Part shown: in pieces, positions 1-64,000 of the stretch | Layout: every line of letters starts with the position of its first letter | Numbering within the stretch: position 1 is the stretch's first letter | NCBI GenBank assembly: GCA_018241325.1 | Contig: JAFEEB010000010.1 | Span: forward strand, 1 to 64,000 | Reading direction: 5' to 3' | DNA length: 64,000 bases | Origin: Pseudomonadota bacterium | GTDB lineage: Bacteria; Pseudomonadota; Gammaproteobacteria; Burkholderiales; Burkholderiaceae_C | Notes under the pieces: model-generated | What the model was told of the DNA's origin: nothing | What the model saw: only the letters and a program-made list of their open reading frames with translations | Databases searched by the model: none | Made by a program: the position numbers and the translations under genes

Positions 1-730
1 GCTCGATCTGGCCCAGGTCGTCGAAGATGTCGGCGTGGTCGAACTCCAGGCTGTTCAGCACGGCCGTGCGTGGGCGGTCGTGCACGAACTTGCTGCGCTT
101 GTCGAAAAACGCGGTGTCGTACTCGTCCGCTTCGATCACGAAGAGCGGGCGCGCTTGCCCTTGTGCCAAGGTGCCCAAGCGCGCCGAAATGCCGAAATTC
201 AGTGGCACGCCACCCACCAGAAAGCCCGGGGTGAGCCCAGCCGCTTCCAGCACCCAGGCCAGCATGGAGGTGGTGGTGGTCTTGCCGTGCGTGCCGGCAA
301 CGGCCAGCACGTGGCGGCCGGCCAGCACGTGCTCGGCCAGCCACTGCGGGCCGCTGGTGTAGGGTGCGCCGGCGTCCAGGATGGCTTCCATCAACGGATA
401 TTTCGGAGCCCCCACGCTCCCCACTTCGTGTGGTTCGTTGCCCCCCAAGGGGGCTGGCCCGCCTTGGGGCGGCCCGGCGGCGGGCCGGGCGCCTCCATCC
501 GCCAGGCGCGCGCGAGAAACCACGTTGCCGACCACGAACAGATCGGGCTTGAGCGCCAGCTGATCGGCGCCATAGCCCTCGATCAGCTCGATGCCCAAGG
601 CGCGCAGTTGCTCGCTCATGGGCGGGTACACGCCGGCGTCGCAACCGGTGACGGTGTGGCCGGCTTCGCGCGCCAGCGCGGCCAGCCCGCCCATGAAGGT
701 GCCGCAAATGCCCAGGATGTGAATATGCAT
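1..730 (-). CDS. mpl: UDP-N-acetylmuramate:L-alanyl-gamma-D-glutamyl-meso-diaminopimelate ligase, N-terminal part
   Basis: Cytoplasmic murein-recycling ligase that joins the recovered tripeptide L-Ala-gamma-D-Glu-mDAP to UDP-MurNAc. The gene runs off the left edge, so only the first 243 codons are present. The N-terminus (MHIHILGICGTFMGG) is the family's Rossmann start, and the ATP-binding GTHGKTTT lies at residues 146-153. Later EADEYDTAFFDKRSKF and LNSLEFDHADIFDD match the Mur ligase central domain. The odd point is residues 74-111, a run of about 38 Gly/Pro/Ala-rich residues between VVSR and PLMEAILD, where E. coli Mpl has only two. The run is encoded by a repeat element and the frame stays open on both sides, so the protein is probably made with an extra surface loop. 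The gene is separated from msrQ by inverted repeat A1. Confidence 0.93.
   Translation of the reverse strand, partial: MHIHILGICGTFMGGLAALAREAGHTVTGCDAGVYPPMSEQLRALGIELIEGYGADQLALKPDLFVVGNVVSRARLADGGARPAAGPPQGGPAPLGGNEPHEVGSVGAPKYPLMEAILDAGAPYTSGPQWLAEHVLAGRHVLAVAGTHGKTTTTSMLAWVLEAAGLTPGFLVGGVPLNFGISARLGTLAQGQARPLFVIEADEYDTAFFDKRSKFVHDRPRTAVLNSLEFDHADIFDDLGQIE
398..511. repeat. GC-rich palindromic repeat (family D) inserted in frame in mpl
   Basis: This 114-bp stretch has no counterpart in normal mpl genes and consists of consecutive short hairpins: CCAC-ttcg-TGTGG near 421-433, CCCCC-aa-GGGGG near 442-453, and a GGCCCG/CGGGCC palindrome near 471-486. Its length is a multiple of three and it has no stop in the mpl frame. 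I recognise the general type (CCCCC-AA-GGGGG followed by an ACGAACCACACGAAG-like tract) as a common intergenic repeat of Comamonadaceae, from memory only. No second copy is visible in this window. Confidence 0.75.
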
Positions 731-767
731 GGGGCGATTCTATTGACGCGACAGACAACAGCCGGCA

Positions 768-942
768 ACAGCCGGACGCAGAGGAGGCGAAAAAATCGTA
801 GAGGACGCAAAAAAACCCGGCCAGATCACTCTCAAAACGAGAGCATCTTGCGGTGAATCCGTAAGGGTTTAGCCAGTTCCAACTGGATTCTTGAATTTTT
901 TGCGTCTTTTGCGAAACCTTTGCGTCTTCTGCGTCCGGCTGT
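768..942. repeat. Long imperfect inverted repeat A1 with a diverged B core
   Basis: The 15-base arm ACAGCCGGACGCAGA at 768-782 recurs inverted at 928-942. Beyond it, both arms continue as degenerate GACGCAAA-type units and meet in an A/T-rich junction. Between the arms, 836-882 is a diverged copy of repeat B (GCATCTTGCGGTGAATCC... TTTAGCCAGTT). The element fills the gap between mpl and msrQ. It is the first of three such elements here (others at 14584-14776 and 40905-41076). Confidence 0.8.
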
Positions 943-956
943 TTTGACAGTCCTCG

Positions 957-1595
957 TCAGCGCACGGACAAACGCGGGCGCGGCGTGAAATGGCGCAGCA
1001 CGCGCTCCAGCAGCAGGGCGGCGATGATGGCGCCGTACACCCACACCTCGGCGAAGTTGTTCTTGCCGGCACGCATCCAGAAAAAATGCAGCAGGGCCAA
1101 GCCCGCGATCAGATAGACGAGCCGGTGCAGCGCCTGCCACTGGCGCCCGCCCAGCCAGCGCACGGCGCGGTTGACGGAGGTCAGGGCCAGCGGCCACAAC
1201 AGCAACCAGCACGAGAAGCCGACCAGGATGAAGGGGCGCTTCAAGATGTCGCGGGCGATGTCCTGCGCGTCAAGCCCCATGTCCAGCCAGGCGTAGGCCA
1301 GCAGGTGGCAACTGGCGTAGAAGAACACGAACAGCCCCAGCATGCGCCGAAAGCGGGCCAGTTGCGGCGTGCGGGTGCGGATGCGCAGGGGGGTGACGGC
1401 CAGCGTCAGGCAAAGAAAGCGCAGCGTCCAGTCGCCGCAGGATCGGATCAGCGCCTCGGCCGGGTTGGCGCCCAGGTTGTCGGTGGCGGCGCCGTAGATG
1501 AGCCAGGCCAGCGGCAGCAGGCACAGCGCGAACAGCACCGGCTTGGCGGCCGGGCGCAGCAGCAGCGCGCGCCAAGAAGCAGTCTGTTGGTTCAA
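957..1595 (-). CDS. msrQ: Protein-methionine-sulfoxide reductase heme-binding subunit MsrQ
   Basis: Inner-membrane b-type heme protein that passes quinone-derived electrons to periplasmic MsrP. The 212-residue product has about six hydrophobic spans and family landmarks such as [59 protein letters not shown] and LERVLRHF. Histidines in the HLLAY, LHRL and LLHFFW segments are the likely heme ligands. The TTG start is chosen because it overlaps the msrP stop in a TTGA arrangement (1592-1595) and gives the usual family length. Upstream of it the frame stays open but reads only through msrP. It forms an operon with msrP. Confidence 0.92.
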
Positions 1596-2572
1596 AAGAA
1601 CCTCTTCAAGTCCATGCCGGCGTAAAGCTGGCCGACCTCGGCCTCGTAGCCGTTGAACAGCTGGGTCTTGCGCCGCTTGGCAAACAGACCGTCCTCGCCG
1701 ATGCGCCGTTCGGTGGCCTGGCTCCAGCGCGGGTGATCCACGCCCGGATTGACGTTGGAATAAAAGCCGTACTCGTTGGGCGCGGCCTTGTCCCAGGCGG
1801 TGCGGGGTTCTTTCTCGACAAAGCGGATCTTGACGATCGATTTGGCGCTCTTGAAGCCATACTTCCAGGGCACGACCACGCGCACCGGGGCGCCGTTTTG
1901 CCGGGGCAGCGCCTCGCCGTACATGCCGAAGGCGAGCAGGCTCAAAGGGTGCAGCGCCTCGTCCATGCGCAGGCCCTCGGTATAGGGCCAGTCCAGCACG
2001 CTGGAGCGCACGCCCGGCATCTGCTTGGGGTCGGCCAGGGTGACGAACTCGACGTACTTGGCGCTTCCCTGCGGCTCGGCGCGTTTGATCAGGGCCGACA
2101 GAGAATAGCCGATCCAGGGGATCACCATCGACCAGCCCTCGACGCAGCGCAGCCGGTAGATGCGCTCTTCCAGCGGACTGATCTTGCGCAGCTCGTCCAG
2201 CGCGATGCGGCCGGGCTTGTTGACCAGACCTTCGATCTCGATCGACCACGGATCGATCTTGAGCGCGCCCGCATAGCGGGCCGGGTCGTCCTTGTCGGTG
2301 CCGAATTCGTAGAAATTGTTGTAGCCGGTGGCGTCCTTCAGGGCCGTCGCCTTTTCCATCGTTACGGCGCCGGCCACCGACGAGCGGGTGGTGGCCAGCG
2401 GTCCGGTCATGGCGGCACGCGCGTCGCGCGCGGCCCAGCCGGCCAGGGCGCTACCCGCGGCGCCCAAGGCCAGGGCCTTGAGCAGGGTGCGCCGGTCTTC
2501 ATAAACGGCGCGCGGCGTGATCGCGCTGGACGGCGGCGGGTTGGAATCGATGAGGCGGGTACGAATCGGCAT
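1592..2572 (-). CDS. msrP: Protein-methionine-sulfoxide reductase catalytic subunit MsrP
   Basis: Periplasmic molybdopterin enzyme that reduces methionine sulfoxide in oxidised envelope proteins, using electrons from MsrQ. The 326 residues begin with a twin-arginine signal (R27-R28 in [10 protein letters not shown], followed by a hydrophobic Ala/Gly-rich stretch to about residue 53), fitting export of a folded cofactor protein. C143 in [13 protein letters not shown] is the expected molybdenum ligand. The region [20 protein letters not shown] matches the sulfite-oxidase-type fold. The stop overlaps the msrQ start. The ATG is preceded by an AAGGAG-like site. Confidence 0.95.
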
Positions 2573-2623
2573 GACGAACTCCTTGGGGTCACGCTCTCAA
2601 GTTCGGCGCAGGCGCCGCGCCGG

Positions 2624-3961
2624 TTACAGCGAACCGTAACTGTGCAGGCCCGACAGGAACATGTTGACGCCGATGAAAGCGAAGGTGGTGACCGCCAGCC
2701 CCGCCAGCGCCCACCACGAGGCCACCGTGCCGCGCAGGCCCTTCATGAGGCGCATGTGCAGCCAGGCGGCGTAGTTCAGCCACACGATCAGGGCCCAGGT
2801 TTCCTTGGGGTCCCAGCTCCAGTAGCCGCCCCAGGCCTCGGCCGCCCACAGCGCGCCCAGCACGGTGGCGATGGTGAAGAAGGCAAAGCCCACGGCGATG
2901 GACTTGTACATCACGTCGTCCAGCACCTCCAGGCTGGGCAGGCGCTCGGTGATGCGCTTGCGCCCCAGCAGGATGCCGCCCACGATCAGCGCGGCGATGA
3001 TGGCGTAGCCCACCCAGTAGCTGCCACCGGCTTCGCCCACGCCGCGCTGGCGAAAGGCAATAGGCACGAAGCACAGCGCGATGCCCAAAAGCCAGATGGG
3101 CGTCAGCTTGTACCAGCGCGTCTCGGCGGCCTGCTGCTTGACCAGGTAGGCGAAGGCGACCATGGCGGCCAGGGAGAAGGTGCCGTAGCCGATGAAGTTG
3201 GCGGGCACGTGCAGCTTCATCCACCAGCTCTTGAGCGCCGGGATCAGCGGCTGGATCTCCTGCGCATCGCGCACCAGCGTGTACCACAGCAGAAAGCCCA
3301 CGGCCGCGCTCACCACCAGCATGACGAAGGCGCCCATCGAGCGGGTCTTGTACTGCGCCTCGTAGTACAGGTAGAACACCGCGGTGATCCACGAGAACAG
3401 CACGAACACTTCGTACAGGTTGCTGACCGGGATGTGGCCGATGTCGGGGCCGATCTGGTAGCCCTCGTACCAGCGCACCATGGTGCCCACCAGCGCCAGC
3501 GTGACCGCCGCCCAGGCCAGCTTGCTGCCCAGGCTTTCCAGGGCGGCCGCCGGCCCGCGCGAGAACATGCCGATCCAGTAGAAGGCCGTGCTCATGAAAA
3601 ACAGCATGCTCATCCACAGGATGGCCGACTGGCTGGACAGGAAGTATTTGAGCCAGAACACGGTGTCGCCGCGGCGCAGGTCACCCTGGTACGACACGAT
3701 GGCCAGCAGCGACAGGGCCGTCACCACCAGCATCAGATTGCGCAGCGGCCGCCAGGACCAGCCCAGCCAGACCAATGCGGGCACGGCGGCGATGAAGATA
3801 CCCTTGTCGTACACGTCCATGGCGCCGTGGTAGCGCGAGAACGCCACGGCGGCGCCCACCACGGCCAGCAGGGCAAACAGCCAGTCGCCCCAGGTGCGGC
3901 GCGCGAAATAGCCTTCGCTGAAACTCAGTGCGCCCGCGGGGGCCAGGGTGGTGGTGTTCAT
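2624..3961 (-). CDS. ccsB: System II cytochrome c biogenesis protein CcsB (CcsA/ResC type)
   Basis: Polytopic inner-membrane heme handling protein that works with ResB/CcsB1 to deliver and attach heme to periplasmic c-type apocytochromes. The 445-residue product has about eight or more membrane segments and the tryptophan-rich signature WGGYWSWDPKETWALIVWL near residues 372-390. Conserved histidines occur in LHVPANF and LHMRLMKG. I start at MNTTTLAP (3961), four bases after the resB stop. An upstream in-frame ATG at 4018 would overlap resB by 53 bases and add an unlikely polar tail. The gene is co-directional with resB and the cytochrome c4. Confidence 0.93.
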   Translation of the reverse strand: MNTTTLAPAGALSFSEGYFARRTWGDWLFALLAVVGAAVAFSRYHGAMDVYDKGIFIAAVPALVWLGWSWRPLRNLMLVVTALSLLAIVSYQGDLRRGDTVFWLKYFLSSQSAILWMSMLFFMSTAFYWIGMFSRGPAAALESLGSKLAWAAVTLALVGTMVRWYEGYQIGPDIGHIPVSNLYEVFVLFSWITAVFYLYYEAQYKTRSMGAFVMLVVSAAVGFLLWYTLVRDAQEIQPLIPALKSWWMKLHVPANFIGYGTFSLAAMVAFAYLVKQQAAETRWYKLTPIWLLGIALCFVPIAFRQRGVGEAGGSYWVGYAIIAALIVGGILLGRKRITERLPSLEVLDDVMYKSIAVGFAFFTIATVLGALWAAEAWGGYWSWDPKETWALIVWLNYAAWLHMRLMKGLRGTVASWWALAGLAVTTFAFIGVNMFLSGLHSYGSL

Positions 3962-3965
3962 GGCG

Positions 3966-6113
3966 TCAGGCTCCGTGTGCCGGCGGCGCAGCAGGCAGGC
4001 TGCGCCGCAGTTGTTCAAATTCGCGATCGGTGTCCAGCGACTTGCGATTGGACGACAGGGCCATCATGGCATGGCTGCCATCGTCGCCGGGCGCCAGCCA
4101 GACCCACAGGCGCCGGTCGCGGATGTAGAGCATGGCGAACACGCCCAGGATCAGCAAGGCGCAGCCCAGATAGACCACGTTCTTGCCAGGGGCACGCGCC
4201 ACCTGGAACACGCTGGCCTGCACCGGGGTGAACTCGTCCAGCTCGAACACCAGCGGGGCCGGGTACAGCGGCGCATCGGACAAGGCCAGCACGGCCTGGG
4301 TCATGAACTGGCGGGTGCTGTCGTCGGTCTCGTTCAGCGGCTTTTCGCCGTGGGCCTGGCGCGCCACGGCGTTCAGCTCGAACAGGCTGCCGTTCAGGAT
4401 GCGCAGCAGCACGTCGGCGGCGCGCTCGCGCTCGCCCGCGGGCACGGCCGACTCGATGAAGTCGGAGACGGCTTGCAGGCCCGCCGTGCGCGGACCGGCG
4501 GCGGTACCGGCGGCGCCGGCGAACAGGTCCAGCGCGCGCGTGGCCGACACCGTCAGCTGCTCGGCCAGCTCTGGCCGGTTCGGGTCCACCACCTTGGCCA
4601 CGTAGCGGTGCACGGCCTGTGCGCGTTCGGCCGGATCGTGCAAGGCGGCCTGCAGCTGCATGAAGCCATCCATCGAGTCCTTGTCGTCGGCCGGCACGCG
4701 CAGGTAGCGGAAGGCCGCCGCGCCGCTGTCGCGCACGCCCAGCAGAAACACCGGCACGCCATCGCCCATGTCGATGGGGCGCATGTAGTTGTTGTACTCG
4801 CGCGCCTGGCCGGCCGCGTCGCGCAGCTTGTAGCTGATGCTGGGGCCCACGTTTTTCAGGTCGCGCTTGGTGGCCGACTTGTCGGCGGCGCCCAGGCGCT
4901 GCGTCAGCGCGTGGCCCAGATCGACGCGGCGCACGTCGGTGGCGCTGCCGCTCGCCGCGACGGCGTCTGACAGGTTCTCGACGTTGATCACGCGCAGGCC
5001 GGTGTACTCCAGCGTCATCTGGTTGCTGCCGTTGGTGATTTGCGAGGAGCCGCCGATGGTGCCCTCGACCATGAAGCTCTTGCCCCCGCCGTTGATGGGC
5101 AGCGCGCGCAGCTTGACGTGCGAGCCGCCGTCGTCAAAGCTGCTCTGGTAGATCTGGATGCCCTTGTAGCTGACCGGGTGGTTGACCTCCACGCGCGCCG
5201 GGGTTTTCTCGCCGGTGGCGAAGTCGTGGATCACGATGTCGCTGGCAAACAGCTTGGGCATGCCGGTGGAGTAATAGTCCACCGTAAACTTCTTCAACTC
5301 GACGGCAAACGGCAGGTCCTGCAGCAGGATGCCGTCGGACTGGCTCAGGATGGCGGTGCTGGACTGCGTGCCTTCAGACACCACCAGGTTGCCGCGGAAG
5401 GTGGGGTTGGCCGACGACAGCCGGTGCTCGGGCTTGACGTCGGCAATCAGCCCGCCGCCCGCGTACACCGACTTGCCGCCCAACCAGGTCGTGGCGCGCA
5501 CGAACAAATCGCCATCCAGCAGGCCGCCCAGGCATACCAGCACGATGGCGCTGTGCGCGGCGATGTAGCCGATCTTGTTGGCCGAGCCCTTCTTGGCCGC
5601 CACCATCACGCCCGTGCCGGCGGCCACCTCGCGCGGCTGCAGGCGCACTTTCCAGCCCATCCGGGCCAGCTGGCGGCCGATGCGCTCGGCGCCGGCCTGC
5701 GGCGGCTCGCCGGCCAGATCGAATTCGGCCTTGTGATGGAAGGCCTTCAGGCTTTGTTCGCGGACGTTTTCCTTGTAGTTGCGCATGTCCGCCAGGTACT
5801 TGGGCGTGTTGCGCGCGATGCACAGCGAGGTGCTGGTGACCAGGAACGCCAGGATCAGCAAAAACCACGGGGCGCTGTAGACGGCGTTGAGTTTGAGCTT
5901 GAGGAACAGAACGGCCCAGAACGGCCCGAACTGGTTGACGTAGTTGGTGATGGGCTCGTGCTGCTTGAGCACCGTGCCGATCACCGAGGCGATGCAGATG
6001 ACGGTGAGCAGCGAGATGGAAAAGCGCATCGAGGACAGCAACTCGATGGCGTGGCGCCAAGAAGCCCTGCCGTGCCGGGGAACGTAGCCGTGGGTGTCTG
6101 CCGATGCCGTCAT
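3966..6113 (-). CDS. resB: System II cytochrome c biogenesis protein ResB
   Basis: Partner of CcsB in system II cytochrome c maturation, thought to bind the apocytochrome and channel heme. The 715-residue product has N-terminal membrane segments (FSISLLTVICIASVIGTVL and APWFLLILAFLVTSTSLCIA). A third segment follows after an amphipathic stretch (AHSAIVLVCLGGLLDG), then a long periplasmic domain containing NPTFRGNLVVSEG and EVNHPVSYKGIQIYQSSF, and a final membrane segment near residues 650-668 (VVYLGCALLILGVFAMLYI). The size and pattern are typical of betaproteobacterial ResB. It is followed after four bases by ccsB. Confidence 0.95.
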   Translation of the reverse strand: MTASADTHGYVPRHGRASWRHAIELLSSMRFSISLLTVICIASVIGTVLKQHEPITNYVNQFGPFWAVLFLKLKLNAVYSAPWFLLILAFLVTSTSLCIARNTPKYLADMRNYKENVREQSLKAFHHKAEFDLAGEPPQAGAERIGRQLARMGWKVRLQPREVAAGTGVMVAAKKGSANKIGYIAAHSAIVLVCLGGLLDGDLFVRATTWLGGKSVYAGGGLIADVKPEHRLSSANPTFRGNLVVSEGTQSSTAILSQSDGILLQDLPFAVELKKFTVDYYSTGMPKLFASDIVIHDFATGEKTPARVEVNHPVSYKGIQIYQSSFDDGGSHVKLRALPINGGGKSFMVEGTIGGSSQITNGSNQMTLEYTGLRVINVENLSDAVAASGSATDVRRVDLGHALTQRLGAADKSATKRDLKNVGPSISYKLRDAAGQAREYNNYMRPIDMGDGVPVFLLGVRDSGAAAFRYLRVPADDKDSMDGFMQLQAALHDPAERAQAVHRYVAKVVDPNRPELAEQLTVSATRALDLFAGAAGTAAGPRTAGLQAVSDFIESAVPAGERERAADVLLRILNGSLFELNAVARQAHGEKPLNETDDSTRQFMTQAVLALSDAPLYPAPLVFELDEFTPVQASVFQVARAPGKNVVYLGCALLILGVFAMLYIRDRRLWVWLAPGDDGSHAMMALSSNRKSLDTDREFEQLRRSLPAAPPAHGA

Positions 6114-6234
6114 GTGTGCGTGATGCCTGCCGCGATCGAGGCGCCGCGGCCGAAGCCTTGGAGCCTGGCGTGGCGGCCAAGGTTCCGGCCACCGCGCCCA
6201 TTCATGTCACCGATTGCCTGGCAGTGCAATCACC

Positions 6235-6271
6235 AAAAAAGCAAACCGCGCCAGGTCTTGCCGGGCGCGGT
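6235..6271 (-). terminator. Intrinsic terminator after the cytochrome c4 gene
   Basis: Read on the minus strand, ACCGCGCC pairs with GGCGCGGT (6264-6271 with 6245-6252), followed by TTTGC and a run of six T at 6240-6235. It lies about 25 bases past the cytochrome stop and separates it from resB. Confidence 0.8.
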
Positions 6272-6297
6272 GGCGAGCCGAAGCCCGTGGGGCCGCG

Positions 6298-6918
6298 TCA
6301 GCGCAGGCCTGCGATGTAGTCGGACACGGCCTTGATCTCGTGGTCCGTCATGTACTGCGAGAGGTCGTGCATGGGAACGCTGTTGCCGCGACTGCCATCG
6401 CGGAAGGCGGCCAATTGTTTGGCGGTGTATTCGGCGTGCTGACCCGACAGGCGGGGATACTGCTGGGGAATGCCCGCGCCATTGGGGCTGTGGCAACCGG
6501 CACAGGCCGGAATGTGGCGGTCCATGATGCCGCCGCGGTAAATTTTCTCGCCCAGCATCACCAGGTCTTTTTCCTTGGCAAAGCCGGGTTTTTCCTTCTG
6601 CGAGGCCAGCCACCACGCGATGTTGCGCGCGTCCTGCTCGCTCAGCATGGCGGCAAAACCCTGCATGATCGCGTCTTTGCGTGCGCCGCTCTTGAAGTCC
6701 AGCAACTGCTTGACCAGGTATTCGGGGTGCTGCTGGGCCAGCGAGGGCTGCAAGGCCACGCTGGAGTTGCCGTCCGCGCCGTGGCAAGCGGCGCACACCG
6801 TGCCGTAGCTGGCGCTGCCCTTGGCCAGGTCAGGCTTGGCGGGCGCGGCGGGCGCATCGGCGGCCGAAGCGGCAACGGCGAACACGGCGGTGGCGAAAAA
6901 GGCTGCGAGCGACTTCAT
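6298..6918 (-). CDS. Di-heme cytochrome c4
   Basis: Periplasmic electron carrier with two class I heme domains, likely feeding a terminal oxidase. The 206 residues start with a Sec signal peptide (MKSLAAFFATAVFAVAASA, cleavage about residue 20). Heme sites are C42-A-A-C45-H46 and C139-A-G-C142-H143. Methionines in the MQGFAAML and VPMHDLSQYM segments are candidate axial ligands. It sits directly beside the system II maturation genes whose products would attach its hemes. It is divergent from ysxC with about 114 bases between the starts. Confidence 0.93.
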   Translation of the reverse strand: MKSLAAFFATAVFAVAASAADAPAAPAKPDLAKGSASYGTVCAACHGADGNSSVALQPSLAQQHPEYLVKQLLDFKSGARKDAIMQGFAAMLSEQDARNIAWWLASQKEKPGFAKEKDLVMLGEKIYRGGIMDRHIPACAGCHSPNGAGIPQQYPRLSGQHAEYTAKQLAAFRDGSRGNSVPMHDLSQYMTDHEIKAVSDYIAGLR

Positions 6919-7032
6919 GAGCGATCGTCTTCTTTGAAGGGGGGTGATCGGGGAGCGTAAAGCCCCGCAATTCTACAATGGTCGGCCCGCGCTTCCCTGA
7001 TCTTCGACAAGGGAATCGATCCACCCCTGCCC

Positions 7033-7752
7033 ATGCCGACACCACCCGCCCCATCCCGCCCAGCGCCGTCCTCCGACTCGCCCGAGGCCGCCGCCGCGCG
7101 CCTGGCGCTCGGATGGCTGCATACCGCCCGCTTTTTGACCACCGCCGCGCAGCTCGACCAGCTGCCCGCGCTGGACGTGCCCGAGATCGCCTTCGTCGGC
7201 CGCTCCAACGCCGGCAAGTCCACCGCCATCAACACCCTCACGCAGCAGACCCAGCTGGCCTTTGCCTCGCGCAAACCCGGGCGCACGCAGCACATCAACT
7301 TGTTTGCGCTGGGGCGCCAAGGCCAGACGGACGCCGTGCTGGCCGACTTGCCGGGCTACGGCTACGCCGCCGTGCCGCTGGCCGACAAGCTGCGCTGGCA
7401 GCGCGTGATGGCCAATTACCTGGTGTCCCGCACCAATCTGCAGGCTGTGGTGATGCTGTGCGACCCGCGCCACGGCCTGAAGGAGCTGGACGAGGCCCTG
7501 CTCGACGTGTTGCGCCCGCGCGTGGAGCAGGGCCTGCAATTTCTGGTGCTGCTGACCAAGGCCGACAAGCTCACCCGCGCCGAGCAGGCCAAGGCCTTGT
7601 CGATCGCGCGCCTGCAAACCGGGGGCGGTGACGTGATGCTGTTCTCAGCCCTCAAGCGCCAGGGCGTCGAATCCGCCGCCCTGTGGCTGCGCCAGCGTGT
7701 CGAACAAGCCATGCCACCAAGCCCCCTGGACCTTCCGGAGAACGCGCCATGA
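7033..7752 (+). CDS. ysxC: Ribosome biogenesis GTP-binding protein YsxC/EngB
   Basis: Essential small GTPase that assists assembly of the 50S ribosomal subunit. The 239 residues contain the P-loop GRSNAGKST (56-64), G3 DLPGYGYA (105-112) and the G4 motif LTKADK. The N-terminus has about 30 extra Pro/Ala-rich residues typical of high-GC relatives. An alternative in-frame start would shorten this tail. The stop codon overlaps the start of the next gene (ATGA). Confidence 0.95.
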   Translation: MPTPPAPSRPAPSSDSPEAAAARLALGWLHTARFLTTAAQLDQLPALDVPEIAFVGRSNAGKSTAINTLTQQTQLAFASRKPGRTQHINLFALGRQGQTDAVLADLPGYGYAAVPLADKLRWQRVMANYLVSRTNLQAVVMLCDPRHGLKELDEALLDVLRPRVEQGLQFLVLLTKADKLTRAEQAKALSIARLQTGGGDVMLFSALKRQGVESAALWLRQRVEQAMPPSPLDLPENAP

Positions 7753-8660
7753 TCGAAACCTTCTCGGCCCATTTGCCCCACGGCATCACCCTCAGCTGCC
7801 GCGCGGCCGGCCCGCGTGGGCGGCCCCTGATGCTGTTCCTGCACGGCTTTCCCGAGGGCGCCTTCATCTGGGACGCGCTGATGCAGCACTTTGCCCAGCC
7901 CGAGCACGGCGGCTTTCGCTGCGTGGCGCCTAATCTGCGCGGCTTTGAGCGGTCCAGCGCCCCCACCGAGGTCGCCGCCTACAAGCCCGCGCTCATGGTG
8001 CAAGACGTCATGGCGCTGGCCGGGCAAGAGGGCGTGGCCGGCCGCATCGACACCCTGGTCGCGCACGACTGGGGCGGCGCCTTTGCCTGGAGCGCGGCGC
8101 ACGCCCATGCCGACCGCATCGACCGGCTGGTCATCATCAACTCGCCGCACCCGGGCACCTTCGCGCGCGAGCTCAAGAACAACCCCGCCCAGCAAAAGGC
8201 CAGCGCCTACATGCACTTCTTGGCGCGGCCCGACGCCGAGGCCCTGCTGGCCGCAGACGACTACCGCCGCATGTGGCCCTTCTTCACCACCATGCGCGCC
8301 GGGCCCGAGGGCTTTGGCTGGCTGACCGAGGCCGTGCGCCAGCAGTACCGCGGCGTGTGGGACCAGGGCCTGACCGGCGCCTGCAACCTGTATCGCGTCA
8401 CGCCCCTCAAGCCGCCCGGCGCGGGCCTGACCGCCGATGCCATCCCGGAGTTGACGCCCGAGCAGGTGGGCGTGCAGATCCCGACGCTGGTGCTGTGGGC
8501 ACTGGATGACACGGCGCTGTTGCCCGGTCTGCTGGAGGGCTTGGAGCGTTACGTGCCGCAGCTCACCGTCAAGCCCATGCCGGGCGCCACGCACTGGGTG
8601 GTGCACGAGCAGCCCGAGGCGGTGGCGGGGCACATCGGGGCTTTTGTTGCTTCGAAATAG
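7749..8660 (+). CDS. Alpha/beta hydrolase, epoxide hydrolase-like
   Basis: Cytoplasmic alpha/beta-hydrolase of 303 residues. The oxyanion-hole loop is HGFPEG (32-37). The nucleophile elbow VAHDWGGAF has aspartate 107 instead of serine, as in epoxide hydrolases and haloalkane dehalogenases. H282 in GATHW is the probable catalytic histidine. A cap domain with several tyrosines lies between residues about 140 and 220. The natural substrate cannot be read from sequence. The start overlaps the ysxC stop, suggesting translational coupling, and the stop lies inside a copy of repeat B. Confidence 0.85.
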   Translation: MIETFSAHLPHGITLSCRAAGPRGRPLMLFLHGFPEGAFIWDALMQHFAQPEHGGFRCVAPNLRGFERSSAPTEVAAYKPALMVQDVMALAGQEGVAGRIDTLVAHDWGGAFAWSAAHAHADRIDRLVIINSPHPGTFARELKNNPAQQKASAYMHFLARPDAEALLAADDYRRMWPFFTTMRAGPEGFGWLTEAVRQQYRGVWDQGLTGACNLYRVTPLKPPGAGLTADAIPELTPEQVGVQIPTLVLWALDDTALLPGLLEGLERYVPQLTVKPMPGATHWVVHEQPEAVAGHIGAFVASK

Positions 8661-8700
8661 ATAGCTTTCAGCGCAGATGTGGCGGGCGCGAGGGCAGTGA
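8657..8700 (+). repeat. Repeat B, copy 1
   Basis: AATAGATAGCTTTCAGCGC followed by a GGGCGCGAGGG tract. This is a diverged copy that includes the hydrolase stop codon and lies between two convergent genes. Confidence 0.55.
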
Positions 8701-8706
8701 ATGGCT

Positions 8707-9573
8707 TCAATACACCGACGGCTCCCCCGCCGGCCGCGTCTTGAAGCGTTTGTGCACCCAGTAGTACTGCTCGGGCATGGCGTCGATCCAGGTTTGCAGC
8801 TCGGCGTTCATGCGCGCGGTGTCGGCGGTCACGTCGTCGCTGGGGTAGCTTTGCCAGGCGGGGTGCACGCGCACTTCGTAGCCATCGGGCACCAGGCGCG
8901 TGACCACGGGCACCACGCGGGCGCCGCCCAGCTTGGCAAAGCGCGGCAGCGAGGGCACGGTGGCCGTGGGGATGCCGAAGAAAGGCACGAAGATCGACTC
9001 CTGCGGGCCCAGGTCCATGTCGGGCAGCAGATACAGCATCTTGCCTTCGCGCAGCGCGCGTACGATGGGCTTCACGCCGTCTTGGCGCGACAGCAGCGTG
9101 GCCTGGCCGAAGCGCAGGCGGCCGGCGCGCATCCAGGCATCGACGGCGGGGTTGCTTTGGGTGGAATAAATGGTGCAGGCCGGCCGCTCGATCTGGTCCA
9201 TCACGGCGCTGCCGCCGGCGTCCATGCCGTAGAAGTGCGGGGCGAACATGACCACGGCGCCCTCGCGCGTCAGGTCTTGCGTGGCGCCGGTGATGCGCAG
9301 GCGCTGGCGCACCACGGCGGGCGGGGCGTGCCACAGCCAGGCACGGTCGAAGAAGGCCTGGCTGAACAGCACGAAGCTGCGCCGGGCCACGTCGTGCAAG
9401 CGCGCATCGCTCCAATCGGGATAGCACAGGCGCAGGTTGACCAGCGCGATGTGGCGGCGCCTGCGCGCCAGCGCGTACAGCAGCCGGCCCAGGCCCGCGC
9501 CCAGCGCGCGCAGCGCGGGCAGGGGCAGGGGCGCCAGCAGGCGCATGAAGAACATCAGCGCGGCGCTCGTCAT
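8707..9573 (-). CDS. Lipid A biosynthesis acyltransferase (LpxL/HtrB family), second of a pair
   Basis: Inner-membrane acyltransferase of the LpxL/LpxM family, which adds secondary acyl chains to lipid A. Residues: 288. The catalytic HX4D motif is in FAPHFYGMD, and LLPDMDLGPQESIFVPFFG is the second family block. The C-terminal MPEQYYWVHKRFKTRP is typical. The start is MTSAALMF at 9573, overlapping the stop of the upstream paralogue (ATGA). Both genes are transcribed divergently from metK. Which acyl position it serves is not decidable here. Confidence 0.9.
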   Translation of the reverse strand: MTSAALMFFMRLLAPLPLPALRALGAGLGRLLYALARRRRHIALVNLRLCYPDWSDARLHDVARRSFVLFSQAFFDRAWLWHAPPAVVRQRLRITGATQDLTREGAVVMFAPHFYGMDAGGSAVMDQIERPACTIYSTQSNPAVDAWMRAGRLRFGQATLLSRQDGVKPIVRALREGKMLYLLPDMDLGPQESIFVPFFGIPTATVPSLPRFAKLGGARVVPVVTRLVPDGYEVRVHPAWQSYPSDDVTADTARMNAELQTWIDAMPEQYYWVHKRFKTRPAGEPSVY

Positions 9574-10403
9574 GCGGCAGTCTTTCGCGGCGTCTTGTAG
9601 CGGCCGTAACCCCAGAGGTATTGGCCGGGGCACTGGCGGATGAGCTGCTCCATGGCGCGGTTGATCTGGCCGACGGCAGTATCAAGGTTGGCCGCCAAGG
9701 GCTCGGGAAAGGGCTGAACGTGAATGCAATAGCCGTGCGCACGCGGCAGGCGCTCGCCCCAGGCCAGCAGGGGCGTGGCGCCGGTTTGCTGCACCAGGCG
9801 CGCGGCCAGGGTCATGGTGTAGGCCGGCTGGCCGAAAAACGGCGACCACAGGCCCTGACCTTCGGGCGGCACCTGGTCGGGCAGCAGGCCCACGGCCTGG
9901 CCGGCGCGCAGCGCGCGGATCATCTGGCGCACGCCGGTGAGGGTGGTGGGCGCCGTCTCCAGGCCCTCGCGCTGGCGCGCCGTCTCCAAGACCTTGGCCA
10001 GCGCGGCCTGGCGCGCCGGGCGGTACAGCACGGTGATGGGCCCGCGCGTGGCGCCGAAGCGCGTGGCCGCGCCCTGGGCGGTGATTTCGAAGCAGCCCAT
10101 GTGCGGGGTGAGGTAGACGATGCCGCGCCCGGCGGCGTAGGCCGCCTCGATCCGCTCGGCGCCGTCCCACTGCACCGGCACCGGCGCGCCGAACCACAGG
10201 CGCGGCGTCTCCGCCGCCATGCGCCCGGCGTGGGCCACGGCGGCGCGCACCTGGCCAAAGCGGTAGCCGGCGCGGGCGGCGTTCTCGGCAAAGCGGCGCC
10301 GGTAGGTGGGCGAGGCCAGCCACGTCAGCCAGCCCAGCACGCCGCCGATGGCATGCAGCAGGCCCAATGGCCACTTCGACGCAAGGCGATACAACGGGAG
10401 CAT
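9570..10403 (-). CDS. Lipid A biosynthesis acyltransferase (LpxL/HtrB family), first of a pair
   Basis: Paralogue of the downstream gene, 277 residues, with the acyltransferase motif HX4E in LTPHMGCFEI and the second block LLPDQVPPEGQGLWSPFFG. The C-terminus CPGQYLWGYGRYKTP matches the family. The two genes overlap by four bases and are probably translated together. The use of Glu rather than Asp in the first motif separates the two paralogues and suggests different acceptor or acyl preference, which is inference. The start is 137 bases from the metK start on the opposite strand. Confidence 0.9.
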   Translation of the reverse strand: MLPLYRLASKWPLGLLHAIGGVLGWLTWLASPTYRRRFAENAARAGYRFGQVRAAVAHAGRMAAETPRLWFGAPVPVQWDGAERIEAAYAAGRGIVYLTPHMGCFEITAQGAATRFGATRGPITVLYRPARQAALAKVLETARQREGLETAPTTLTGVRQMIRALRAGQAVGLLPDQVPPEGQGLWSPFFGQPAYTMTLAARLVQQTGATPLLAWGERLPRAHGYCIHVQPFPEPLAANLDTAVGQINRAMEQLIRQCPGQYLWGYGRYKTPRKTAA

Positions 10404-10414
10404 GCAACGCGGAT

Positions 10415-10420
10415 TAAAAT
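10415..10420 (+). promoter_or_regulatory. Putative -10 element of metK
   Basis: TAAAAT sits seven bases before the first base of the riboswitch stem, so transcription would begin at the base of P1. No good -35 hexamer is visible 16-18 bases upstream. Confidence 0.4.
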
Positions 10421-10423
10421 GAA

Positions 10424-10480
10424 GGGGTCGCCGAGTTATGGAACTACTTGCAGGGCGACTTTAAAAAATTCTGCTAAAGC
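10424..10480 (+). promoter_or_regulatory. SAM-II-like riboswitch in the metK leader
   Basis: GTCGCC (10427-10432) pairs with GGCGAC (10454-10459) as P1. The loop is GAGTTATGGAACTACTTGCAG, and after P1 comes TTTAAAAAATTCTGCTAAAG. TTGCA just before the 3' arm of P1, then an A-rich stretch and GCTAAA, is the arrangement of the SAM-II pseudoknot aptamer. GGAA in the loop can pair with TTCT downstream. A competing hairpin, GGCGACTTT with AAAGCG-TTCGCC (to 10486), would exclude P1, which offers an on/off switch. The site is 60 bases before the start of SAM synthetase, a logical target of SAM feedback. SAM-II is known mainly from alphaproteobacteria, so covariance-model scoring is needed. Confidence 0.6.
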
Positions 10481-10540
10481 GTTCGCCAGAGCTCCAACCG
10501 GTTTGGCAACGCAAGTGTTCAAACGACTGGAGTTTATTCA

Positions 10541-11746
<1,206 letters not shown>

Positions 11747-11762
11747 AGCGTTTGGCGCGAAC

Positions 11763-11794
11763 AAAAAACCGCAGGAGGCCCCTGCGGTTTTTTT
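11763..11794. terminator. Bidirectional terminator between metK and the NlpC/P60 gene
   Basis: CCGCAGG and CCTGCGG form the stem, with six A on the left and seven T on the right, so it can end transcription of both convergent genes. The T-tract overlaps the stop of the minus-strand gene. Confidence 0.88.
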
Positions 11795-12356
11795 ACGCCG
11801 CGAACACCCGCCGCGCGCCCATGTAGCGCGCGGCGAAATAGCGGTTGTCCAGGCTGACCTTGCGCACCGTGCCGCCGGTGGACGGCGCGTGCACGAACTG
11901 ATCGTTGCCCACGTACAGCCCCATGTGCGAGAACGCCGCGCCGCTGGTGTTGAAGAACACCAGGTCGCCGCGCTGCATCTGGGCGTCGGCCACCGGCTCG
12001 CTCACGGCCGCCCACTGCGCCGTGCTGCGCGGCAGGCGGCGCGCACCCTCGGTGACCTGCGCGAACACATACTGGATCAGGCCGCTGCAGTCAAAACCGC
12101 CGCGCGGCGTGTTGCCGCCGTAGGTGTAGGGCGTGTTGACCAGCAGCATGGCTTGCGCGACGGCGGCTTCGCGCTCGCCCGGGTCGATGTCCAGCGGCGC
12201 GCGCGAGGCGGGCATGGGCGCTGCCGGCTCGCGCCGCCCCACCGTGCCGGTGGGTGCGCGCGGCGCCGGCGGGCTGGCGCAACCGGCCAGCAACGCGGCG
12301 GCGGCGAGCGCCAGGGCGGCGCGCCGATCGACGAGGAGGGCTTGGGTTTGATGCAA
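11793..12356 (-). CDS. NlpC/P60 family peptidoglycan endopeptidase lipoprotein
   Basis: Putative lipid-anchored cell-wall cysteine peptidase cutting peptide stems (D-Glu/mDAP type). From the TTG at 12356 it has 187 residues, a signal with lipobox LLAGC (C26), a Pro/Ala-rich linker, and an NlpC/P60 domain. Catalytic residues are Cys in GGFDCSGL (about 90), His in FSHMGLYV (about 134) and His in FVHAP (about 146). The only upstream ATG (12392) lies inside a copy of repeat B and would add 12 polar residues before the signal, so I prefer the TTG. It follows a GGAG seven bases away that belongs to the same repeat copy. Confidence 0.85.
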   Translation of the reverse strand: MHQTQALLVDRRAALALAAAALLAGCASPPAPRAPTGTVGRREPAAPMPASRAPLDIDPGEREAAVAQAMLLVNTPYTYGGNTPRGGFDCSGLIQYVFAQVTEGARRLPRSTAQWAAVSEPVADAQMQRGDLVFFNTSGAAFSHMGLYVGNDQFVHAPSTGGTVRKVSLDNRYFAARYMGARRVFAA

Positions 12357-12400
12357 TTTCGGGCTCCAGCGCGCATCCGACAAGCGCAGCAAGCTATATT
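12353..12400 (-). repeat. Repeat B, copy 2 (reverse)
   Basis: On the minus strand it reads AATATAGCTTGCTGCGCTTG then GCGCGCTGGAGCCCGAAATTG, the full B pattern. Its 3' end supplies the GGAG and TTG used as the preferred start of the NlpC/P60 gene. Confidence 0.75.
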
Positions 12401-12434
12401 CTAGATAGCAGACCGGATTTGTCCAGACTTTGCG

Positions 12435-12908
12435 TCAAGCCGATGCGCGCCGCCCGCGCAGCCGCCACACCATCAGCGCCAGCACCGCCAGGTTGAACCC
12501 CAGCACCAGCGCCGCGGCCCAGCCGGGGCGGTGCAGCCAGTGCGCGGCCTCGAAGGGCAGGTAGATGCCCGTGGCCAGCGCCGCCAGCCACTCGGCCCAG
12601 GCGCGGTCGTGCCACAGGCCCCAGCCTTCGGCCAGGCGCATGGCGGCATACGCCAGGGCAAACGCAACCACCTGCCCCGGGTGCACGTGCTGCAGGTGAT
12701 CGGACCAGCCGACGAACAAGGCGGGCCAGTGCGAGTGCGCGTTCAGGTGCAGATGCCCCACCAGCGCCACGGCCACCTCGTGCAGGCCCAGGCGGTGCAG
12801 CGTGTCGAAGCCGAAGGCCAGCGCCAGCGCCGCCAGGCCCTTGAGCCATTCGAGCGCGGCGACGGCATGGACGGAGCGCTCGATCAGGCGCGGCGGGGCA
12901 GCGGGCAT
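12435..12908 (-). CDS. DUF2127 family membrane protein
   Basis: Small predicted inner-membrane protein of 157 residues starting MPAAPPRLIERSVHAVAALEWLKG. It has about four hydrophobic segments, including LKGLAALALAFGFDTLHRLG, VVAFALAYAAMRLAEGWGLW and ALVLGFNLAVLALMVWRLRG. The N-terminal 'A.EW.KG' with a following His/Leu-rich stretch matches DUF2127. The function is unknown. A longer frame exists upstream, but its Arg/Cys-rich sequence does not look like protein. Confidence 0.75.
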   Translation of the reverse strand: MPAAPPRLIERSVHAVAALEWLKGLAALALAFGFDTLHRLGLHEVAVALVGHLHLNAHSHWPALFVGWSDHLQHVHPGQVVAFALAYAAMRLAEGWGLWHDRAWAEWLAALATGIYLPFEAAHWLHRPGWAAALVLGFNLAVLALMVWRLRGRRASA

Positions 12909-12951
12909 GCGCGCAGTATGGCGCGAGCCGCAGCTGCAGCCGACCGCCGGC

Positions 12952-13851
12952 TCAGGCGCCGGGTCGCAACTGCACGCCCGACAGCGTGGGCGCCACCAGC
13001 GGCGCGGCCGGGCTGCCGGCGCGCACGGCGGCAAAGCGGCCGGCGTTCCAGTCGTCCAGCGCGGCCTGCATCTCGTCCTGCGTGCGCGCGACGAAGTTCC
13101 ACCAGATCAGGACCGGCTCGTCCATCGGCTCGCCGCCCACCAGCAGCAGGTGGGCCGGCGCATCGCAGCGCAGCTCCAGCGCGCTGCGCCCCGGCGCAAA
13201 GTACAGCCACTCGCCGGGCGCCAGCGCCTCGCCGCCCACCGTGGCGGCGCCGCGCAGCACCAGGGCGGCGTGCTCGAAGCCGGGTTCCAGCGGCACCTCG
13301 GTGCGGGCCGCGCCGGCCGCGTTCAGGTCGATGCCGACCAGCGGCGTGTAGACCTGCGCCGGCGACGTGCGGCCCAGCGCGCTGCCGGCCAGCACGGTGG
13401 CGCGAAAGCCGCCCGTCTCAACGATCGGCAAGTCGGGGTGGTTCTGAAAGGCCGGTTCGCGTCGCCGCTCGCCTTCGGGCAGCGCGATCCACAGTTGCGC
13501 GGCGTGCAGGCGCGCGCCGTCCGTCACCGAATCCTCGGTGTGCGCAATGCCGCGCCCGGCGGTCATCAGGTTGACCTGGCCGGGGCGGATGACCTGCTCG
13601 TTGCCCAGCGAATCGCGGTGCACCACCTCGCCCTCGATCAGCCAGGTGAAGGTTTGCAAGCCGATGTGCGGGTGCGCGCCCACGTGCATGCCCTTGCCGG
13701 GCGCGAACTGCACCGGGCCGGCGTGGTCCAGAAAACACCAGGCGCCCACCGTACGCCGCGCGCGGTGCGGCAGCGCGCGCGCCACGCGGGTGTCTTCGCC
13801 GATGACGGACAGGCGCGAGCTGTAGCGCTGGGGCACGGGGGCTTGGGTCAT
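12952..13851 (-). CDS. Pirin family protein
   Basis: Cupin-fold metalloprotein, 299 residues. The N-terminal cupin carries GMHVGAHPHIGLQTFTWLIEGEVVHRDSLG, with the His/His/His/Glu metal site of pirins, and TAGRGIAHTEDS. The C-terminal half has GEPMDEPVLIWWNFVARTQDEM. Some pirins oxidise quercetin, others act as regulators; this sequence does not decide. It shares only moderate similarity with the second pirin at 14805-15695, so the pair is not a recent duplication. It is co-directional with the FMN reductase downstream in coordinate order. Confidence 0.9.
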   Translation of the reverse strand: MTQAPVPQRYSSRLSVIGEDTRVARALPHRARRTVGAWCFLDHAGPVQFAPGKGMHVGAHPHIGLQTFTWLIEGEVVHRDSLGNEQVIRPGQVNLMTAGRGIAHTEDSVTDGARLHAAQLWIALPEGERRREPAFQNHPDLPIVETGGFRATVLAGSALGRTSPAQVYTPLVGIDLNAAGAARTEVPLEPGFEHAALVLRGAATVGGEALAPGEWLYFAPGRSALELRCDAPAHLLLVGGEPMDEPVLIWWNFVARTQDEMQAALDDWNAGRFAAVRAGSPAAPLVAPTLSGVQLRPGA

Positions 13852-13927
13852 GACGAGGGCTCCGGGTAGTCAACGGGCAGTCAACGGACAGGTTAGCGCG
13901 GATCGGCGGGCGGCGCCCGCGCGTCGA

Positions 13928-14542
13928 TCAGGCCGCGGCGGTGGCGATGGCTTCGTCGGCGTCGCGCTGGCGCGCGGCGCGGGTGGCCTGGCCCCACCAC
14001 GCCAGTTCATCGAGCATGGCGCCCGTGGCGGGCAGCAGATGGGCTTCGATCTCGGCCATGGTTTTCTCGCCGCGGTACACCGCGTAGAAGTCGGCGCCGG
14101 CCAGGTGCACGCCCGTGCGCACCGGCACCATGTGCAGCTCGACGGCCACGGTGCGCGCATGCTCGATGGCGCGTGCGCCGCCCACACCGCCGTAGCCGAT
14201 GAAGCCGATCGGCTTGCGGCCCCACTCGACGTAGGCCTGGTCAAACGCGTTCTTCAGCGCGCCGGTCATGGAGTGGTTGTATTCCGCCGTGGTCACCAGG
14301 TAGCCGTCGAACTCGCCGATCTTCTCTTGCCAAGCGAGGGCGCGCGGGTCTGCGCTGGGCAGCCACAGGTTGGAGGCTTTTTCGTCGAACAGCGGCAGAT
14401 CGAAGTCCTTCAGGTCCACCATCTCGACGTTCATGTCGCTGCGCCGGCTGGCCACGCCGTGCAACCACTGGGCCACCTTGGGCGCCAGACGGGCCTGGCG
14501 CGTGCTGCCGATGATGAGGGCGATGTTGAGTTTGTTGTTCAC
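13928..14542 (-). CDS. NADPH-dependent FMN reductase family protein
   Basis: Flavodoxin-like oxidoreductase, 204 residues, probably reducing FMN or quinone-type substrates with NAD(P)H. The phosphate-binding loop is IIGSTRQARLAPKVAQW (residues 8-24), with VTTAEYNHSMTGALKNAFD and GRKPIGFIGYGGVGGARA as the flavin-contact blocks. I choose the GTG at 14542 because AGGAG lies seven bases upstream and the family begins right there. An ATG at 14638 would add residues encoded by repeat A2. It lies between the two pirin genes. Confidence 0.88.
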   Translation of the reverse strand: MNNKLNIALIIGSTRQARLAPKVAQWLHGVASRRSDMNVEMVDLKDFDLPLFDEKASNLWLPSADPRALAWQEKIGEFDGYLVTTAEYNHSMTGALKNAFDQAYVEWGRKPIGFIGYGGVGGARAIEHARTVAVELHMVPVRTGVHLAGADFYAVYRGEKTMAEIEAHLLPATGAMLDELAWWGQATRAARQRDADEAIATAAA

Positions 14543-14583
14543 GGGGTTCTCCTGATTGGATGAAGCTTGTTGAATCGTGGGTT

Positions 14584-14776
14584 GAAACAGCCGGACGCAG
14601 AGGACGCGAAGAGCACGCAAAGGACCCAAAAGAATCAAAATATGCAGAGCAAATTCGGCTTCAGCCCTTGCCTGATAAGCGCGAACAGCTATTCTTAAAG
14701 GAGCAATTCAATCGGAATTTTTTGCGTCCTCTGCGTCCTCTGCGTGCTCTTCGCGTCCTCTGCGTTCAGCCGTTTG
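14584..14776. repeat. Long inverted repeat A2 with a repeat B core
   Basis: The arms share a perfect 24-base match: 14595-14618 is the reverse complement of 14742-14765 (unit type ACGCAGAGGACGCGAAGAG). Flanking bases match imperfectly (AAACAGCCGG against AAACGGCTGA). The 14649-14694 core is repeat B in reverse (AATAGCTGTTCGCGCTTATC on the minus strand). It fills the gap between the FMN reductase and the second pirin. Confidence 0.9.
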
Positions 14777-14804
14777 GGACAGCGCATCCGCAGCGCGCCG
14801 GCGA

Positions 14805-15695
14805 TCAGTGCATGCCGGTGAAGCGCCCGCTGTTGAAGTCGTCGATCGCCTGGTTGATCTGCTCGCGGCTGTTCATCACGAACGGCCCGTAGCCCACCAC
14901 CGGCTCGTCGATGGGCTCGCCAGCCAGTACCAGCAATTTGGCGTCGCCGTTGGCCTCGATCGTCAGTCCCGTGCCCGCGGTGGACAGCGTGGCCACGTCG
15001 GCGGCGCGCAGCACGGCGCTGCCATTGACCTGCACCGTGCCGGCCAGCACCACCACCAGCGTGCTCCAGCCCTCGGGCTGGGGCAGCTCGGCCGTGTGGC
15101 CGCCGGCCAGGCGCACATCCAGCACGTTCATCGGCGTGAAGGTGCGCGCCGGACCCTTGGCGTCGCCGAAGGCACCCGCGATCACGCGCACCTGGCCCGT
15201 GCCGTCGGGCAAGGCCACGGCCGGGATTTGCGCATCGGTGATGCCCTGGTAGTGCGCGGGCGTCATCTTGTCGCGTGCCGGCAGGTTGACCCACAGCTGC
15301 ACCATCTCGAACGGGCCGCCGCGCGCGGCGTAGCCGGCCGAATGGAACTCCTCGTGGATGATGCCGCCGCCCGCGGTCATCCACTGCACGTCGCCGGTGC
15401 CGATCACGCCGCCGGCGCCGGTCGAGTCGCGGTGCTCGACCTCGCCGTCATAGACGATGGTCACGGTCTCGAAGCCGCGGTGCGGGTGGCTGCCCACGCC
15501 GCGCCGGTGCGTGGTGGGCTTGAACTCGGTCGGCGCCGCGTAGTCGAGCATCAAAAACGGGCTGCGCTCGGCCACGCCCTCGCCGCTGTAGCCGAACAGC
15601 CCGTGCACCGGAAAGCCGTCGCCCACCCAGTGGCGGCCGGGGGCGCTGCGGGTGGACAGCACGCTCTTGCGGGTGAGGGTCAGGGTGTCGGACAT
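14805..15695 (-). CDS. Pirin family protein
   Basis: Second pirin, 296 residues from MSDTLTLTRK. The metal-binding cupin block is RRGVGSHPHRGFETVTIVYDGEVEHRDSTG, followed by TAGGGIIHEEFHS. The C-terminal cupin ends with GEPIDEPVVGYGPFVMNSREQINQAIDDFNSGRFTGM, typical of the larger YhhW/YhaK-like group. It is divergent from a LysR regulator, which is the probable controller. The upstream in-frame ATG at 15764 is rejected because it reads through the operator-like region. Confidence 0.92.
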   Translation of the reverse strand: MSDTLTLTRKSVLSTRSAPGRHWVGDGFPVHGLFGYSGEGVAERSPFLMLDYAAPTEFKPTTHRRGVGSHPHRGFETVTIVYDGEVEHRDSTGAGGVIGTGDVQWMTAGGGIIHEEFHSAGYAARGGPFEMVQLWVNLPARDKMTPAHYQGITDAQIPAVALPDGTGQVRVIAGAFGDAKGPARTFTPMNVLDVRLAGGHTAELPQPEGWSTLVVVLAGTVQVNGSAVLRAADVATLSTAGTGLTIEANGDAKLLVLAGEPIDEPVVGYGPFVMNSREQINQAIDDFNSGRFTGMH

Positions 15696-15739
15696 GGTGA
15701 ATCTCCAGGTACATGGCGCCGGCCGGTCTGCCAGCGCGA

Positions 15740-15810
15740 TGATTGAATGATATGGACTGAACAATCAAAGATAAACAGGCTAAATTGGCGCTCAGTGTTC
15801 CAATATTGAA
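15740..15810. promoter_or_regulatory. Dyads in the pirin-LysR intergenic region
   Basis: TGATTG (15740-15745) and CAATCA (15762-15767) form an inverted pair. A second palindrome, CAATATTG (15801-15808) within TTCCAATATTGAA, lies just before the LysR start. Spaced dyads between divergent genes fit LysR-type autoregulation and activation. The AGG-like ribosome site of the regulator overlaps the second one. Confidence 0.4.
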
Positions 15811-15813
15811 ACG

Positions 15814-16767
15814 ATGATCGCATCAACCACGCCCAATCTCGATGACCTGGCCCTGTTTGCCCTGGTGGCCGAGCACGGCGGCTTTGCCGCCGCCGAGCGC
15901 GCCAGCGGCACGCCCAAGTCGCGCCTGAGTCGCCGTCTGGCCGCGCTGGAGGCGCAACTGGGTGCACGCCTGATCCAGCGCAGCACGCGCCGCTTTGCCG
16001 TCACCGAGGTCGGCCAGCAGGTGCTGCGCCACGCCCGCGCCATGCTCGATGAAGCCGCCGCCGCGCAGGCCCTGGCCGACGAGGTCAGCGGCGCGCCGCG
16101 CGGCGCCGTGCGCCTGGCCTGCCCGCCGGCGCTGCTGCACAGCGCGGTGGGGCCGATGCTGGCCGACTACCTCAACCGCTGGCCGCAGGTGCAACTGCAG
16201 GTGCAGGCCAGCAACCGCAACGTCGATGTGTGGCACGACGGCGTGGACCTGGCCCTGCGCGTGCGCGCGCCGGGCGCTGGGCTGGCGCAAGACGAGGTGG
16301 TGCGGCCGCTGGCCCTGAGCGAGCATCTGCTGGTGGCGGCCCCCCAGTTGCTGGTCAACGCACCGCCGCCCGCGACACCCGGCGACCTGGCCGCGCTGCC
16401 CACGCTGGGCCTGGGCAATTCGCCCGACGAGCAGCGCTGGCGCCTGCGCGGGCCCGAGGGCCAGTGGGTCGAGCACCACCACCAGCCGCGCCTGGTGGTG
16501 GACGACGCGGGCACCCTGCTGGACGCGGCCCTGGCGGGCACCGGCTGTGCGCTGCTGCCGCGCCTGATGGCGCACCAGAGCGTGCAGCGCGGCGCCTTGC
16601 AAATCTTGCTGCCCGGCTGGAGCGCGCCGCCCGGCCTGGTGCAAGTGGCCTACGCCAGCCGCCAGGGCATGCGCGCGGCGGTGCGCCAGTTGATCGACGC
16701 GCTGGCGGCGGGCTTTGCGCGGCTGATCGAGGAGCGGCGCTGCCTGTCGGCGCCGCATTCTGCATGA
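15814..16767 (+). CDS. LysR family transcriptional regulator
   Basis: DNA-binding regulator of 317 residues. The winged helix-turn-helix spans about residues 8-66 (NLDDLALFALVAEHGGFAAAERASGTPKSRLSRRLAALEAQLG, then LIQRSTRRFAVTEVG). A periplasmic-binding-like effector domain follows from about residue 93 (LACPPALLHSAVGPMLADYLN). It belongs to the large DsdC/CrgA-like branch common in Burkholderiales. The divergent pirin and the co-directional FMN reductase and first pirin are the likely targets. The effector is unknown. Confidence 0.92.
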   Translation: MIASTTPNLDDLALFALVAEHGGFAAAERASGTPKSRLSRRLAALEAQLGARLIQRSTRRFAVTEVGQQVLRHARAMLDEAAAAQALADEVSGAPRGAVRLACPPALLHSAVGPMLADYLNRWPQVQLQVQASNRNVDVWHDGVDLALRVRAPGAGLAQDEVVRPLALSEHLLVAAPQLLVNAPPPATPGDLAALPTLGLGNSPDEQRWRLRGPEGQWVEHHHQPRLVVDDAGTLLDAALAGTGCALLPRLMAHQSVQRGALQILLPGWSAPPGLVQVAYASRQGMRAAVRQLIDALAAGFARLIEERRCLSAPHSA

Positions 16768-16842
16768 CCGGGCCCGCAATGTCGTGGCGGTCTTGCGCGC
16801 CGTGCCGTCGCGCTGGCCAAGCGCCGGGTCAGCGCTGCCTCG

Positions 16843-17640
16843 TCAAAACCCCTGAATGCGCAAGACGTTGTACTCCATGCTGCGCTCGGTGGCCGAAGCG
16901 GCCATCCAGATTGTCAGTTCAAACGGTTTGGCCGCATTTTGTGTCAGTGCGCCCAGAGCGGCTTCGCCCTGAACACTCCAAACGCAGATCTGGGGGCCGA
17001 CCGGTTTGCCCTGCATCAACGCATAGGCCAGCGCCGGGCTCAGGCGGGCGGGGTGGTCAACGCCAAACAGCTCGTCGACGGAATCAATGTGTGAATCGTG
17101 CTCGTGCTCTTCGGTCTCCTTGGATCGGGCCGCAGCAGCGCGCAGATGGGACTGAATCGGCGCGATGAACGCGTCCGTGTCCAGTCTCCGAATCGTCCAG
17201 GTGCTGCTGTTCGAGGCCGTCCCGGCGGATTGGACCTTGGACATTGTCTCCTGCAGATGGCGGCGTACGTCGGCTTCGTTGCAGTGCTCGGCCGCCAGCC
17301 GCTCCAGCTTGGCCAGCGTTTGCTGAAGGCTCAGTTCTTGAGCGGATCGGCGGTAAATGGCGCCAATGTCGGGGTCGTTGGTCAGCCGGTATCGGGACGC
17401 CTTGGCCAGCACTTCCTGGTGCATGCCAGCGGCCTGAAGTTGCTGCAGCTCGGCCAGCAAGGCCGGCTTGCTGGTCTGCAACTCGGCCTTGAGTTGCGCC
17501 GTTTCCTGGGACAGTTGCTGTTGTCGCGCCGCCTGCTCTTGGCGTTGGACGTAGGAGTGGTACACGCGCGATAGCGCCGGCCAGCCACCGATCACAAGGG
17601 CGATGGCGGCGGCGGAGAAAAGAAGGGTCGATCGGCGCAT
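16843..17640 (-). CDS. Membrane-anchored coiled-coil protein of unknown function
   Basis: I do not recognise this family. The 265-residue product begins MRRSTLLFSAAAIALVIGGW, one N-terminal membrane anchor or signal. A Gln/Glu/Leu-rich coiled coil follows over about residues 30-75 (YVQRQEQAARQQQLSQETAQLKAEL...). A second helical stretch is LSLQQTLAKLERLAAEHC. The C-terminal half (ICVWSVQGEAALGALTQNAAKPFELTIWMAAS) looks like a small beta domain. Codon use resembles the neighbours but is somewhat less biased. The next gene upstream has its own terminator, so it seems to be transcribed alone. Confidence 0.7.
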   Translation of the reverse strand: MRRSTLLFSAAAIALVIGGWPALSRVYHSYVQRQEQAARQQQLSQETAQLKAELQTSKPALLAELQQLQAAGMHQEVLAKASRYRLTNDPDIGAIYRRSAQELSLQQTLAKLERLAAEHCNEADVRRHLQETMSKVQSAGTASNSSTWTIRRLDTDAFIAPIQSHLRAAAARSKETEEHEHDSHIDSVDELFGVDHPARLSPALAYALMQGKPVGPQICVWSVQGEAALGALTQNAAKPFELTIWMAASATERSMEYNVLRIQGF

Positions 17641-17656
17641 GGAACTTCTTGGGCTT

Positions 17657-17687
17657 GAAAAAAGCAAACCCTCCAAGGCGGAGGGTT
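17657..17687 (-). terminator. Intrinsic terminator after the IPTL-CTERM gene
   Basis: On the minus strand AACCCTCC pairs with GGAGGGTT, followed by TGC and a run of T (17663-17657). It lies about 20 bases after the stop of the IPTL-CTERM gene and just ahead of the start of the coiled-coil gene. Confidence 0.85.
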
Positions 17688-17708
17688 CGCGTCAAGGCAA
17701 GGCCTGAA

Positions 17709-18527
17709 TCAGCGGCGACGGCGGCGCAGGCTGACGGCTCCGGCCCCCGCGAGCAACAGCCCCAGGGCCATGAACGACATCTCGCTCAGTGTCGGCACCG
17801 GGGCGACGGCGCCGCCGCCAGGCGGGACCACACGCGAGCCGAACCCGTCGAGGTAGGCGTACCCATAGTGCCCCCCCTGGTTGCAGCCGGCGGCCAAGAG
17901 GTAGACCTCGATGGTGTCGCCCAGGTCGGCATCCGGCACCACCACGTCGGCCGGCTTCCAGTTCAGGTAGAGAACACTGGCGTTGCCGGGAATTGGCTGA
18001 AACTGCGTACCGGCCTGGCCCGCAAAGGAGAAGTCCTCGAACAGATCCGCGCCCTTGGTGACGTTGCGAACCCGAAGGTAAAAGAAGGGTTGTTCGTCAG
18101 CGGGGTGGCCAGGGTCCTGCAATACGACGGCATACGAAAAGCGCACGTGCAGCTTGTTGTCACTGGTATCGCGATCTGCGGCCGTGATGGCGTCCTGCTG
18201 GGAAATGATGTTGGTGTTGTTGCCAGTCGTGGTGTCGCCCACGCGGGCGGAATACGTCCCGACGTATGGTATTGGGGTGATGGGCGCGTTCGACAACTCG
18301 GCGTAGCTGCTGTCGACCACGGCTCCGGTCCAAGTGCCCCCGGGTCCGAGGTTGATGCTGGCGCCCGTGAAAGGTTGTGGCAAGGTCAAGCCATTGTTGT
18401 ATCCCGTGGCCTGGGTCCAGCCTGTGAAGTTGCCGGACTCGAAGCCGCCGTTGGTGAAGATTGCCATGGCTGGCAGAGATGCCGCAAGCATCGCGGCGCA
18501 AACGGTTGCCCGTATACAACGAATCAT
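17709..18527 (-). CDS. Secreted protein with IPTL-CTERM sorting signal
   Basis: The 272-residue product has a Sec signal (MIRCIRATVCAAMLAASLPAMA), a beta-rich body starting TNGGFESGNFTGWTQ, and a C-terminal tripartite sorting tail: VPTLSEM, a hydrophobic helix of about 16 residues (FMALGLLLAGAGAVSL) and RRRRR. This is the IPTL-CTERM arrangement, thought to be processed by a dedicated exosortase and to mark surface or extracellular proteins. The usual motif ends in Trp-Gly (PTLSEWG); here it is Met-Ser, a deviation. The body resembles carbohydrate-binding or choice-of-anchor modules, but I cannot name it. A strong AGGAGG precedes the ATG. Codon bias is weaker than in core genes, suggesting accessory origin. 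Confidence 0.82.
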   Translation of the reverse strand: MIRCIRATVCAAMLAASLPAMAIFTNGGFESGNFTGWTQATGYNNGLTLPQPFTGASINLGPGGTWTGAVVDSSYAELSNAPITPIPYVGTYSARVGDTTTGNNTNIISQQDAITAADRDTSDNKLHVRFSYAVVLQDPGHPADEQPFFYLRVRNVTKGADLFEDFSFAGQAGTQFQPIPGNASVLYLNWKPADVVVPDADLGDTIEVYLLAAGCNQGGHYGYAYLDGFGSRVVPPGGGAVAPVPTLSEMSFMALGLLLAGAGAVSLRRRRR

Positions 18528-18848
18528 GACCTACCTCCTGTTGAATTCCCACAATTTTCACAGAAGTATTGTTTTGTGCAAGTACGCCGTTTGTTGTATT
18601 GCGTTTGGGCTTCCATGCGGGCGAGTGCGGCAAACATGGCCGGGGCGGAGTCCGTCGCTTGCGCCAAGGTGCAGAGGCAATTCGCGGGCGCTGCGACGGT
18701 GGCCGGGGCGTGTCGGAATCAGGAAGGCCGCTTCTTGAGCCAAGCCGGCGGGCTCAAGGCTGGCATCGCCAAACAGCAGGGCAAGCCAATTGGCGGGGCC
18801 AGGGCCACTGCAGGCGCGGTGACGGTTGAGCCCACGGAGGCTGCGCTC
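18528..18848. other. 321-base gap with no convincing gene
   Basis: It holds the upstream region of the IPTL-CTERM gene (A/T-rich to about 18600, including AGGAGG at the gene start). A hairpin CTTGAGCC/GGCTCAAG is at 18734-18758, without a T-run. Short frames here show no recognisable protein. The 14-mer AGGAAGGCCGCTTC at 18721-18734 recurs at 63896-63909. Confidence 0.5.
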
Positions 18849-19292
18849 TCACCGGCCTTGCCGCGTGGCAATCAGCGTGCGCAACAGGCCGGTGCAGGCG
18901 TCTTCCACCAGGTCGAGCACGGCTTCGAAGCCGGCGCCGCCGCCGTAGTAGGGGTCGGGCACCTCACGGGCGGCGTGGTGGGTGCAAAAGTCGGTCAGGC
19001 GCCGCAGCTTGTGCGCGTGCTCGGGCGAGCACAGGGCGCGGGCGCGCTGCGCGCTCAGATCGAGGCCGCGGCGCCGTGCGTGCTCTTGCGCGCGCTCGTC
19101 GGGCGGCGCGCCGATGTGGCCGCCGTGCGTGCCGGCCGAATCGACCTGAACGCGATCGGCCAGGCCACTATCGCGGGCCAGCTTTTCGAGCATGCCTTGT
19201 GCGGTCGGGCTGCGGCAGATGTTGCCCATGCAGACCATGAGCACGCGCACGCGGGGCGTGGCACGGGCATCGACGTGAAGCAGTTTGCTCAT
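18849..19292 (-). CDS. Low-molecular-weight protein tyrosine phosphatase, internally shortened
   Basis: Cytoplasmic phosphatase of the arsenate-reductase-like fold, 147 residues. The catalytic loop C21-M-G-N-I-C-R27-S is intact, and the general-acid loop PDPYYGG is present near residue 114. The segment after LDLSAQRARAL jumps straight to CSPEHAHKLRRLTDF, whereas family members carry roughly 20 residues there (the DLVLAMD-type strand and helix). The reading frame is open, so this is an in-frame deletion relative to the family rather than a frameshift. Activity may be altered. It lies between repeat B and the IPTL gene, downstream of ffh. Confidence 0.85.
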   Translation of the reverse strand: MSKLLHVDARATPRVRVLMVCMGNICRSPTAQGMLEKLARDSGLADRVQVDSAGTHGGHIGAPPDERAQEHARRRGLDLSAQRARALCSPEHAHKLRRLTDFCTHHAAREVPDPYYGGGAGFEAVLDLVEDACTGLLRTLIATRQGR

Positions 19293-19296
19293 TTAT

Positions 19297-19343
19297 CAAT
19301 AGCTGTCCGCGCAGATTCATCCAGCGCTGCGCCCCGATTGGAC
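19297..19343 (+). repeat. Repeat B, copy 4
   Basis: CAATAGCTGTCCGCGCAGAT then CCAGCGCTGCGCCCCGATTG. It fills the 63-base gap between ffh and the phosphatase gene. Confidence 0.7.
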
Positions 19344-19355
19344 TTGATGCGTCGA

Positions 19356-20780
19356 TCAGAACGGTCGCTTGCCCCCGCCCGGCCCGCCCATGCCCGGCGG
19401 CAGTGGCGGCATGCCGCCGCCCATCAGGCCTTGCAGACCCTTGGCGCCGCCCATGCGGCGCATCATCTTCATCAGCCCGCCACCCTTCATCTGCTTCATC
19501 ATGCCCTGCATCTGCTCGAATTCCTTGAGCAGGCGATTGACCTCCTGTACCTGCACGCCCGCGCCGGCGGCGATGCGGCGCTTGCGGCTGGCTTTCAGCA
19601 GCTCGGGCTTGCGGCGCTCTTGCGGTGTCATGCTGTTGATGATGCCTTCCTTGCGGCGCACGTCTTTTTCGGCCCGGCTCAGATCGGCGTCGCTGGCCTT
19701 GGCGGCCATCTGCGTGGGCAGCTTGTCCATCAGGCTCGACAGCCCGCCCATCTGCTTCATCTGCTGCAACTGACCCAGAAAATCCTGCAAATCGAACCCG
19801 CTGCCGCTCTTGACCTTCTCGGCCAGCTTCTTGGCGGCCTCGATGTCCACGTTGGCCGTCACCTGCTCGACCAGCGCCAGCACATCGCCCATGCCCAGGA
19901 TGCGGCCGGCGTGGCGCTCGGCGTCGAACACCTCCAGGCCGTCGATTTTTTCGCTCACGCCGGCGAACTTGATCGGCGCGCCGGTGATTTGCCGCACCGA
20001 CAGCGCCGCGCCGCCGCGCGAGTCGCCGTCCATCTTGGTCAGCACGATGCCCGTCAGTGGCAGCGCTTCCTTGAAGGCCTTGGCGGTGTTGGCCGCGTCC
20101 TGGCCCTGCATGGCGTCCACCACGAACAGGGTCTCGACCGGATTGAGCGCGGCGTGCAAGGCCTTGATCTCGGCCATCAGCGCCTCGTCGATGGCCAGGC
20201 GGCCGGCGGTGTCCACCAGCAGCACGTCGTAGTACTGCTTCTTGGCGTGCTCCAGCGCGGCGCGGGCGATGTCCACCGGCTTTTGATCGGCGGCGCTGGG
20301 GAACCAGTCGGCACCGGCCTGCGCGGTGACGGTCTTGAGCTGCTCAATGGCGGCCGGGCGATAGACGTCGCCCGACACCGTCAGCACCTTCTTCTTGCGC
20401 TTTTGAATCAGGTGGCGCGCCAGCTTGGCGGTGGTGGTGGTCTTGCCCGCGCCCTGCAGGCCGGCCATCAGGATCACCGCCGGCGGCTGCGCGGCCAGGT
20501 TGATGTCGGCGACGCCCTCGCCCATGGTGGCGGCCAGTTCGCGGTTGACGATGCCCACCAGCGCCTGGCCGGGCTTGAGGCTGCCCAGCACCTCCTGGCC
20601 CAGGGCCTTGTCTTTCACGCGGGCAATGAAGTCGCGCACCACGGGCAGCGCCACGTCGGCCTCCAGCAGGGCCATGCGCACCTCGCGCAGCATGTCCTGC
20701 ACGTTGGCTTCGGTGATGCGGGCCTGGCCGCTGATCTTCTTGACCAGGCCGGAGAGTTTGTCGGTGAGGGTGGAGGCCAT
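19356..20780 (-). CDS. ffh: Signal recognition particle protein Ffh
   Basis: SRP54-type GTPase that binds signal sequences with 4.5S RNA and targets ribosomes to FtsY and the membrane. Residues: 474. An N domain is followed by the P-loop GLQGAGKTTTTAKLA (about 107-121), then DTAGRLAIDE and TKMDGDSRGGAAL. The methionine-rich M domain carries the RNA-binding region (SMTPQERRKPELLKASRKRRIAAGAG) and ends in a Gly/Pro/Met-rich tail. Start is MASTLTDKLSG at 20780. The longer frame upstream reads Arg/Pro-rich non-family sequence. Divergent from the CcsA-like gene, 100 bases apart. Confidence 0.96.
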   Translation of the reverse strand: MASTLTDKLSGLVKKISGQARITEANVQDMLREVRMALLEADVALPVVRDFIARVKDKALGQEVLGSLKPGQALVGIVNRELAATMGEGVADINLAAQPPAVILMAGLQGAGKTTTTAKLARHLIQKRKKKVLTVSGDVYRPAAIEQLKTVTAQAGADWFPSAADQKPVDIARAALEHAKKQYYDVLLVDTAGRLAIDEALMAEIKALHAALNPVETLFVVDAMQGQDAANTAKAFKEALPLTGIVLTKMDGDSRGGAALSVRQITGAPIKFAGVSEKIDGLEVFDAERHAGRILGMGDVLALVEQVTANVDIEAAKKLAEKVKSGSGFDLQDFLGQLQQMKQMGGLSSLMDKLPTQMAAKASDADLSRAEKDVRRKEGIINSMTPQERRKPELLKASRKRRIAAGAGVQVQEVNRLLKEFEQMQGMMKQMKGGGLMKMMRRMGGAKGLQGLMGGGMPPLPPGMGGPGGGKRPF

Positions 20781-20880
20781 GGCAATTGGATGCAGGGGGG
20801 GTTGCGCCCGTGCAGGACGCGGCAGAAAAGGCGGGCTTGCGCAGCGCGCCCGGGGCAGGCGAGACGCTAAACTTGCACCC

Positions 20881-21690
20881 ATGATTTTAGCCAGTGCCTC
20901 TCCGCTTGCCTGGGTGCTCGGCGTTGCGGCGGCGCTGGCCTACGCCGTGCCGGCGCTGATGTCCCGGGCGCTGGGCGATGTGGGCGCGCGGCGCATGCTG
21001 ACGCTGGCCTGGGCCTTGCATGGCCTGCAACTGATTTGGGTGCAGTTGCTGCAGCCGCCGCACTTCGGTTTTGCGCAAACGCTGTCGATCACGGTGTGGT
21101 TGGCGCTGACGGTCTACGGCATCGAGCGCCAGCGCTATCCGCGCATGCGCGCGCGCTGGGCGCTCGCGGGCTTCGGCACGGCGGCCATCGGGCTGGCGCT
21201 GGTGTTTCCGGGGGCGCCCCTGCCGGCCACCTCGTCGCCCTTGCTGGGCCTGCACTCGGCGCTGGGGCTGTCGGCCTATGGCCTGTTTGCCGCGGCGGTG
21301 GCGCACGGCTGGCTGATGACGCGCGCCGAGCGGCAGATGCGCCACGGCGGCCCGGGCCAGGACGGCGGCGTGCCCTTGCTGACGCTGGAGCGCCTGATGT
21401 TTCGCTTCATCGGCGCCGGCTTCGTGCTGCTCACGCTGACCTTGCTGGCCGGCCTGCTGTTTGGCGAGCAGCTGTACGGCCCGGCCCACGCAGGCTGGCG
21501 CTGGACCCACAAGAACGTCTTCACCCTGCTGTCCTGGATCGTGTTTGCCGCGCTGCTGCTGGGCCATTGGCGCCTGGGCTGGCGCGGGCGGCGCGCGGTG
21601 CGCATGCTCGACGTCGGGGCCGCGCTGCTGCTGCTGGGCTACGTGGGCTCGCGCTTCGTGATGGAAGTGATGCTGGGGCGCGCGCCATGA
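20881..21690 (+). CDS. CcsA/YpjD-like inner-membrane cytochrome c assembly family protein
   Basis: Polytopic membrane protein of 269 residues with about eight hydrophobic spans. It is related to the HemX/CcsA cytochrome c assembly family and is found next to ffh in many proteobacteria. Characteristic parts are LLGLHSALGLSAYGLFAAAVAHGWLM, LERLMFRFIGAGFVLLTLTLLAGL and WTHKNVFTLLSWIVFAALLLGHWRLGWRGRRAVR. His residues in these segments could bind heme. The true maturation genes here are ccsB-resB, so its exact role is unclear. The stop overlaps the next start (ATGA). Confidence 0.88.
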   Translation: MILASASPLAWVLGVAAALAYAVPALMSRALGDVGARRMLTLAWALHGLQLIWVQLLQPPHFGFAQTLSITVWLALTVYGIERQRYPRMRARWALAGFGTAAIGLALVFPGAPLPATSSPLLGLHSALGLSAYGLFAAAVAHGWLMTRAERQMRHGGPGQDGGVPLLTLERLMFRFIGAGFVLLTLTLLAGLLFGEQLYGPAHAGWRWTHKNVFTLLSWIVFAALLLGHWRLGWRGRRAVRMLDVGAALLLLGYVGSRFVMEVMLGRAP

Positions 21691-21917
21691 AGGCCCTGGT
21701 GTTGCTGCTCGTGGTCCTGTTTGGCGTGTGGCTCTGGCGGCGCGGGCGCACGCTGCAAACGCCGCCGGTGCCGCCGGCGCCGCAGGTGAGCGCGCCCGCG
21801 CAGCCCATGGTGAGCTGCACGCGCTGCGGCGTGCATTTGCCGCAGTCGTTGGCGGTGCGTGGCCGCCAGGGCGACTACTGCTGCGAAGCGCACCGCCGGG
21901 AGGCCGAAGGTGGCTGA
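21687..21917 (+). CDS. PP0621 family small protein
   Basis: 76-residue protein with an N-terminal membrane anchor (MKALVLLLVVLFGVWLWRRGR), a Pro-rich linker, and a Cys-rich C-terminus CTRCGVHLPQSLAVRGRQGDYCCEAH resembling a small zinc ribbon. This matches the PP0621 family, habitually found just before pilS. The function is unknown. It overlaps both neighbours (four bases with the CcsA-like gene, eight with pilS), suggesting a single translated unit. Confidence 0.85.
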   Translation: MKALVLLLVVLFGVWLWRRGRTLQTPPVPPAPQVSAPAQPMVSCTRCGVHLPQSLAVRGRQGDYCCEAHRREAEGG

Positions 21918-23712
21918 GCGCGCGCTGTCGCCGGCCTCGGCCTTGGGGCGATCGCGCGACGCGGGGGGCGCCGGCGCGACCTCGGACTGGTTCGACGCCG
22001 GCACGCGGCCGCTGATCGATCACGCGCCCGCGGCGCCGGCCTGGTCCCTGGGCGCGACGGGCGACCGGCAAGGCTTTGCCCGTCTGTGGAAGGCCTTCAT
22101 GTCGGCGCGCGTGCTGCTGGCGCTGGCGGTGCTGGGCTTGCAGATCAGCGCGCACAGCCTGTCGCAGCCCCTGCCGGACTGGGTGTTCTGGCTCAGCGCC
22201 GGCTATATCGCCGTGACCATGCTCCAGCGCGGGCTGGCGCGGCCGCGCGGGCCGGGGCGCTCGTTCGACGGGCAGTGGTTCACCATCGTCGGGGTGGACT
22301 TGCTGTACGTGACGCTGCTGCTGTCGCAGCAGATCGCCGGCATCCATTACGCGCCGCTGGTGGCCTTGCCGGTGCTGATGGCGGCGATCCTGGGCACGCG
22401 CGCCCTGGCGCTGGGCACGGCGGCATTGGCGGCCCTGCTCCTGCTGGGCGACGCGGTGATCGGCGCGCGCGCGTCGCTGTGGGCCGGCACGGCCGATGCG
22501 GTGCAGGCCGGCTTGACCGGTGTCGGGCTGCTGGCGCTGGCGTGGCTGACCAACAACCTGTCGCTGCGCCTGGCGCGCGAGCAGCAGATCGCCCGGCGCA
22601 GCCGCACCGAGGCGCGCATGCAGTCGCTGGTCAACAACCTGGTGATCGAAACCCTGGCCGACGGCGTGCTGGTGGTGGACGCCGACTTCGTGGTGCACGC
22701 CGCCAACCCGTCGGCGCGCGTCATGCTCGGCTCCGACCAGGAGGTGACGCCCAGCGTGTTTGGCCTGAGGGACCACCCGGCCTGGGTGCAGCTGGCCGAC
22801 CTGGCGCGGCTGACCTTTGCCGGCGAAGACGTCGATGGCATCGAGGTGACCCTGTACCCCGAGGAGCGCGAGGCCGTTCAGCTGAAGGTGCGTACCGCGC
22901 GCACCCCGTCCATGGGGCGGGGCGACGCGCGCCTGTGCGTGATGTTCCTGCAGGATCTGCGCGAGATGCAGGCGCAGCTGCGCACCGAAAAGCTGGCGGC
23001 CATGGGGCGCATGTCTGCCGCGGTGGCGCACGAGTTTCGCAATCCGCTGGCGGCCATCAGCCAGGCCAACGCCCTGCTGGAGGAGGAGCTGGACGCCCCC
23101 ACGCAGCAGCGCCTCACGGTCATGATCCGCCAGAACACGCAGCGCCTGGCGCACATCGTCGATGACGTGCTGGACGTCGCCCGTTCGCCGGGCACCGACC
23201 CCCAGGCCGACGTCGTGCAGCTCGACGACGAAACCGAGCTGTTCTGCCACGAGTGGGCGACCCAGCACGCGGCGGCAGGGCGACTGGCCGTGCAGTTGCA
23301 CGCCGCGGATTTGCCGGTGCGGTTTGCGCCCGAGCATTTGCGCCGCCTGCTCGTCAACCTGCTGGACAATGCCGCGCGCTACGCCAGCCGCAGCGACGGC
23401 GCCATCGTGGTGTCCACCGGGGTCGTGCGCCACGGCCCGGCGCTGCTGAGCGTGTGGAGCGATGGCGCGCCGCTGGAGCCGGCCATCGAGCGCCACCTGT
23501 TCGAGCCCTTCTCGTCGTCCGAGAGCCGCTCCAGCGGTCTGGGCCTGTTCATCTGCCGCGAGCTGTGCGAGCGCCATGGCGCCGAGATCGTCTACGAGCG
23601 CTGCGCCATGGAGCGGGACGGCCGGGCGCTCGAGGGCAATGCGTTCCACATCCGCCTGCGCCGGGCGCCCGGCGGGCATTCCAGTCTGGGCCCGGAGTCG
23701 TCCTTCTCATGA
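21910..23712 (+). CDS. pilS: Type IV pilus two-component sensor histidine kinase PilS
   Basis: Inner-membrane sensor kinase that senses pilin levels and phosphorylates PilR. The 600-residue product has an N-terminal cytosolic tail and about six membrane spans (residues about 67-215). A PAS-like region follows (about 245-350), then a HisKA domain with H374 in VAHEFRNPLAAISQANALLEEEL. An HATPase domain has LLVNLLDNAARYA (N box) and SSGLGLFICRELCERHGAEI (G boxes). The GTG start at 21910 is preferred because it overlaps the PP0621 stop, as in relatives. The stop overlaps pilR (ATGA). Confidence 0.92.
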   Translation: MAERALSPASALGRSRDAGGAGATSDWFDAGTRPLIDHAPAAPAWSLGATGDRQGFARLWKAFMSARVLLALAVLGLQISAHSLSQPLPDWVFWLSAGYIAVTMLQRGLARPRGPGRSFDGQWFTIVGVDLLYVTLLLSQQIAGIHYAPLVALPVLMAAILGTRALALGTAALAALLLLGDAVIGARASLWAGTADAVQAGLTGVGLLALAWLTNNLSLRLAREQQIARRSRTEARMQSLVNNLVIETLADGVLVVDADFVVHAANPSARVMLGSDQEVTPSVFGLRDHPAWVQLADLARLTFAGEDVDGIEVTLYPEEREAVQLKVRTARTPSMGRGDARLCVMFLQDLREMQAQLRTEKLAAMGRMSAAVAHEFRNPLAAISQANALLEEELDAPTQQRLTVMIRQNTQRLAHIVDDVLDVARSPGTDPQADVVQLDDETELFCHEWATQHAAAGRLAVQLHAADLPVRFAPEHLRRLLVNLLDNAARYASRSDGAIVVSTGVVRHGPALLSVWSDGAPLEPAIERHLFEPFSSSESRSSGLGLFICRELCERHGAEIVYERCAMERDGRALEGNAFHIRLRRAPGGHSSLGPESSFS

Positions 23713-25199
23713 CCGAAGCGCTTTCAAGTCCGGCCCCCGCGCGCATCCTGGTGGTCGATGACGAGCCCGACCTGTGCACGCTGTACGAGTTGACGCTGCT
23801 GCGAGAAGGCCATCAGGTGCAGACCGCCGGCACGCTGGCCCTGGCGCGCCAGCGGCTGGGCGAACAGGCGTTCGACCTGGTCATCACCGACATGCGCCTG
23901 CCCGATGGCGACGGCCTGGGCCTGCTGCGCTACCTGGCCGCCGGCCAGCGGCGCGAGCGCTGCATCATGATCACCGCCTACGGCTCACCCGAGAACGCCG
24001 TGGAAGCGCTCAAGAACGGGGCGTTCGACTACCTGACCAAACCGGTCGATCTGCGGCAGTTTCGCGCGGTGATTCACTCCGCGTTGCAGGCGCCGGCGGC
24101 GCCCACCCAACCGGCGCCGCTGCAAGCGCCCGAGCCGGTGGTGGCCAACGGCCCGGACGCGGACGAGGGCGCCACCGACGCCGAACCCGGCAGCGAGGCC
24201 CTGGCGCGCCTGGTGGGTGAGTCCGGCGCCATGCGCACCGTCAAGCGGCGCATCGCCAAGGTGGCGCGCAGCATGGCGCCCGTGCTGGTGCACGGCGAAT
24301 CGGGTACCGGCAAGGAACTGGCCGCGCAGGCCGTGCACGCGTGCAGCCACCGGCAGGGCGGCCCGTTCGTGCCCGTCAACTGCGGCGCCATCCCGGACGC
24401 GTTGCTGGAGGCCGAATTCTTCGGTGCGCGCAAGGGTTCGTACACCGGCGCCACGCAGGACCGCGAGGGCTTCTTCCAGGCGGCGGCCGGCGGCACCCTG
24501 TTTCTGGACGAGATCGGCGACCTGCCCCTGGCCATGCAGGCCAAGCTGCTGCGCGCCATCCAGGAGCGGCGCGTGCGGCCGCTGGGCGACACGCAGGAGG
24601 AGGCGGTCGATGTGCGCATCGTGAGCGCCACGCACAAGAACCTGGCCGCCGAAGTGCAGGCCGGGCGCTTTCGTCAAGACCTGTTTTATCGACTGAACGT
24701 GATCGAGCTTGTCATCCCGCCGCTGCGCGAGCGGCGCGAGGACATTGCCGCCATCTGCCAGGTGCTGCTGGCGCGCATCGCCGCCGAGTCGGGCCTGTCC
24801 ACCATCGAGCTGGCACCCGAGCAACTGGCCGAGCTCGAGCGTGCTCCCTTGGCCGGCAACGTGCGCGAGCTGGAAAACCTGCTGTATCGGCGCGTGGCCC
24901 TCGGCGGCGCACGCGACTCCGGTCTGGCCGCGCTCGCGCCGCTGGAAGACCCGGCCCCGCCCGCTGCCGCGCCAAGCCTGCGCGCGCCGCTGGTGGCGGC
25001 GCCCGCGCCCGCGCCAGCCGTGGCGCCTGCGTCCGCATTGGCCGCCTGGCTGGACGCGCAGGAGCGGCGAGCGCTGCACGAGGCCTTGCAAGCCAATGGG
25101 CAGGACCCCGAGGCCGCGGCCCGGCAACTGGGCTTGAGCGCGCGCCAGCTGCGCCTGCGCCTGGCGCGCCTGGGCATGGCAGCGCCGACGGCGCGGTGA
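23709..25199 (+). CDS. pilR: Sigma-54 dependent response regulator PilR
   Basis: NtrC-type activator of pilin transcription, 496 residues. The receiver domain has acidic VVDDEPD and phospho-acceptor D61 in VITDMRLPDG. The AAA+ domain has Walker A GESGTGKE (196-203) and Walker B GGTLFLDEIGDLP. The sigma-54 contact loop is GSYTGA rather than the standard GAFTGA. The C-terminal Fis-type helix-turn-helix is DPEAAARQLGLSARQLRLRLARLG. Ala/Pro linkers flank the AAA+ domain. Its target pilin gene is not the pilE at 60 kb, which has no sigma-54 promoter directly upstream. Confidence 0.93.
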   Translation: MTEALSSPAPARILVVDDEPDLCTLYELTLLREGHQVQTAGTLALARQRLGEQAFDLVITDMRLPDGDGLGLLRYLAAGQRRERCIMITAYGSPENAVEALKNGAFDYLTKPVDLRQFRAVIHSALQAPAAPTQPAPLQAPEPVVANGPDADEGATDAEPGSEALARLVGESGAMRTVKRRIAKVARSMAPVLVHGESGTGKELAAQAVHACSHRQGGPFVPVNCGAIPDALLEAEFFGARKGSYTGATQDREGFFQAAAGGTLFLDEIGDLPLAMQAKLLRAIQERRVRPLGDTQEEAVDVRIVSATHKNLAAEVQAGRFRQDLFYRLNVIELVIPPLRERREDIAAICQVLLARIAAESGLSTIELAPEQLAELERAPLAGNVRELENLLYRRVALGGARDSGLAALAPLEDPAPPAAAPSLRAPLVAAPAPAPAVAPASALAAWLDAQERRALHEALQANGQDPEAAARQLGLSARQLRLRLARLGMAAPTAR

Positions 25200-25204
25200 C
25201 GCCG

Positions 25205-25807
25205 ATGCGGCCGCACCGTGGCATCGACGCGACCGGTCCCCTGTGGCGCGCGGGCTGGTACGCGCCGGCGCACGCCTTGCCCTCGCCCAACTGGGGGCCG
25301 CGCCCCGACGGCAGCGCGGTCTCGCTGATCGTGGTGCATTCCATCAGCCTGCCGCCGGGCCGCTTCGATGGGGCTTTCGTGCAGGCCCTGTTCACCAACA
25401 CGCTGGACTGGGACGCGCACCCGTACTTTCAGCGCATTCGCGGCTTGCAGGTGTCCTCGCACTTCTACATCCGGCGCGACGGCGCGCTGTGGCAATTCGT
25501 CAGCGGCGACGCGCGCGCCTGGCATGCCGGCGCATCGTGCTTTGGCGGCCGGCCCGACTGCAACGACTATTCGATCGGCATCGAACTCGAAGGGTTGGAA
25601 GGCGGCGCGTTCGAGGCCGCACAGTACGAGCGCCTGGCGCGCTTGTGCCAGGACCTGCGCCGGCACTACCCCATCGACGCGGTCGCCGGGCACGAGCACA
25701 TCGCCCCCGGCCGCAAGCAGGACCCGGGCAGCGGGTTCGACTGGCCGGCCTTGCAGCGCCGGCTGCGCTGGCCGCGCGCTTTTTTCGCCGACGGCATCGC
25801 GCTCTGA
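25205..25807 (+). CDS. ampD: 1,6-anhydro-N-acetylmuramyl-L-alanine amidase AmpD
   Basis: Cytoplasmic zinc amidase that removes the peptide from anhydro-muropeptides during murein recycling, lowering the inducer of AmpC-type beta-lactamases. Residues: 200. Zinc ligands are H45 in LIVVHSI, H163 in AGHEHIAPGRK and D173 in KQDPGSGFDW. The Trp/His-rich ARAWHAGASCFGGRPDCNDYSIGIELEG is the family signature. The ATG lies six bases after the pilR stop; an in-frame GTG at 25196 overlapping that stop is an alternative. It acts in the same recycling route as mpl at the left edge. Confidence 0.94.
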   Translation: MRPHRGIDATGPLWRAGWYAPAHALPSPNWGPRPDGSAVSLIVVHSISLPPGRFDGAFVQALFTNTLDWDAHPYFQRIRGLQVSSHFYIRRDGALWQFVSGDARAWHAGASCFGGRPDCNDYSIGIELEGLEGGAFEAAQYERLARLCQDLRRHYPIDAVAGHEHIAPGRKQDPGSGFDWPALQRRLRWPRAFFADGIAL

Positions 25808-25881
25808 TTCATAGGGTTCATCCGGATGCCCGAGGGCGCTCCGGCAAGCCGAACCTTTGCCTGCGTGGAATAATTTCCAAC

Positions 25882-25929
25882 ACACTAGGGATTGTGGGTT
25901 GAACTTGCGTCAAACACTAGATATAGTGT
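25882..25929 (+). promoter_or_regulatory. nrdAB promoter with tandem NrdR boxes
   Basis: Two NrdR-box-like sequences, ACACTAGGGATTGTGG (25882-25897) and ACACTAGATATAGTGT (25914-25929, a near-perfect palindrome), start 32 bases apart, about three helical turns as expected for cooperative NrdR binding. A promoter, TTGAAC (25899-25904), 17 bases, TATAGT (25922-25927), overlaps the second box, so NrdR would block RNA polymerase directly. The nrdR gene itself is not in this window. Confidence 0.82.
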
Positions 25930-26019
25930 GCGCACTCGGGAGACAAATTCACAAGATCAATCGCGCCACGCGCTGCCCCGAGCGTTCTGCTCCAACCCGC
26001 CCCCATCCAAGAGACACGC

Positions 26020-28911
26020 ATGCAAACTGCCCGCAGCACCACGTCCGCCGTGGCGCCCGCCATGCCCGCGGCCGCCATTTCTCCCGCTGCCACCGCGTCG
26101 GACCCGCTCACGCACTACCAGATCATGCGGCGCAACGGCGCCGTCGTCCGCTTCGAGCCCGGCAAGATCGCCGTGGCCATGATGAAAGCCTTTCTGGCCG
26201 TGCACGGCACGCAGGGCGCGGCCTCCGCCAGCGTGCGCGAGCATGTGGACGGCCTGACGCAGACCGTGGTGCGCGCGCTGATGCGCTCGCGCCCCGCGGG
26301 CGGCACCTTCCACATCGAGGACGTGCAGGACCAGGTCGAACTGGCCCTGATGCGCGGCGGCCAGCACGAGGTGGCGCGCGCCTATGTGCTGTACCGCGAG
26401 CGCCGCGCGCAAGAGCGCGCCCAGCAGAAGGCCGAAGCCGTGGCGGCCGCGCCCGTTCTGCACGTTCTGGACCAAGGCGAGCGCGTGCCGCTCGACCTGC
26501 CGACCTTGCAAGCCCTGCTGGAGCAGGCCTGCGCCGGCCTGAACGCCGACGTGCAGCCGGCGCCCATCCTGGCCGAGACCCTGCGCAATCTGTACGACGG
26601 CGTGCCGATCGAGGAGGTCTACAAGGCCGCGATCCTGGCTGCCCGCACGCTGATCGAAAAAGAGCCCGACTACACCTTCGTCACCGCGCGCCTGCTCTTG
26701 CACACCATTGCCAAGGAGGTGCTGGGCGAGGCCCTCAGCCTGCCGCAACTGGCCGGCCGCTATGCCGACAGCTTTGCGCCCTTCATCCACCGCGGCGTGG
26801 AGCATGAGTTGCTGGATGAGCGCCTGCTGCAGTTCGACCTGGCGCGCCTGGGCGCAGCGCTCAAGCCCGAGCGCGACCTGCAGTTCGACTACCTGGGCCT
26901 GCAGACCCTGTACGACCGCTACTTCCTGCACGTGCGCAAGCAGCGCATCGAGCTGCCCCAGGCCTTTTTCATGCGCGTGGCCATGGGCCTGGCCCTGAAC
27001 GAGATCGACCGCGAAGCGCGCGCCATCGAGTTCTACGAGGTGCTCTCGTCCTTCGACTTCATGAGCAGCACGCCCACCTTGTTCAACAGCGGCACGCGGC
27101 GCTCGCAGCTGTCCTCGTGCTACCTGACCACGGTGCCCGACGAGCTGGACGGCATCTACGAATCCATCAAGGAAAACGCCCTGCTGTCCAAATACGCCGG
27201 TGGCCTGGGCAACGACTGGACGCGCGTGCGCGCCCTGGGCAGCCACATCAAGGGCACCAATGGCGAGTCGCAAGGCGTGGTGCCCTTCCTCAAGGTGGTC
27301 AACGACACGGCGGTGGCCGTCAACCAGGGCGGCAAGCGCAAGGGCGCCGTCTGTGCCTACCTGGAAACGTGGCACCTGGACATCGAAGAATTTCTGGAGC
27401 TGCGCAAGAACACGGGCGACGACCGCCGCCGCACGCACGACATGAACACCGCCAACTGGGTGCCCGACCTGTTCATGCGCCGCGTGATGGAGAAGGGCGC
27501 ATGGACGCTGTTCTCGCCCTCCGACGTGCCCGACCTGCACGACAAGTACGGCGCCGCGTTCGAGCAGGCCTACGTCGCCTATGAGGAGAAGGCCGCGCGC
27601 GGCGAGATCCAGCCCAGCAAGACGCTGCCGGCGATTGATCTGTGGCGCAAGATGCTCTCGATGCTGTTCGAGACCGGCCACCCCTGGATCACCTTCAAGG
27701 ACGCCTGCAACATCCGCTCGCCCCAGCAGCACGCCGGCGTGGTGCACTCCAGCAACCTGTGCACCGAGATCACGCTCAACACCAGCGAGGCCGAAACGGC
27801 CGTGTGCAACCTGGGCTCGGTCAACCTGCCGCGCCACATCACCGATGGGCAAATCGACCATGCCAAGCTGCAGCGCACCGTGCAAACGGCCATGCGCATG
27901 CTCGACAACGTGATCGACATCAACTACTACGCCGTCAAGAAGGCGCGCGACAGCAACCTGCGCCACCGACCGGTGGGCCTCGGCATCATGGGCTTCCAGG
28001 ACGCGCTGTACGCGCTGCGCATTCCGTATGCCAGCGACGCGGCGGTCGAGTTCGCCGACCGCTCGATGGAAGCGGTGTGCTACCACGCCTACTGGGCCTC
28101 CACCGAGCTGGCCGCCGAGCGCGGGCGCTATGCGTCATACAAGGGCTCGCTGTGGGAGCAGGGCGTGCTGCCGCTGGACACGCTGGACTTGCTGGAACGC
28201 GCGCGCGGCGGCTATGTGGAGCTCGACCGCTCGGCCACGCTCGACTGGGACGCGCTGCGCGGCAAGATCGCGCGCGACGGCATGCGCAACAGCAACTGCG
28301 TGGCCATTGCGCCGACGGCCACCATCAGCAACATCGTCGGCGTCGATGCCTCCATCGAGCCGTGCTTCGGCAACCTGTCGGTCAAGAGCAATCTGTCGGG
28401 CGAATTCACCATCATCAACCAGGCCCTGGTGCGCGACTTGAAGCGCCTGGGCCTGTGGGACGAGGTGATGGTGATGGACTTGAAGCACTTCGACGGCTCG
28501 CTGGCCGCCATCGACCGCGTGCCGCAGGACATCAAGCAGCTGTACGCCACCGCCTTCGAGGTGCAGCCCCAGTGGCTGGTTGAGGCCGCCGCGCGGCGCC
28601 AGAAGTGGATCGACCAGGCGCAGAGCCTGAACATCTACATGGCCGGCGCCTCGGGCAAGAAGCTCGACGACACCTACAAGCTCGCGTGGATTCGCGGCGT
28701 CAAGACCACCTACTACCTGCGCACCACCAGTGCCACGCAGGCCGAGAAGTCCACCATTCAATCGGGCCGCTTGAACGCCGTGTCCAACGCGGACGAGCGC
28801 GGTGGCGAGCGACTGTCCGCGACGGCGACGATGTCCGATGCGGCGATCGAAGCGGCCACCGACATCAAGTTTTGCGCCATCGATGACCCGGGTTGCGAAG
28901 CCTGTCAGTGA
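26020..28911 (+). CDS. nrdA: Class Ia ribonucleotide reductase, alpha subunit
   Basis: Catalytic and allosteric subunit that reduces ribonucleoside diphosphates. Residues: 963, longer than E. coli NrdA because of an N-terminal extension. The ATP-cone (about 35-130, MRRNGAVVRFEPGKIAVAMMKAF) carries dATP feedback. Active-site elements are SSCYLTTV, NLCTEITLN (Asn, Cys and Glu), VCNLGSVNLPRH, the radical-transfer tyrosines in VKTTYYLRTT, and the C-terminal redox pair CEAC two codons from the end. It is transcribed with nrdB from an NrdR-controlled promoter. Confidence 0.96.
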   Translation: MQTARSTTSAVAPAMPAAAISPAATASDPLTHYQIMRRNGAVVRFEPGKIAVAMMKAFLAVHGTQGAASASVREHVDGLTQTVVRALMRSRPAGGTFHIEDVQDQVELALMRGGQHEVARAYVLYRERRAQERAQQKAEAVAAAPVLHVLDQGERVPLDLPTLQALLEQACAGLNADVQPAPILAETLRNLYDGVPIEEVYKAAILAARTLIEKEPDYTFVTARLLLHTIAKEVLGEALSLPQLAGRYADSFAPFIHRGVEHELLDERLLQFDLARLGAALKPERDLQFDYLGLQTLYDRYFLHVRKQRIELPQAFFMRVAMGLALNEIDREARAIEFYEVLSSFDFMSSTPTLFNSGTRRSQLSSCYLTTVPDELDGIYESIKENALLSKYAGGLGNDWTRVRALGSHIKGTNGESQGVVPFLKVVNDTAVAVNQGGKRKGAVCAYLETWHLDIEEFLELRKNTGDDRRRTHDMNTANWVPDLFMRRVMEKGAWTLFSPSDVPDLHDKYGAAFEQAYVAYEEKAARGEIQPSKTLPAIDLWRKMLSMLFETGHPWITFKDACNIRSPQQHAGVVHSSNLCTEITLNTSEAETAVCNLGSVNLPRHITDGQIDHAKLQRTVQTAMRMLDNVIDINYYAVKKARDSNLRHRPVGLGIMGFQDALYALRIPYASDAAVEFADRSMEAVCYHAYWASTELAAERGRYASYKGSLWEQGVLPLDTLDLLERARGGYVELDRSATLDWDALRGKIARDGMRNSNCVAIAPTATISNIVGVDASIEPCFGNLSVKSNLSGEFTIINQALVRDLKRLGLWDEVMVMDLKHFDGSLAAIDRVPQDIKQLYATAFEVQPQWLVEAAARRQKWIDQAQSLNIYMAGASGKKLDDTYKLAWIRGVKTTYYLRTTSATQAEKSTIQSGRLNAVSNADERGGERLSATATMSDAAIEAATDIKFCAIDDPGCEACQ

Positions 28912-28997
28912 TCGATCAAGGCCGTTGCGCCAGCGCGGGCGATGCCTCGCCGCAACACATTCAAGCCACCCAAACGCGAACAACGTGATGGAATGCT

Positions 28998-29025
28998 TTG
29001 CAATTCGTCGCGTTGCTCCCATAAT
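28998..29025 (+). promoter_or_regulatory. Possible internal promoter for nrdB
   Basis: TTGCAA (28998-29003), 16 bases, CATAAT (29020-29025), then 18 bases to the nrdB ATG. TGCTCC/GGAGCA (29014-29032) forms a small hairpin over the -10. The 132-base gap is long for an operon interior. Confidence 0.4.
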
Positions 29026-29043
29026 CGGAGCATCGGAAAAATC

Positions 29044-30186
29044 ATGTTGAACTGGAACGAAGACGTCTCGATCGCCACGCCGCAGCCGCGTTTGCAGCCG
29101 GTGCTTGATGAATCGTTTGCGCCTGCAGTCGCGCCCGGTGCCAAGCTCGAGCGCGCAGCGGTCAATGCGCGCCGCGTCAACGCGGCCGACAAGCGCATCA
29201 TCAACGGCCAGACCGACGTCAACCAGTTGGTGCCCTTCAAGTACAAGTGGGCCTGGGAAAAATACCTGGCCACCTGCGCCAACCACTGGATGCCGCAGGA
29301 AATCAACATGAACCGCGACATCGCGCTGTGGAAGTCGCCGGGTGGCTTGAGCGAGGACGAACGCCGCATCATCAAGCGCAACCTGGGCTTTTTCGTCACC
29401 GCCGATTCGCTGGCCGCCAACAACATCGTGCTGGGCACCTACCGCCACATCACCGCGCCCGAGTGCCGCCAGTTTTTGCTGCGCCAGGCCTTCGAAGAGG
29501 CCATCCACACCCACGCCTACCAATACATCGTCGAATCGCTGGGCCTGGACGAGTCCGAAATCTTCAACGCCTACCACGAGGTCGAATCGATCCGTGCCAA
29601 GGACGAGTTCCTGATTCCGTTCATCGACGCCATAATGGACCCGGCCTTCGTCACCGGCACGCCCGAGGCCGATCAAACGCTGCTCAAAAGCCTGATCGTC
29701 TTTGCCTGCCTGATGGAAGGCCTCTTTTTCTACGTCGGCTTCACCCAAATCCTGGCGCTGGGCCGGCAAAACAAGATGACGGGTGCCGCCGAGCAATACC
29801 AGTACATCCTGCGCGACGAGTCCATGCACTGCAACTTCGGCATCGACCTGATCAACCAGATCAAGCTGGAGAACCCGCAGCTGTGGACGCCCGCCTTCAA
29901 GGCCGAAATCAAGACGCTGTTCGAGCGCGCCGTCGAACTGGAGTACCGCTACGCCGAGGACACCATGCCGCGCGGCGTGCTGGGCCTGAACGCCTCCATG
30001 TTCAAGGGCTATCTGCGCTACATCGCCAATCGCCGCGCCACGCAGATCGGTCTGGAGGCGCTCTTTCCGGGCGAGGAAAACCCCTTCCCCTGGATGAGCG
30101 AAATGATCGACCTGAAGAAGGAGCGCAATTTCTTCGAAACCCGCGTCATCGAGTATCAGACCGGTGGCGCGCTGTCCTGGGACTGA
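29044..30186 (+). CDS. nrdB: Class Ia ribonucleotide reductase, beta subunit
   Basis: Diiron-tyrosyl radical subunit, 380 residues. Iron ligands readable from the spacing of E. coli NrdB are D121 in [11 protein letters not shown]152 and H155 in [10 protein letters not shown], with radical Y159. The further ligand region SIRAKDEF... and [14 protein letters not shown] (Glu and His) follows. The C-terminus ([17 protein letters not shown]) is the family tail that docks on NrdA. The start MLNWNED at 29044 is preferred; a longer frame from 28942 covers the promoter-like gap. Confidence 0.96.
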
Positions 30187-30220
30187 CGGGGTGACGGACC
30201 CGGTGTGCATTCCTGTTTTT

Positions 30221-30331
30221 CCGCCGGCGCGGGGCATCGAGATGCCCCGCACCGGCGGTGACCGTGTTCATGGCCATGGAGATTGCTCCAGGGCCATGAA
30301 TCGCTTGGCGCGTTCCAACAGGCGCGAAGCG
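30221..30331 (+). promoter_or_regulatory. Three consecutive hairpins between nrdB and the H1-like gene
   Basis: First, a very stable hairpin spans 30221-30258 (CCGCCGGCGCGGGGCAT and its inverted partner). Second, CATGGCC/GGCCATG with an inner GGAG/CTCC spans 30269-30298. Third, CGCTTGGCGC/GCGCGAAGCG spans 30302-30331. None is followed by a T-run, so they may be RNA processing or stability structures ending nrdB mRNA or leading the next message. Confidence 0.6.
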
Positions 30332-30372
30332 TTTCCTGCTGTTGATTGTTCAACTTGATCAAGGAGAAAAAA

Positions 30373-30825
30373 ATGGCAACTGCAAAAAAACCGGCCGCCA
30401 AGAAAGCACCGGCCAAGAAGGCTGCACCGGCGAAGAAGGCTCCGGCCAAGAAGGCGGCGGCGAAGAAGGCGGCCCCGGCCAAGAAGGCCCCGGCCAAGAA
30501 AGTAGCCGCCAAGAAGGCCGCTCCGGCGAAGAAGGCTCCGGCCAAGAAGGTCGCGGCCAAGAAAGCCGCCCCGGCCAAGAAGGCCCCGGCCAAGAAAGTA
30601 GCCGCCAAGAAGGCAGCGCCGGCCAAGAAGGCTGCGGCCAAGAAGGTCGCGGCCAAGAAGGCAGCGCCGGCCAAGAAGGCTGCGGTCAAGAAGGTCGCCG
30701 CCAAGAAAGCCGCCCCGGCCAAGAAGGCTGCGGTCAAGAAAGCCGCGCCCGCCAAGAAGCCCGCGCCCAAGACCACGCTGAGCCCGCAGGCTGCGTGGCC
30801 GTTCCCGACGGCCAGCAAGCCCTGA
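30373..30825 (+). CDS. Histone H1-like lysine/alanine-rich DNA-binding protein
   Basis: Nucleoid-associated protein of 150 residues, almost entirely Ala-Lys-Lys and Pro-Ala-Lys-Lys repeats ([16 protein letters not shown] units), like the C-terminal tail of eukaryotic H1 and bacterial AlgP/BpH1 proteins. It ends in a non-repetitive [21 protein letters not shown] lies before the ATG at 30373. Near-identical GCCAAGAAGGC units at the DNA level make its length prone to slip. It has its own leader hairpins and a strong terminator. Confidence 0.9.
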
Positions 30826-30870
30826 GCGTGCTGGCTCGGCCGGTGTGCGAACACCGGCCAGCGCCCGTCA

Positions 30871-30905
30871 ACCCGCGCGTGAAGCGATTCGCGCGCGGGT
30901 TTTTC
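30871..30905 (+). terminator. Intrinsic terminator after the H1-like gene
   Basis: CCCGCGCG pairs with CGCGCGGG around GAAGCGATT, followed by five T. A second hairpin GGCCGGTGT/ACACCGGCC lies just upstream (about 30838-30858). Confidence 0.85.
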
Positions 30906-30960
30906 TTTGGCCCCGCGGCCGGCCGGCGTTTCGGCGAGGACGCATGCCGGCGGGCGGCGT

Positions 30961-31866
30961 TCAGCCTTCCAGCAGCGCCTGGCGGTCCACCGTGTAGTTC
31001 TGCGGCCCGCTGGCCGCCACCTTGATCGCGCCCAGGCGGTTGCCCAGCACCGCGCAGCGCGCCAGTGGCCAGCCCTGCTCCAGCCCGTACAGCAGCGCGC
31101 CGCGCCAAGCGTCGCCGCAACCCGTGGGATCGCGGACCTCACGGGCCGTCACGCCGGGCACGCGGGCGCACACGCCGTCCTCCCACAGCTCGCAGCCTTC
31201 GGCGCCACGGGTCACCACCAAGGCGCGGACCTGGCGCGAGAGCTCGGCCGGGGTCATGCCCATGCGGTCGCACAGCATCTGGCCTTCATAGTCGTTGACG
31301 GTGACCCAGCTGGCCAAGCGGGTGAAGTGCTTCAACTCGGCGCCGTCGAACATGGGCAGGCCCTGGCCGGGGTCGAACACGAAGGGGATGCCGGCCGCAT
31401 GAAACTGCTCGGCGTGCTGCACCATGGCATCGCGCCCGTCGGGGGACACGATGCCCAGGCGCACGTCGGGTCGCGCGACGACCTGGGTGATGTGCGCCTG
31501 CATCATCGCGCCCGGATGAAAAGCGGTGATCTGGTTGTTGTCCCGGTCGGTCATGATCATGGCTTGCGCGGTGTAGGTGCCCTCGACCTCGCGCACGAAC
31601 TCGGTGCTGATGCCCTGCTGGCGCAGGCGTGCCAGGTAGTCGGCGCCGTCGCTTCCGACGGTGGCCATGGGCAGGGGCGTGCCGCCGAGCTGGCGCATGG
31701 CGTAGGCGATGTTGCCCGCGCAACCGCCGAAATCGCGGCGCAGCTGCGGCACCAGGAAGGAGACGTTGAGGATGTGCAATTGCTCCGGCAGGATTTGTTG
31801 CGCGAAGCGTCCTTCGAAGCCCATGATGGTGTCGAAGGCGAGAGAGCCGCAGATGAGGGTGGCCAT
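30961..31866 (-). CDS. PfkB family carbohydrate/nucleoside kinase
   Basis: Cytoplasmic sugar or nucleoside kinase, 301 residues, most like bacterial adenosine-kinase-type members. The N-terminal motif FGGCAGNIAYAMRQLGG contacts substrate. VTRGAEGCELW and the anion-hole motif DPTGCGDAWRGALL, with the second Asp as catalytic base, are near residues 232-262. The order PfkB kinase-DUF3426-prmA-accC-accB is common in Burkholderiales. The substrate is not decidable. Confidence 0.9.
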   Translation of the reverse strand: MATLICGSLAFDTIMGFEGRFAQQILPEQLHILNVSFLVPQLRRDFGGCAGNIAYAMRQLGGTPLPMATVGSDGADYLARLRQQGISTEFVREVEGTYTAQAMIMTDRDNNQITAFHPGAMMQAHITQVVARPDVRLGIVSPDGRDAMVQHAEQFHAAGIPFVFDPGQGLPMFDGAELKHFTRLASWVTVNDYEGQMLCDRMGMTPAELSRQVRALVVTRGAEGCELWEDGVCARVPGVTAREVRDPTGCGDAWRGALLYGLEQGWPLARCAVLGNRLGAIKVAASGPQNYTVDRQALLEG

Positions 31867-31909
31867 GGTGGAATGCGCGGGGTGATGTTCGAGTCCGCGT
31901 TGCGGGCTC

Positions 31910-33163
31910 TCAAGGGTAAAAGGCCGTGAGCCGGTAACCCACCACCGCGGCCGGGTCGGCCGGGTCGGTCACGGTCAGGGTCTGGACGATGTTGCTTTCA
32001 CCGCGCGCCGGCAGCACGGGCGGAAGATCCAGTTGCGCCGGAGTCAGCACGCGCCGCACCAGCGGCTGGTTGTCGCCGTCGGTCAGGGTCAGCTCCAGCG
32101 CCGGGCTGGCCACCGGCAACGCGGCCGTGTTGCGCAGTCCCACGCTGAAGCGAAACTGGTTGCCCGCCACGCGGTTGAAGGCCGAGTTGTCGATCACGAT
32201 GGCGTCCAGTTGCCGCCAGGGCTGCACGCGGCAGCCCAGTGGCGCGCACAGGGCGTTCAGGGCAGGCGTCAGCGAGGGCGCACGGGCGGCCAGCCAGTCT
32301 CGCTGGGCCAGGCTCCATTGCACGATCAGCCCGGCTGCCAGCAGCAGCAGGCCCAGCCACAACAGGGCGCGCACCGGGCGCGCGGCCCAGAAGGCGCGGC
32401 GGCGAGCGGTGGCGACGAACGAGGGTTGAGCCACTTCGGGCCCATCGCCGGATGGCGGCGCCAGCGACTCATCCGGGTCGGTGCCGATGACGATCAGATC
32501 GTCGATGCTCGGCTCCGGTGCGGGCGATGGGGCTCTGGGGCCGGCGTCCGGTTCGCGCGCGTCGGCGGGCGCGGCGGGGGGCGCGGCTTTGGGCCGGGCC
32601 CGGACCTTCAAATAGGACGGCAGGGCCACGGGGGTGGATGGCGGTGCTGGCGGCGCTGGCGGTGCGGCCGCATCGGTCTGCTCGCGCCGCGCGACGATCT
32701 CGGCCAATTCGGTTCGCAAGGAGGGGCTGAACGGCGTCGGGGGTTCGTCCTCAGGCGCTGGCGCAGCCGCTTCCGATGTCTGGGCCGAGGTCTCGGGGAC
32801 CAGGGCCGGGGCCTCGGGCGCTGGGGGTTCGGTCATGGGCGCCGGGGGCTCTGCCTCGGGCACCGGGCGGGCGAACTCGGGCGTCGCAAGGGCGTCGGCC
32901 GCGTCCGCTGCGACAGGGACCAGGACTTGGGGCGGCGGTGCGACCGGATCGGTTGGCGCTGCACTGGCGCCGGCTGGATCGGAATCAGGCGCGCTCGGTG
33001 TCGGGGGCAAGGGCGCCGCCGTGCCGCGCGGCAGCAGTTGTGCCGACGCGTCGAACACTTCGCCGCATTGGCCGCAGCGCACCCAGCCGGCGGCAATGCG
33101 GATCTGGTCCGGCACCACCTTGAACAAGGTCGAGCAGGCCGGGCAGCGCGTGACCAGGCTCAT
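31910..33163 (-). CDS. Zinc-ribbon DUF3426 membrane protein
   Basis: The 417-residue product starts with an MJ0042-type zinc ribbon (C7-x2-C10 and C30-x2-C33 in RCPACSTLF and RCGQCGEVF). A long Pro/Ala/Glu-rich low-complexity linker covers about residues 45-255. One membrane span lies near 265-287 (ALLWLGLLLLAAGLIVQW), then a DUF3426 domain (IDNSAFNRVAGNQFRFSVGLRNTAALPVASPALELTLTD). The protein is probably inserted with the ribbon in the cytosol and the C-terminus in the periplasm. The function is unknown. It is co-directional with prmA. Confidence 0.87.
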   Translation of the reverse strand: MSLVTRCPACSTLFKVVPDQIRIAAGWVRCGQCGEVFDASAQLLPRGTAAPLPPTPSAPDSDPAGASAAPTDPVAPPPQVLVPVAADAADALATPEFARPVPEAEPPAPMTEPPAPEAPALVPETSAQTSEAAAPAPEDEPPTPFSPSLRTELAEIVARREQTDAAAPPAPPAPPSTPVALPSYLKVRARPKAAPPAAPADAREPDAGPRAPSPAPEPSIDDLIVIGTDPDESLAPPSGDGPEVAQPSFVATARRRAFWAARPVRALLWLGLLLLAAGLIVQWSLAQRDWLAARAPSLTPALNALCAPLGCRVQPWRQLDAIVIDNSAFNRVAGNQFRFSVGLRNTAALPVASPALELTLTDGDNQPLVRRVLTPAQLDLPPVLPARGESNIVQTLTVTDPADPAAVVGYRLTAFYP

Positions 33164-33233
33164 GCGCAGGCGATGCTCGTGGCGGCGAAAAACATGGCCG
33201 CGATTGTAGGCGGCGCGGCGCGCGCCGGCGCTG

Positions 33234-34130
33234 TCAGCGCGGGCGCTCGGCCGTCAGCAGCACCCAGCCGTCTTCGTGGTCCGACGCCCGCAAGGCGAGC
33301 CACGGCGCATAGGCCTCGCACAGCTCCTCGGTCTGCCGCTCGAGCACGCCGGCCAGCACCAGCGCGCCACCGGCGCCGACGTGGGCGCACAGCAGCGGCG
33401 CCAGCACCTTCAGCGGCGTCGCCAGGATGTTGGCCAGCACGGTGTCGTACCGCCCATGGGCGGCATCGGGCAAGCCGGCGTGCAGGCGAACGCCGTTGCC
33501 CGCGGCGTTGGCCTGGGTGGCCTGCACCGCAGCCGGGTCGATGTCCACCGCGTCCACCGACTGCGCGCCATGCAGCGTCGCGCCAATGGCCAGGATGCCC
33601 GAGCCGCAGCCATAGTCCAGCACGCGCGGCCCCAGGGGGGCGTGGGCGGCGATCCAGCGCAGGCACATGCGGGTGGTGGGGTGGGTGCCGGTGCCGAAGG
33701 CCAGGCCGGGGTCGAGGCGGATCACCTGCCGGGCGGCGGCGGGCACGGCGTGCCAGCTGGGCACGACCCAGAATTGCGGCGTGATGGCCACCGGCTCGAA
33801 CTGCGACTGCGTCAGGCGCACCCAGTCCTGCTCCGGCACGGGGGCGATGGCCTGGATCGTGGCGCCCGTGAAGAAGTCCTGCGCCGCCAGCAGGGCCGCG
33901 GCCTGGCGCGCCGCGGTCTCGTCGTTGAACAGCGCCAGCACCGTGGTGCGCGACCAGCCGGGCGCGGGCGGCGGCAGCCCGGGCTCGCCAAACAGGGCCT
34001 TCTCGGCGCCGGTGTCGGCGTCGGCGTCCTCTGCACTGACGCTGAGCGCGTCCAGTGCCTCAAGCGCATCGCTGATGGGCTCGACCGCCGATTCGGCGCA
34101 GGACAGGCGCAGCTCAAACATTCGAATCAC
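33234..34130 (-). CDS. prmA: Ribosomal protein L11 methyltransferase
   Basis: SAM-dependent enzyme that trimethylates ribosomal protein L11. The 298-residue product has the N-terminal L11-recognition domain (MFELRLSCAESAVEPISDALEALDALSVSAEDAD). The Rossmann methyltransferase fold has VLDYGCGSGILAIGATLHGA as motif I, VDAVDIDPAAVQATQANA as motif II and LANILATPLKVLAPLL as motif IV. A repeat B copy occupies the 57-base gap to accC. Confidence 0.94.
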   Translation of the reverse strand: MIRMFELRLSCAESAVEPISDALEALDALSVSAEDADADTGAEKALFGEPGLPPPAPGWSRTTVLALFNDETAARQAAALLAAQDFFTGATIQAIAPVPEQDWVRLTQSQFEPVAITPQFWVVPSWHAVPAAARQVIRLDPGLAFGTGTHPTTRMCLRWIAAHAPLGPRVLDYGCGSGILAIGATLHGAQSVDAVDIDPAAVQATQANAAGNGVRLHAGLPDAAHGRYDTVLANILATPLKVLAPLLCAHVGAGGALVLAGVLERQTEELCEAYAPWLALRASDHEDGWVLLTAERPR

Positions 34131-34138
34131 TATGAAAA

Positions 34139-34184
34139 TTATAGCTGATTGCGCCCGTCGTGCCTGCGCAAACGGCCCAACCGA
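34139..34184 (+). repeat. Repeat B, copy 5
   Basis: TTATAGCTGATTGCGCCCGT then GCCTGCGCAAACGGCCCAAC. It lies between accC and prmA, in the transcribed leader of prmA. Confidence 0.6.
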
Positions 34185-34187
34185 TCA

Positions 34188-35529
<1,342 letters not shown>

Positions 35530-35537
<8 letters not shown>

Positions 35538-35646
35538 GTGCGCCCTCGCGGCTCATCGCCCGCGCGCTGGCGCGCACCAGGGCGGTTTGCTTCGCCTGAC
35601 CTGCGGTCAGACCGCCGCGATTGGCAATCAGAATTTTCTTGAACAT
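35530..35646 (-). pseudogene. Partial duplicate of the accC start: 38-codon reading frame between accB and accC
   Basis: An ATG at 35646 opens a frame whose first 11 residues ([11 protein letters not shown]) are identical to AccC. After that it diverges (GLTAGQAKQTALVRASARA...) and stops with TAA at 35530, overlapping the true accC start by eight bases. At DNA level 35614-35646 and 35505-35537 match at most positions, differing at synonymous sites (AAAATTCTGATT against AAGATCCTCATC). This suggests an old duplication or deliberate protein-level conservation. It may be a relic, or a coupling peptide that leads ribosomes to accC. Length too short to be a functional carboxylase part. Confidence 0.65.
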
Positions 35647-35664
35647 CCGCTGCTCCGCGGTTCG

Positions 35665-36123
35665 TTATTCGATGACGAACAGCGGTTGCCCGTATTCCAC
35701 GGCCTGGCCGTTCTCGCCCAGCACCTGGGTGATGGTGCCGGATTTCTCGGCCTCGATCTCGTTGAGGATCTTCATGGCCTCGATGATGCAGATCACATCG
35801 CCTTCGTTGACTTTCTGGCCCACCTCCACGAAGGGGCTGCCGCCCGGGGTGGCCGAGCGATAGAAGGTGCCGACCATGGGCGACTTCACGATGAAGCCCG
35901 TCACGGGCTCCGCCGGCGCAGCGGTCGCGGCCGGGGCTGCCACGGCCGCCGGGGCTGCGGCAACGGCCGCAGCGGGCATGGCCATGGCCGGCAGGGCGAC
36001 TGCGGGCGGCGCGATGCCCGCCTTGACGATGCGGACCTTGCCTTCGGCTTCGGTGATCTCCAGTTCCGAAACGTTGGACTCGGACACCAGATCGATCAAG
36101 GTTTTGAGTTTACGAAGATCCAT
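35665..36123 (-). CDS. accB: Biotin carboxyl carrier protein of acetyl-CoA carboxylase
   Basis: Carries biotin between AccC and the carboxyltransferase. 152 residues from [13 protein letters not shown]. The N-terminal helical part is followed by an Ala/Pro-rich mobile linker (about 45-75) and the biotinyl domain with K118 in [15 protein letters not shown], the biotinylation site. The upstream ATG at 36192 is rejected because the family begins at MDLRKLK. A frequent context (accB then accC) is kept, with the duplicated accC start in between. Confidence 0.95.
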
Positions 36124-36227
36124 TTTGATGCGCTTTCCTGTGAATTGTCGAAATTTTACAGAATTTTGACGGAAATTCGCGGGTATCCGCAAAATTGGAC
36201 AAAATCAGGCCCGAATCGGAGCCGGCC

Positions 36228-36785
36228 TCAACGCAGCCACGCAATCAGGTCGGCTTCCTTCAATTGTCCCAGTTTTCGGTGTTGAACCTGGCCTGTTCGG
36301 TCGAATATCACCGTGAACGGCAGCCCGCCCGCCGCATTGCCCAGCTTTCTGGTGAGTTCCACCCCGCTCGGGCCAGCCATGGCCACCGGAAAGCTGACCG
36401 GCGCACGGGCCAGGAAACGCTGCACCAAATCGGTTTGATCAATGGCCAATCCAAGCATTTGCCAGCCGTTGTGTTTGATTTGGGTGTAAAAGCGGCTCAA
36501 TAGCGGCAATTCTTGAACGCAAGGCGGGCACCAGGTGGCCCAGAAGTTGACCAGCAAAGGGCGGCCCTTCAGATCGGCCAAGGCAATGGGCGCGCCCTCC
36601 GGGCTCGCAAAGCGTTGCTGCCAGATGTCCTGGATGTCCGGCTCTTCGAGCGAAAAATGCCGCCAGGCCAGGGCGGCGCCCGTGCCGCCGGCGATGACAC
36701 CCACGGCTGCCGCCAAGGCCCAGCGGCGGTCCTTGCCGGGTGCGGGGGCGGCGTCGGGCGGCGGGTTCTGGGCGGTGTCGCTCAT
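36228..36785 (-). CDS. TlpA family thiol-disulfide oxidoreductase
   Basis: Periplasmic membrane-anchored thioredoxin-like reductant, 185 residues. A short cytosolic tail and one hydrophobic anchor (WALAAAVGVIAGGTGAALAW) are followed by a thioredoxin domain with active site WCPPC in VNFWATWCPPCVQELP. GGLPFTVIFDRTG carries the cis-proline. Such proteins reduce apocytochrome or other envelope thiols. The system II cytochrome genes lie 30 kb away. Start at 36785; the open frame continues upstream without a recognisable start. Confidence 0.9.
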   Translation of the reverse strand: MSDTAQNPPPDAAPAPGKDRRWALAAAVGVIAGGTGAALAWRHFSLEEPDIQDIWQQRFASPEGAPIALADLKGRPLLVNFWATWCPPCVQELPLLSRFYTQIKHNGWQMLGLAIDQTDLVQRFLARAPVSFPVAMAGPSGVELTRKLGNAAGGLPFTVIFDRTGQVQHRKLGQLKEADLIAWLR

Positions 36786-36829
36786 TGGGCTACCCTCCGG
36801 GATTCGCGTTTGGGAGCGGCCCGGCACAC

Positions 36830-37429
36830 TCATGCGTGCGCCTCGGTCGCTGCCAGGCGCACAGCCAACGCGCTGGCGTCGCCGCGTCGGGGTTTGCCGT
36901 CCGTGCCGGGTTTGAGGGCGCCGCGCAAGTCGTCGTGATCGTGGATCATCAGGTGGATGCCGATGGGCTCGCCCAGTTCGGGGCAGGGGCTGGTGAAACT
37001 GAGGGCATCGGCGGTGTCGCCATTGAAGCCGGGCACGCTGTGCGCCTCGAAGTGCAGGCCCTGGTCGATCAGCGCGATTTCGGCGGACTTGGGGTCGTCG
37101 CAGAACAGTTGCAAGTGAATGTCGCTGCGCCGCGTGGCCGTGCCGTTCCAGACCGCGCCACTGAGGTGCGGGCGAAACCGGGCCAGGCGTTCCATCCACA
37201 GCAGCGCCAAGCGTCGCAGCGCCAGCAATTCGCCTGGCTGCGTGTCGGCGCAAAACAGCTCGATGTAAGTGCGCACTTCTCGTTCAATCAAGTCATTGTC
37301 CGGTAGTGACGTTCTCTGGGGGGCGCCCAGCAGGCTGAGCGCCCGGCGCTTGGCGCGGCCGTAATCCAAGCCTTCTTCGACCACCAGACGGGCGGCTGCG
37401 GCGGCCAGCTCGTGCCTCAGGGTTTCCAT
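36830..37429 (-). CDS. Conserved hypothetical protein (Burkholderiales)
   Basis: 199 residues from METLRHELAAAAARLVVEEGLDYG. Landmarks are LPDNDLIEREVRTYIELFCADTQPGEL, HLSGAVWNGTATRRSDIHLQLFCDDPKSAEIALID and LGEPIGIHLMIHDHDDLRGALKP. I have the impression of wide conservation in Burkholderiales next to tlpA, without a known function. The GTATRRSDIHLQLF block recalls nucleotidyltransferase strands, but I cannot claim this. Start at 37438 adds three residues. Confidence 0.75.
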   Translation of the reverse strand: METLRHELAAAAARLVVEEGLDYGRAKRRALSLLGAPQRTSLPDNDLIEREVRTYIELFCADTQPGELLALRRLALLWMERLARFRPHLSGAVWNGTATRRSDIHLQLFCDDPKSAEIALIDQGLHFEAHSVPGFNGDTADALSFTSPCPELGEPIGIHLMIHDHDDLRGALKPGTDGKPRRGDASALAVRLAATEAHA

Positions 37430-37501
37430 GCAACGCATTGTGCCTGCTTGCGCCGCTGTCGGGCGTAAAGTGCGCCCACGTCAGTCGCCGAAGGAGACCC
37501 T

Positions 37502-39136
37502 GTGCAAAGCACCATGATGAACGTGCCGCTGTCGCTCAACCATTTGCTGGAGCGCTCGGGCCAGCTGTTTGCCGGCAATGAAATCGTCTCGCGCCGGCCC
37601 GACAAATCGCTGGTGCGCCACCGCTACGGCAATTTTTATCGGCGCACCCGCGCGCTGGCGTCGGCGCTGCAGGGCCTGGGGCTGCGCAAGGGCGATCGCG
37701 TGGCCACCCTGTGCTGGAACCACCATGCCCACCTGGAATGCTACTTTGGCATTCCGGCGGCCGGCGGCGTGATGCATACGCTGAACCTGCGCCTGTCGCC
37801 CGAGGAGATCGGCTGGATCGCCGGCGACGCGCAGGACCGCTTTCTGATCATCGACGACGTGCTGCTGCCGCTGTACGAGCAGTTCAAGCACTTGCATGCG
37901 TTTGAAAAGGTCATCGTGTTTCCCTTTTCGGGCGCGCAGACGGTGCCCGCCGGTCTGCTGGACTACGAGGCCCTGCTGGCCCGCGCCGACCCGGAGGGCT
38001 TTGTCTATGCCCCGCACGACGAGAACGACCCGGTGGCCATGTGCTACACCAGCGGCACCACCGGCCGGCCCAAGGGCGTGGTGTATTCGCACCGCTCCAC
38101 CATCCTGCACACGCTGGTGGCCAGCCTGGGCGACTTCTGGGGCCTGCGCGGCACTGACGTGGTGCTGCCCGTCACGCCCATGTTCCACGCCAACAGCTGG
38201 GGCATGCCCTACGGCGCGGTGATGATGGGCGTGAAGCTGGTGTTTCCGGGCCCGCACATGCACCCCGACGATCTGCTTGACTTGATGACCGCCGAGCCGC
38301 CCACGCTGGCGCTGGGCGTGCCCACCATCTGGATGACGCTGATCCAGGCCTACGACGCCGCGCTGAAAGCCGGCTCACCCAACCGCGGCCGCTGGAAGCT
38401 GCCCACCGGCATGCGCTCGCTGGTGGGTGGCGCAGCCGTGCCGGAGAGCCTGATTCGCGCCTTCGATGCGCACGGCGTCTGGATTTTGCAGGGCTGGGGC
38501 ATGACCGAAACCAGCCCGGTGGCCACCATCAGCTACCCGCGCGCCGAACTGCAGGGCGCCTCGGCCGACGAGAAATTCCGGCGCGCGGCCCTGGCCGGCG
38601 TGCCGGTGCCGCTGGTGGAGCTGCGCGCGCGCGGCGACGACGGGCAGGATCAGCCGTGGGACGGCCACAGCGTGGGCGAGATCCAGGTGCGCGGGCCGTT
38701 CATCACGGGGGGCTATTTTCAGGTCGATGCGCCCGAGGACAAGTTCACCCCCGACGGCTGGCTGCGCACCGGCGACGTGGCCAGCGTGGACGCGCTGGGC
38801 TTCGTCAAGATCAGCGACCGCACCAAGGACCTGATCAAGTCCGGCGGCGAGTGGATCAGCTCGGTCGATCTGGAAAACGCGCTCATGGCGCACTCTGCCG
38901 TGTCCGAGGCCGCCGTGATCGCCATCCCGGACGACAAGTGGAGCGAGCGGCCGCTGGCCTGCGTGGTGCTCAAGCCGGGCGAGCAGGCCACGGCCGATGA
39001 GTTCAATACCCTGCTGCTGACGAAGTCCTTCGCCAAGTGGCAACTGCCCGAGCGCTACGAGTTCATCGACGCCGTGCCGCGCACTTCAACGGGCAAGTTC
39101 TGGAAGCTCAAGCTGCGCGAGCGATTCCCCCGGTGA
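37502..39136 (+). CDS. Medium/long-chain fatty acid-CoA ligase (AMP-forming)
   Basis: Acyl-adenylate forming enzyme activating fatty acids with ATP and CoA. 544 residues from a GTG (37502) preceded by AAGGAG. The P-loop is YTSGTTGRPKG (about 182-192). Further motifs: GWGMTETSPVA, DGWLRTGDVASVD and ISDRTKDLIKSGGEWISSVDLEN, and the catalytic Lys in RTSTGKFWK near the end. Overall it resembles AlkK-type medium-chain ligases. It is a lone gene flanked by divergent and convergent neighbours. Confidence 0.9.
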   Translation: MQSTMMNVPLSLNHLLERSGQLFAGNEIVSRRPDKSLVRHRYGNFYRRTRALASALQGLGLRKGDRVATLCWNHHAHLECYFGIPAAGGVMHTLNLRLSPEEIGWIAGDAQDRFLIIDDVLLPLYEQFKHLHAFEKVIVFPFSGAQTVPAGLLDYEALLARADPEGFVYAPHDENDPVAMCYTSGTTGRPKGVVYSHRSTILHTLVASLGDFWGLRGTDVVLPVTPMFHANSWGMPYGAVMMGVKLVFPGPHMHPDDLLDLMTAEPPTLALGVPTIWMTLIQAYDAALKAGSPNRGRWKLPTGMRSLVGGAAVPESLIRAFDAHGVWILQGWGMTETSPVATISYPRAELQGASADEKFRRAALAGVPVPLVELRARGDDGQDQPWDGHSVGEIQVRGPFITGGYFQVDAPEDKFTPDGWLRTGDVASVDALGFVKISDRTKDLIKSGGEWISSVDLENALMAHSAVSEAAVIAIPDDKWSERPLACVVLKPGEQATADEFNTLLLTKSFAKWQLPERYEFIDAVPRTSTGKFWKLKLRERFPR

Positions 39137-39155
39137 AGCGTCGATTGCTCTCAAA

Positions 39156-39204
39156 CAGATAGCTTGTTGCGCTTTCTGCAAGCGTGTCTCGGCCCGATTT
39201 GAAC
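39156..39204 (+). repeat. Repeat B, copy 6
   Basis: CAGATAGCTTGTTGCGCTTT then GCAAGCGTG and CGATTTGAAC. It directly abuts repeat C1. Confidence 0.7.
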
Positions 39205-39318
39205 TCCTTCCCCCGCTGGGGGAAGCTTGGGATGGGCGCACGCGCCGTGCATGCCCAAGCGCCTGGATTTGTGCGCCGCCGGCCCCCACCCCAGCCCTCC
39301 CCCAGAGGGGGAGGGAGT
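39203..39318. repeat. GC-rich hairpin repeat C1
   Basis: The left arm ACTCCTTCCCCCGCTGGGGG and the right arm CCCTCCCCCAGAGGGGGAGG are each partly palindromic and complementary to each other over about 35 bases, around a 50-base centre. It lies between the convergent acyl-CoA ligase and lysA genes, so it may help end transcription. Confidence 0.75.
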
Positions 39319-39334
39319 CACAGGGGCATGGTGA

Positions 39335-40633
39335 TCAGGCCGTCTCGCCGCGCCACAAATCCTGCACCGCCTCGCGCTGGCGCACCACGCGCGCCTCGCG
39401 GCCATCGACCAGCACCTCGGCCGCGCGCGGGCGGGTGTTGTAGTTGCTGGCCATGCTCATGCAGTAGGCGCCGGCCGACAGCACCGCCAGATGCTCGCCC
39501 GGCTGCACGGCCAGCGCGCGATCGCGCCCGATCCAGTCGCCGCTTTCGCACACGGGACCCACCACGTCATACGTGACGGCCGCCGCGTCGGGCGCGGCCA
39601 AGCGCAGCGGCACGATGCGGTGAAAGGCCTCGTACAGCGCAGGGCGTGGCAGGTCGTTCATGGCGGCATCGACGATGCAAAAATTCTTTTGCTCGCCGGG
39701 CTTCAAGTACAGCACCTCGGTCAGGCACACGCCGGCGTTGCCCACCAGCGAGCGGCCGGGCTCGATCATCAGCGCCCGATCGCCGTAGCCGCGCGCGTCC
39801 AGGCGCGCCAGCAGGGCCGGCCACAGCGCGTCGGCCGCCGGCGGCGTCTCGCCCGCGTAATCGATGCCAAGGCCACCGCCCAGGTCGATGTGGTGGATGG
39901 CGATGCCCGTCGCCTCGATGGCGGCCACCAGGTCGAGCACGCGCTCCATCGCCTCCAGGTAGGGCGCCACCTCGGTGATCTGCGAGCCGATGTGACAGTC
40001 GATGCCCACCACCTGCAAACCCGGCAGGCGGGCGGCGTGGCGGTAGGCGGCCAGGGCCTGCTCGTGCGCGATGCCGAACTTGTTGCCCTTCAGGCCGGTG
40101 GAGATGTAAGGGTGCGTGCGCGCGTCCACGTTGGGGTTGACGCGGATGCTGATGCGCGCCGTCTGGCCGCAGGCTTGCGCCACCTCGCTCAGCACATCCA
40201 GCTCGGCCAGGCTTTCGACGTTGAAGCAGCGGATGCCCACGTCCAGCGCGCGGCGAATCTCGTCGCGCGTCTTGCCGATGCCGGAGAACACGATCTTGCC
40301 CGGCGCGCCGCCGGCCACCAGCACGCGCTCGAGCTCGCCGCCCGAGACGATGTCGAAGCCGCAGCCCGCGTCCGCAAAGACCCTCAGCACCGCCAGCGTC
40401 GAGTTGGCCTTCAGCGCATAGCAGATCAGCGCATCGCGCCCCGCCAGCCCGCGCTGATACGCCGCCAGCGCGGCCAGCATGGCGGCCCTGGAGTAAACGA
40501 ACAGCGGCGTGCCGTGCGCCTGGGCCAGTTCGTGCAAGGGCACGTCTTCCAGCGTCAGGCGGCCATCGCGATATGCCACAAAGGGGGCTCCAGGCAGCAC
40601 GGCGGCTGCCGACACGGGGGCGGCGGATTTCAT
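39335..40633 (-). CDS. lysA: Diaminopimelate decarboxylase
   Basis: PLP enzyme converting meso-diaminopimelate to lysine. 432 residues. The Schiff-base lysine is K75 in ICYALKANSTLAVL. Further signatures are GCGFDIVSGGELERV, DCHIGSQITEVAPY, HIDLGGGLGIDYAG and VGPVCESGDWIGRDRALAVQPG, where Cys contacts substrate. The start overlaps the stop of lptM by four bases, the standard lptM-lysA pair. Confidence 0.96.
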   Translation of the reverse strand: MKSAAPVSAAAVLPGAPFVAYRDGRLTLEDVPLHELAQAHGTPLFVYSRAAMLAALAAYQRGLAGRDALICYALKANSTLAVLRVFADAGCGFDIVSGGELERVLVAGGAPGKIVFSGIGKTRDEIRRALDVGIRCFNVESLAELDVLSEVAQACGQTARISIRVNPNVDARTHPYISTGLKGNKFGIAHEQALAAYRHAARLPGLQVVGIDCHIGSQITEVAPYLEAMERVLDLVAAIEATGIAIHHIDLGGGLGIDYAGETPPAADALWPALLARLDARGYGDRALMIEPGRSLVGNAGVCLTEVLYLKPGEQKNFCIVDAAMNDLPRPALYEAFHRIVPLRLAAPDAAAVTYDVVGPVCESGDWIGRDRALAVQPGEHLAVLSAGAYCMSMASNYNTRPRAAEVLVDGREARVVRQREAVQDLWRGETA

Positions 40634-40878
40634 TGAGGATCGGGCAGGTTGGGCAGGGCGGGCGGGGGCGTGGCCACCACCGCTCCGCTGGCGGGCGGCG
40701 TTGGCCCCCGGGCCTGGCGGTCGAACAGCGTTTGCGGCAACGTGGCGCGCTGCGCCGCCGCGGGGGTGGCGGGGATGAACAGCGGCCCCTTCTGGCCGCA
40801 GCCCGTCAGGCCGGTCGCAAGCAGCGACGCCAGCAAAAGGCCAGGAATCAGGGCGGTCGGGCGCGGCATGGCGGGCAT
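40630..40878 (-). CDS. lptM: LPS translocon maturation lipoprotein LptM
   Basis: Small outer-membrane lipoprotein (YifL family) that helps LptD mature by assisting native disulfide formation. About 82 residues from MPAMPRPTALIPG. The lipobox is TGLTGC, followed by the family signature GQKGPLFIP, then a Pro/Ala-rich tail. The first Met of the pair at 40878/40869 is uncertain. It overlaps the lysA start. In relatives I recall cyaY between this gene and ponA; here the gap carries repeat A3 instead. Confidence 0.87.
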   Translation of the reverse strand: MPAMPRPTALIPGLLLASLLATGLTGCGQKGPLFIPATPAAAQRATLPQTLFDRQARGPTPPASGAVVATPPPALPNLPDPQ

Positions 40879-40904
40879 TTTATGGGTGTTCATGCGGCCC
40901 ATCA

Positions 40905-41076
40905 AAACCGCCGAACGCAAAGGACGCAAAGGACTCGCAGAGGGTGCAGCAGATTCAGAAATTCAATTGAATGGGCTCAGAGCGCCCGCGCAGAAAGCGC
41001 AAACAGCTATTCAAACGATAGCAATCCAATCGACATTTTTTCTGCGTTCTTTGCAAGTCCCTTGTGTTCGGCTGTT
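40905..41076. repeat. Long imperfect inverted repeat A3 with a repeat B core
   Basis: The left arm AAAACCGCCGAACGCAAAGG pairs imperfectly with the right arm (GTCCCTTGTGTTCGGCTGTT at 41057-41076). Both contain GACGCAAAGG-type units. The core 40961-41015 is repeat B in reverse (AATAGCTGTTTGCGCTTTCT on the minus strand). It lies between lptM and ponA. Confidence 0.85.
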
Positions 41077-41087
41077 GGGGTGTGCGC

Positions 41088-43487
41088 TCAGTTCTTGAAC
41101 AAATCCAGAATGCGATTGCGCTCGCCGCCCGGTGCTCCGGCAGCGGCTGCGTTGGGGTCGGCTTCGGCGGGCGCGGCCGGCTCCAGCCCGGCGCCTTCCA
41201 GGTTGCTGATGCCGCCGCCGCGCGCGTTCTCCTCGTACACCCAGTCATCGCCCACCTTGACCAGGCCGGCCGGGGGCTTGAACTCAGCCACCGGAACGCC
41301 CTTGAGCGCCGTCTGCATGAAGTTGATCCAGATCGGCAGCGACAGGCCGCCGCCCGTTTCGCGGCTGCCCAGGTTGCGCGGCGTGTCGTAGCCGATCCAC
41401 ACCGAGGCCACCAGCGTGGGCTGGTAGCCGGTGAACCAGGCGTCCATCGAGTCGTTGGTGGTGCCCGTCTTGCCGCCCAGGTCGGGGCGCTTGAGCGTGG
41501 CCTGCGCCTTGGCCGCCGTGCCGGTGCGCGCCACCTCGTTCAGCATGTTGTTCATGACGAAGGCGTTGCGCGCGTTGATGGCGCGGTTCTCCTCGGTGGG
41601 TGGCGTGGGCTGGCTCTCCACCAGCACCTTGCCGGTGTGGTCGGTGACGCGCGTGATCAGGAATGGGTTGACGCGCCAGCCGCCGTTGGCGAACACGGCA
41701 AAACCCGTGGCCATCTGCATGGGCGTGACCGAGCCGGCGCCCAGCGCCATGGTGAGGTAGGGCGGGTGCTTGTCGGGGTCGAAGCCGAAGTGCGCGATCC
41801 AGTCCTGCGCGTAGCGCGGCGTGATGGCTTGCAGCACGCGGATCGAGATCATGTTGCGCGAGCGCGCCAGGCCGCGCTTGAGCGTCATGGGGCCCTCGAA
41901 GCCGCCTTCGTAGTTCTTGGGCTCCCAGGGCTGGCCGCCGGTCACGCTGGCGTCGAAGAACAGCGGCGTGTCGTTGACGATGGTGGTGGGCGAAAAGCCC
42001 TTTTCGAGCGCCGCCGAATAAATGAAGGGCTTGAAGCCCGAGCCCGGCTGGCGCCAGGCCTGGGTGACGTGGTTGAACTTGTTCTGCTCGAAGTCGAAGC
42101 CGCCCACCAGGGCCTTGACGGCGCCGTCGCGCGGGTCGAGCGCCACCAGGGCGCCTTCCACCTCGGGCAATTGGGTGGCCTCCCAGCTGTCGCCCTTGCT
42201 CACCACGCGGATGACGGCGCCGGGGCGAATCTGGATCGCCGGCGCGGCCCGGGGCGACAGGCCCCCCTGCGCGGCGCGCAGGCCGGCGCCGGTGATCTCC
42301 ACCGTGTTGCCGCCCTGGGTCACCGCCGTGATCTTGCGCGGGTTGACATCGATCACCACCGCCGCCGTCATGTCGCCGATGTCCGGGTAGTCGGCCAGCA
42401 CGTCGCTGATCGCCTGTTCGCGCTCCTTGGCGCCCTTGGGCAGGTCGATGAACTTCTCGGGGCCCCGATAGGCCTGGCGGCGCTCGTAGTCCAGGATGCC
42501 GCGGCGCAGGGCCTCATAGGCGGCCGTCTGGTCGGCGGCCACGAGCGTGGTGTAGACCTTCAGCCCGCGGCTGTAGGTTTGCTCGCCGTACTGCGCAAAC
42601 ATCATGCGGCGCACCATCTCGGCCACGTACTCGGCGTGCACGCGCCTGGGGTCGCCTCCCGAGCGCACGTGCAACTCCTGCTTCTTGGCGGCCGCGGCCT
42701 CGTCGGCGGTGATGAAGCCGTTTTCCTGCATCCGGTCGATGATGTGCAACTGACGCTCGCGCGCCCGCGTGAAATTGGCGATCGGGTTGGCGGTGGAGGG
42801 AAACTTGGGAATGCCCGCCAGCATCGCCGCCTCGGCGATCGTCACGTCCTTCAGCGGCTTGCCGAAGTAGGTTTCGGACGCCGCGGCAAAGCCGTAGGCG
42901 CGGTTGCCCAGGAAGATCTGGTTCATGTAGATCTCCAGGATCTGGTCCTTGCTCAATTGGTGTTCCAGCTTGAGCGTGAGCAGCATCTCGTAGATCTTGC
43001 GGGTGTAGGTCTTCTCGGACGACAGGTACACGTTGCGCGCCACCTGCATGGTGATGGTGGAGGCGCCCTGACTCTTTTCGCGGCCCAGGTTGGCTACGGC
43101 GGCGCGCAGCACGCCCAGGTAATCGATGCCGTTGTGCTCGTAAAAGCGCGAATCCTCGATGGCCAGCACGGCCTCCTTCATCACCTTGGGAATGTCGCCA
43201 ATCGGCGTCAGGTTGCGCCGCTCTTCGCCAAATTCGCCGATCAGCTGCCCTTCGGCCGTATAGACGCGCAGCGGCAGCTTGGGACGGTAGTTGGACAGTT
43301 CGGAGACGTCGGGCAGGTTCGGGTAGGCAATGGCCAGGGCTGTCAAGCCGGCCAGGCCCGCGCACACGACGAGCGCCAGCGCGGTGGCGCCCATCCACAT
43401 GAGGGCCTTGAGCAGCCAACCGGAGCGACGCGAGGGCGGACTGGCGCGCGGCGCGCGGGGGCGTTGGGTACTACGGTCAGCGGGCAT
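41088..43487 (-). CDS. ponA: Penicillin-binding protein 1A (bifunctional class A)
   Basis: Peptidoglycan glycosyltransferase and transpeptidase, anchored in the inner membrane. 799 residues. The N-terminal Arg/Pro-rich cytosolic tail is followed by a membrane anchor (ALALVVCAGLAGLTALAIAY). GT51 motifs are EDSRFYEHNGID, QGASTITMQVARN and KILEIYMNQ-like QILEIYMNQIFLG. Transpeptidase motifs are SGFK (in PGSGFKPFIYS), SRN and KTGTT. The domain in between is the OB-like insert of PBP1A. Divergent from pilM with a 319-base gap. Confidence 0.96.
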   Translation of the reverse strand: MPADRSTQRPRAPRASPPSRRSGWLLKALMWMGATALALVVCAGLAGLTALAIAYPNLPDVSELSNYRPKLPLRVYTAEGQLIGEFGEERRNLTPIGDIPKVMKEAVLAIEDSRFYEHNGIDYLGVLRAAVANLGREKSQGASTITMQVARNVYLSSEKTYTRKIYEMLLTLKLEHQLSKDQILEIYMNQIFLGNRAYGFAAASETYFGKPLKDVTIAEAAMLAGIPKFPSTANPIANFTRARERQLHIIDRMQENGFITADEAAAAKKQELHVRSGGDPRRVHAEYVAEMVRRMMFAQYGEQTYSRGLKVYTTLVAADQTAAYEALRRGILDYERRQAYRGPEKFIDLPKGAKEREQAISDVLADYPDIGDMTAAVVIDVNPRKITAVTQGGNTVEITGAGLRAAQGGLSPRAAPAIQIRPGAVIRVVSKGDSWEATQLPEVEGALVALDPRDGAVKALVGGFDFEQNKFNHVTQAWRQPGSGFKPFIYSAALEKGFSPTTIVNDTPLFFDASVTGGQPWEPKNYEGGFEGPMTLKRGLARSRNMISIRVLQAITPRYAQDWIAHFGFDPDKHPPYLTMALGAGSVTPMQMATGFAVFANGGWRVNPFLITRVTDHTGKVLVESQPTPPTEENRAINARNAFVMNNMLNEVARTGTAAKAQATLKRPDLGGKTGTTNDSMDAWFTGYQPTLVASVWIGYDTPRNLGSRETGGGLSLPIWINFMQTALKGVPVAEFKPPAGLVKVGDDWVYEENARGGGISNLEGAGLEPAAPAEADPNAAAAGAPGGERNRILDLFKN

Positions 43488-43806
43488 AGGGTCGGGACAA
43501 GGGTGGGACGCCGTTCAAAACCTGAGAAGACTCGCCGGCGGGTGTGAAAGTTCGGGCGAATCGCAGCAGGCGCCCATTGTCGCGGCAGCATCAAGGCCTA
43601 TTGCGCTGGCACCCTGCAACGACCGGAAGCAGTTGGCAAGAGCTGTTACGACGCCCGGGTTCGTTAGTTTTTGACAACGTTGGGCGCCAAATCCTGCGCA
43701 GTTGCAATTTTTTCAGCATGTTGGCGCGCAGACGGCTTTCATGCCGCTTGTTAATTGTGTTCTACTTGTGCAATAGAAAGTAACCAAAAAGTAACGGGAT
43801 ACTGTT
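43488..43806. other. 319-base divergent promoter region of ponA and pilM
   Basis: No gene is seen. The pilM-proximal half is A/T-rich for this genome. TTGACA at 43673-43678 is a perfect -35-like hexamer, but no matching -10 follows at 16-18 bases. Other -10-like sequences nearer pilM (CAATAG near 43771) lack a partner. I cannot assign a promoter with confidence. Confidence 0.4.
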
Positions 43807-44883
43807 TTGTCCATCGGGTTGTTATTTGATCGTCAACCGGCTCCCCTGGTGGGGCTCGACGTCAGCGCTTCCAGCATCAAGCTGGTCGAGTTGTCGCAGG
43901 ACCGTGCGGGCGAGTTCACGCTGGAGCGCTGCGCCATCGAGCCGCTGGAGCGCGGCTGGATCAACGAAGGCAACTTCGAGAAGTTCGACGAAGTGGTCGA
44001 AGCCGCGCGCCGCCTGATCAAGAAAAGCGGCACCAAGGCCAAGCACGTGGCCATGGCGCTGCCGGCGTCGGTGGTCATCAGCAAGAAGATCATTTTACCC
44101 GGCGGGCTGAGCGAGCGCGAGATGGAGGCCCAGGTCGAGATGGAGGCCAGCCAATACATTCCGTTCTCCCTGGACGAGGTCAGCCTCGATTTTTGCGTGA
44201 TCGGGCCCAGCGCCAGCGCCGCCGGCGACGTCGAGGTGATGATCGCTGCCTCGCGCAAGGAAAAGGTCGAGGATCGCCAGGGTTTGGCCGAGGCCATGGG
44301 CCTGACCCCGATGGTCATGGATGTCGAGTCGTACGCGGCGCGTCTGGCTGCCGGCCGGGCGCTCGAGCGCTTGCCGGGTGGCGGCGCCAATGCCGTGGTG
44401 GCCTTGTTTGAAGTCGGCGGCCTGACATCGACGATGCAGGTGTTGCGCGACGACGAGCTGCTGTACGAGCGCGATCAGGTGTTCGGCGGTGCCCAGTTGA
44501 CGCAGCTGCTGACGCGCCAGTACGGGTTCACGGCCGAGGAGGCCGAGGCCAAGAAGCGCGCGGGCGAGTTGCCCGAGGACTATGCCGACGTGGTGCTGGG
44601 GCCGTTTGTCGAGACCCTGGCGCAAGAGGTGGAGCGGGCGCTCAAGTTTTTCTTCACCAGCACGCCGCACAACCGGGTCGATCTCATCCTGCTGGCGGGC
44701 GGCAGTGCCAGCCTGCACGGGCTGACCGAGGCGATTACCGAGCACACCGGGTGTCCGTGCCAGGTGCTCAATCCCTTCGATGGCATGGCGCTGGGTCGCG
44801 CAGTGCGCGAACAAAAAATGCTGCGCGAAGCGCCTTCCTACCTCACCGCGTGCGGACTGGCCATGCGGAGGTTCCTGCCATGA
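43807..44883 (+). CDS. pilM: Type IV pilus assembly protein PilM
   Basis: Cytoplasmic actin-like ATPase of the pilus alignment complex, binding the PilN tail. 358 residues. VGLDVSASSIKLVELS is the phosphate-1 strand, followed by KHVAMALPASVVISKKI, VEMEASQYIPFSLDEVSLDF and ILLAGGSASLHGLTEAI. The start codon is TTG (43807, reading Met-Ser-Ile-Gly) with a weak GGGAT before it. No ATG is near. It begins a run of overlapping genes. Confidence 0.94.
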   Translation: MSIGLLFDRQPAPLVGLDVSASSIKLVELSQDRAGEFTLERCAIEPLERGWINEGNFEKFDEVVEAARRLIKKSGTKAKHVAMALPASVVISKKIILPGGLSEREMEAQVEMEASQYIPFSLDEVSLDFCVIGPSASAAGDVEVMIAASRKEKVEDRQGLAEAMGLTPMVMDVESYAARLAAGRALERLPGGGANAVVALFEVGGLTSTMQVLRDDELLYERDQVFGGAQLTQLLTRQYGFTAEEAEAKKRAGELPEDYADVVLGPFVETLAQEVERALKFFFTSTPHNRVDLILLAGGSASLHGLTEAITEHTGCPCQVLNPFDGMALGRAVREQKMLREAPSYLTACGLAMRRFLP

Positions 44884-45512
44884 TCCTGATCAACCTGCTG
44901 CCGCACCGCGAGATGGCGCGCAAGCGTGCGCGCCAGGCCTTCAACGTCTCTTTGGTCGGGTCGCTCGTGGCCGGTGCCGTGATCGCCGGCGCGGTGTACC
45001 TCTGGTATCAAAGCCAGATCGAGCAGCAGCAGGCGCGCAACACCTTCTTGACCAGTGAAATCGGCAAGCTCGACGAGCAGATCAAGGAAGTGGCCACGCT
45101 CCAGAGCGAAATCGCGGCGCTGAAGGCGCGCCAGGAGGCGGTCGAAAATCTCCAGGCCGATCGAAACATGCCGGTGCATCTGCTCAACGAGGCGGTGCGG
45201 CAACTGCCCGACGGGATGTATCTCACCAAAATCAAGCAGGACAACCAGAACGTCCTGATCGAGGGGGTGGCGCAGTCGAATGAGCGGGTGTCCGAGTTGC
45301 TGCGCAACCTGGCGCGCGGCAGCGACTGGGTCACCAAGCCGGAGTTGATTGAAATCGTGGCCAAGAGCCTGGCGCTCTCGCCACGCGAGCAGCGCCGCGT
45401 CTACAACTTCACCGTGCGCGTGCAATTGCAGCGCGCCAGCGATGCGAAAGCCGCAGCGGCAACCGCATCCGGCGCGCCTGCGGCGCGGCGCGCGGCCAAC
45501 GTTCCGGCGTGA
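44880..45512 (+). CDS. pilN: Type IV pilus assembly protein PilN
   Basis: Inner-membrane alignment protein linking PilM to PilO. 210 residues, ATG overlapping the pilM stop. The cytosolic tail MILINLLPHREMARKRAR contains the PilM-binding INLLP motif. One membrane span follows (VSLVGSLVAGAVIAGAVYLWY), then a coiled coil (QQQARNTFLTSEIGKLDEQIKEVATLQSEI) and a ferredoxin-like periplasmic domain. Confidence 0.94.
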   Translation: MILINLLPHREMARKRARQAFNVSLVGSLVAGAVIAGAVYLWYQSQIEQQQARNTFLTSEIGKLDEQIKEVATLQSEIAALKARQEAVENLQADRNMPVHLLNEAVRQLPDGMYLTKIKQDNQNVLIEGVAQSNERVSELLRNLARGSDWVTKPELIEIVAKSLALSPREQRRVYNFTVRVQLQRASDAKAAAATASGAPAARRAANVPA

Positions 45513-45529
45513 CAAGGGCAATTGGCGTC

Positions 45530-46222
45530 ATGGCTCGCAAGTCCTCTTCTTCCATCGACCTCAAGCCCGCGCTTGAGGGTGTCACCCGGCAGTTTCGCGG
45601 CCTCGACTCGCGCGATCCGTCGTCCTGGCCGGCCCTGCCGCGGTATCTCCTGCTGCTTTTCGCGGCCGCGGTGGTGGTCACGATCCTCTGGTTCGTCTGG
45701 CTCAAGGGTGTGGACGAGGAGCTGGAAGGCGAGCGCGCCAAAGAGGTGACGCTGCGCAACGACTACCGGGGCAAGCTGCAAAAGGCGGTCAGCCTGGAGG
45801 AGCTCAAGAAGCAGCGCGCGCAGGTGCAGCAGTACGTGAACCTGCTTGAAAAGCAGCTGCCCAGCAAAGCCGAAATGGATGCGCTGCTGTCCGACATCAA
45901 CCAGGCTGGCTTGGGCCGCAGCTTGCAGTTCGATCTGTTCCGTCCGGGGCAACTGGTCGTCAAGGACTATTACGCCGAATTGCCCATCGCGCTGAAGGTG
46001 ACGGGCCGCTATCACGACATCGGCGCCTTCAGCTCCGACATCGCGCATCTCTCGCGCATCGTCACGCTCAACAACCTGAGCGTGGCCCCCAGCACCGACA
46101 AGGACAAGTCGGGCGCGCTGGTGCTGGAGGCAACCGCCAAGACCTTCCGCTACCTCGACCCCGAGGAAATTGCCGCCCAGCGCAATGCAGCCGCCAAGGC
46201 CAAGCCGGGGGCCAAGAAATGA
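45530..46222 (+). CDS. pilO: Type IV pilus assembly protein PilO
   Basis: Periplasmic partner of PilN, about 230 residues. One N-terminal membrane span (PRYLLLLFAAAVVVTILWFVWL), then a coiled coil (VQQYVNLLEKQLPSKAEMDALLSDINQ) and a ferredoxin-like domain (IALKVTGRYHDIGAFSSDIAHLSRIVTL). I prefer the ATG at 45530, which has AAGGG upstream. A GTG at 45509 overlapping the pilN stop would add seven residues and has no ribosome site. Confidence 0.92.
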   Translation: MARKSSSSIDLKPALEGVTRQFRGLDSRDPSSWPALPRYLLLLFAAAVVVTILWFVWLKGVDEELEGERAKEVTLRNDYRGKLQKAVSLEELKKQRAQVQQYVNLLEKQLPSKAEMDALLSDINQAGLGRSLQFDLFRPGQLVVKDYYAELPIALKVTGRYHDIGAFSSDIAHLSRIVTLNNLSVAPSTDKDKSGALVLEATAKTFRYLDPEEIAAQRNAAAKAKPGAKK

Positions 46223-46764
46223 TCCGCCGCGTGAACGTTTTTTTGCCGGCCGCGTTGTTGCTGGGGCTGCTCGGAGGTTGTGCTCCGGGGCACGAGGACC
46301 TGCGTCAGTGGATGACCGAGCAGCGCAGCCAGATGCGGCCCAACGTGACGCCGCTGTCCGAGCCCAAGAAGTACGTCCCGCAGGACTACGTCGAAAGCGC
46401 CGCGGCCGATCCGTTCGGCAACGAGCGGCTCACGCAGGCCTTGCGGCGCGAATCGGGGGTCAAGGGATCGGACGCCTCGCTCATCACGCCCGAGCTCAAC
46501 CGCCGCAAGGAGCCGCTGGAGGCCTTCCCGCTGGACGCGATGACGATGGTGGGCAGCCTGGATCGCGGCGGCAAGCGGGTGGCGTTGCTGCGGGTGGACA
46601 AGCTCTTGTACCAGGTGAGGGTGGGTGAGCACCTGGGGCAAAACTACGGGCGCGTCACCAAGATTACCGAAGGCGATGTGGTGCTCCGGGAAATCGTCCA
46701 GGACGCCGCTGGGGAATGGATCGAGCGCAACTCGGAGTTGCAGCTCCAGGAGAAGAAACGATGA
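46219..46764 (+). CDS. pilP: Type IV pilus assembly lipoprotein PilP
   Basis: Inner-membrane lipoprotein bridging PilNO to the secretin PilQ. 181 residues. The signal has lipobox LLGGC (about residue 21). After a disordered region with AQRS-type Arg/Gln residues, the beta domain contains GSLDRGGKRVALLRVDKLLYQVRVGEHLGQNYGRVTKITEGDVVLREIVQD, typical of PilP. It overlaps both pilO and pilQ by four bases. Confidence 0.94.
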   Translation: MIRRVNVFLPAALLLGLLGGCAPGHEDLRQWMTEQRSQMRPNVTPLSEPKKYVPQDYVESAAADPFGNERLTQALRRESGVKGSDASLITPELNRRKEPLEAFPLDAMTMVGSLDRGGKRVALLRVDKLLYQVRVGEHLGQNYGRVTKITEGDVVLREIVQDAAGEWIERNSELQLQEKKR

Positions 46765-48908
46765 ACAAGTGGGTGCCAGGCTGGCAACCGTTGCGGATGG
46801 CCGCACTGGGACTGATGGCGTTTGGGGCGGCCACCGCGGCACTGGCCCAGGCGCGCATCGAGTCCATCAGCAGCTCGATTCAGGGCGGCGCCGACGTGGT
46901 GCGCATCGACTTCGATCAGCCTCTGGCGGCGGTGCCGGCGGGTTTCGTCGTGCAGTCGCCCGCGCGCATCGCGCTGGATTTTCCGGGGGTGGTCAGTGGC
47001 CTTGCGCGCAGCAACGTCGAGATCAACCAGGGCAACGTGCGGGCCGCCAACGTGGCGCAGGGCCGTGATCGCACGCGCGTGGTGCTCAACCTGAACCGGC
47101 CGACAACCTACACGGCCGAGTTGCAGGGCCGCTCGGTCCTGGTGAGCCTGGGGGCGGTGGCCACCAGCGCGGCGGTGGCGCCGGCGGCCAGCGTGTTCGC
47201 CGAGAACCAGGCCGACCATACCCAGGCCCTGCGCGACGTCGACTTCCGCCGCAGCACCGACAACGCCGGGCGCGTGGTGGTGGACTTGCCCAGCAACCAG
47301 GTGGGCGTGGACATCAAGCGCCAGGGGCAGAACCTGGTCGTCGAGTTCCTCAAGAGCAGCTTGCCCGAAGGCCTGCGCCGCAAGCTCGATGTGTCCGATT
47401 TCGGCACGCCCGTGCAGACCATCACCACCGTGCAATCGGGCGATCGCGTGCGCATGGTGATCGAGCCCAAGGGTGCGTGGGAGCACAGCGCCTACCAGAG
47501 TGACAACCAGTTGGTCGTCGAGGTGCGCCTGCAAAAGACCAATCCCGACAAGCTGACCCAGGGCCAAGGCTATCGCGGCGAAAAGCTCTCGCTGAATTTT
47601 CAGGACATCGACGTGCGCTCGCTTTTGCAGGTGATCGCCGACTTCACCAACTTCAACATCGTCACCTCCGACTCGGTGCAGGGCAGCCTGACGCTGCGCC
47701 TGAAGGACGTGCCCTGGGACCAGGCGCTGGACATCATCCTGCAGGCCAAGAACCTGGGCATGAAGCGCGTGGGCAACGTGCTGCAGATCGCGCCCAAGGA
47801 TGAAATGGCCGCCAAGGAAAAGGCCGACCTGGAGGCCCAGTCCACCATCCGCAATCTGGAGCCGCTGCGTACCCAGTCGTTTCAACTCAACTACACCAAG
47901 GCGGCAGACATCAAGACCCAGCTGACCGCCACGTCGGGTTCAGGCGGCGGCGCCGGTGGCAGCAACGACGGGCGCCTGCTCAGCTCCCGCGGCAGCGTGA
48001 TTGCCGAGCCGCGCACCAACCAGTTGTTCGTGTCCGACATTCCCTCGCGCCTGGAGCAGATCCAGGACATGATCACCAAGCTCGACGTGCCCGTGCGCCA
48101 GGTGCTGATCGAGGCGCGCATCGTCGAAGCGACGGACACCTTTGGCAAGTCGCTGGGTATCAAGCTGGGCGGCGCCGACTTGCGCGGCATTCGGGGTGGT
48201 GATGCGGGCTATGGAGTGGGTAGCAACCGCGTCGCATTCGGCGGCAACTACAACGCCATCACCTCCACCACCGGGCAGACCGATGCGGGGGGCCTGACCT
48301 CGGCGACATCGCAATTCGTCAACCTGCCCGCGCTGGGTCTGGCGGGCGCCACGCCGGCCAGCTTTGCCATCTCGCTGTTCAGCTCCGCCGCCAACCGCTT
48401 CCTCAACCTCGAGTTGTCTGCGCTCGAGGCCGACGGCAAGGGCAAAATCGTCTCCAGCCCGCGCGTGGTGACGGCCGACCAGACCAAGGCCTTGATCGAG
48501 CAGGGCACCGAGTTCGCCTATCAGCAGGCGACCAGCAGCGGCGCCACGGCCGTGGCCTTCCGCAAGGCGGTGCTCAAGCTGGAGGTCACGCCCCAGATCA
48601 CGCCCGAGGGCAACATCATTCTCGATCTGGACGTCAACAAGGACAGTCCCGGCGGTGTGGTCGAAGGCGCCATGTCCATCAACACCAAGCGCGTCAAGAC
48701 GCAGGTGCTGGTCGAGAACGGTGGCACGGTGGTGATCGGCGGCATCTTCGAGCTGACCGAGAGCGAAAACGAGAACAAGGTGCCGTTCCTGGGCGACGTG
48801 CCGGTGCTCGGCAACCTGTTCAAGCAGCGCACGCGTCAGGCCCAGAAGCAGGAGATGCTGGTGTTCATCACCCCCAAGATGATTTCCGATCGTGGTGGGG
48901 TGCGCTGA
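46761..48908 (+). CDS. pilQ: Type IV pilus secretin PilQ
   Basis: Outer-membrane secretin through which the pilus passes. 715 residues. A signal peptide is followed by two AMIN domains (about 35-135 and 165-260, RVVLNLNRPTTYTAELQG and RMVIEPKGAWEHSAYQ). Next come an STN/secretin N0 domain (ISLNFQDIDVRSLLQVIADFTNFNIVTSDSVQGSLTLRLKDVPWDQALD) and N1 (QLFVSDIPSRLEQIQDMI). The beta-barrel secretin domain contains KVPFLGDVPVLGNLFKQRTR near the end. The start MNKWVPGW at 46761 overlaps pilP. Confidence 0.96.
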   Translation: MNKWVPGWQPLRMAALGLMAFGAATAALAQARIESISSSIQGGADVVRIDFDQPLAAVPAGFVVQSPARIALDFPGVVSGLARSNVEINQGNVRAANVAQGRDRTRVVLNLNRPTTYTAELQGRSVLVSLGAVATSAAVAPAASVFAENQADHTQALRDVDFRRSTDNAGRVVVDLPSNQVGVDIKRQGQNLVVEFLKSSLPEGLRRKLDVSDFGTPVQTITTVQSGDRVRMVIEPKGAWEHSAYQSDNQLVVEVRLQKTNPDKLTQGQGYRGEKLSLNFQDIDVRSLLQVIADFTNFNIVTSDSVQGSLTLRLKDVPWDQALDIILQAKNLGMKRVGNVLQIAPKDEMAAKEKADLEAQSTIRNLEPLRTQSFQLNYTKAADIKTQLTATSGSGGGAGGSNDGRLLSSRGSVIAEPRTNQLFVSDIPSRLEQIQDMITKLDVPVRQVLIEARIVEATDTFGKSLGIKLGGADLRGIRGGDAGYGVGSNRVAFGGNYNAITSTTGQTDAGGLTSATSQFVNLPALGLAGATPASFAISLFSSAANRFLNLELSALEADGKGKIVSSPRVVTADQTKALIEQGTEFAYQQATSSGATAVAFRKAVLKLEVTPQITPEGNIILDLDVNKDSPGGVVEGAMSINTKRVKTQVLVENGGTVVIGGIFELTESENENKVPFLGDVPVLGNLFKQRTRQAQKQEMLVFITPKMISDRGGVR

Positions 48909-48958
48909 GCGCCGCTGCCTGCGTACTGACGAATTGATTTGTTAACCGGATTGACACT

Positions 48959-50398
48959 ATGCGAAAGTTGATTGGAATCGTGGGCCTGGCCGCCGCTGCG
49001 CTGCTGGCCGGGTGCGGTGGCGGGGGCGGCAGCCCGGGCACGACGCACGAGCAGTACAGCATCACCCTGCGCGCAGACCAGACCAGCTTGCCGGTCAATC
49101 TCGGCCATTACCCGGCGGGCATCGGCGTTAGCGCGCCCTTCACCACGACTTTGTATGTCAATGCCAAAGCGGGTGACAACCCGATCCCTGGAGGCGCGGG
49201 GATCTTCGGCTGCAACATTTCCGCTGGCTTGCCATCAGGCGCGTTGTATTACCTCGACGGCAAGAGTGAGCATCAGGACGCTGACGGCAACCCAACGGCC
49301 TATCGTTCCATCACGCTGGACGCCAACTCGGGCGGCAATTCGTTCCACTTCCACGCGGGCGATCAGGCCGGTTCGGGCACGATCACCTGCACGGTGACCG
49401 ATCCGCGCGACAAGCAGGTCTACAGCGCCAGTGTCAACATCACCGTGGGCGGCGGCTCGGGCAGCGGCATGCCGGCCAGTATCCGGGGCACGGTCAACGC
49501 GCCGTACGTCGGCTCGCAATTCAACGTCAACAACCTGCGCAACAACGTGGGCGTCCAGGTCCTGGTGATGGATGACATGAGTCAGCCCGTGCCTGCCCCA
49601 GCCGCAGCCAACGTGCAGGTCCGGATCCTGCCGACCTCGGCTTCGGCCGGTGCGCGCCTGCTGCTGGGCAAGCAAAGCGGCAGCGTGGTGCAGGCACAGA
49701 CGCAAGGCGGCGTGGCCAGCTTCTCGCTGTCCAGCGGCCCGAGCAGCGGGCTCATCCTGCTGGAGCTGACGACGGACCGTGCCGACAACAATGTCGCCAA
49801 CGGCCTGCAGGACCCGATCGTGCAGTGGGCGGTGGTGCAGGTGATCGACGGCATTTCGACCACGCCGCTGGTTTTTGCGGCCACGTCGCTGACGGTCCCC
49901 AACGGCACGCCGTATGGCCAGGCGCTGACGGCCACGGGTGGCACATTGCCGTATTCCTGGCAGGCGCTCGGCGCCCTGCCCAACGGCCTGACGCTGAGCA
50001 GCACAGGGGTGATCGGTGGCACGCCCAAGGCGCCGCCGGGAACGTACGTGGTGACCGTGCGCGTCACCGATGCGCTGGGTGCGACGGTCGATGCGGCCAT
50101 CACGCTGAACATCACGGGTCCCATGTCGCCGCCGCTGGTGTTCACCGCGCCGACGGTCACGGCCGTGCCGAATCAGGCCTTTTCGTTCGCCCTGTCGGCT
50201 TCAGGGGGGCGGCCGGGCTACACCTGGGCGGCGCTGGGCGCCATGCCGGCTGGCCTGACGCTCAGTCCTGCGGGTGTGATCAGCGGCACGCCCACCGCCG
50301 CCGGCACGTTTACCGTGGCCGTCAGCGTGACGGACAGCGAAGGCACCTCCGTCAACGGCAACGTCACGATCACGGTGACTGCTCCTGCCACCCCCTGA
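48959..50398 (+). CDS. Putative Ig-domain lipoprotein downstream of pilQ
   Basis: 479 residues with a lipobox signal ([10 protein letters not shown], then a run of glycines), so it is likely an outer-membrane or surface lipoprotein. The C-terminal half has two He_PIG-type putative Ig domains with repeated '[34 protein letters not shown]' and '[31 protein letters not shown]' blocks, each followed by [13 protein letters not shown] or [13 protein letters not shown]. The N-terminal half (about 30-330) has beta-strand patterns and Cys residues, with no family I can name. It is an accessory gene between pilQ and aroK, perhaps an adhesin-like partner of pili. The stop lies in a CCCCTGAGGGGGC palindrome. 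Confidence 0.8.
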
Positions 50399-50486
50399 GG
50401 GGGCGTGGCGGCCCGTCACGGCCGGCTCGCCGCCCTCGAAGGCGGCGTCGGACCGGTGACGGATCGCCTTTCGGCGTCTTGATACC

Positions 50487-50513
50487 ATCCCCGGCATGTC
50501 CGGGGATTTTTTT
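50487..50513 (+). terminator. Intrinsic terminator ending two bases before the aroK start
   Basis: ATCCCCGG (50487-50494) pairs with CCGGGGAT (50500-50507), followed by seven T (50507-50513). The aroK ATG is at 50516 and its only ribosome-site candidate (GGGGA at 50502-50506) is inside the stem. Either a separator after the Ig-lipoprotein or an attenuator of aroK-aroB. Confidence 0.8.
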
Positions 50514-50515
50514 CG

Positions 50516-51034
50516 ATGATCAGTCTGATTGGCATGCCCGGCAGCGGCAAATCCACGGTGGGCCGCTCGCTGGCGCACCGCATGCAGTTGCCGTTTTCGG
50601 ATTCCGACGCGGTGATCGAGCAGCGCCTGGGCTGCGCCATCCGGGACTATTTCGAGCGCGAGGGCGAGGCTGCGTTTCGCGACGTCGAGCAGGCGGTGAT
50701 CGACGAGCTCACCCAGGGCGAGCCGCGCGTGCTGGCCACCGGGGGCGGCGTGGTGCTGCGCAGCGCCAATCGCCAGCGCCTGCGCGGGCGCGGCACGGTG
50801 ATTTATTTGCGGTCGTCGGCCGAGGCGCTGTACCGGCGCCTCAGGCACGACACCAAGCGGCCGCTGCTGCAGGTGCGCGACCCGCTCCAGCGCCTGCGGG
50901 AGCTGTATGCGCAGCGCGACCCGCTGTATCGCGAGTGCGCGCATTTCGTTCTGGACACGCACGGCTCCTCGCTGTCGATGCTGGTGGGGCGCATCATGAT
51001 GCAGCTGGAGCTGATGTCGCCCGGCGCGCCTTGA
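50516..51034 (+). CDS. aroK: Shikimate kinase
   Basis: Phosphorylates shikimate at the 3-hydroxyl in aromatic amino acid synthesis. 172 residues. P-loop [11 protein letters not shown] (6-16), shikimate-binding [10 protein letters not shown] with the catalytic Asp, [10 protein letters not shown], and lid R in RPLLQVRDP. No in-frame start exists upstream before a stop, so the ATG immediately after the terminator T-run is forced. A seven-codon frame (MSGDFFR) ends on this ATG (ATGA). aroB follows. Confidence 0.94.
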
Positions 51035-51087
51035 TGCACCTCGGCGGGCGCGCCGGCGTGCGGGCCGGCCCACTACACTCGCCTTCT

Positions 51088-52206
51088 ATGCAACACACGC
51101 CCCGCCAGGCAGGCACACCGTGCGTCCCCATCGACCTGGGCGAACGCAGCTACCCCATCCTCATCGGCAGCGGCCTGCTGGCCGACCCGTCCGCATTCGA
51201 TGCCGCTCCCGCCGGCACCGATGCGTTGGTCGTCACCAACACGACCGTGGCGCCCCTGTATGGCGAGCGGCTGGCCGCAGCGCTGGCGCCGCGCCACCGC
51301 CGCGTACACCAACTCGCCCTGCCCGACGGCGAGCAGCACAAGGACTGGGCCACGCTCAACCTGATCTTCGATGCGCTGCTCACGCACGGCGCGGACCGCA
51401 AGACGGTGCTGTACGCGCTGGGTGGCGGCGTGGTGGGCGACATGACCGGCTTTGCCGCCGCCTGCTACATGCGCGGCGTGCCCTTCGTGCAGGTGCCCAC
51501 CACGCTGCTGGCGCAGGTCGATTCGTCGGTGGGCGGCAAGACCGCCATCAACCACCCGCTCGGCAAGAACATGATCGGCGCGTTTTATCAGCCGCTGGCC
51601 GTGGTGTGCGACCTGGATGTCCTCAAAACCTTGCCCGCGCGCGAGCTCTCGGCCGGCCTGGCCGAGGTCATCAAGTACGGGCCGATCGCCGACATGGCCT
51701 TCTTCGACTGGATCGAGTCGCACATCGACGCCTTGCGGGCGCTGGACGCCGACGCGCTGGCGCATGCCGTGCGGCGCAGTTGCGAGATCAAGGCCGCCGT
51801 GGTGGGCCAGGACGAGCGCGAAGCCGGCCTGCGCGCCATCCTCAACTTTGGCCACACCTTCGGCCATGCCATCGAGGCCGGCCTGGGCTACGGCGCCTGG
51901 TTGCATGGCGAGGGCGTGGCCGCCGGCATGGTGATGGCGGCGCATCTGTCATGCGAGCTGGGCGGGGTCGATGCCGCTTTCGTGCAGCGCCTCGCCACAC
52001 TGATCGAGCGCGCCGGGCTGCCCGTGCGTGGCGCCGTGATCGACGCGCACGACAACGCCGGGCGCTACCTGGAGCTGATGCGCGTGGACAAGAAGGCCGA
52101 GGCCGGCGAGATCCGCTTTGTGCTCATCGACGGGCCCGGCCGCGCCGTGGTGCGCGCCGCGCCGGACGCGCTGGTGCGGGCCGTGATCGACCGGTGCTGT
52201 GCTTGA
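51088..52206 (+). CDS. aroB: 3-dehydroquinate synthase
   Basis: NAD- and metal-dependent cyclisation of DAHP to 3-dehydroquinate. 372 residues from [18 protein letters not shown]. The nucleotide-binding [46 protein letters not shown] block and the metal site [27 protein letters not shown] are complete. It lies 53 bases after aroK in the widespread aroK-aroB-dgt order. The frame continues upstream without a family match, so the shorter start is used. Confidence 0.96.
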
Positions 52207-52217
52207 ATACTATAAAT

Positions 52218-52265
52218 TAGATAGCTGTTCGCGCTTGATTGACGGGCGCTGGAGGCCAATTTGAC
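52218..52265 (+). repeat. Repeat B, copy 8
   Basis: TAGATAGCTGTTCGCGCTTG then ACGGGCGCTGGAGGCCAATT and TGAC. This is the best-preserved copy. It overlaps the first five bases of dgt and contains its GGAGG ribosome site and TTG start. Confidence 0.85.
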
Positions 52266-53418
52266 TCCGATTCACGGTGCGCTGGCCGCCTGCGCCAGCG
52301 ACCCCGCCCGCACGCGCGGCCGCCTGCACCCGGTCACGCCCGCGCCCACGCGCAACGCCTTTCAGCGCGACCGCGACCGCATCGTGCACTCCAGCGCGTT
52401 TCGCCGGCTGGTCTACAAGACGCAGGTGTTCCTCAACCACGAAGGGGATCTGTTTCGCACGCGCCTGACGCATTCGCTGGAGGTGGCGCAGCTGGCGCGC
52501 GACATCGCCCGCGCGCTGGGCTTGCACGAGGACCTGGTCGAGGCCGTCGCCCTGGCGCACGACCTGGGGCACACGCCCTTCGGCCACGCCGGCCAGGACG
52601 CGCTCAACGACTGCATGCGCGCGCACGGCGGTTTCGAGCACAACCTGCAAAGCCTGCGCGTGGTGGACGTGCTGGAGCGCCGCTACCCCGAGCACGACGG
52701 CATCAACCTGACCTTCGAGACGCGCGAGGGCATCTTGAAGCACTGCTCGCCCGCCAACGCGCGCCGCATCGAGGCGCGCGAGCCCGGCGGCGTGGCGCGA
52801 CGCTTCATCGAAGGGACTCAGCCCAGCCTGGAGGCGCAACTGGCCAACCTGGCCGACGAGATCGCCTACAACGCGCACGACATCGACGACGGCGTGCGCT
52901 CGGGCCTGCTCACGCTGGCCCAACTGGCCGAGGTGCCGCTGTTTGCCGGCCACCAGGCCGCCGCGCTGCACGATCACCCGCATCTGGCCAAGCCGGCGCA
53001 GGGCCGGCGCTTGTTGTACGAGTCGATCCGCCGCATGCTCTCGGCCCAGGTCTATGACGTGATCGCCACCACCCGCGCCGCCATCGACGCCGCCGCGCCT
53101 CAGGATGCCGACGCCGCGCGCCACATGGGTCCGCTGGTGCGCTTTGGCGCCGACATGCGCGCCCAGTCCACCGCGCTCAAGCGCTTTTTGTTTGCCCGGC
53201 TCTACCGCCACCCGCAGGTGATGGAGACCACGGCGCGCGGCCAGCAGGTGGTGCGCGAGCTGTTTGCCATCTACCTTGATGCGGCGGACGGGCTGCCGCC
53301 CGAATTTGCCGGCAGCGCCGATCGCCCGCGCGCCGTGGCCGACTACATCGCCGGGATGACCGACCGCTTTGCCCTGCGCGAGCACGAGCGCCTGACCGGG
53401 CAAAGGCTGTTTGCATGA
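52261..53418 (+). CDS. dgt: Deoxyguanosinetriphosphate triphosphohydrolase-like protein
   Basis: HD-domain dNTPase that removes triphosphate from dGTP and related nucleotides. 385 residues. Substrate and metal motifs: RDRDRIVHSSAFRRLVYKTQVF, HSLEVAQLARDIARALG, the HD pair HDLGHTPFGHAG, and DEIAYNAHDIDDGVRSG. The start is TTG at 52261, six bases after GGAG, both supplied by repeat B. No ATG occurs nearby in frame. The stop overlaps the MFS gene (ATGA). Confidence 0.92.
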   Translation: MTPIHGALAACASDPARTRGRLHPVTPAPTRNAFQRDRDRIVHSSAFRRLVYKTQVFLNHEGDLFRTRLTHSLEVAQLARDIARALGLHEDLVEAVALAHDLGHTPFGHAGQDALNDCMRAHGGFEHNLQSLRVVDVLERRYPEHDGINLTFETREGILKHCSPANARRIEAREPGGVARRFIEGTQPSLEAQLANLADEIAYNAHDIDDGVRSGLLTLAQLAEVPLFAGHQAAALHDHPHLAKPAQGRRLLYESIRRMLSAQVYDVIATTRAAIDAAAPQDADAARHMGPLVRFGADMRAQSTALKRFLFARLYRHPQVMETTARGQQVVRELFAIYLDAADGLPPEFAGSADRPRAVADYIAGMTDRFALREHERLTGQRLFA

Positions 53419-54623
53419 GCACCCCCGCCTTCAGCCGCAACGCGTCCTGGGTCATCGTGCTGGCCGGCGTGGCCGCGGCCCTGCACGTGGGCAAGCTGCC
53501 GCCGGCCGTGCCTGCGTTGCAGCAGGCCATGGGCATCAGCCTGGTGCAGGCGGGGTTCTTGCTGTCGCTGGTGCAGCTGGGCGCCGTGCTGCTGGGTCTG
53601 GTGGCCGGGCTGCTGGCCGACGGCGTGGGCCTGCGCCGCTGCATGCTCGCCGGCCTGACCCTGCTCACCGTGGCTGGCCTGGCCGGGGCCGCGGCGCGCA
53701 ACGCCCACGATCTGCTGCTGCTGCGCGCGCTCGAGGGCGTGGGCTTTTTGCTGACCACCGTGCCCGCGCCCAGCCTGCTGCGCCGCGCCGTGGCGCCGGG
53801 GCAGCTCACGCGCATGCTGGGCGTGTGGAGTGCCTACATGCCCTTTGGTACGGCGCTGGCCTTGCTGGCCGGGCCGCTGCTGATGGACGCGGTCGGCTGG
53901 CGCGGCTGGTGGGTGCTGACGGCGCTGTGCACCGCCGTCATGCTGGCGTGGCTGCCGCTGGCCGTGCCGCGCGACGTGCGGCCCGCCCCGGGCGCGCACG
54001 GCGCCGCCCCCGCGGCCGAGCCCTGGCATCGGCGCCTGGCCATCACGCTGCGCGCGCCCGGCCCCTGGCTGGCGGCGCTGACGTTTGCCGTGTACGCCGC
54101 GCAGTGGCTGGCCGTCATCGGCTTCTTGCCCACGCTCTACCAGCAGTCGGGCTGGGGCGGCGCGCTGGGCGCGGTGCTGACGGCCACGGTGGCCGCCGTC
54201 AACATGGTGGGCAACATCATGGCCGGGCGCCTGCTGCACCGCGGGGTGAACGCGCGCAGCGTGCTGTGGTCCGGCTTTGCCGCCATGGCCCTGGGTGCCT
54301 GGCTGGCCTTCGGCAGTGCCACGCTCGATGCGCCGGTGCTGCGCTATGGCGGGGCGCTGCTGTTTTCCACCGTGGGCGGCCTGATCCCCGGCGCGCTGTT
54401 CGCGCTGGCGCCGCGCGTGGCGCCGGGCGAGGGCCACATCGCCACCACCGTGGGCTGGATCCAGCAGTGGTCGGCCATCGGCCAGATGAGCGGCCCGCCG
54501 GCGGTCGCGTGGGTGGCCAGCCGCGTGGGTGGCTGGGACTGGACCTGGGCCGTGACCGGTGCGTACGGCGCCGTGGGGCTGGTGCTGGCGTGGTGCCTGC
54601 AGCGGCGCGGCCTGCGGCGGTGA
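53415..54623 (+). CDS. Major facilitator superfamily transporter (CynX/NimT-like)
   Basis: 402-residue permease with twelve hydrophobic segments. The MFS loop 2-3 signature is GLVAGLLADGVGLRRCMLAGLTL. The central loop (about 190-215) is Pro/Ala-rich, joining two six-helix halves. It resembles the cyanate/nitroimidazole branch of MFS; the substrate is unknown. It overlaps dgt by four bases, so it is co-translated. Confidence 0.88.
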   Translation: MSTPAFSRNASWVIVLAGVAAALHVGKLPPAVPALQQAMGISLVQAGFLLSLVQLGAVLLGLVAGLLADGVGLRRCMLAGLTLLTVAGLAGAAARNAHDLLLLRALEGVGFLLTTVPAPSLLRRAVAPGQLTRMLGVWSAYMPFGTALALLAGPLLMDAVGWRGWWVLTALCTAVMLAWLPLAVPRDVRPAPGAHGAAPAAEPWHRRLAITLRAPGPWLAALTFAVYAAQWLAVIGFLPTLYQQSGWGGALGAVLTATVAAVNMVGNIMAGRLLHRGVNARSVLWSGFAAMALGAWLAFGSATLDAPVLRYGGALLFSTVGGLIPGALFALAPRVAPGEGHIATTVGWIQQWSAIGQMSGPPAVAWVASRVGGWDWTWAVTGAYGAVGLVLAWCLQRRGLRR

Positions 54624-54648
54624 GTGGCGGCGGTGGTGTAATCCGGTC

Positions 54649-55209
54649 ATGCCCACCATTGCCCCCGCCATCGCCATCGCCGACACGCGCCGCTGGCTCG
54701 AGCGCGCCGTCATCGGCCTGAACCTGTGCCCCTTCGCCAAGGCGCCCCACGTCAAGGGCCAGATCCACTACGCCGTGTGCAGCGGCGGCGGGCGCGCCGA
54801 GTTGCTGGCCGCCCTGCGCGCCGAGCTGCAGGCTCTGGTCGATGCCGACCCGCAAGAGCGCGAGACCACGCTGCTCGTCGTGCCCGACCAGTTCGCCGAC
54901 TTTCTGGACTTCAACGACTTTCTGGACGACGCTGAAGCGCTGCTGGACGACATGGCGCTGCACGGCGTGCTGCAGATCGCGCCCTTTCACCCGCGCTTTC
55001 AGTTTGGCGGCACCGACGAGGACGACATCACCAACGCCAGCAACCGCTCGCCCTGGCCCACGCTGCACCTGCTGCGCGAGGCCAGCGTGGACCGCGCCGT
55101 CGAGTCCTTTCCCGAAGCCGAAGCGATCTTCGAGGCCAACATGGCCACGCTGGAGAAGCTGGGGCCCGAGGGCTGGGCGGCGCTGGGGGTGGGGCCGTCG
55201 AAGCCATGA
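54649..55209 (+). CDS. DUF1415 family protein
   Basis: 186 residues from MPTIAPAIAIADTRRWLERAVIGLNLCPFAKAP, matching DUF1415 (N-terminal W-x-x-x-A-V-I-x-L-N-L-C-P-F). Further marks are TTLLVVPDQFADFLDFNDFLDDAEALLDD, LQIAPFHPRFQFGG and NRSPWPTLHLLREASVDRAV. The conserved Cys and Asp/His suggest enzymatic function, but none is known. The ATG is 25 bases after the transporter stop. Confidence 0.88.
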   Translation: MPTIAPAIAIADTRRWLERAVIGLNLCPFAKAPHVKGQIHYAVCSGGGRAELLAALRAELQALVDADPQERETTLLVVPDQFADFLDFNDFLDDAEALLDDMALHGVLQIAPFHPRFQFGGTDEDDITNASNRSPWPTLHLLREASVDRAVESFPEAEAIFEANMATLEKLGPEGWAALGVGPSKP

Positions 55210-55227
55210 GCCCGCTTGCTTCAAAAA

Positions 55228-55275
55228 AGAGAGCTGCTTGCGCTTTGCCTGCGGGCGCTAGAGGCGCAAATCGTC
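55228..55275 (+). repeat. Repeat B, copy 9
   Basis: AGAGAGCTGCTTGCGCTTTG then GGGCGCTAGAGGCGCAAATC. It lies between DUF1415 and the methyltransferase, followed 20 bases later by repeat C2. Confidence 0.75.
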
Positions 55276-55294
55276 ATATTCATGAGGCCCCGCG

Positions 55295-55411
55295 AACTCC
55301 TTGCCCCTTTGGGGGAAGGTTGGGATGGGGGCCTGGCCTGCGCGCGCGCACGGGCCTGGATGGTCACGCGGCGGGCCCCCACCCCAACCCTTCCCCAGCG
55401 GGGGAGGGAGC
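55295..55411. repeat. GC-rich hairpin repeat C2
   Basis: AACTCCTTGCCCCTTTGGGG on the left and ACCCTTCCCCAGCGGGGGAG on the right are complementary over about 35 bases, matching C1 in sequence and layout. Twenty bases from the start of the methyltransferase gene. Confidence 0.75.
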
Positions 55412-55430
55412 CGGACAGGCGGGCTGAGGC

Positions 55431-56309
55431 ATGTCGTCCAACAAACCCCAACCGTCCCATCAAACGGTGCAGGCCGAGCTGCGCCCCGGCCAGTCGATCG
55501 AGCTGCTGAAAGCGCTGCACATCCTCACCCGCGAGGGCCGGCTCAACCAGGACTCGCGGCGCAAGCTCAAGCAGGTCGAGCATCTGGTGCAGTTCATCGA
55601 GAAGGTGCTGGGCGAGCTGAGCCCGCACGGCGACGAGCTGACGCTGGCCGACCACGGCGCCGGCAAGTCTTACCTGGGCTTCATCCTGTACGACTTGCTG
55701 CTCAAGGACGCGGGCCGTGGCACGGTCTACGGCATCGAGACGCGCGCCGAGCTGGTCGAGCGCTCGCGCGCGCTGGCGACGCGGCTGGGTTTTGCGCGCA
55801 TGCATTTTTTGAACATCGCGGCGGCCGATGCGGCGCACGATGCGGCCCTGCCCGAGCGCATCGACGTGGTGACCGCGCTGCACGCCTGCGACACCGCCAC
55901 CGACGACGCCATCGCCTTCGGTCTGGCCAAGCAGGCGCAGGCCATGGTGCTGGTGCCCTGCTGCCAGGCCGAGCTGGCCGCCTGCCTGCGCCAGAACAAG
56001 GCCTTGCAGCTGTCGCGCACGCCGCTGGCCGAGCTGTGGCGCCACCCGCTGCACACGCGCGAGCTGGGCAGCCAGCTGACCAACGTGCTGCGCTGCCTGT
56101 ACCTGGAGTCGCAGGGCTACAGCGTGACCGTAACCGAGCTGGTGGGCTGGGAGCACAGCTTGAAGAACGAGCTGATCATCGCGCGCCACACCGGCCACAA
56201 GAAGCGCAGCGCCGCCGAGCGGCTGCATGCGCTGCTGGCGCAGTTCGGCCTGCAATCGCTGGCCGCCACGCGCTATGCGCGCGCCTTGTCGCCGTCCGTG
56301 GTGTCTTGA
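55431..56309 (+). CDS. SAM-dependent methyltransferase
   Basis: 292 residues. A helical N-terminus (LLKALHILTREGRLNQDSRRKLKQVEHLVQFI) leads into a class I methyltransferase fold: motif I LTLADHGAGKSYLGFILYDLL, VYGIETRAELVERSRALA, and VTALHACDTATDDAI. VLVPCCQAELA has paired Cys. Similar to the Methyltransf_32/GSTCD-like group, some of which modify tRNA. Substrate uncertain. C2 sits right before the ATG. Confidence 0.82.
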   Translation: MSSNKPQPSHQTVQAELRPGQSIELLKALHILTREGRLNQDSRRKLKQVEHLVQFIEKVLGELSPHGDELTLADHGAGKSYLGFILYDLLLKDAGRGTVYGIETRAELVERSRALATRLGFARMHFLNIAAADAAHDAALPERIDVVTALHACDTATDDAIAFGLAKQAQAMVLVPCCQAELAACLRQNKALQLSRTPLAELWRHPLHTRELGSQLTNVLRCLYLESQGYSVTVTELVGWEHSLKNELIIARHTGHKKRSAAERLHALLAQFGLQSLAATRYARALSPSVVS

Positions 56310-56425
56310 TCGCTCGTCGTGCGCCGACACGCCGGGTTCGCTGCGCGGACCCGACCGACGGGGGAGCACCGAGCCTGATGTCGGTCGGGCTGAGGCACGA
56401 AAACCCGACGCCGACGGGTTGTGGA

Positions 56426-56779
56426 TCAGTTCATCGTCATGTTGTTGAACACGGCGCTCACGCCGGGCACGCTGCGCGCCAGGCGCATGGCCAGCTCGCG
56501 CCCCAGCAGGCCGTTGGCGGGCGAGCCGCTGAGCTCGATCTTGCCATCGCCCAGGGCCTGTACCTGCAAGCCATCGGCGCCCACGCGCGGGTCGGAGCGC
56601 AGCGCGGCGCGCACGCGGTCGGCCAAGTCCTGGTTCTGCATCTGGCGTTGGGCGTCGCGGTTGTACAAGGAACCTCCCGAGGCTTGGTAGGGGCCGGCGG
56701 CGCAGCCGGCGACGACGGCAAGGGTGGCCAGGGCGCTGGCTGTGGCCAGGCCGCGCGGCCATGGGGTGGGGTGAATCAT
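56426..56779 (-). CDS. BON domain lipoprotein
   Basis: Predicted periplasmic or outer-membrane lipoprotein, 117 residues from MIHPTPWPRGLATA. AGGAGG lies ahead of the ATG. The lipobox is VVAGC. The BON domain follows (LADRVRAALRSDPRVGADGLQVQALGDGKIELSGSPANGLLGRELAMRLARSVPGVSAVFN), a phospholipid-binding-like fold seen in OsmY and DolP. It is followed by a second BON gene upstream (56846-57253), perhaps a tandem pair. Confidence 0.85.
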   Translation of the reverse strand: MIHPTPWPRGLATASALATLAVVAGCAAGPYQASGGSLYNRDAQRQMQNQDLADRVRAALRSDPRVGADGLQVQALGDGKIELSGSPANGLLGRELAMRLARSVPGVSAVFNNMTMN

Positions 56780-56845
56780 GAAGACCTCCTTGGATGAACG
56801 GGGCTGAGTGGCGATGCCCATCATCCCAGAATTTGCCGCAACGCT

Positions 56846-57253
56846 TCAGGGCGAGCGCATGCGGTCCACCACCTGGCTGACGCCGGGCACGCGGCGGGCC
56901 GTGTCGATGGCGCGCTGACGCTCGCCCGTGCTGCGCACCGGGCCACCCAGCACGATCAGGCCGCCCTCCAGGCCCTCGACGGTGAGGCCCTGGCCGGCCA
57001 GTTGCGGGTCGGCTGCCAGTGCCTGGCGCACGCGCTCGGCCACGCGCAGCGCGCCGGCGGTGGAGCCCGAGGCGCCGTCCAGCTCCTGGCCGGCGCGGCT
57101 CAGGTCGGGCAGGGCCACCGGCAGGTTCTGCGGCGTGGCGCCCCAGGGTGTGCCGCCGCTGCACGCGGCCAGCAGGGTGCAGGCGGCGAGGGCCAGGGCG
57201 GCGGTGGCGATGCGCGCGTGGCGCGCGGGCGTGGGATGAAGGTGGCGTGGCAT
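56846..57253 (-). CDS. BON domain lipoprotein
   Basis: 135 residues. Signal with lipobox TLLAAC, a short linker, then a BON domain (AERVRQALAADPQLAGQGLTVEGLEGGLIVLGGPVRSTGERQRAIDTARRVPGVSQVVDRM). It begins eight bases after the prmC stop on the same strand, so may be co-transcribed with it. It is related to the next gene but only at the domain level. Confidence 0.84.
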   Translation of the reverse strand: MPRHLHPTPARHARIATAALALAACTLLAACSGGTPWGATPQNLPVALPDLSRAGQELDGASGSTAGALRVAERVRQALAADPQLAGQGLTVEGLEGGLIVLGGPVRSTGERQRAIDTARRVPGVSQVVDRMRSP

Positions 57254-57261
57254 GGTGCGAA

Positions 57262-58107
57262 TTATTGAGCGCTTGGGCGTGGGGCGGTTCCGGTCGTCAT
57301 CTGGCCGCCCGAGCAGCGCTCGATGCCGGCCAGGTCGCGCCGCGACTGCACGTGGTCCAAGCCGGCCGCGCGCAGCAGGGTGCGCACCGCGGCGGCTTGG
57401 TCGTGGCCATGCTCCAGCAGCAGCCAGCCGCCGGGCGTCAAATGCGCCGGGGCGGCCGCGCAGATGGCGCGCAGGTCGCGCAGCCCGTCGTGGCCGCTGG
57501 CCAGTGCAACGCGCGGCTCGTGCGCCAGCGCGGCCAGGTGCGGGTCGCCCTCGGCAATATAGGGCGGGTTGCTCACGATCACGTCAAAGCGCTGCCCCGC
57601 CACCGGGGCCAGCCAGTGGCCGTGGTGCCAAGTCACGACCAGGCCCAGCCGCTGACCATTGGCACGGGCCACGGCCAGCGCGTCGGCGCTGGCGTCGACC
57701 GCCCACACGTCGGCGCGCGGGCGCGCGGCGGCCAGCGCCAGGGCGATGGCGCCACTGCCGGTGCCCAGGTCCAGGACGCGCGCGGGCCGGTCGGCCGGCA
57801 GCAAGTCCAGCGCCCAGTCCACCAGCGTCTCGGTGTCGTCGCGCGGGTCGAGCACGCGGGCGTCCACGTGCAGCGTCAGGCCGTGAAAGGCCTTGGTGCC
57901 GGTCAGATAGGCCACCGGCTCGCCACGCAGCCGGCGTGCGCACAAGGCATCGAAGCGCGCCGCGGCCTCGGGCGCCAGCGCATCGCCGTCGTGCGCGATC
58001 AGCCAGGCGCGGTCGTGCATGGCGCGGCCGAGCACATGCAGCAGCAGCATCTGGGCGTCGATGCGGGGCAGGCCGCGCTGTTGTGCGGCGGCCAGTGCAT
58101 GGGCCAC
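57262..58107 (-). CDS. prmC: Peptide chain release factor N5-glutamine methyltransferase
   Basis: Methylates the Gln of the GGQ motif in release factors, here encoded just upstream (prfA). 281 residues from the GTG at 58107 (VAHALAAAQQRGLPRIDAQMLLLHVLG). The N-terminal helical domain is followed by the methyltransferase fold with VLDLGTGSGAIALALA and the catalytic NPPY in VIVSNPPYIAEGD. The frame stays open upstream through two GC-rich repeat units to an ATG at 58464, giving a possible 400-residue product. The Arg/Pro-rich extra part is repeat sequence, so I favour the short form. Ribosome-site support is weak at either. Confidence 0.9.
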   Translation of the reverse strand: MAHALAAAQQRGLPRIDAQMLLLHVLGRAMHDRAWLIAHDGDALAPEAAARFDALCARRLRGEPVAYLTGTKAFHGLTLHVDARVLDPRDDTETLVDWALDLLPADRPARVLDLGTGSGAIALALAAARPRADVWAVDASADALAVARANGQRLGLVVTWHHGHWLAPVAGQRFDVIVSNPPYIAEGDPHLAALAHEPRVALASGHDGLRDLRAICAAAPAHLTPGGWLLLEHGHDQAAAVRTLLRAAGLDHVQSRRDLAGIERCSGGQMTTGTAPRPSAQ

Positions 58108-58137
58108 GGTGGTGTGGGCGAGATCGCACGCTGCGTT

Positions 58138-58287
58138 GCTCCCTCGTCCCTCTGCGGAGAGGGCGGGGGTGAGGGGCGAGCGGCGTCTGTCGGGGCTCAC
58201 CGGTCGTGCCGCCACCCCAACCCTCCCCCAGCGGGGGAGTGGGAAAGGCCCGCACCCCAACCCTCTCGCGCGGGCGAGAGAGGGGGC
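58138..58287. repeat. GC-rich repeat C3, unit 1
   Basis: 150 bases beginning GCTCCCTCGTCCCTCTGCGG and ending GGGCGAGAGAGGGGGC, composed of several CCCTC...GAGGG hairpin arms. It is about 89 percent identical by eye to unit 2 and in the same orientation. It lies directly before prmC. Confidence 0.8.
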
Positions 58288-58346
58288 AAAGCAGCGCCGT
58301 CGAGTGCACCTGCCGGAATCGACTGAACACGATCGTGCGCGGCCTG

Positions 58347-58496
58347 GCTCCCTCGCCCCTCTGGGGAGAGGGTTGGGGTGAGGGGCCGGCGGCGCCTGTT
58401 GGGGCTCATGGGTCGCGCCCCCACCCCAACCCTCCCCCAGCGGGGGATGGGGAAAGGCCCTCACCCCAACCCTCTCCCGCGGGCGGGAGAGGGGGC
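58347..58496. repeat. GC-rich repeat C3, unit 2
   Basis: 150 bases beginning GCTCCCTCGCCCCTCTGGGG and ending GGGCGGGAGAGGGGGC, a direct repeat of unit 1 with roughly 17 mismatches. The equal length and order point to tandem duplication of one composite element. Confidence 0.8.
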
Positions 58497-58530
58497 GAGA
58501 GCGCAGGGGGGCATGGCTTGGAAACTATCA

Positions 58531-58580
58531 ATAACGCAGCTGTCAGCGCTTTATGGGCGGTCGCTGCAAGCCAGTTTGAC
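58531..58580 (+). repeat. Repeat B, copy 10
   Basis: ATAACGCAGCTGTCAGCGCT then GGGCGGTCGCTGCAAGCCAG and TTTGAC. It adjoins the C3 cluster and the prfA stop. Confidence 0.65.
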
Positions 58581-58593
58581 CCGAAAACTGCCA

Positions 58594-59700
58594 TCACGCC
58601 TGCCCCTCCAGCTCCGCCATCTGCTCGGCCTGGTGCGCGGCCTGCAGGGCGTCGATCACGTCCTGCAAATCGCCCTCCATCACCAGAGCCAGCTTGTACA
58701 GCGTCAGGTTGATGCGGTGGTCGGTGATGCGCCCCTGCGGAAAGTTGTAGGTGCGGATGCGGTCGCTGCGGTCGCCGCTGCCGATCAGGCCCTTGCGCGT
58801 GGCGGCCTCCCTGGCCGTGCGCTCGCTGCGCTCCTTGTCTTGCAGGCGCGCCTGCAGCACGCGCAGCGCCTGCGCCTTGTTGGCGTGCTGGCTGCGCCCG
58901 TCCTGGCACTCGGCCACCAGGCCGGTGGGCAGGTGCACCACGCGCACGGCCGAGTCGGTCTTGTTGATGTGCTGCCCGCCCGCGCCGCTGGCGCGAAAGG
59001 TGTCGATGCGCAAGTCCGCCGGGTTGAGCGTGATGGCCTGCGCCTCGTCCGGCTCGGGCATCACCGCCACCGTGGCCGCGCTGGTGTGAATGCGCCCCTG
59101 CGTCTCGGTCACCGGCACGCGCTGCACGCGGTGGCCGCCGGACTCAAAGCGCAGGGCGCCGTACACGCCGGACCCGGAGGGGCCTTCTGCGGCCTGGCCC
59201 GCGATGCGCAGCACCACCTCCTTGTAGCCGCCCAACTCGGCCGGCGACTCGCTCATCACCTCCACCCGCCAGCCGCGCCCCTGCGCGTAGCGCGTGTACA
59301 TGCGCGCCAGGTCGCCCGCGAACAGCGCCGACTCGTCACCGCCCGTGCCGGCGCGGATCTCCACAAACGCATTGCGCGCGTCGTCCGGGTCCTTGGGCAG
59401 CAGCATGCGCTGCAGCTCGGCGTCCAGCGCGGCCAGCTCGGCCTGGGCGGCGGCGACTTCGTCGCGCGCCAGCTCGGCCATGTCGGGGTCGGCCAGCAGG
59501 TCCTGCGCCGCGCTCAAGTCGGCCTCGCGCTGCTGATAGCGCGCCCAGCGGCCGGCGACGGCGGCGACCTCGGTGTGCTCGCGCGAGAGGGCCAGGAATT
59601 GGGCCATGTCGGCCATGATGTCCGGGCGGGAGAGGAGGAAGTCCAACTCGCCCAGGCGGTCGGCGTGGCGCTGGAGTTGGTCGCGGACGAAGGGCTTCAT
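58594..59700 (-). CDS. prfA: Peptide chain release factor 1
   Basis: Recognises UAA and UAG stop codons and triggers peptide release. 368 residues. The GGQ motif in [19 protein letters not shown] is the methylation site of PrmC. The stop-codon region is [15 protein letters not shown]-like [26 protein letters not shown]. The N-terminus [24 protein letters not shown] is normal. In related genomes hemA usually precedes it; here pilE does. The ATG has no clear Shine-Dalgarno and immediately follows an inverted repeat. Confidence 0.95.
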
Positions 59701-59702
59701 GC

Positions 59703-59732
59703 AAACGGCGAAATCAGGGATTTTCGCCGTTT
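59703..59732. repeat. Perfect 11-bp inverted repeat just upstream of prfA
   Basis: AAACGGCGAAA (59703-59713) and TTTCGCCGTTT (59722-59732) pair around an eight-base loop. The prfA ATG starts three bases away. There is no T-run on the minus strand, so a terminator for pilE is less likely than a translational or protein-binding site. Confidence 0.7.
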
Positions 59733-59769
59733 CCGGAGGGAGCCCGACCGCAGTAACAGGGTGCTGCGC

Positions 59770-60204
59770 CTATTTGCCCCAGCAATCGGTAACGATGGTG
59801 CCAGTGGTCACGCCGTTGGCTCCACGCAAACCCGTGTTGCTGATGGTCAAAGTCCCGCACTTGTCGGTGGCTTGCGGGCCTGGGTTGTTTGGCACCGCCT
59901 GCAAGGTAAACGCGGCATTGGAGTTTCCAGCCTGAAAGCTGATCACATATCGCTTTGACGTGTCACCCGACCAGGTCAACGCCGCCGGTAGCGTGGTTGG
60001 GTACGTTCCTGTCGCCGTCGCCGCACGCTCCAGCCACTGCTGGGCCTGCAACAGACCCGCCCGGGCGTCGGCACGATGGCCACGTTGGATGTATTCGTTG
60101 TAGCTGGGCAGCGCGATCGCGGCGAGGATGGCGATGATCGCCACCACGATCATCACCTCGATGAGGGTGAAGCCGCGCTGGAGCAGGGGCGTGTTGGGAG
60201 TCAT
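59770..60204 (-). CDS. pilE: Type IV pilin PilE (major-type or minor pilin)
   Basis: 144-residue prepilin. The leader [11 protein letters not shown] is cut before F12; mature [27 protein letters not shown] carries the Glu at +5 that organises filament assembly. The C-terminal disulfide pair is in DKCGT and TDCWG. This is the PilE-like protein usually coded after pilY1 in betaproteobacteria. An upstream in-frame start reads into pilY1 and is rejected. No sigma-54 promoter is seen directly upstream; it is likely co-transcribed with pilY1 (11-base gap). Confidence 0.92.
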
Positions 60205-60215
60205 GGGGGGCTCCC

Positions 60216-63200
60216 TCACTTCACCTGGCGCCAGCTTGGGCGAAGCGACTGCTCGGGCATGCGAGCCAGACGCTCCTTCTGGTTCTTCACGTCGATGTCG
60301 AGTACGTTCTTGCCTTGGGTGACCACGGTATGCGAGCCGGCCGCCACCTCCCGACGCGAGACACCAGAGTCGGCCGCGTTGTAGAGGTTGTCGCCGTTCA
60401 TGTCCACCAGTTGAACCGTCGGGCGCTTGCCGTCCATGATGTTGACAAGGGTTCGGAACTGGCGTTCGTTGAGCACGTTCGTGACGCTGCAACTCTCGAT
60501 GTTGGGATCAACGTCCGAACCTCGCCCCGGCACCTGCGAGTACACCGAGAGAATGTTGCTGCCGTCGAAAAATTCGATCGGCTTCAACACACGTTCGCCC
60601 ACGGCAGGCAGGTCGAGATACCAGCCTTGGAAGGTGGTCCACGTGTCCTGGTTCAGCGCCTGGACCGCGTCGACGGTGCCAAACACGGAGTCCACGTCCG
60701 TGATTTTTTGTTTGGCGAGTTGACCGCCGCCCGTCAGGTTGCCAGTGTTTCCCATGATGCCGAGCACTGAAGGCGCGGGGACGCAGTCCGCACCGTTCGG
60801 GCAGGTACCGCCACCAGGGTGTACCTCGAGGCGCCGGCCCATGGTGGGCTCGGGCGTGCGGTAGCGGTAGTGCGTGTTGTCGAGTACCGAATACAGAGTT
60901 TGCACATCCTGGTTTTCGGCGTCGTTCAGAGCCAGGTTGCGGCCCGTTCCGAAGGCCACCATCAAACCGCCCACGGCGCGCAGATTTGGGCTGGCCGGGG
61001 TACCGATGTTCTTCATGCGGTCATTGGCGCGCACGGTCGGTGCCGCGGTGACGGGTTGCACTTTCGGGCGAGTCGTGGACGACAGCGATGCCGGGCCACG
61101 CGCCGTGAACAGTGGCTTGGTGCTGGCAGGGCCCCCGAACGCTACCGTCCATTGGCTGTCGTCCGAGCTGGTCAGATCGAACTTCCACATATTGCCCAGG
61201 TTGTCGCCCGCATAGACCACGTCCGGGCGGCTATCCCCATTCAGATCGACCAGCCGGGGCGATGCCAGGCCGTTGTCTGCTGCGTAGCCGGTCCCGGCGG
61301 CGTCATTGGTGGCCGGGATCAGTTTCAGTTCACGTGCGCCGTCAAGGTATTGCACGATCAAAACGGGGCGTTGATTGGCGCTGTTGATGCCGTTGCCCAG
61401 CACCACGGCCCAGCGGTTGTTGTTCATGCGCACGATTTGCGTGGCACGCATGGAGTTGGCCTCGTCCTTTACCGGTTTGACGGTGATGTGGCCGATGTCG
61501 CCATCCTGCTGAACCGCGAGATTGCACGCGGCCTTCTCGGCGGTGTCGATGATGGTCGCGCAGATGGGCGCAGGCTCGGCGCTGCCGCGCGTGCGGTCGA
61601 TCTTGACCAGAGACGGGGCGTTGATTTCGGAGAACGTGCTTGGATCAGTGACGTCCAGCACGAAATAGCCCTTGCCTCCGGCACCCAAGGTGCCAACCAG
61701 CACGGTGTGCCAATCAGGGGTGTAGGAGCTTTCATTGTCGTTGCCACCCGGGGTCAAGCCGAGGTCGATGTCGCCGGTCATTGGGGAGCCATCGACAAAG
61801 TAGCGGTGCCCGCTGTTGTAGGCCGGGTTGGTCAGCTGGTTCAGCGTCGGGATCACGCCGCGTGGCACGTAGGCCAGCTTTTCACTGCCGTCGGCAGCTG
61901 AGAAGCCGTGGAGCATGCCGTCGTTGCCGCCCACGTAGATCATGGGTGTGCGCGACTTGCGGGTGTTGGTGAAGTCCAGGTAGCCCTTGAGGGCGTAATT
62001 GCTGGCGGGCGCACCGACGTACCAGACGTCGGAGTTGACAATGTCCCCTTGGCGGCTGACGCGCTCGCGAAACGGCTTGGCAGCGGTGTAGCCGGTGGAG
62101 TCGGAGCCTTCCAGGCCGCGGTCGCCGCGGATGAAATCGAGCCGTTGTTGTCCCTTGGTCGCACCCTGGTCGGTATTGTCGGCAGGGTTGATCTGCAGCC
62201 AGAGTTTTTGCGCTGCGCTGAGGTTGCTGTTGTCGCTGGTCCACTTGAAGGGCGTGCCGCCCTTGGGCCTGCCGGGCGTTGGGCTGTTGACCCAGGTGTC
62301 GTTCCAGGTCATGACCAGCCGGGCGTTCACATCGAAGCCGCTCGCATCCAGCTTGACGGCGGTACTCTGGCCGCCCCAGCCGGGGAGCGAGACGATGTCG
62401 CCGTTCTTAAGCACCTGCTGCGCCGCGACATAGCCCTTCCAGGCGTCCTTGGGGTTGTAGGCGGCCGTGAACAGGCCCACCTCGTTGCGCGTGATGCTGG
62501 CGCCGCTGGCGGCGGTGGAGCCGGTGCCCGGCTCCACCAGGTTGCCGATCTGGTCGAAGATGTCGCGGAAGGCCTTTTCCAAGTCCGCCGCGACGCTGAT
62601 GGCATAGAAGTTACCGCGGCCGTTGAGCGCGGCGTGCCACAGGTCGAGCGCACGCTTGTTTTCGTTGTCCATGGCTGGCCACGTCTTGACGCCCGTGATC
62701 AGGTCCGGAATGCTGCCGTCGTACCCGAATGGCACCTTGCCGGTGGGGGCAACGATGCTGGGCGCTCCCGGCCAGGTGGTGGCGTCGGAGCTCGCTCCGA
62801 TCGTGTAGGTGACCATGTGGGCCCAGGTGGCCGGGTCGTAGCGCGGGTTCCAGAACCGTTCGAGGATGGCCGGCTTGCCGGCACTGTCGTTGCCGAAGCT
62901 CTCGGTCGCGGGGGCCTTGATGTAGGCCGCCGTGGCGCTCATGGTGCCGGTCAGGCCGGTGGTCTGAAGCGGCTTGGCCCAGCTGAAAAACGCCCAGTCG
63001 GCAAGGGTTTTCGACGTGGTGTCGCGATAGAGCGCGGATTTTGCGACGTCGGCTGCGGCGATGCCTCCGTACACGGTGCCGTCGGGCAAGCTCCGGTTGG
63101 TGGCATTGTCGCGATAACTGGTGTCTGGTACGTCGGATTCGCCCTGGTTCCAGCGCCCGTCGGTCATCATGATGTGGTAGTTGCGACGGCAGGCAAGATA

Positions 63201-63830
63201 CGGCTCAGCCGTGGTGCCCGGAACGCTCGCCCACGGACTGTTGACACCGAGCGGCTGCCGCATGTAGCCATCGGCCTGCTCGAACATCCAATGCGCAGGC
63301 GTGTTGTTGCCCGGTGTCAATGAGTTGACGAAACTGAGAAAGTCGGCCCGGTGCGTTCCATCCAGCACCTTCATCGAGTTGGTGCCGCTGGTGGTGCTGT
63401 TCACGCTCGTGGCGCCGGCACTTCCATTCGATTTTTTAGGCCCAACGCCGGGCGATCCGCCGTTGTTCCACATCACCTGCCAAGCCAGCCGAATCTTCTT
63501 GTCGGGCAGCAGCGTGGTGTCGTTGAACACCTGCTTGAGCGCATATTTCAGGATGTTCATGCGGGGCGCTGCCAGATTCCAGCTGCCGTCCGGATTCGGT
63601 GCGGTGATGTTCTGAGTGCCACCCGAAGTTGACCTGTCGAGCCGATAGCCCATGCTGCCTGAGTCGTCGACCGAAATGATGACGTTGGGCGCGACATAGG
63701 GCTGCTGTGAACCGGGTGGCGACTCAACCAGCGTGAGGGCCCAGCTGAACTGGGGCGTCAGGGCCGCTGCGGCGGCCAGGGCGATCAGCCTTTGGCGGCC
63801 TCGTGGGGGGGTTGGGCGGGCGCTGTACAT
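60216..63830 (-). CDS. pilY1: Type IV pilus tip-associated protein PilY1
   Basis: Large secreted adhesin and pilus-retraction regulator, 1204 residues from [14 protein letters not shown], with AGGAG ahead. A signal peptide is followed by a VWA-like region with MIDAS start VDDSGSMG near residues 54-61. The C-terminal beta-propeller (from about 650) contains [16 protein letters not shown]-like [19 protein letters not shown]. Calcium-loop candidates are DLNGDSRPD and, near the end, [14 protein letters not shown] (dockerin-like). The domain order is that of Pseudomonas PilY1. The earlier in-frame ATG at 63929 would overlap the preceding gene. Confidence 0.95.
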
Positions 63831-63925
63831 GTCGGGCTCCTCTCCTGATGGCGATTTCTGAGGGTTTGTTTCAGTGTCTGGGCTTGCTGTGATTAGGAAG
63901 GCCGCTTCCAAAAAAGCAGCTAAAT

Positions 63926-64000
63926 TCAATCCTTGCGCCGCGTGGGGGCATAGGTTTCCTGCAGTACGACGGTGGTGACCGGGTTGCCCGCGGCGTTGGT
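63926..64000 (-). CDS. 3' end of a probable PilX minor-pilin-operon protein
   Basis: The last 24 codons end TNAAGNPVTTVVLQETYAPTRRKD followed by TGA, just ahead of pilY1. The ending 'VVLQ.TY' before a short polar tail and the position before pilY1 fit PilX. Too little is present to be sure. Partial at the right edge. Confidence 0.5.
   Translation of the reverse strand, partial: TNAAGNPVTTVVLQETYAPTRRKD

Follow-up and report, generated by a model that had tools for sequence, protein, structure and literature searches.

A dispersed palindromic repeat lies in frame within mpl and many other genes of a Burkholderiales bacterium

RESULTS AND DISCUSSION

The mpl gene of a bacterium which, judged by its Mpl, is a member of the Burkholderiales near Comamonadaceae contains an in-frame insert, likely a recently gained copy of a dispersed repeat that is GC-rich, approximately 84 to 87 bp long, composed of three hairpins, and without a gene of its own. 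In the same genome, copies of this repeat are located both between genes and, at 33 of 57 sites, in frame within genes, the products of which include numerous core enzymes. The explanation that we consider probable as a whole combines a repeat copy resembling the betaproteobacterial repeat element (BRE), its translation as a loop, and selection of the reading frame. Where the repeat has landed inside a gene, translation would give the host protein a flexible loop in which Gly, Pro, Ala, and Ser abound, and selection would remove those landings which shift the frame or which produce a more charged or Cys/Trp-rich peptide. The copies that survive would thus be intergenic ones and intragenic ones that lie in the single frame tolerated on each strand.

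The insert in mpl

The stretch of DNA analyzed here (the window; 64,000 nucleotides, contig C1:1-64000) begins at the contig start, which cuts mpl and leaves its second half outside the data. The available 243 codons specify Mpl residues 1 to 243 (TIGR01081, E 6.5e-96), and the reading frame remains open through the insert (Table 1). The Mpl chains of PDB entries 3eag and 3hn7 align on both sides of the insert, covering residues 1 to 74 (2 to 74) and 113 to 242 and skipping the stretch between them, which agrees with the original prediction that the flanking family sequence is intact. That prediction had further assigned residues 74 to 111 to an inserted element of 114 bp at positions 398 to 511, adding a loop of 36 residues. 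The insertion itself is borne out by the alignments, but these boundaries are 30 bp too wide, as comparison with the empty site of the nearest relative, G005 (locus L112), yields a net gain of 84 bp, or 28 residues rather than 36 to 38. Residues 74 to 78 and 108 to 111 represent a linker that is also present in the relatives, in which it reads GNVVSRARLADGTPKYPLMEA or is close to that or shorter.

None of the 56 relatives that were read (56 of 80 fetched loci) has the insert at this site, nor is it present in 23 of the 24 same-genus Mpl loci, that of the sister genome included, so that the additional residues were not encountered in orthologues free of the repeat; the 24th locus (L117) lay outside the search pattern, and its gene is contiguous at the site. 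A sequencing artefact in the own genome (G000) is made less likely by inserts of the same kind in other genes of a complete one-contig genome and of named strains.

Table 1. Positions of mpl, the repeat copy, and its hairpins in the window
Feature	Position	Strand	Basis
mpl, first 243 codons	2..730	-	TIGR01081, 3eag/3hn7 alignments, contig start
Repeat copy matched by covariance model R1	404..489	+ (repeat orientation; antisense to mpl)	E 6.0e-13
Net insertion, 84 bp, 28 codons	413..496 (410-493 equivalent)	-	Alignment to G005 empty site, L112
Hairpin A	412..433	+	Minimum-free-energy fold of 404-495 (weak z-score, -1.8)
Hairpin B	440..454	+	Same fold; best conserved hairpin in copy alignment A1
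Hairpin C	456..486	+	Same fold; arms covary between copies

An AlphaFold model of the Mpl fragment (63 sequences, mean pLDDT 75), for which Foldseek returned Mpl 3eag as the best match, sets the insert inside the N-terminal domain, between strand 64-67 and helix 112-120, and not near the junction of the Rossmann and ATP-binding domains as had been supposed. Residues 80 to 104 have pLDDT values under 50, while most of the first domain reaches 90 or more; residues 203 to 243 are also poorly modelled because the fragment is cut. Based on this model, our best guess is that the insert would form a tolerated disordered loop, and it is most likely that Mpl still works and that the loop does nothing useful.

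The repeat family

When positions 398 to 511 were used as a BLASTN query, 40 of the 83 own-genome candidates were scored and gave 51 matches. A covariance model, R1, built from 41 aligned copies (alignment A1), was scored on 150 of 8223 candidates; at E<=0.01 it matched 71 times, in 12 cases with E above 1e-5, and merging reduced these matches to 57 sites. Tandem copies recur with a period of 87 bp; three or more are arrayed between an ABC transporter ATPase gene and a sigma-54 gene at L157:1377-1723. Across the genus, BLASTN detected the repeat in 24 of 29 genomes; across the family, the figure was 259 of 299, representing 128 of 141 genera. A comparison of window positions 200 to 800 with Rfam revealed nothing near gathering scores.

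The Mpl copy is predicted to fold into the three hairpins listed in Table 1, with weak folding energies (z of -1.8 on one strand and -1.15 on the other); copy L144 has no advantage in folding energy over its own shuffles, and single copies generally fold hardly better than shuffles. The arms of hairpin C are complementary despite sequence variation, as 33 distinct arm pairs form 6.36 of 8 pairs, compared with 4.70 (sd 0.19, maximum 5.36 in 5000 shuffles) for shuffled partners, a comparison which ignores the kinship of the copies and therefore does not amount to a probability. In the copies at RecG and acyl-CoA dehydrogenase, the outer arm of hairpin C partly resembles host sequence and may be host-derived.

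In-frame sites in the own genome

A strict codon-frame test, for which the codon model was trained on the window's own genes, identified 29 of the 57 sites at which the best frame before the repeat is also the best after it, free of stops and coding in both flanks. Four further sites (a second CopA site, CobQ, MurU, and PGK) were added by reading, resulting in the total of 33, of which the mpl insert, the one case seen in the original prediction, is a single member; the expectation that the element also stands between genes was correct. NCBIfam names 28 of the 30 proteins scanned at in-frame sites, Mpl itself being assigned by TIGR01081 and HrpA (L206) by eye only. The hosts include PEP carboxylase, a biotin-carboxylase-type protein, two acyl-CoA dehydrogenases, GlnE, deaminated-glutathione amidase, acetaldehyde dehydrogenase, RecG, RND permeases, CopA, UvrD, YbbP, MetX, MurU, PGK, GcvP, MutS, CobQ, RadA, thiolase, and two UvrA-family proteins, among others. 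Many of the protein-family matches are interrupted at the insert, with family matches on both of its sides.

For the 24 sites remaining, Pfam was applied to 30 ORFs next to the repeat, and three of these ORFs were without a match. Both neighbours were matched at 13 of these sites; they belong to different families at 11, while at L028 and L158 they belong to the same family, each covering the same part of the profile, which indicates two genes. No gene broken by the repeat was thus observed among the 13 sites settled by Pfam, the remaining 11, among which a broken gene may exist, being left unsettled by protein families. Intergenic copies often start no more than a few bases from the stop codon that ends the preceding gene, as at L022, L025, L155, L157, and other loci.

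Empty sites and insertion scars

The flanks of the 29 in-frame sites defined by the strict test were searched in four same-genus genomes, and 27 sites proved to be free of the repeat in one or more of these relatives, whose sequence runs through the site, with the qualification that some rows may show a paralogue instead of the orthologue. The two exceptions are PEP carboxylase, which is split by extra sequence in G005 and is not listed for the other three genomes, and one acyl-CoA dehydrogenase, for which only a partial match was obtained. In G005, the sister of G000 on a tree of Mpl and MetX, 25 of the 29 sites are empty, three (PEP carboxylase, YbbP, and MurU) contain extra sequence, and one is unresolved; at MurU, G000 has two copies, and the extra sequence of G005 is as long as one copy.

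DNA alignments covering 13 of the 33 sites showed net gains of 72 to 93 bp, most commonly 84 bp, and of 255 bp for a triple copy, the gain being a multiple of three in 24 of 26 alignment rows and not in the other two. No constant target duplication was apparent, a clear direct repeat being observed at GcvP only (16 alignments, 13 sites), and the ends of the repeat are not inverted copies of each other (alignment A1), on which grounds a MITE was rejected as a candidate. In G001, MetX (G001:C1:2050025-2050490) contains 94 extra bases at the shared site and is divided into two ORFs, possibly representing a frame-breaking insertion or an assembly error.

The frame rule

The repeat consensus contains no stop codon in any of its six frames. 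At 60 of the 61 in-frame sites (33 in G000, 18 in G004, and 10 in named strains), a single frame per strand is used, recognizable at hairpin B as APxGGS (antisense) or LPPxGA (sense), with MutS as the sole exception; eight of the 33 G000 sites had their frame read by eye, and a few copies have a decayed hairpin B. With six equal frames, the chance of at least 60 of 61 sites falling in two given frames is approximately 1e-27, or approximately 9e-27 when the choice of one frame per strand is counted, and it is approximately 1e-22 after the merging of shared sites. Among 14 intergenic copies, each of the four frames left unused is often open (in 11, 10, 8, and 14 copies), and stop codons alone, therefore, do not explain the rule. 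The used frames have the lowest net charge and, per strand, the fewest Cys and Trp residues; in the intergenic copies the charge gap is smaller (2.6 and 3.2 for the used frames versus 3.4 to 5.1). The simplest reading of these sequence data is that the peptides would be made and the harsher ones purged, although the insertion itself may be biased in phase and so be an alternative source of the rule. The existence of one preferred frame per strand renders selection on translated repeats measurable.

Recurring sites in other genomes

In G004, a complete one-contig genome of the same genus, 18 of 25 sites, derived from 36 of 37 matches, are in frame. The repeat was also identified in seven of eight genomes of named records at E<=1e-5, namely, Polaromonas sp. 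OV174 (84 matches), Xenophilus aerolatus E41 (53), Hydrogenophaga pseudoflava (37), Variovorax sp. OK212 (15), Simplicispira hankyongi (10), Acidovorax delafieldii (6), and Paracidovorax konjaci (5), while Comamonas sp. BIGb0152 produced no match at this threshold. Of the sites in the named strains, 10 of 27 are in frame (six genera; Simplicispira, 0 of 2), as are 0 of 9 in G173, which belongs to another genus; both sets consist of the best matches, not a census, after the merging of overlaps (30 loci to 27 sites and 13 loci to 9 sites, respectively). The in-frame habit is uneven and, given the absence of in-frame sites among those of G173, not general.

The repeat occupies the identical place in G000 and G004 in GlnE, MetX, YbbP, and the protein of locus L010, and the MurU, HrpA, and CobQ sites of the two genomes lie within a few residues of each other. 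The YbbP site is also occupied in Xenophilus, the acyl-CoA ligase site in Polaromonas, and the GcvP site in Hydrogenophaga. Such shared sites might represent old inherited insertions which were often lost and whose copies were overwritten by gene conversion, as opposed to repeated new insertions, an alternative to which we accord a limited probability. The common YbbP place in G000, G004, and Xenophilus is compatible with inheritance, as is the HrpA pair, the copies of which are rather alike (0.872). Nevertheless, a survey of the genus implies at least seven, six, and three changes on the tree for GlnE, YbbP, and MetX, respectively; these counts derive from the presence or absence of extra sequence at the site, not from repeat identity in each genome, and from a quickly built tree in which 10 of the 24 inner branches are left open, and they cannot separate gain from loss, a blindness that leaves room for inheritance. 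Also opposed to inheritance are the opposite orientation of the CobQ copies of G000 and G004, the Mpl site being occupied in no other genome read, and the identity of same-site copies of G000 and G004 (0.71 to 0.87), which is similar to that of other pairs (0.78; sd 0.04, maximum 0.90, 97 pairs). On account of this last similarity, most same-site copies of these two genomes look independent, although gene conversion would give the same picture in sequence. That the Burkholderiales repeat is a general loop maker, with one low-charge, stop-free frame per strand and with independent returns to the same enzyme places across genera, is a speculative extension which we put forward as doubtful; if true, tolerance inside proteins has shaped the sequence of selfish DNA.

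Tolerance of the insert by its host proteins

Several inserts adjoin conserved motifs, the repeat being located directly after DLNVP in PGK, just ahead of LVLMDE in MutS, and ahead of GAISAAPFG in GcvP. Among 13 genes checked in the own genome (assembly 96% complete), a close insert-free paralogue is present for MutS only (G000:C75:5237-5533, 64% identity), while UvrD and thiolase have distant ones (32 to 45%), and no insert-free copy was found for PGK, GcvP, GlnE, RadA, RecG, MetX, MurU, PEP carboxylase, Mpl, or the amidase. It is highly unlikely, in our estimation, that the repeat-bearing genes are decaying pseudogenes with frames that are open by luck: MutS, which alone breaks the frame rule, would fit this description in having an insert-free second copy, but it is the only such gene of the 13, and coding scores are high on both sides of the repeats. 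The possibility that the insert is removed from the RNA or skipped by the ribosome, such that no loop is made, would find a basis in the strong hairpins at the site and would account for tolerance near active sites, for example, those of PGK and MutS; it would, however, require neither net gains in multiples of three, nor open frames, nor the single low-charge frame per strand, and is regarded as extremely unlikely. Also improbable is the proposition that the loops are functional modules under positive selection, for example, for binding or regulation. Although the same genes are hit repeatedly at recurring sites, the host enzymes are unrelated, most insertions are private to one genome, as illustrated by the empty sites of G005, and the peptide is predicted by AlphaFold to be disordered. 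On the preferred explanation, in which the repeat would be translated as a loop and sorted by frame, one family of repeats may be able to supply functioning enzymes with numerous additional loops. For enzymes including Mpl, GcvP, GlnE, RadA, and PGK, the sites constitute natural data on insertion tolerance.

Relationship to known repeats

The repeat is probably the BRE, to which it was matched by description (length, tandem arrangement, and hosts) and not by sequence. According to the accessible part of PMC3110155, the BRE is approximately 90 bp long (75 to 91 bp), occurs singly or in tandem with a copy number that varies per site, and is mostly intergenic, with some copies wholly within coding sequences, as noted in 2011; its hosts include Bordetella, Polaromonas (the most, 29), Delftia, Acidovorax, and others. 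The 87-bp periods and the two copies at MurU correspond to this length, tandem arrangement, and variable copy number, as do the many matches in Polaromonas (sp. OV174, 84) and the few in Acidovorax (A. delafieldii, 6) to the host range, although the species differ from those of the BRE paper. The frame, peptide, and empty-site analyses presented here have no counterpart in the portion of that text available to us.

The Rickettsia palindromic elements (RPE) are described, in the parts consulted of PMC10969869 and PMC3733652, as palindromic repeats in frame within unrelated Rickettsia proteins, with a length of approximately 150 bp and ten families. The resemblance to them that was proposed at the outset is upheld by the in-frame insertion of a palindromic repeat in many genes. 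As the host is a member of the Burkholderiales and not Rickettsia, and the likeness is one of behaviour, the repeat works like an RPE but is not classed as one. Intragenic GTAG/CGTC REPs, as portrayed in the available sections of PMC3733652, encode 20 to 30 residues or more, have repair genes among their targets, hit recB at about the same site in two Xanthomonas, and include copies which adjoin stop codons; they consist of 20- to 40-bp units with a GTAG or CGTC end, the GTAG ones often being located near RAYT genes. The present repeat is similarly found inside genes, repair genes included, at recurring sites, and by stop codons, and inspection by eye of the 41 aligned copies showed the GTAG/CGTC end to be absent. 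Mobilization by a RAYT was rejected, as the one Y1_Tnp gene of the own genome is on C39, where R1 has no match, and as G006, G008, G012, G015, and G022 have repeats without a Y1 match and G023 and G026 the reverse (some genomes being incomplete). The enterobacterial RU repeats (PMC2759123) are likewise small, open-frame repeats inside genes, from which the present repeat differs in that RU repeats are MITE-like and 103 to 168 bp long.

The event itself is of a known kind, since in-frame palindromic repeats are known in Rickettsia and among GTAG/CGTC REPs and since BRE copies occur in coding sequences. Its extent in Burkholderiales, the empty sites, the rule of one frame per strand, and the recurrence of sites across genera look new; no account of in-frame BRE copies was found in the literature searched, with subscription papers mostly outside that search. 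The repeat thus provides a case outside Rickettsia of palindromic repeats in frame in many core enzymes, with empty sites in close relatives, owing to which the gain of a 28-residue loop becomes datable and testable in culturable bacteria. For annotation, a warning follows that such peptides in Burkholderiales proteins can be repeat-born.

Further inserts and a second repeat family

A second loop of Mpl, before FVIEADEYD, is also a place where the repeat lies, either in frame or close by, in eight other loci (L054, L055, L063, L070, L131, L132, L134, and L135). Of these, L055 is from Xenophilus aerolatus E41, and L131 and L134 were placed by means of locus coordinates. In this second loop, Hydrogenophaga and Rhodoferax (L043 and L044) have a common insert containing SAQVKEEPAxRAGDTE, which is different from the present repeat and perhaps belongs to another repeat family. 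Within the window, a second family of GC-rich palindromic repeats was observed at positions 58206 to 58500, between prmC and prfA (both on the minus strand). Its peptides, for example, PSPQPSPASGRG and PLPLAGEGWGEG, occur in frame in several of the proteins that also bear the first repeat (L003, L020, L027, L144, and L152), and 22 matches to its hairpin were recorded among the own-genome loci examined.
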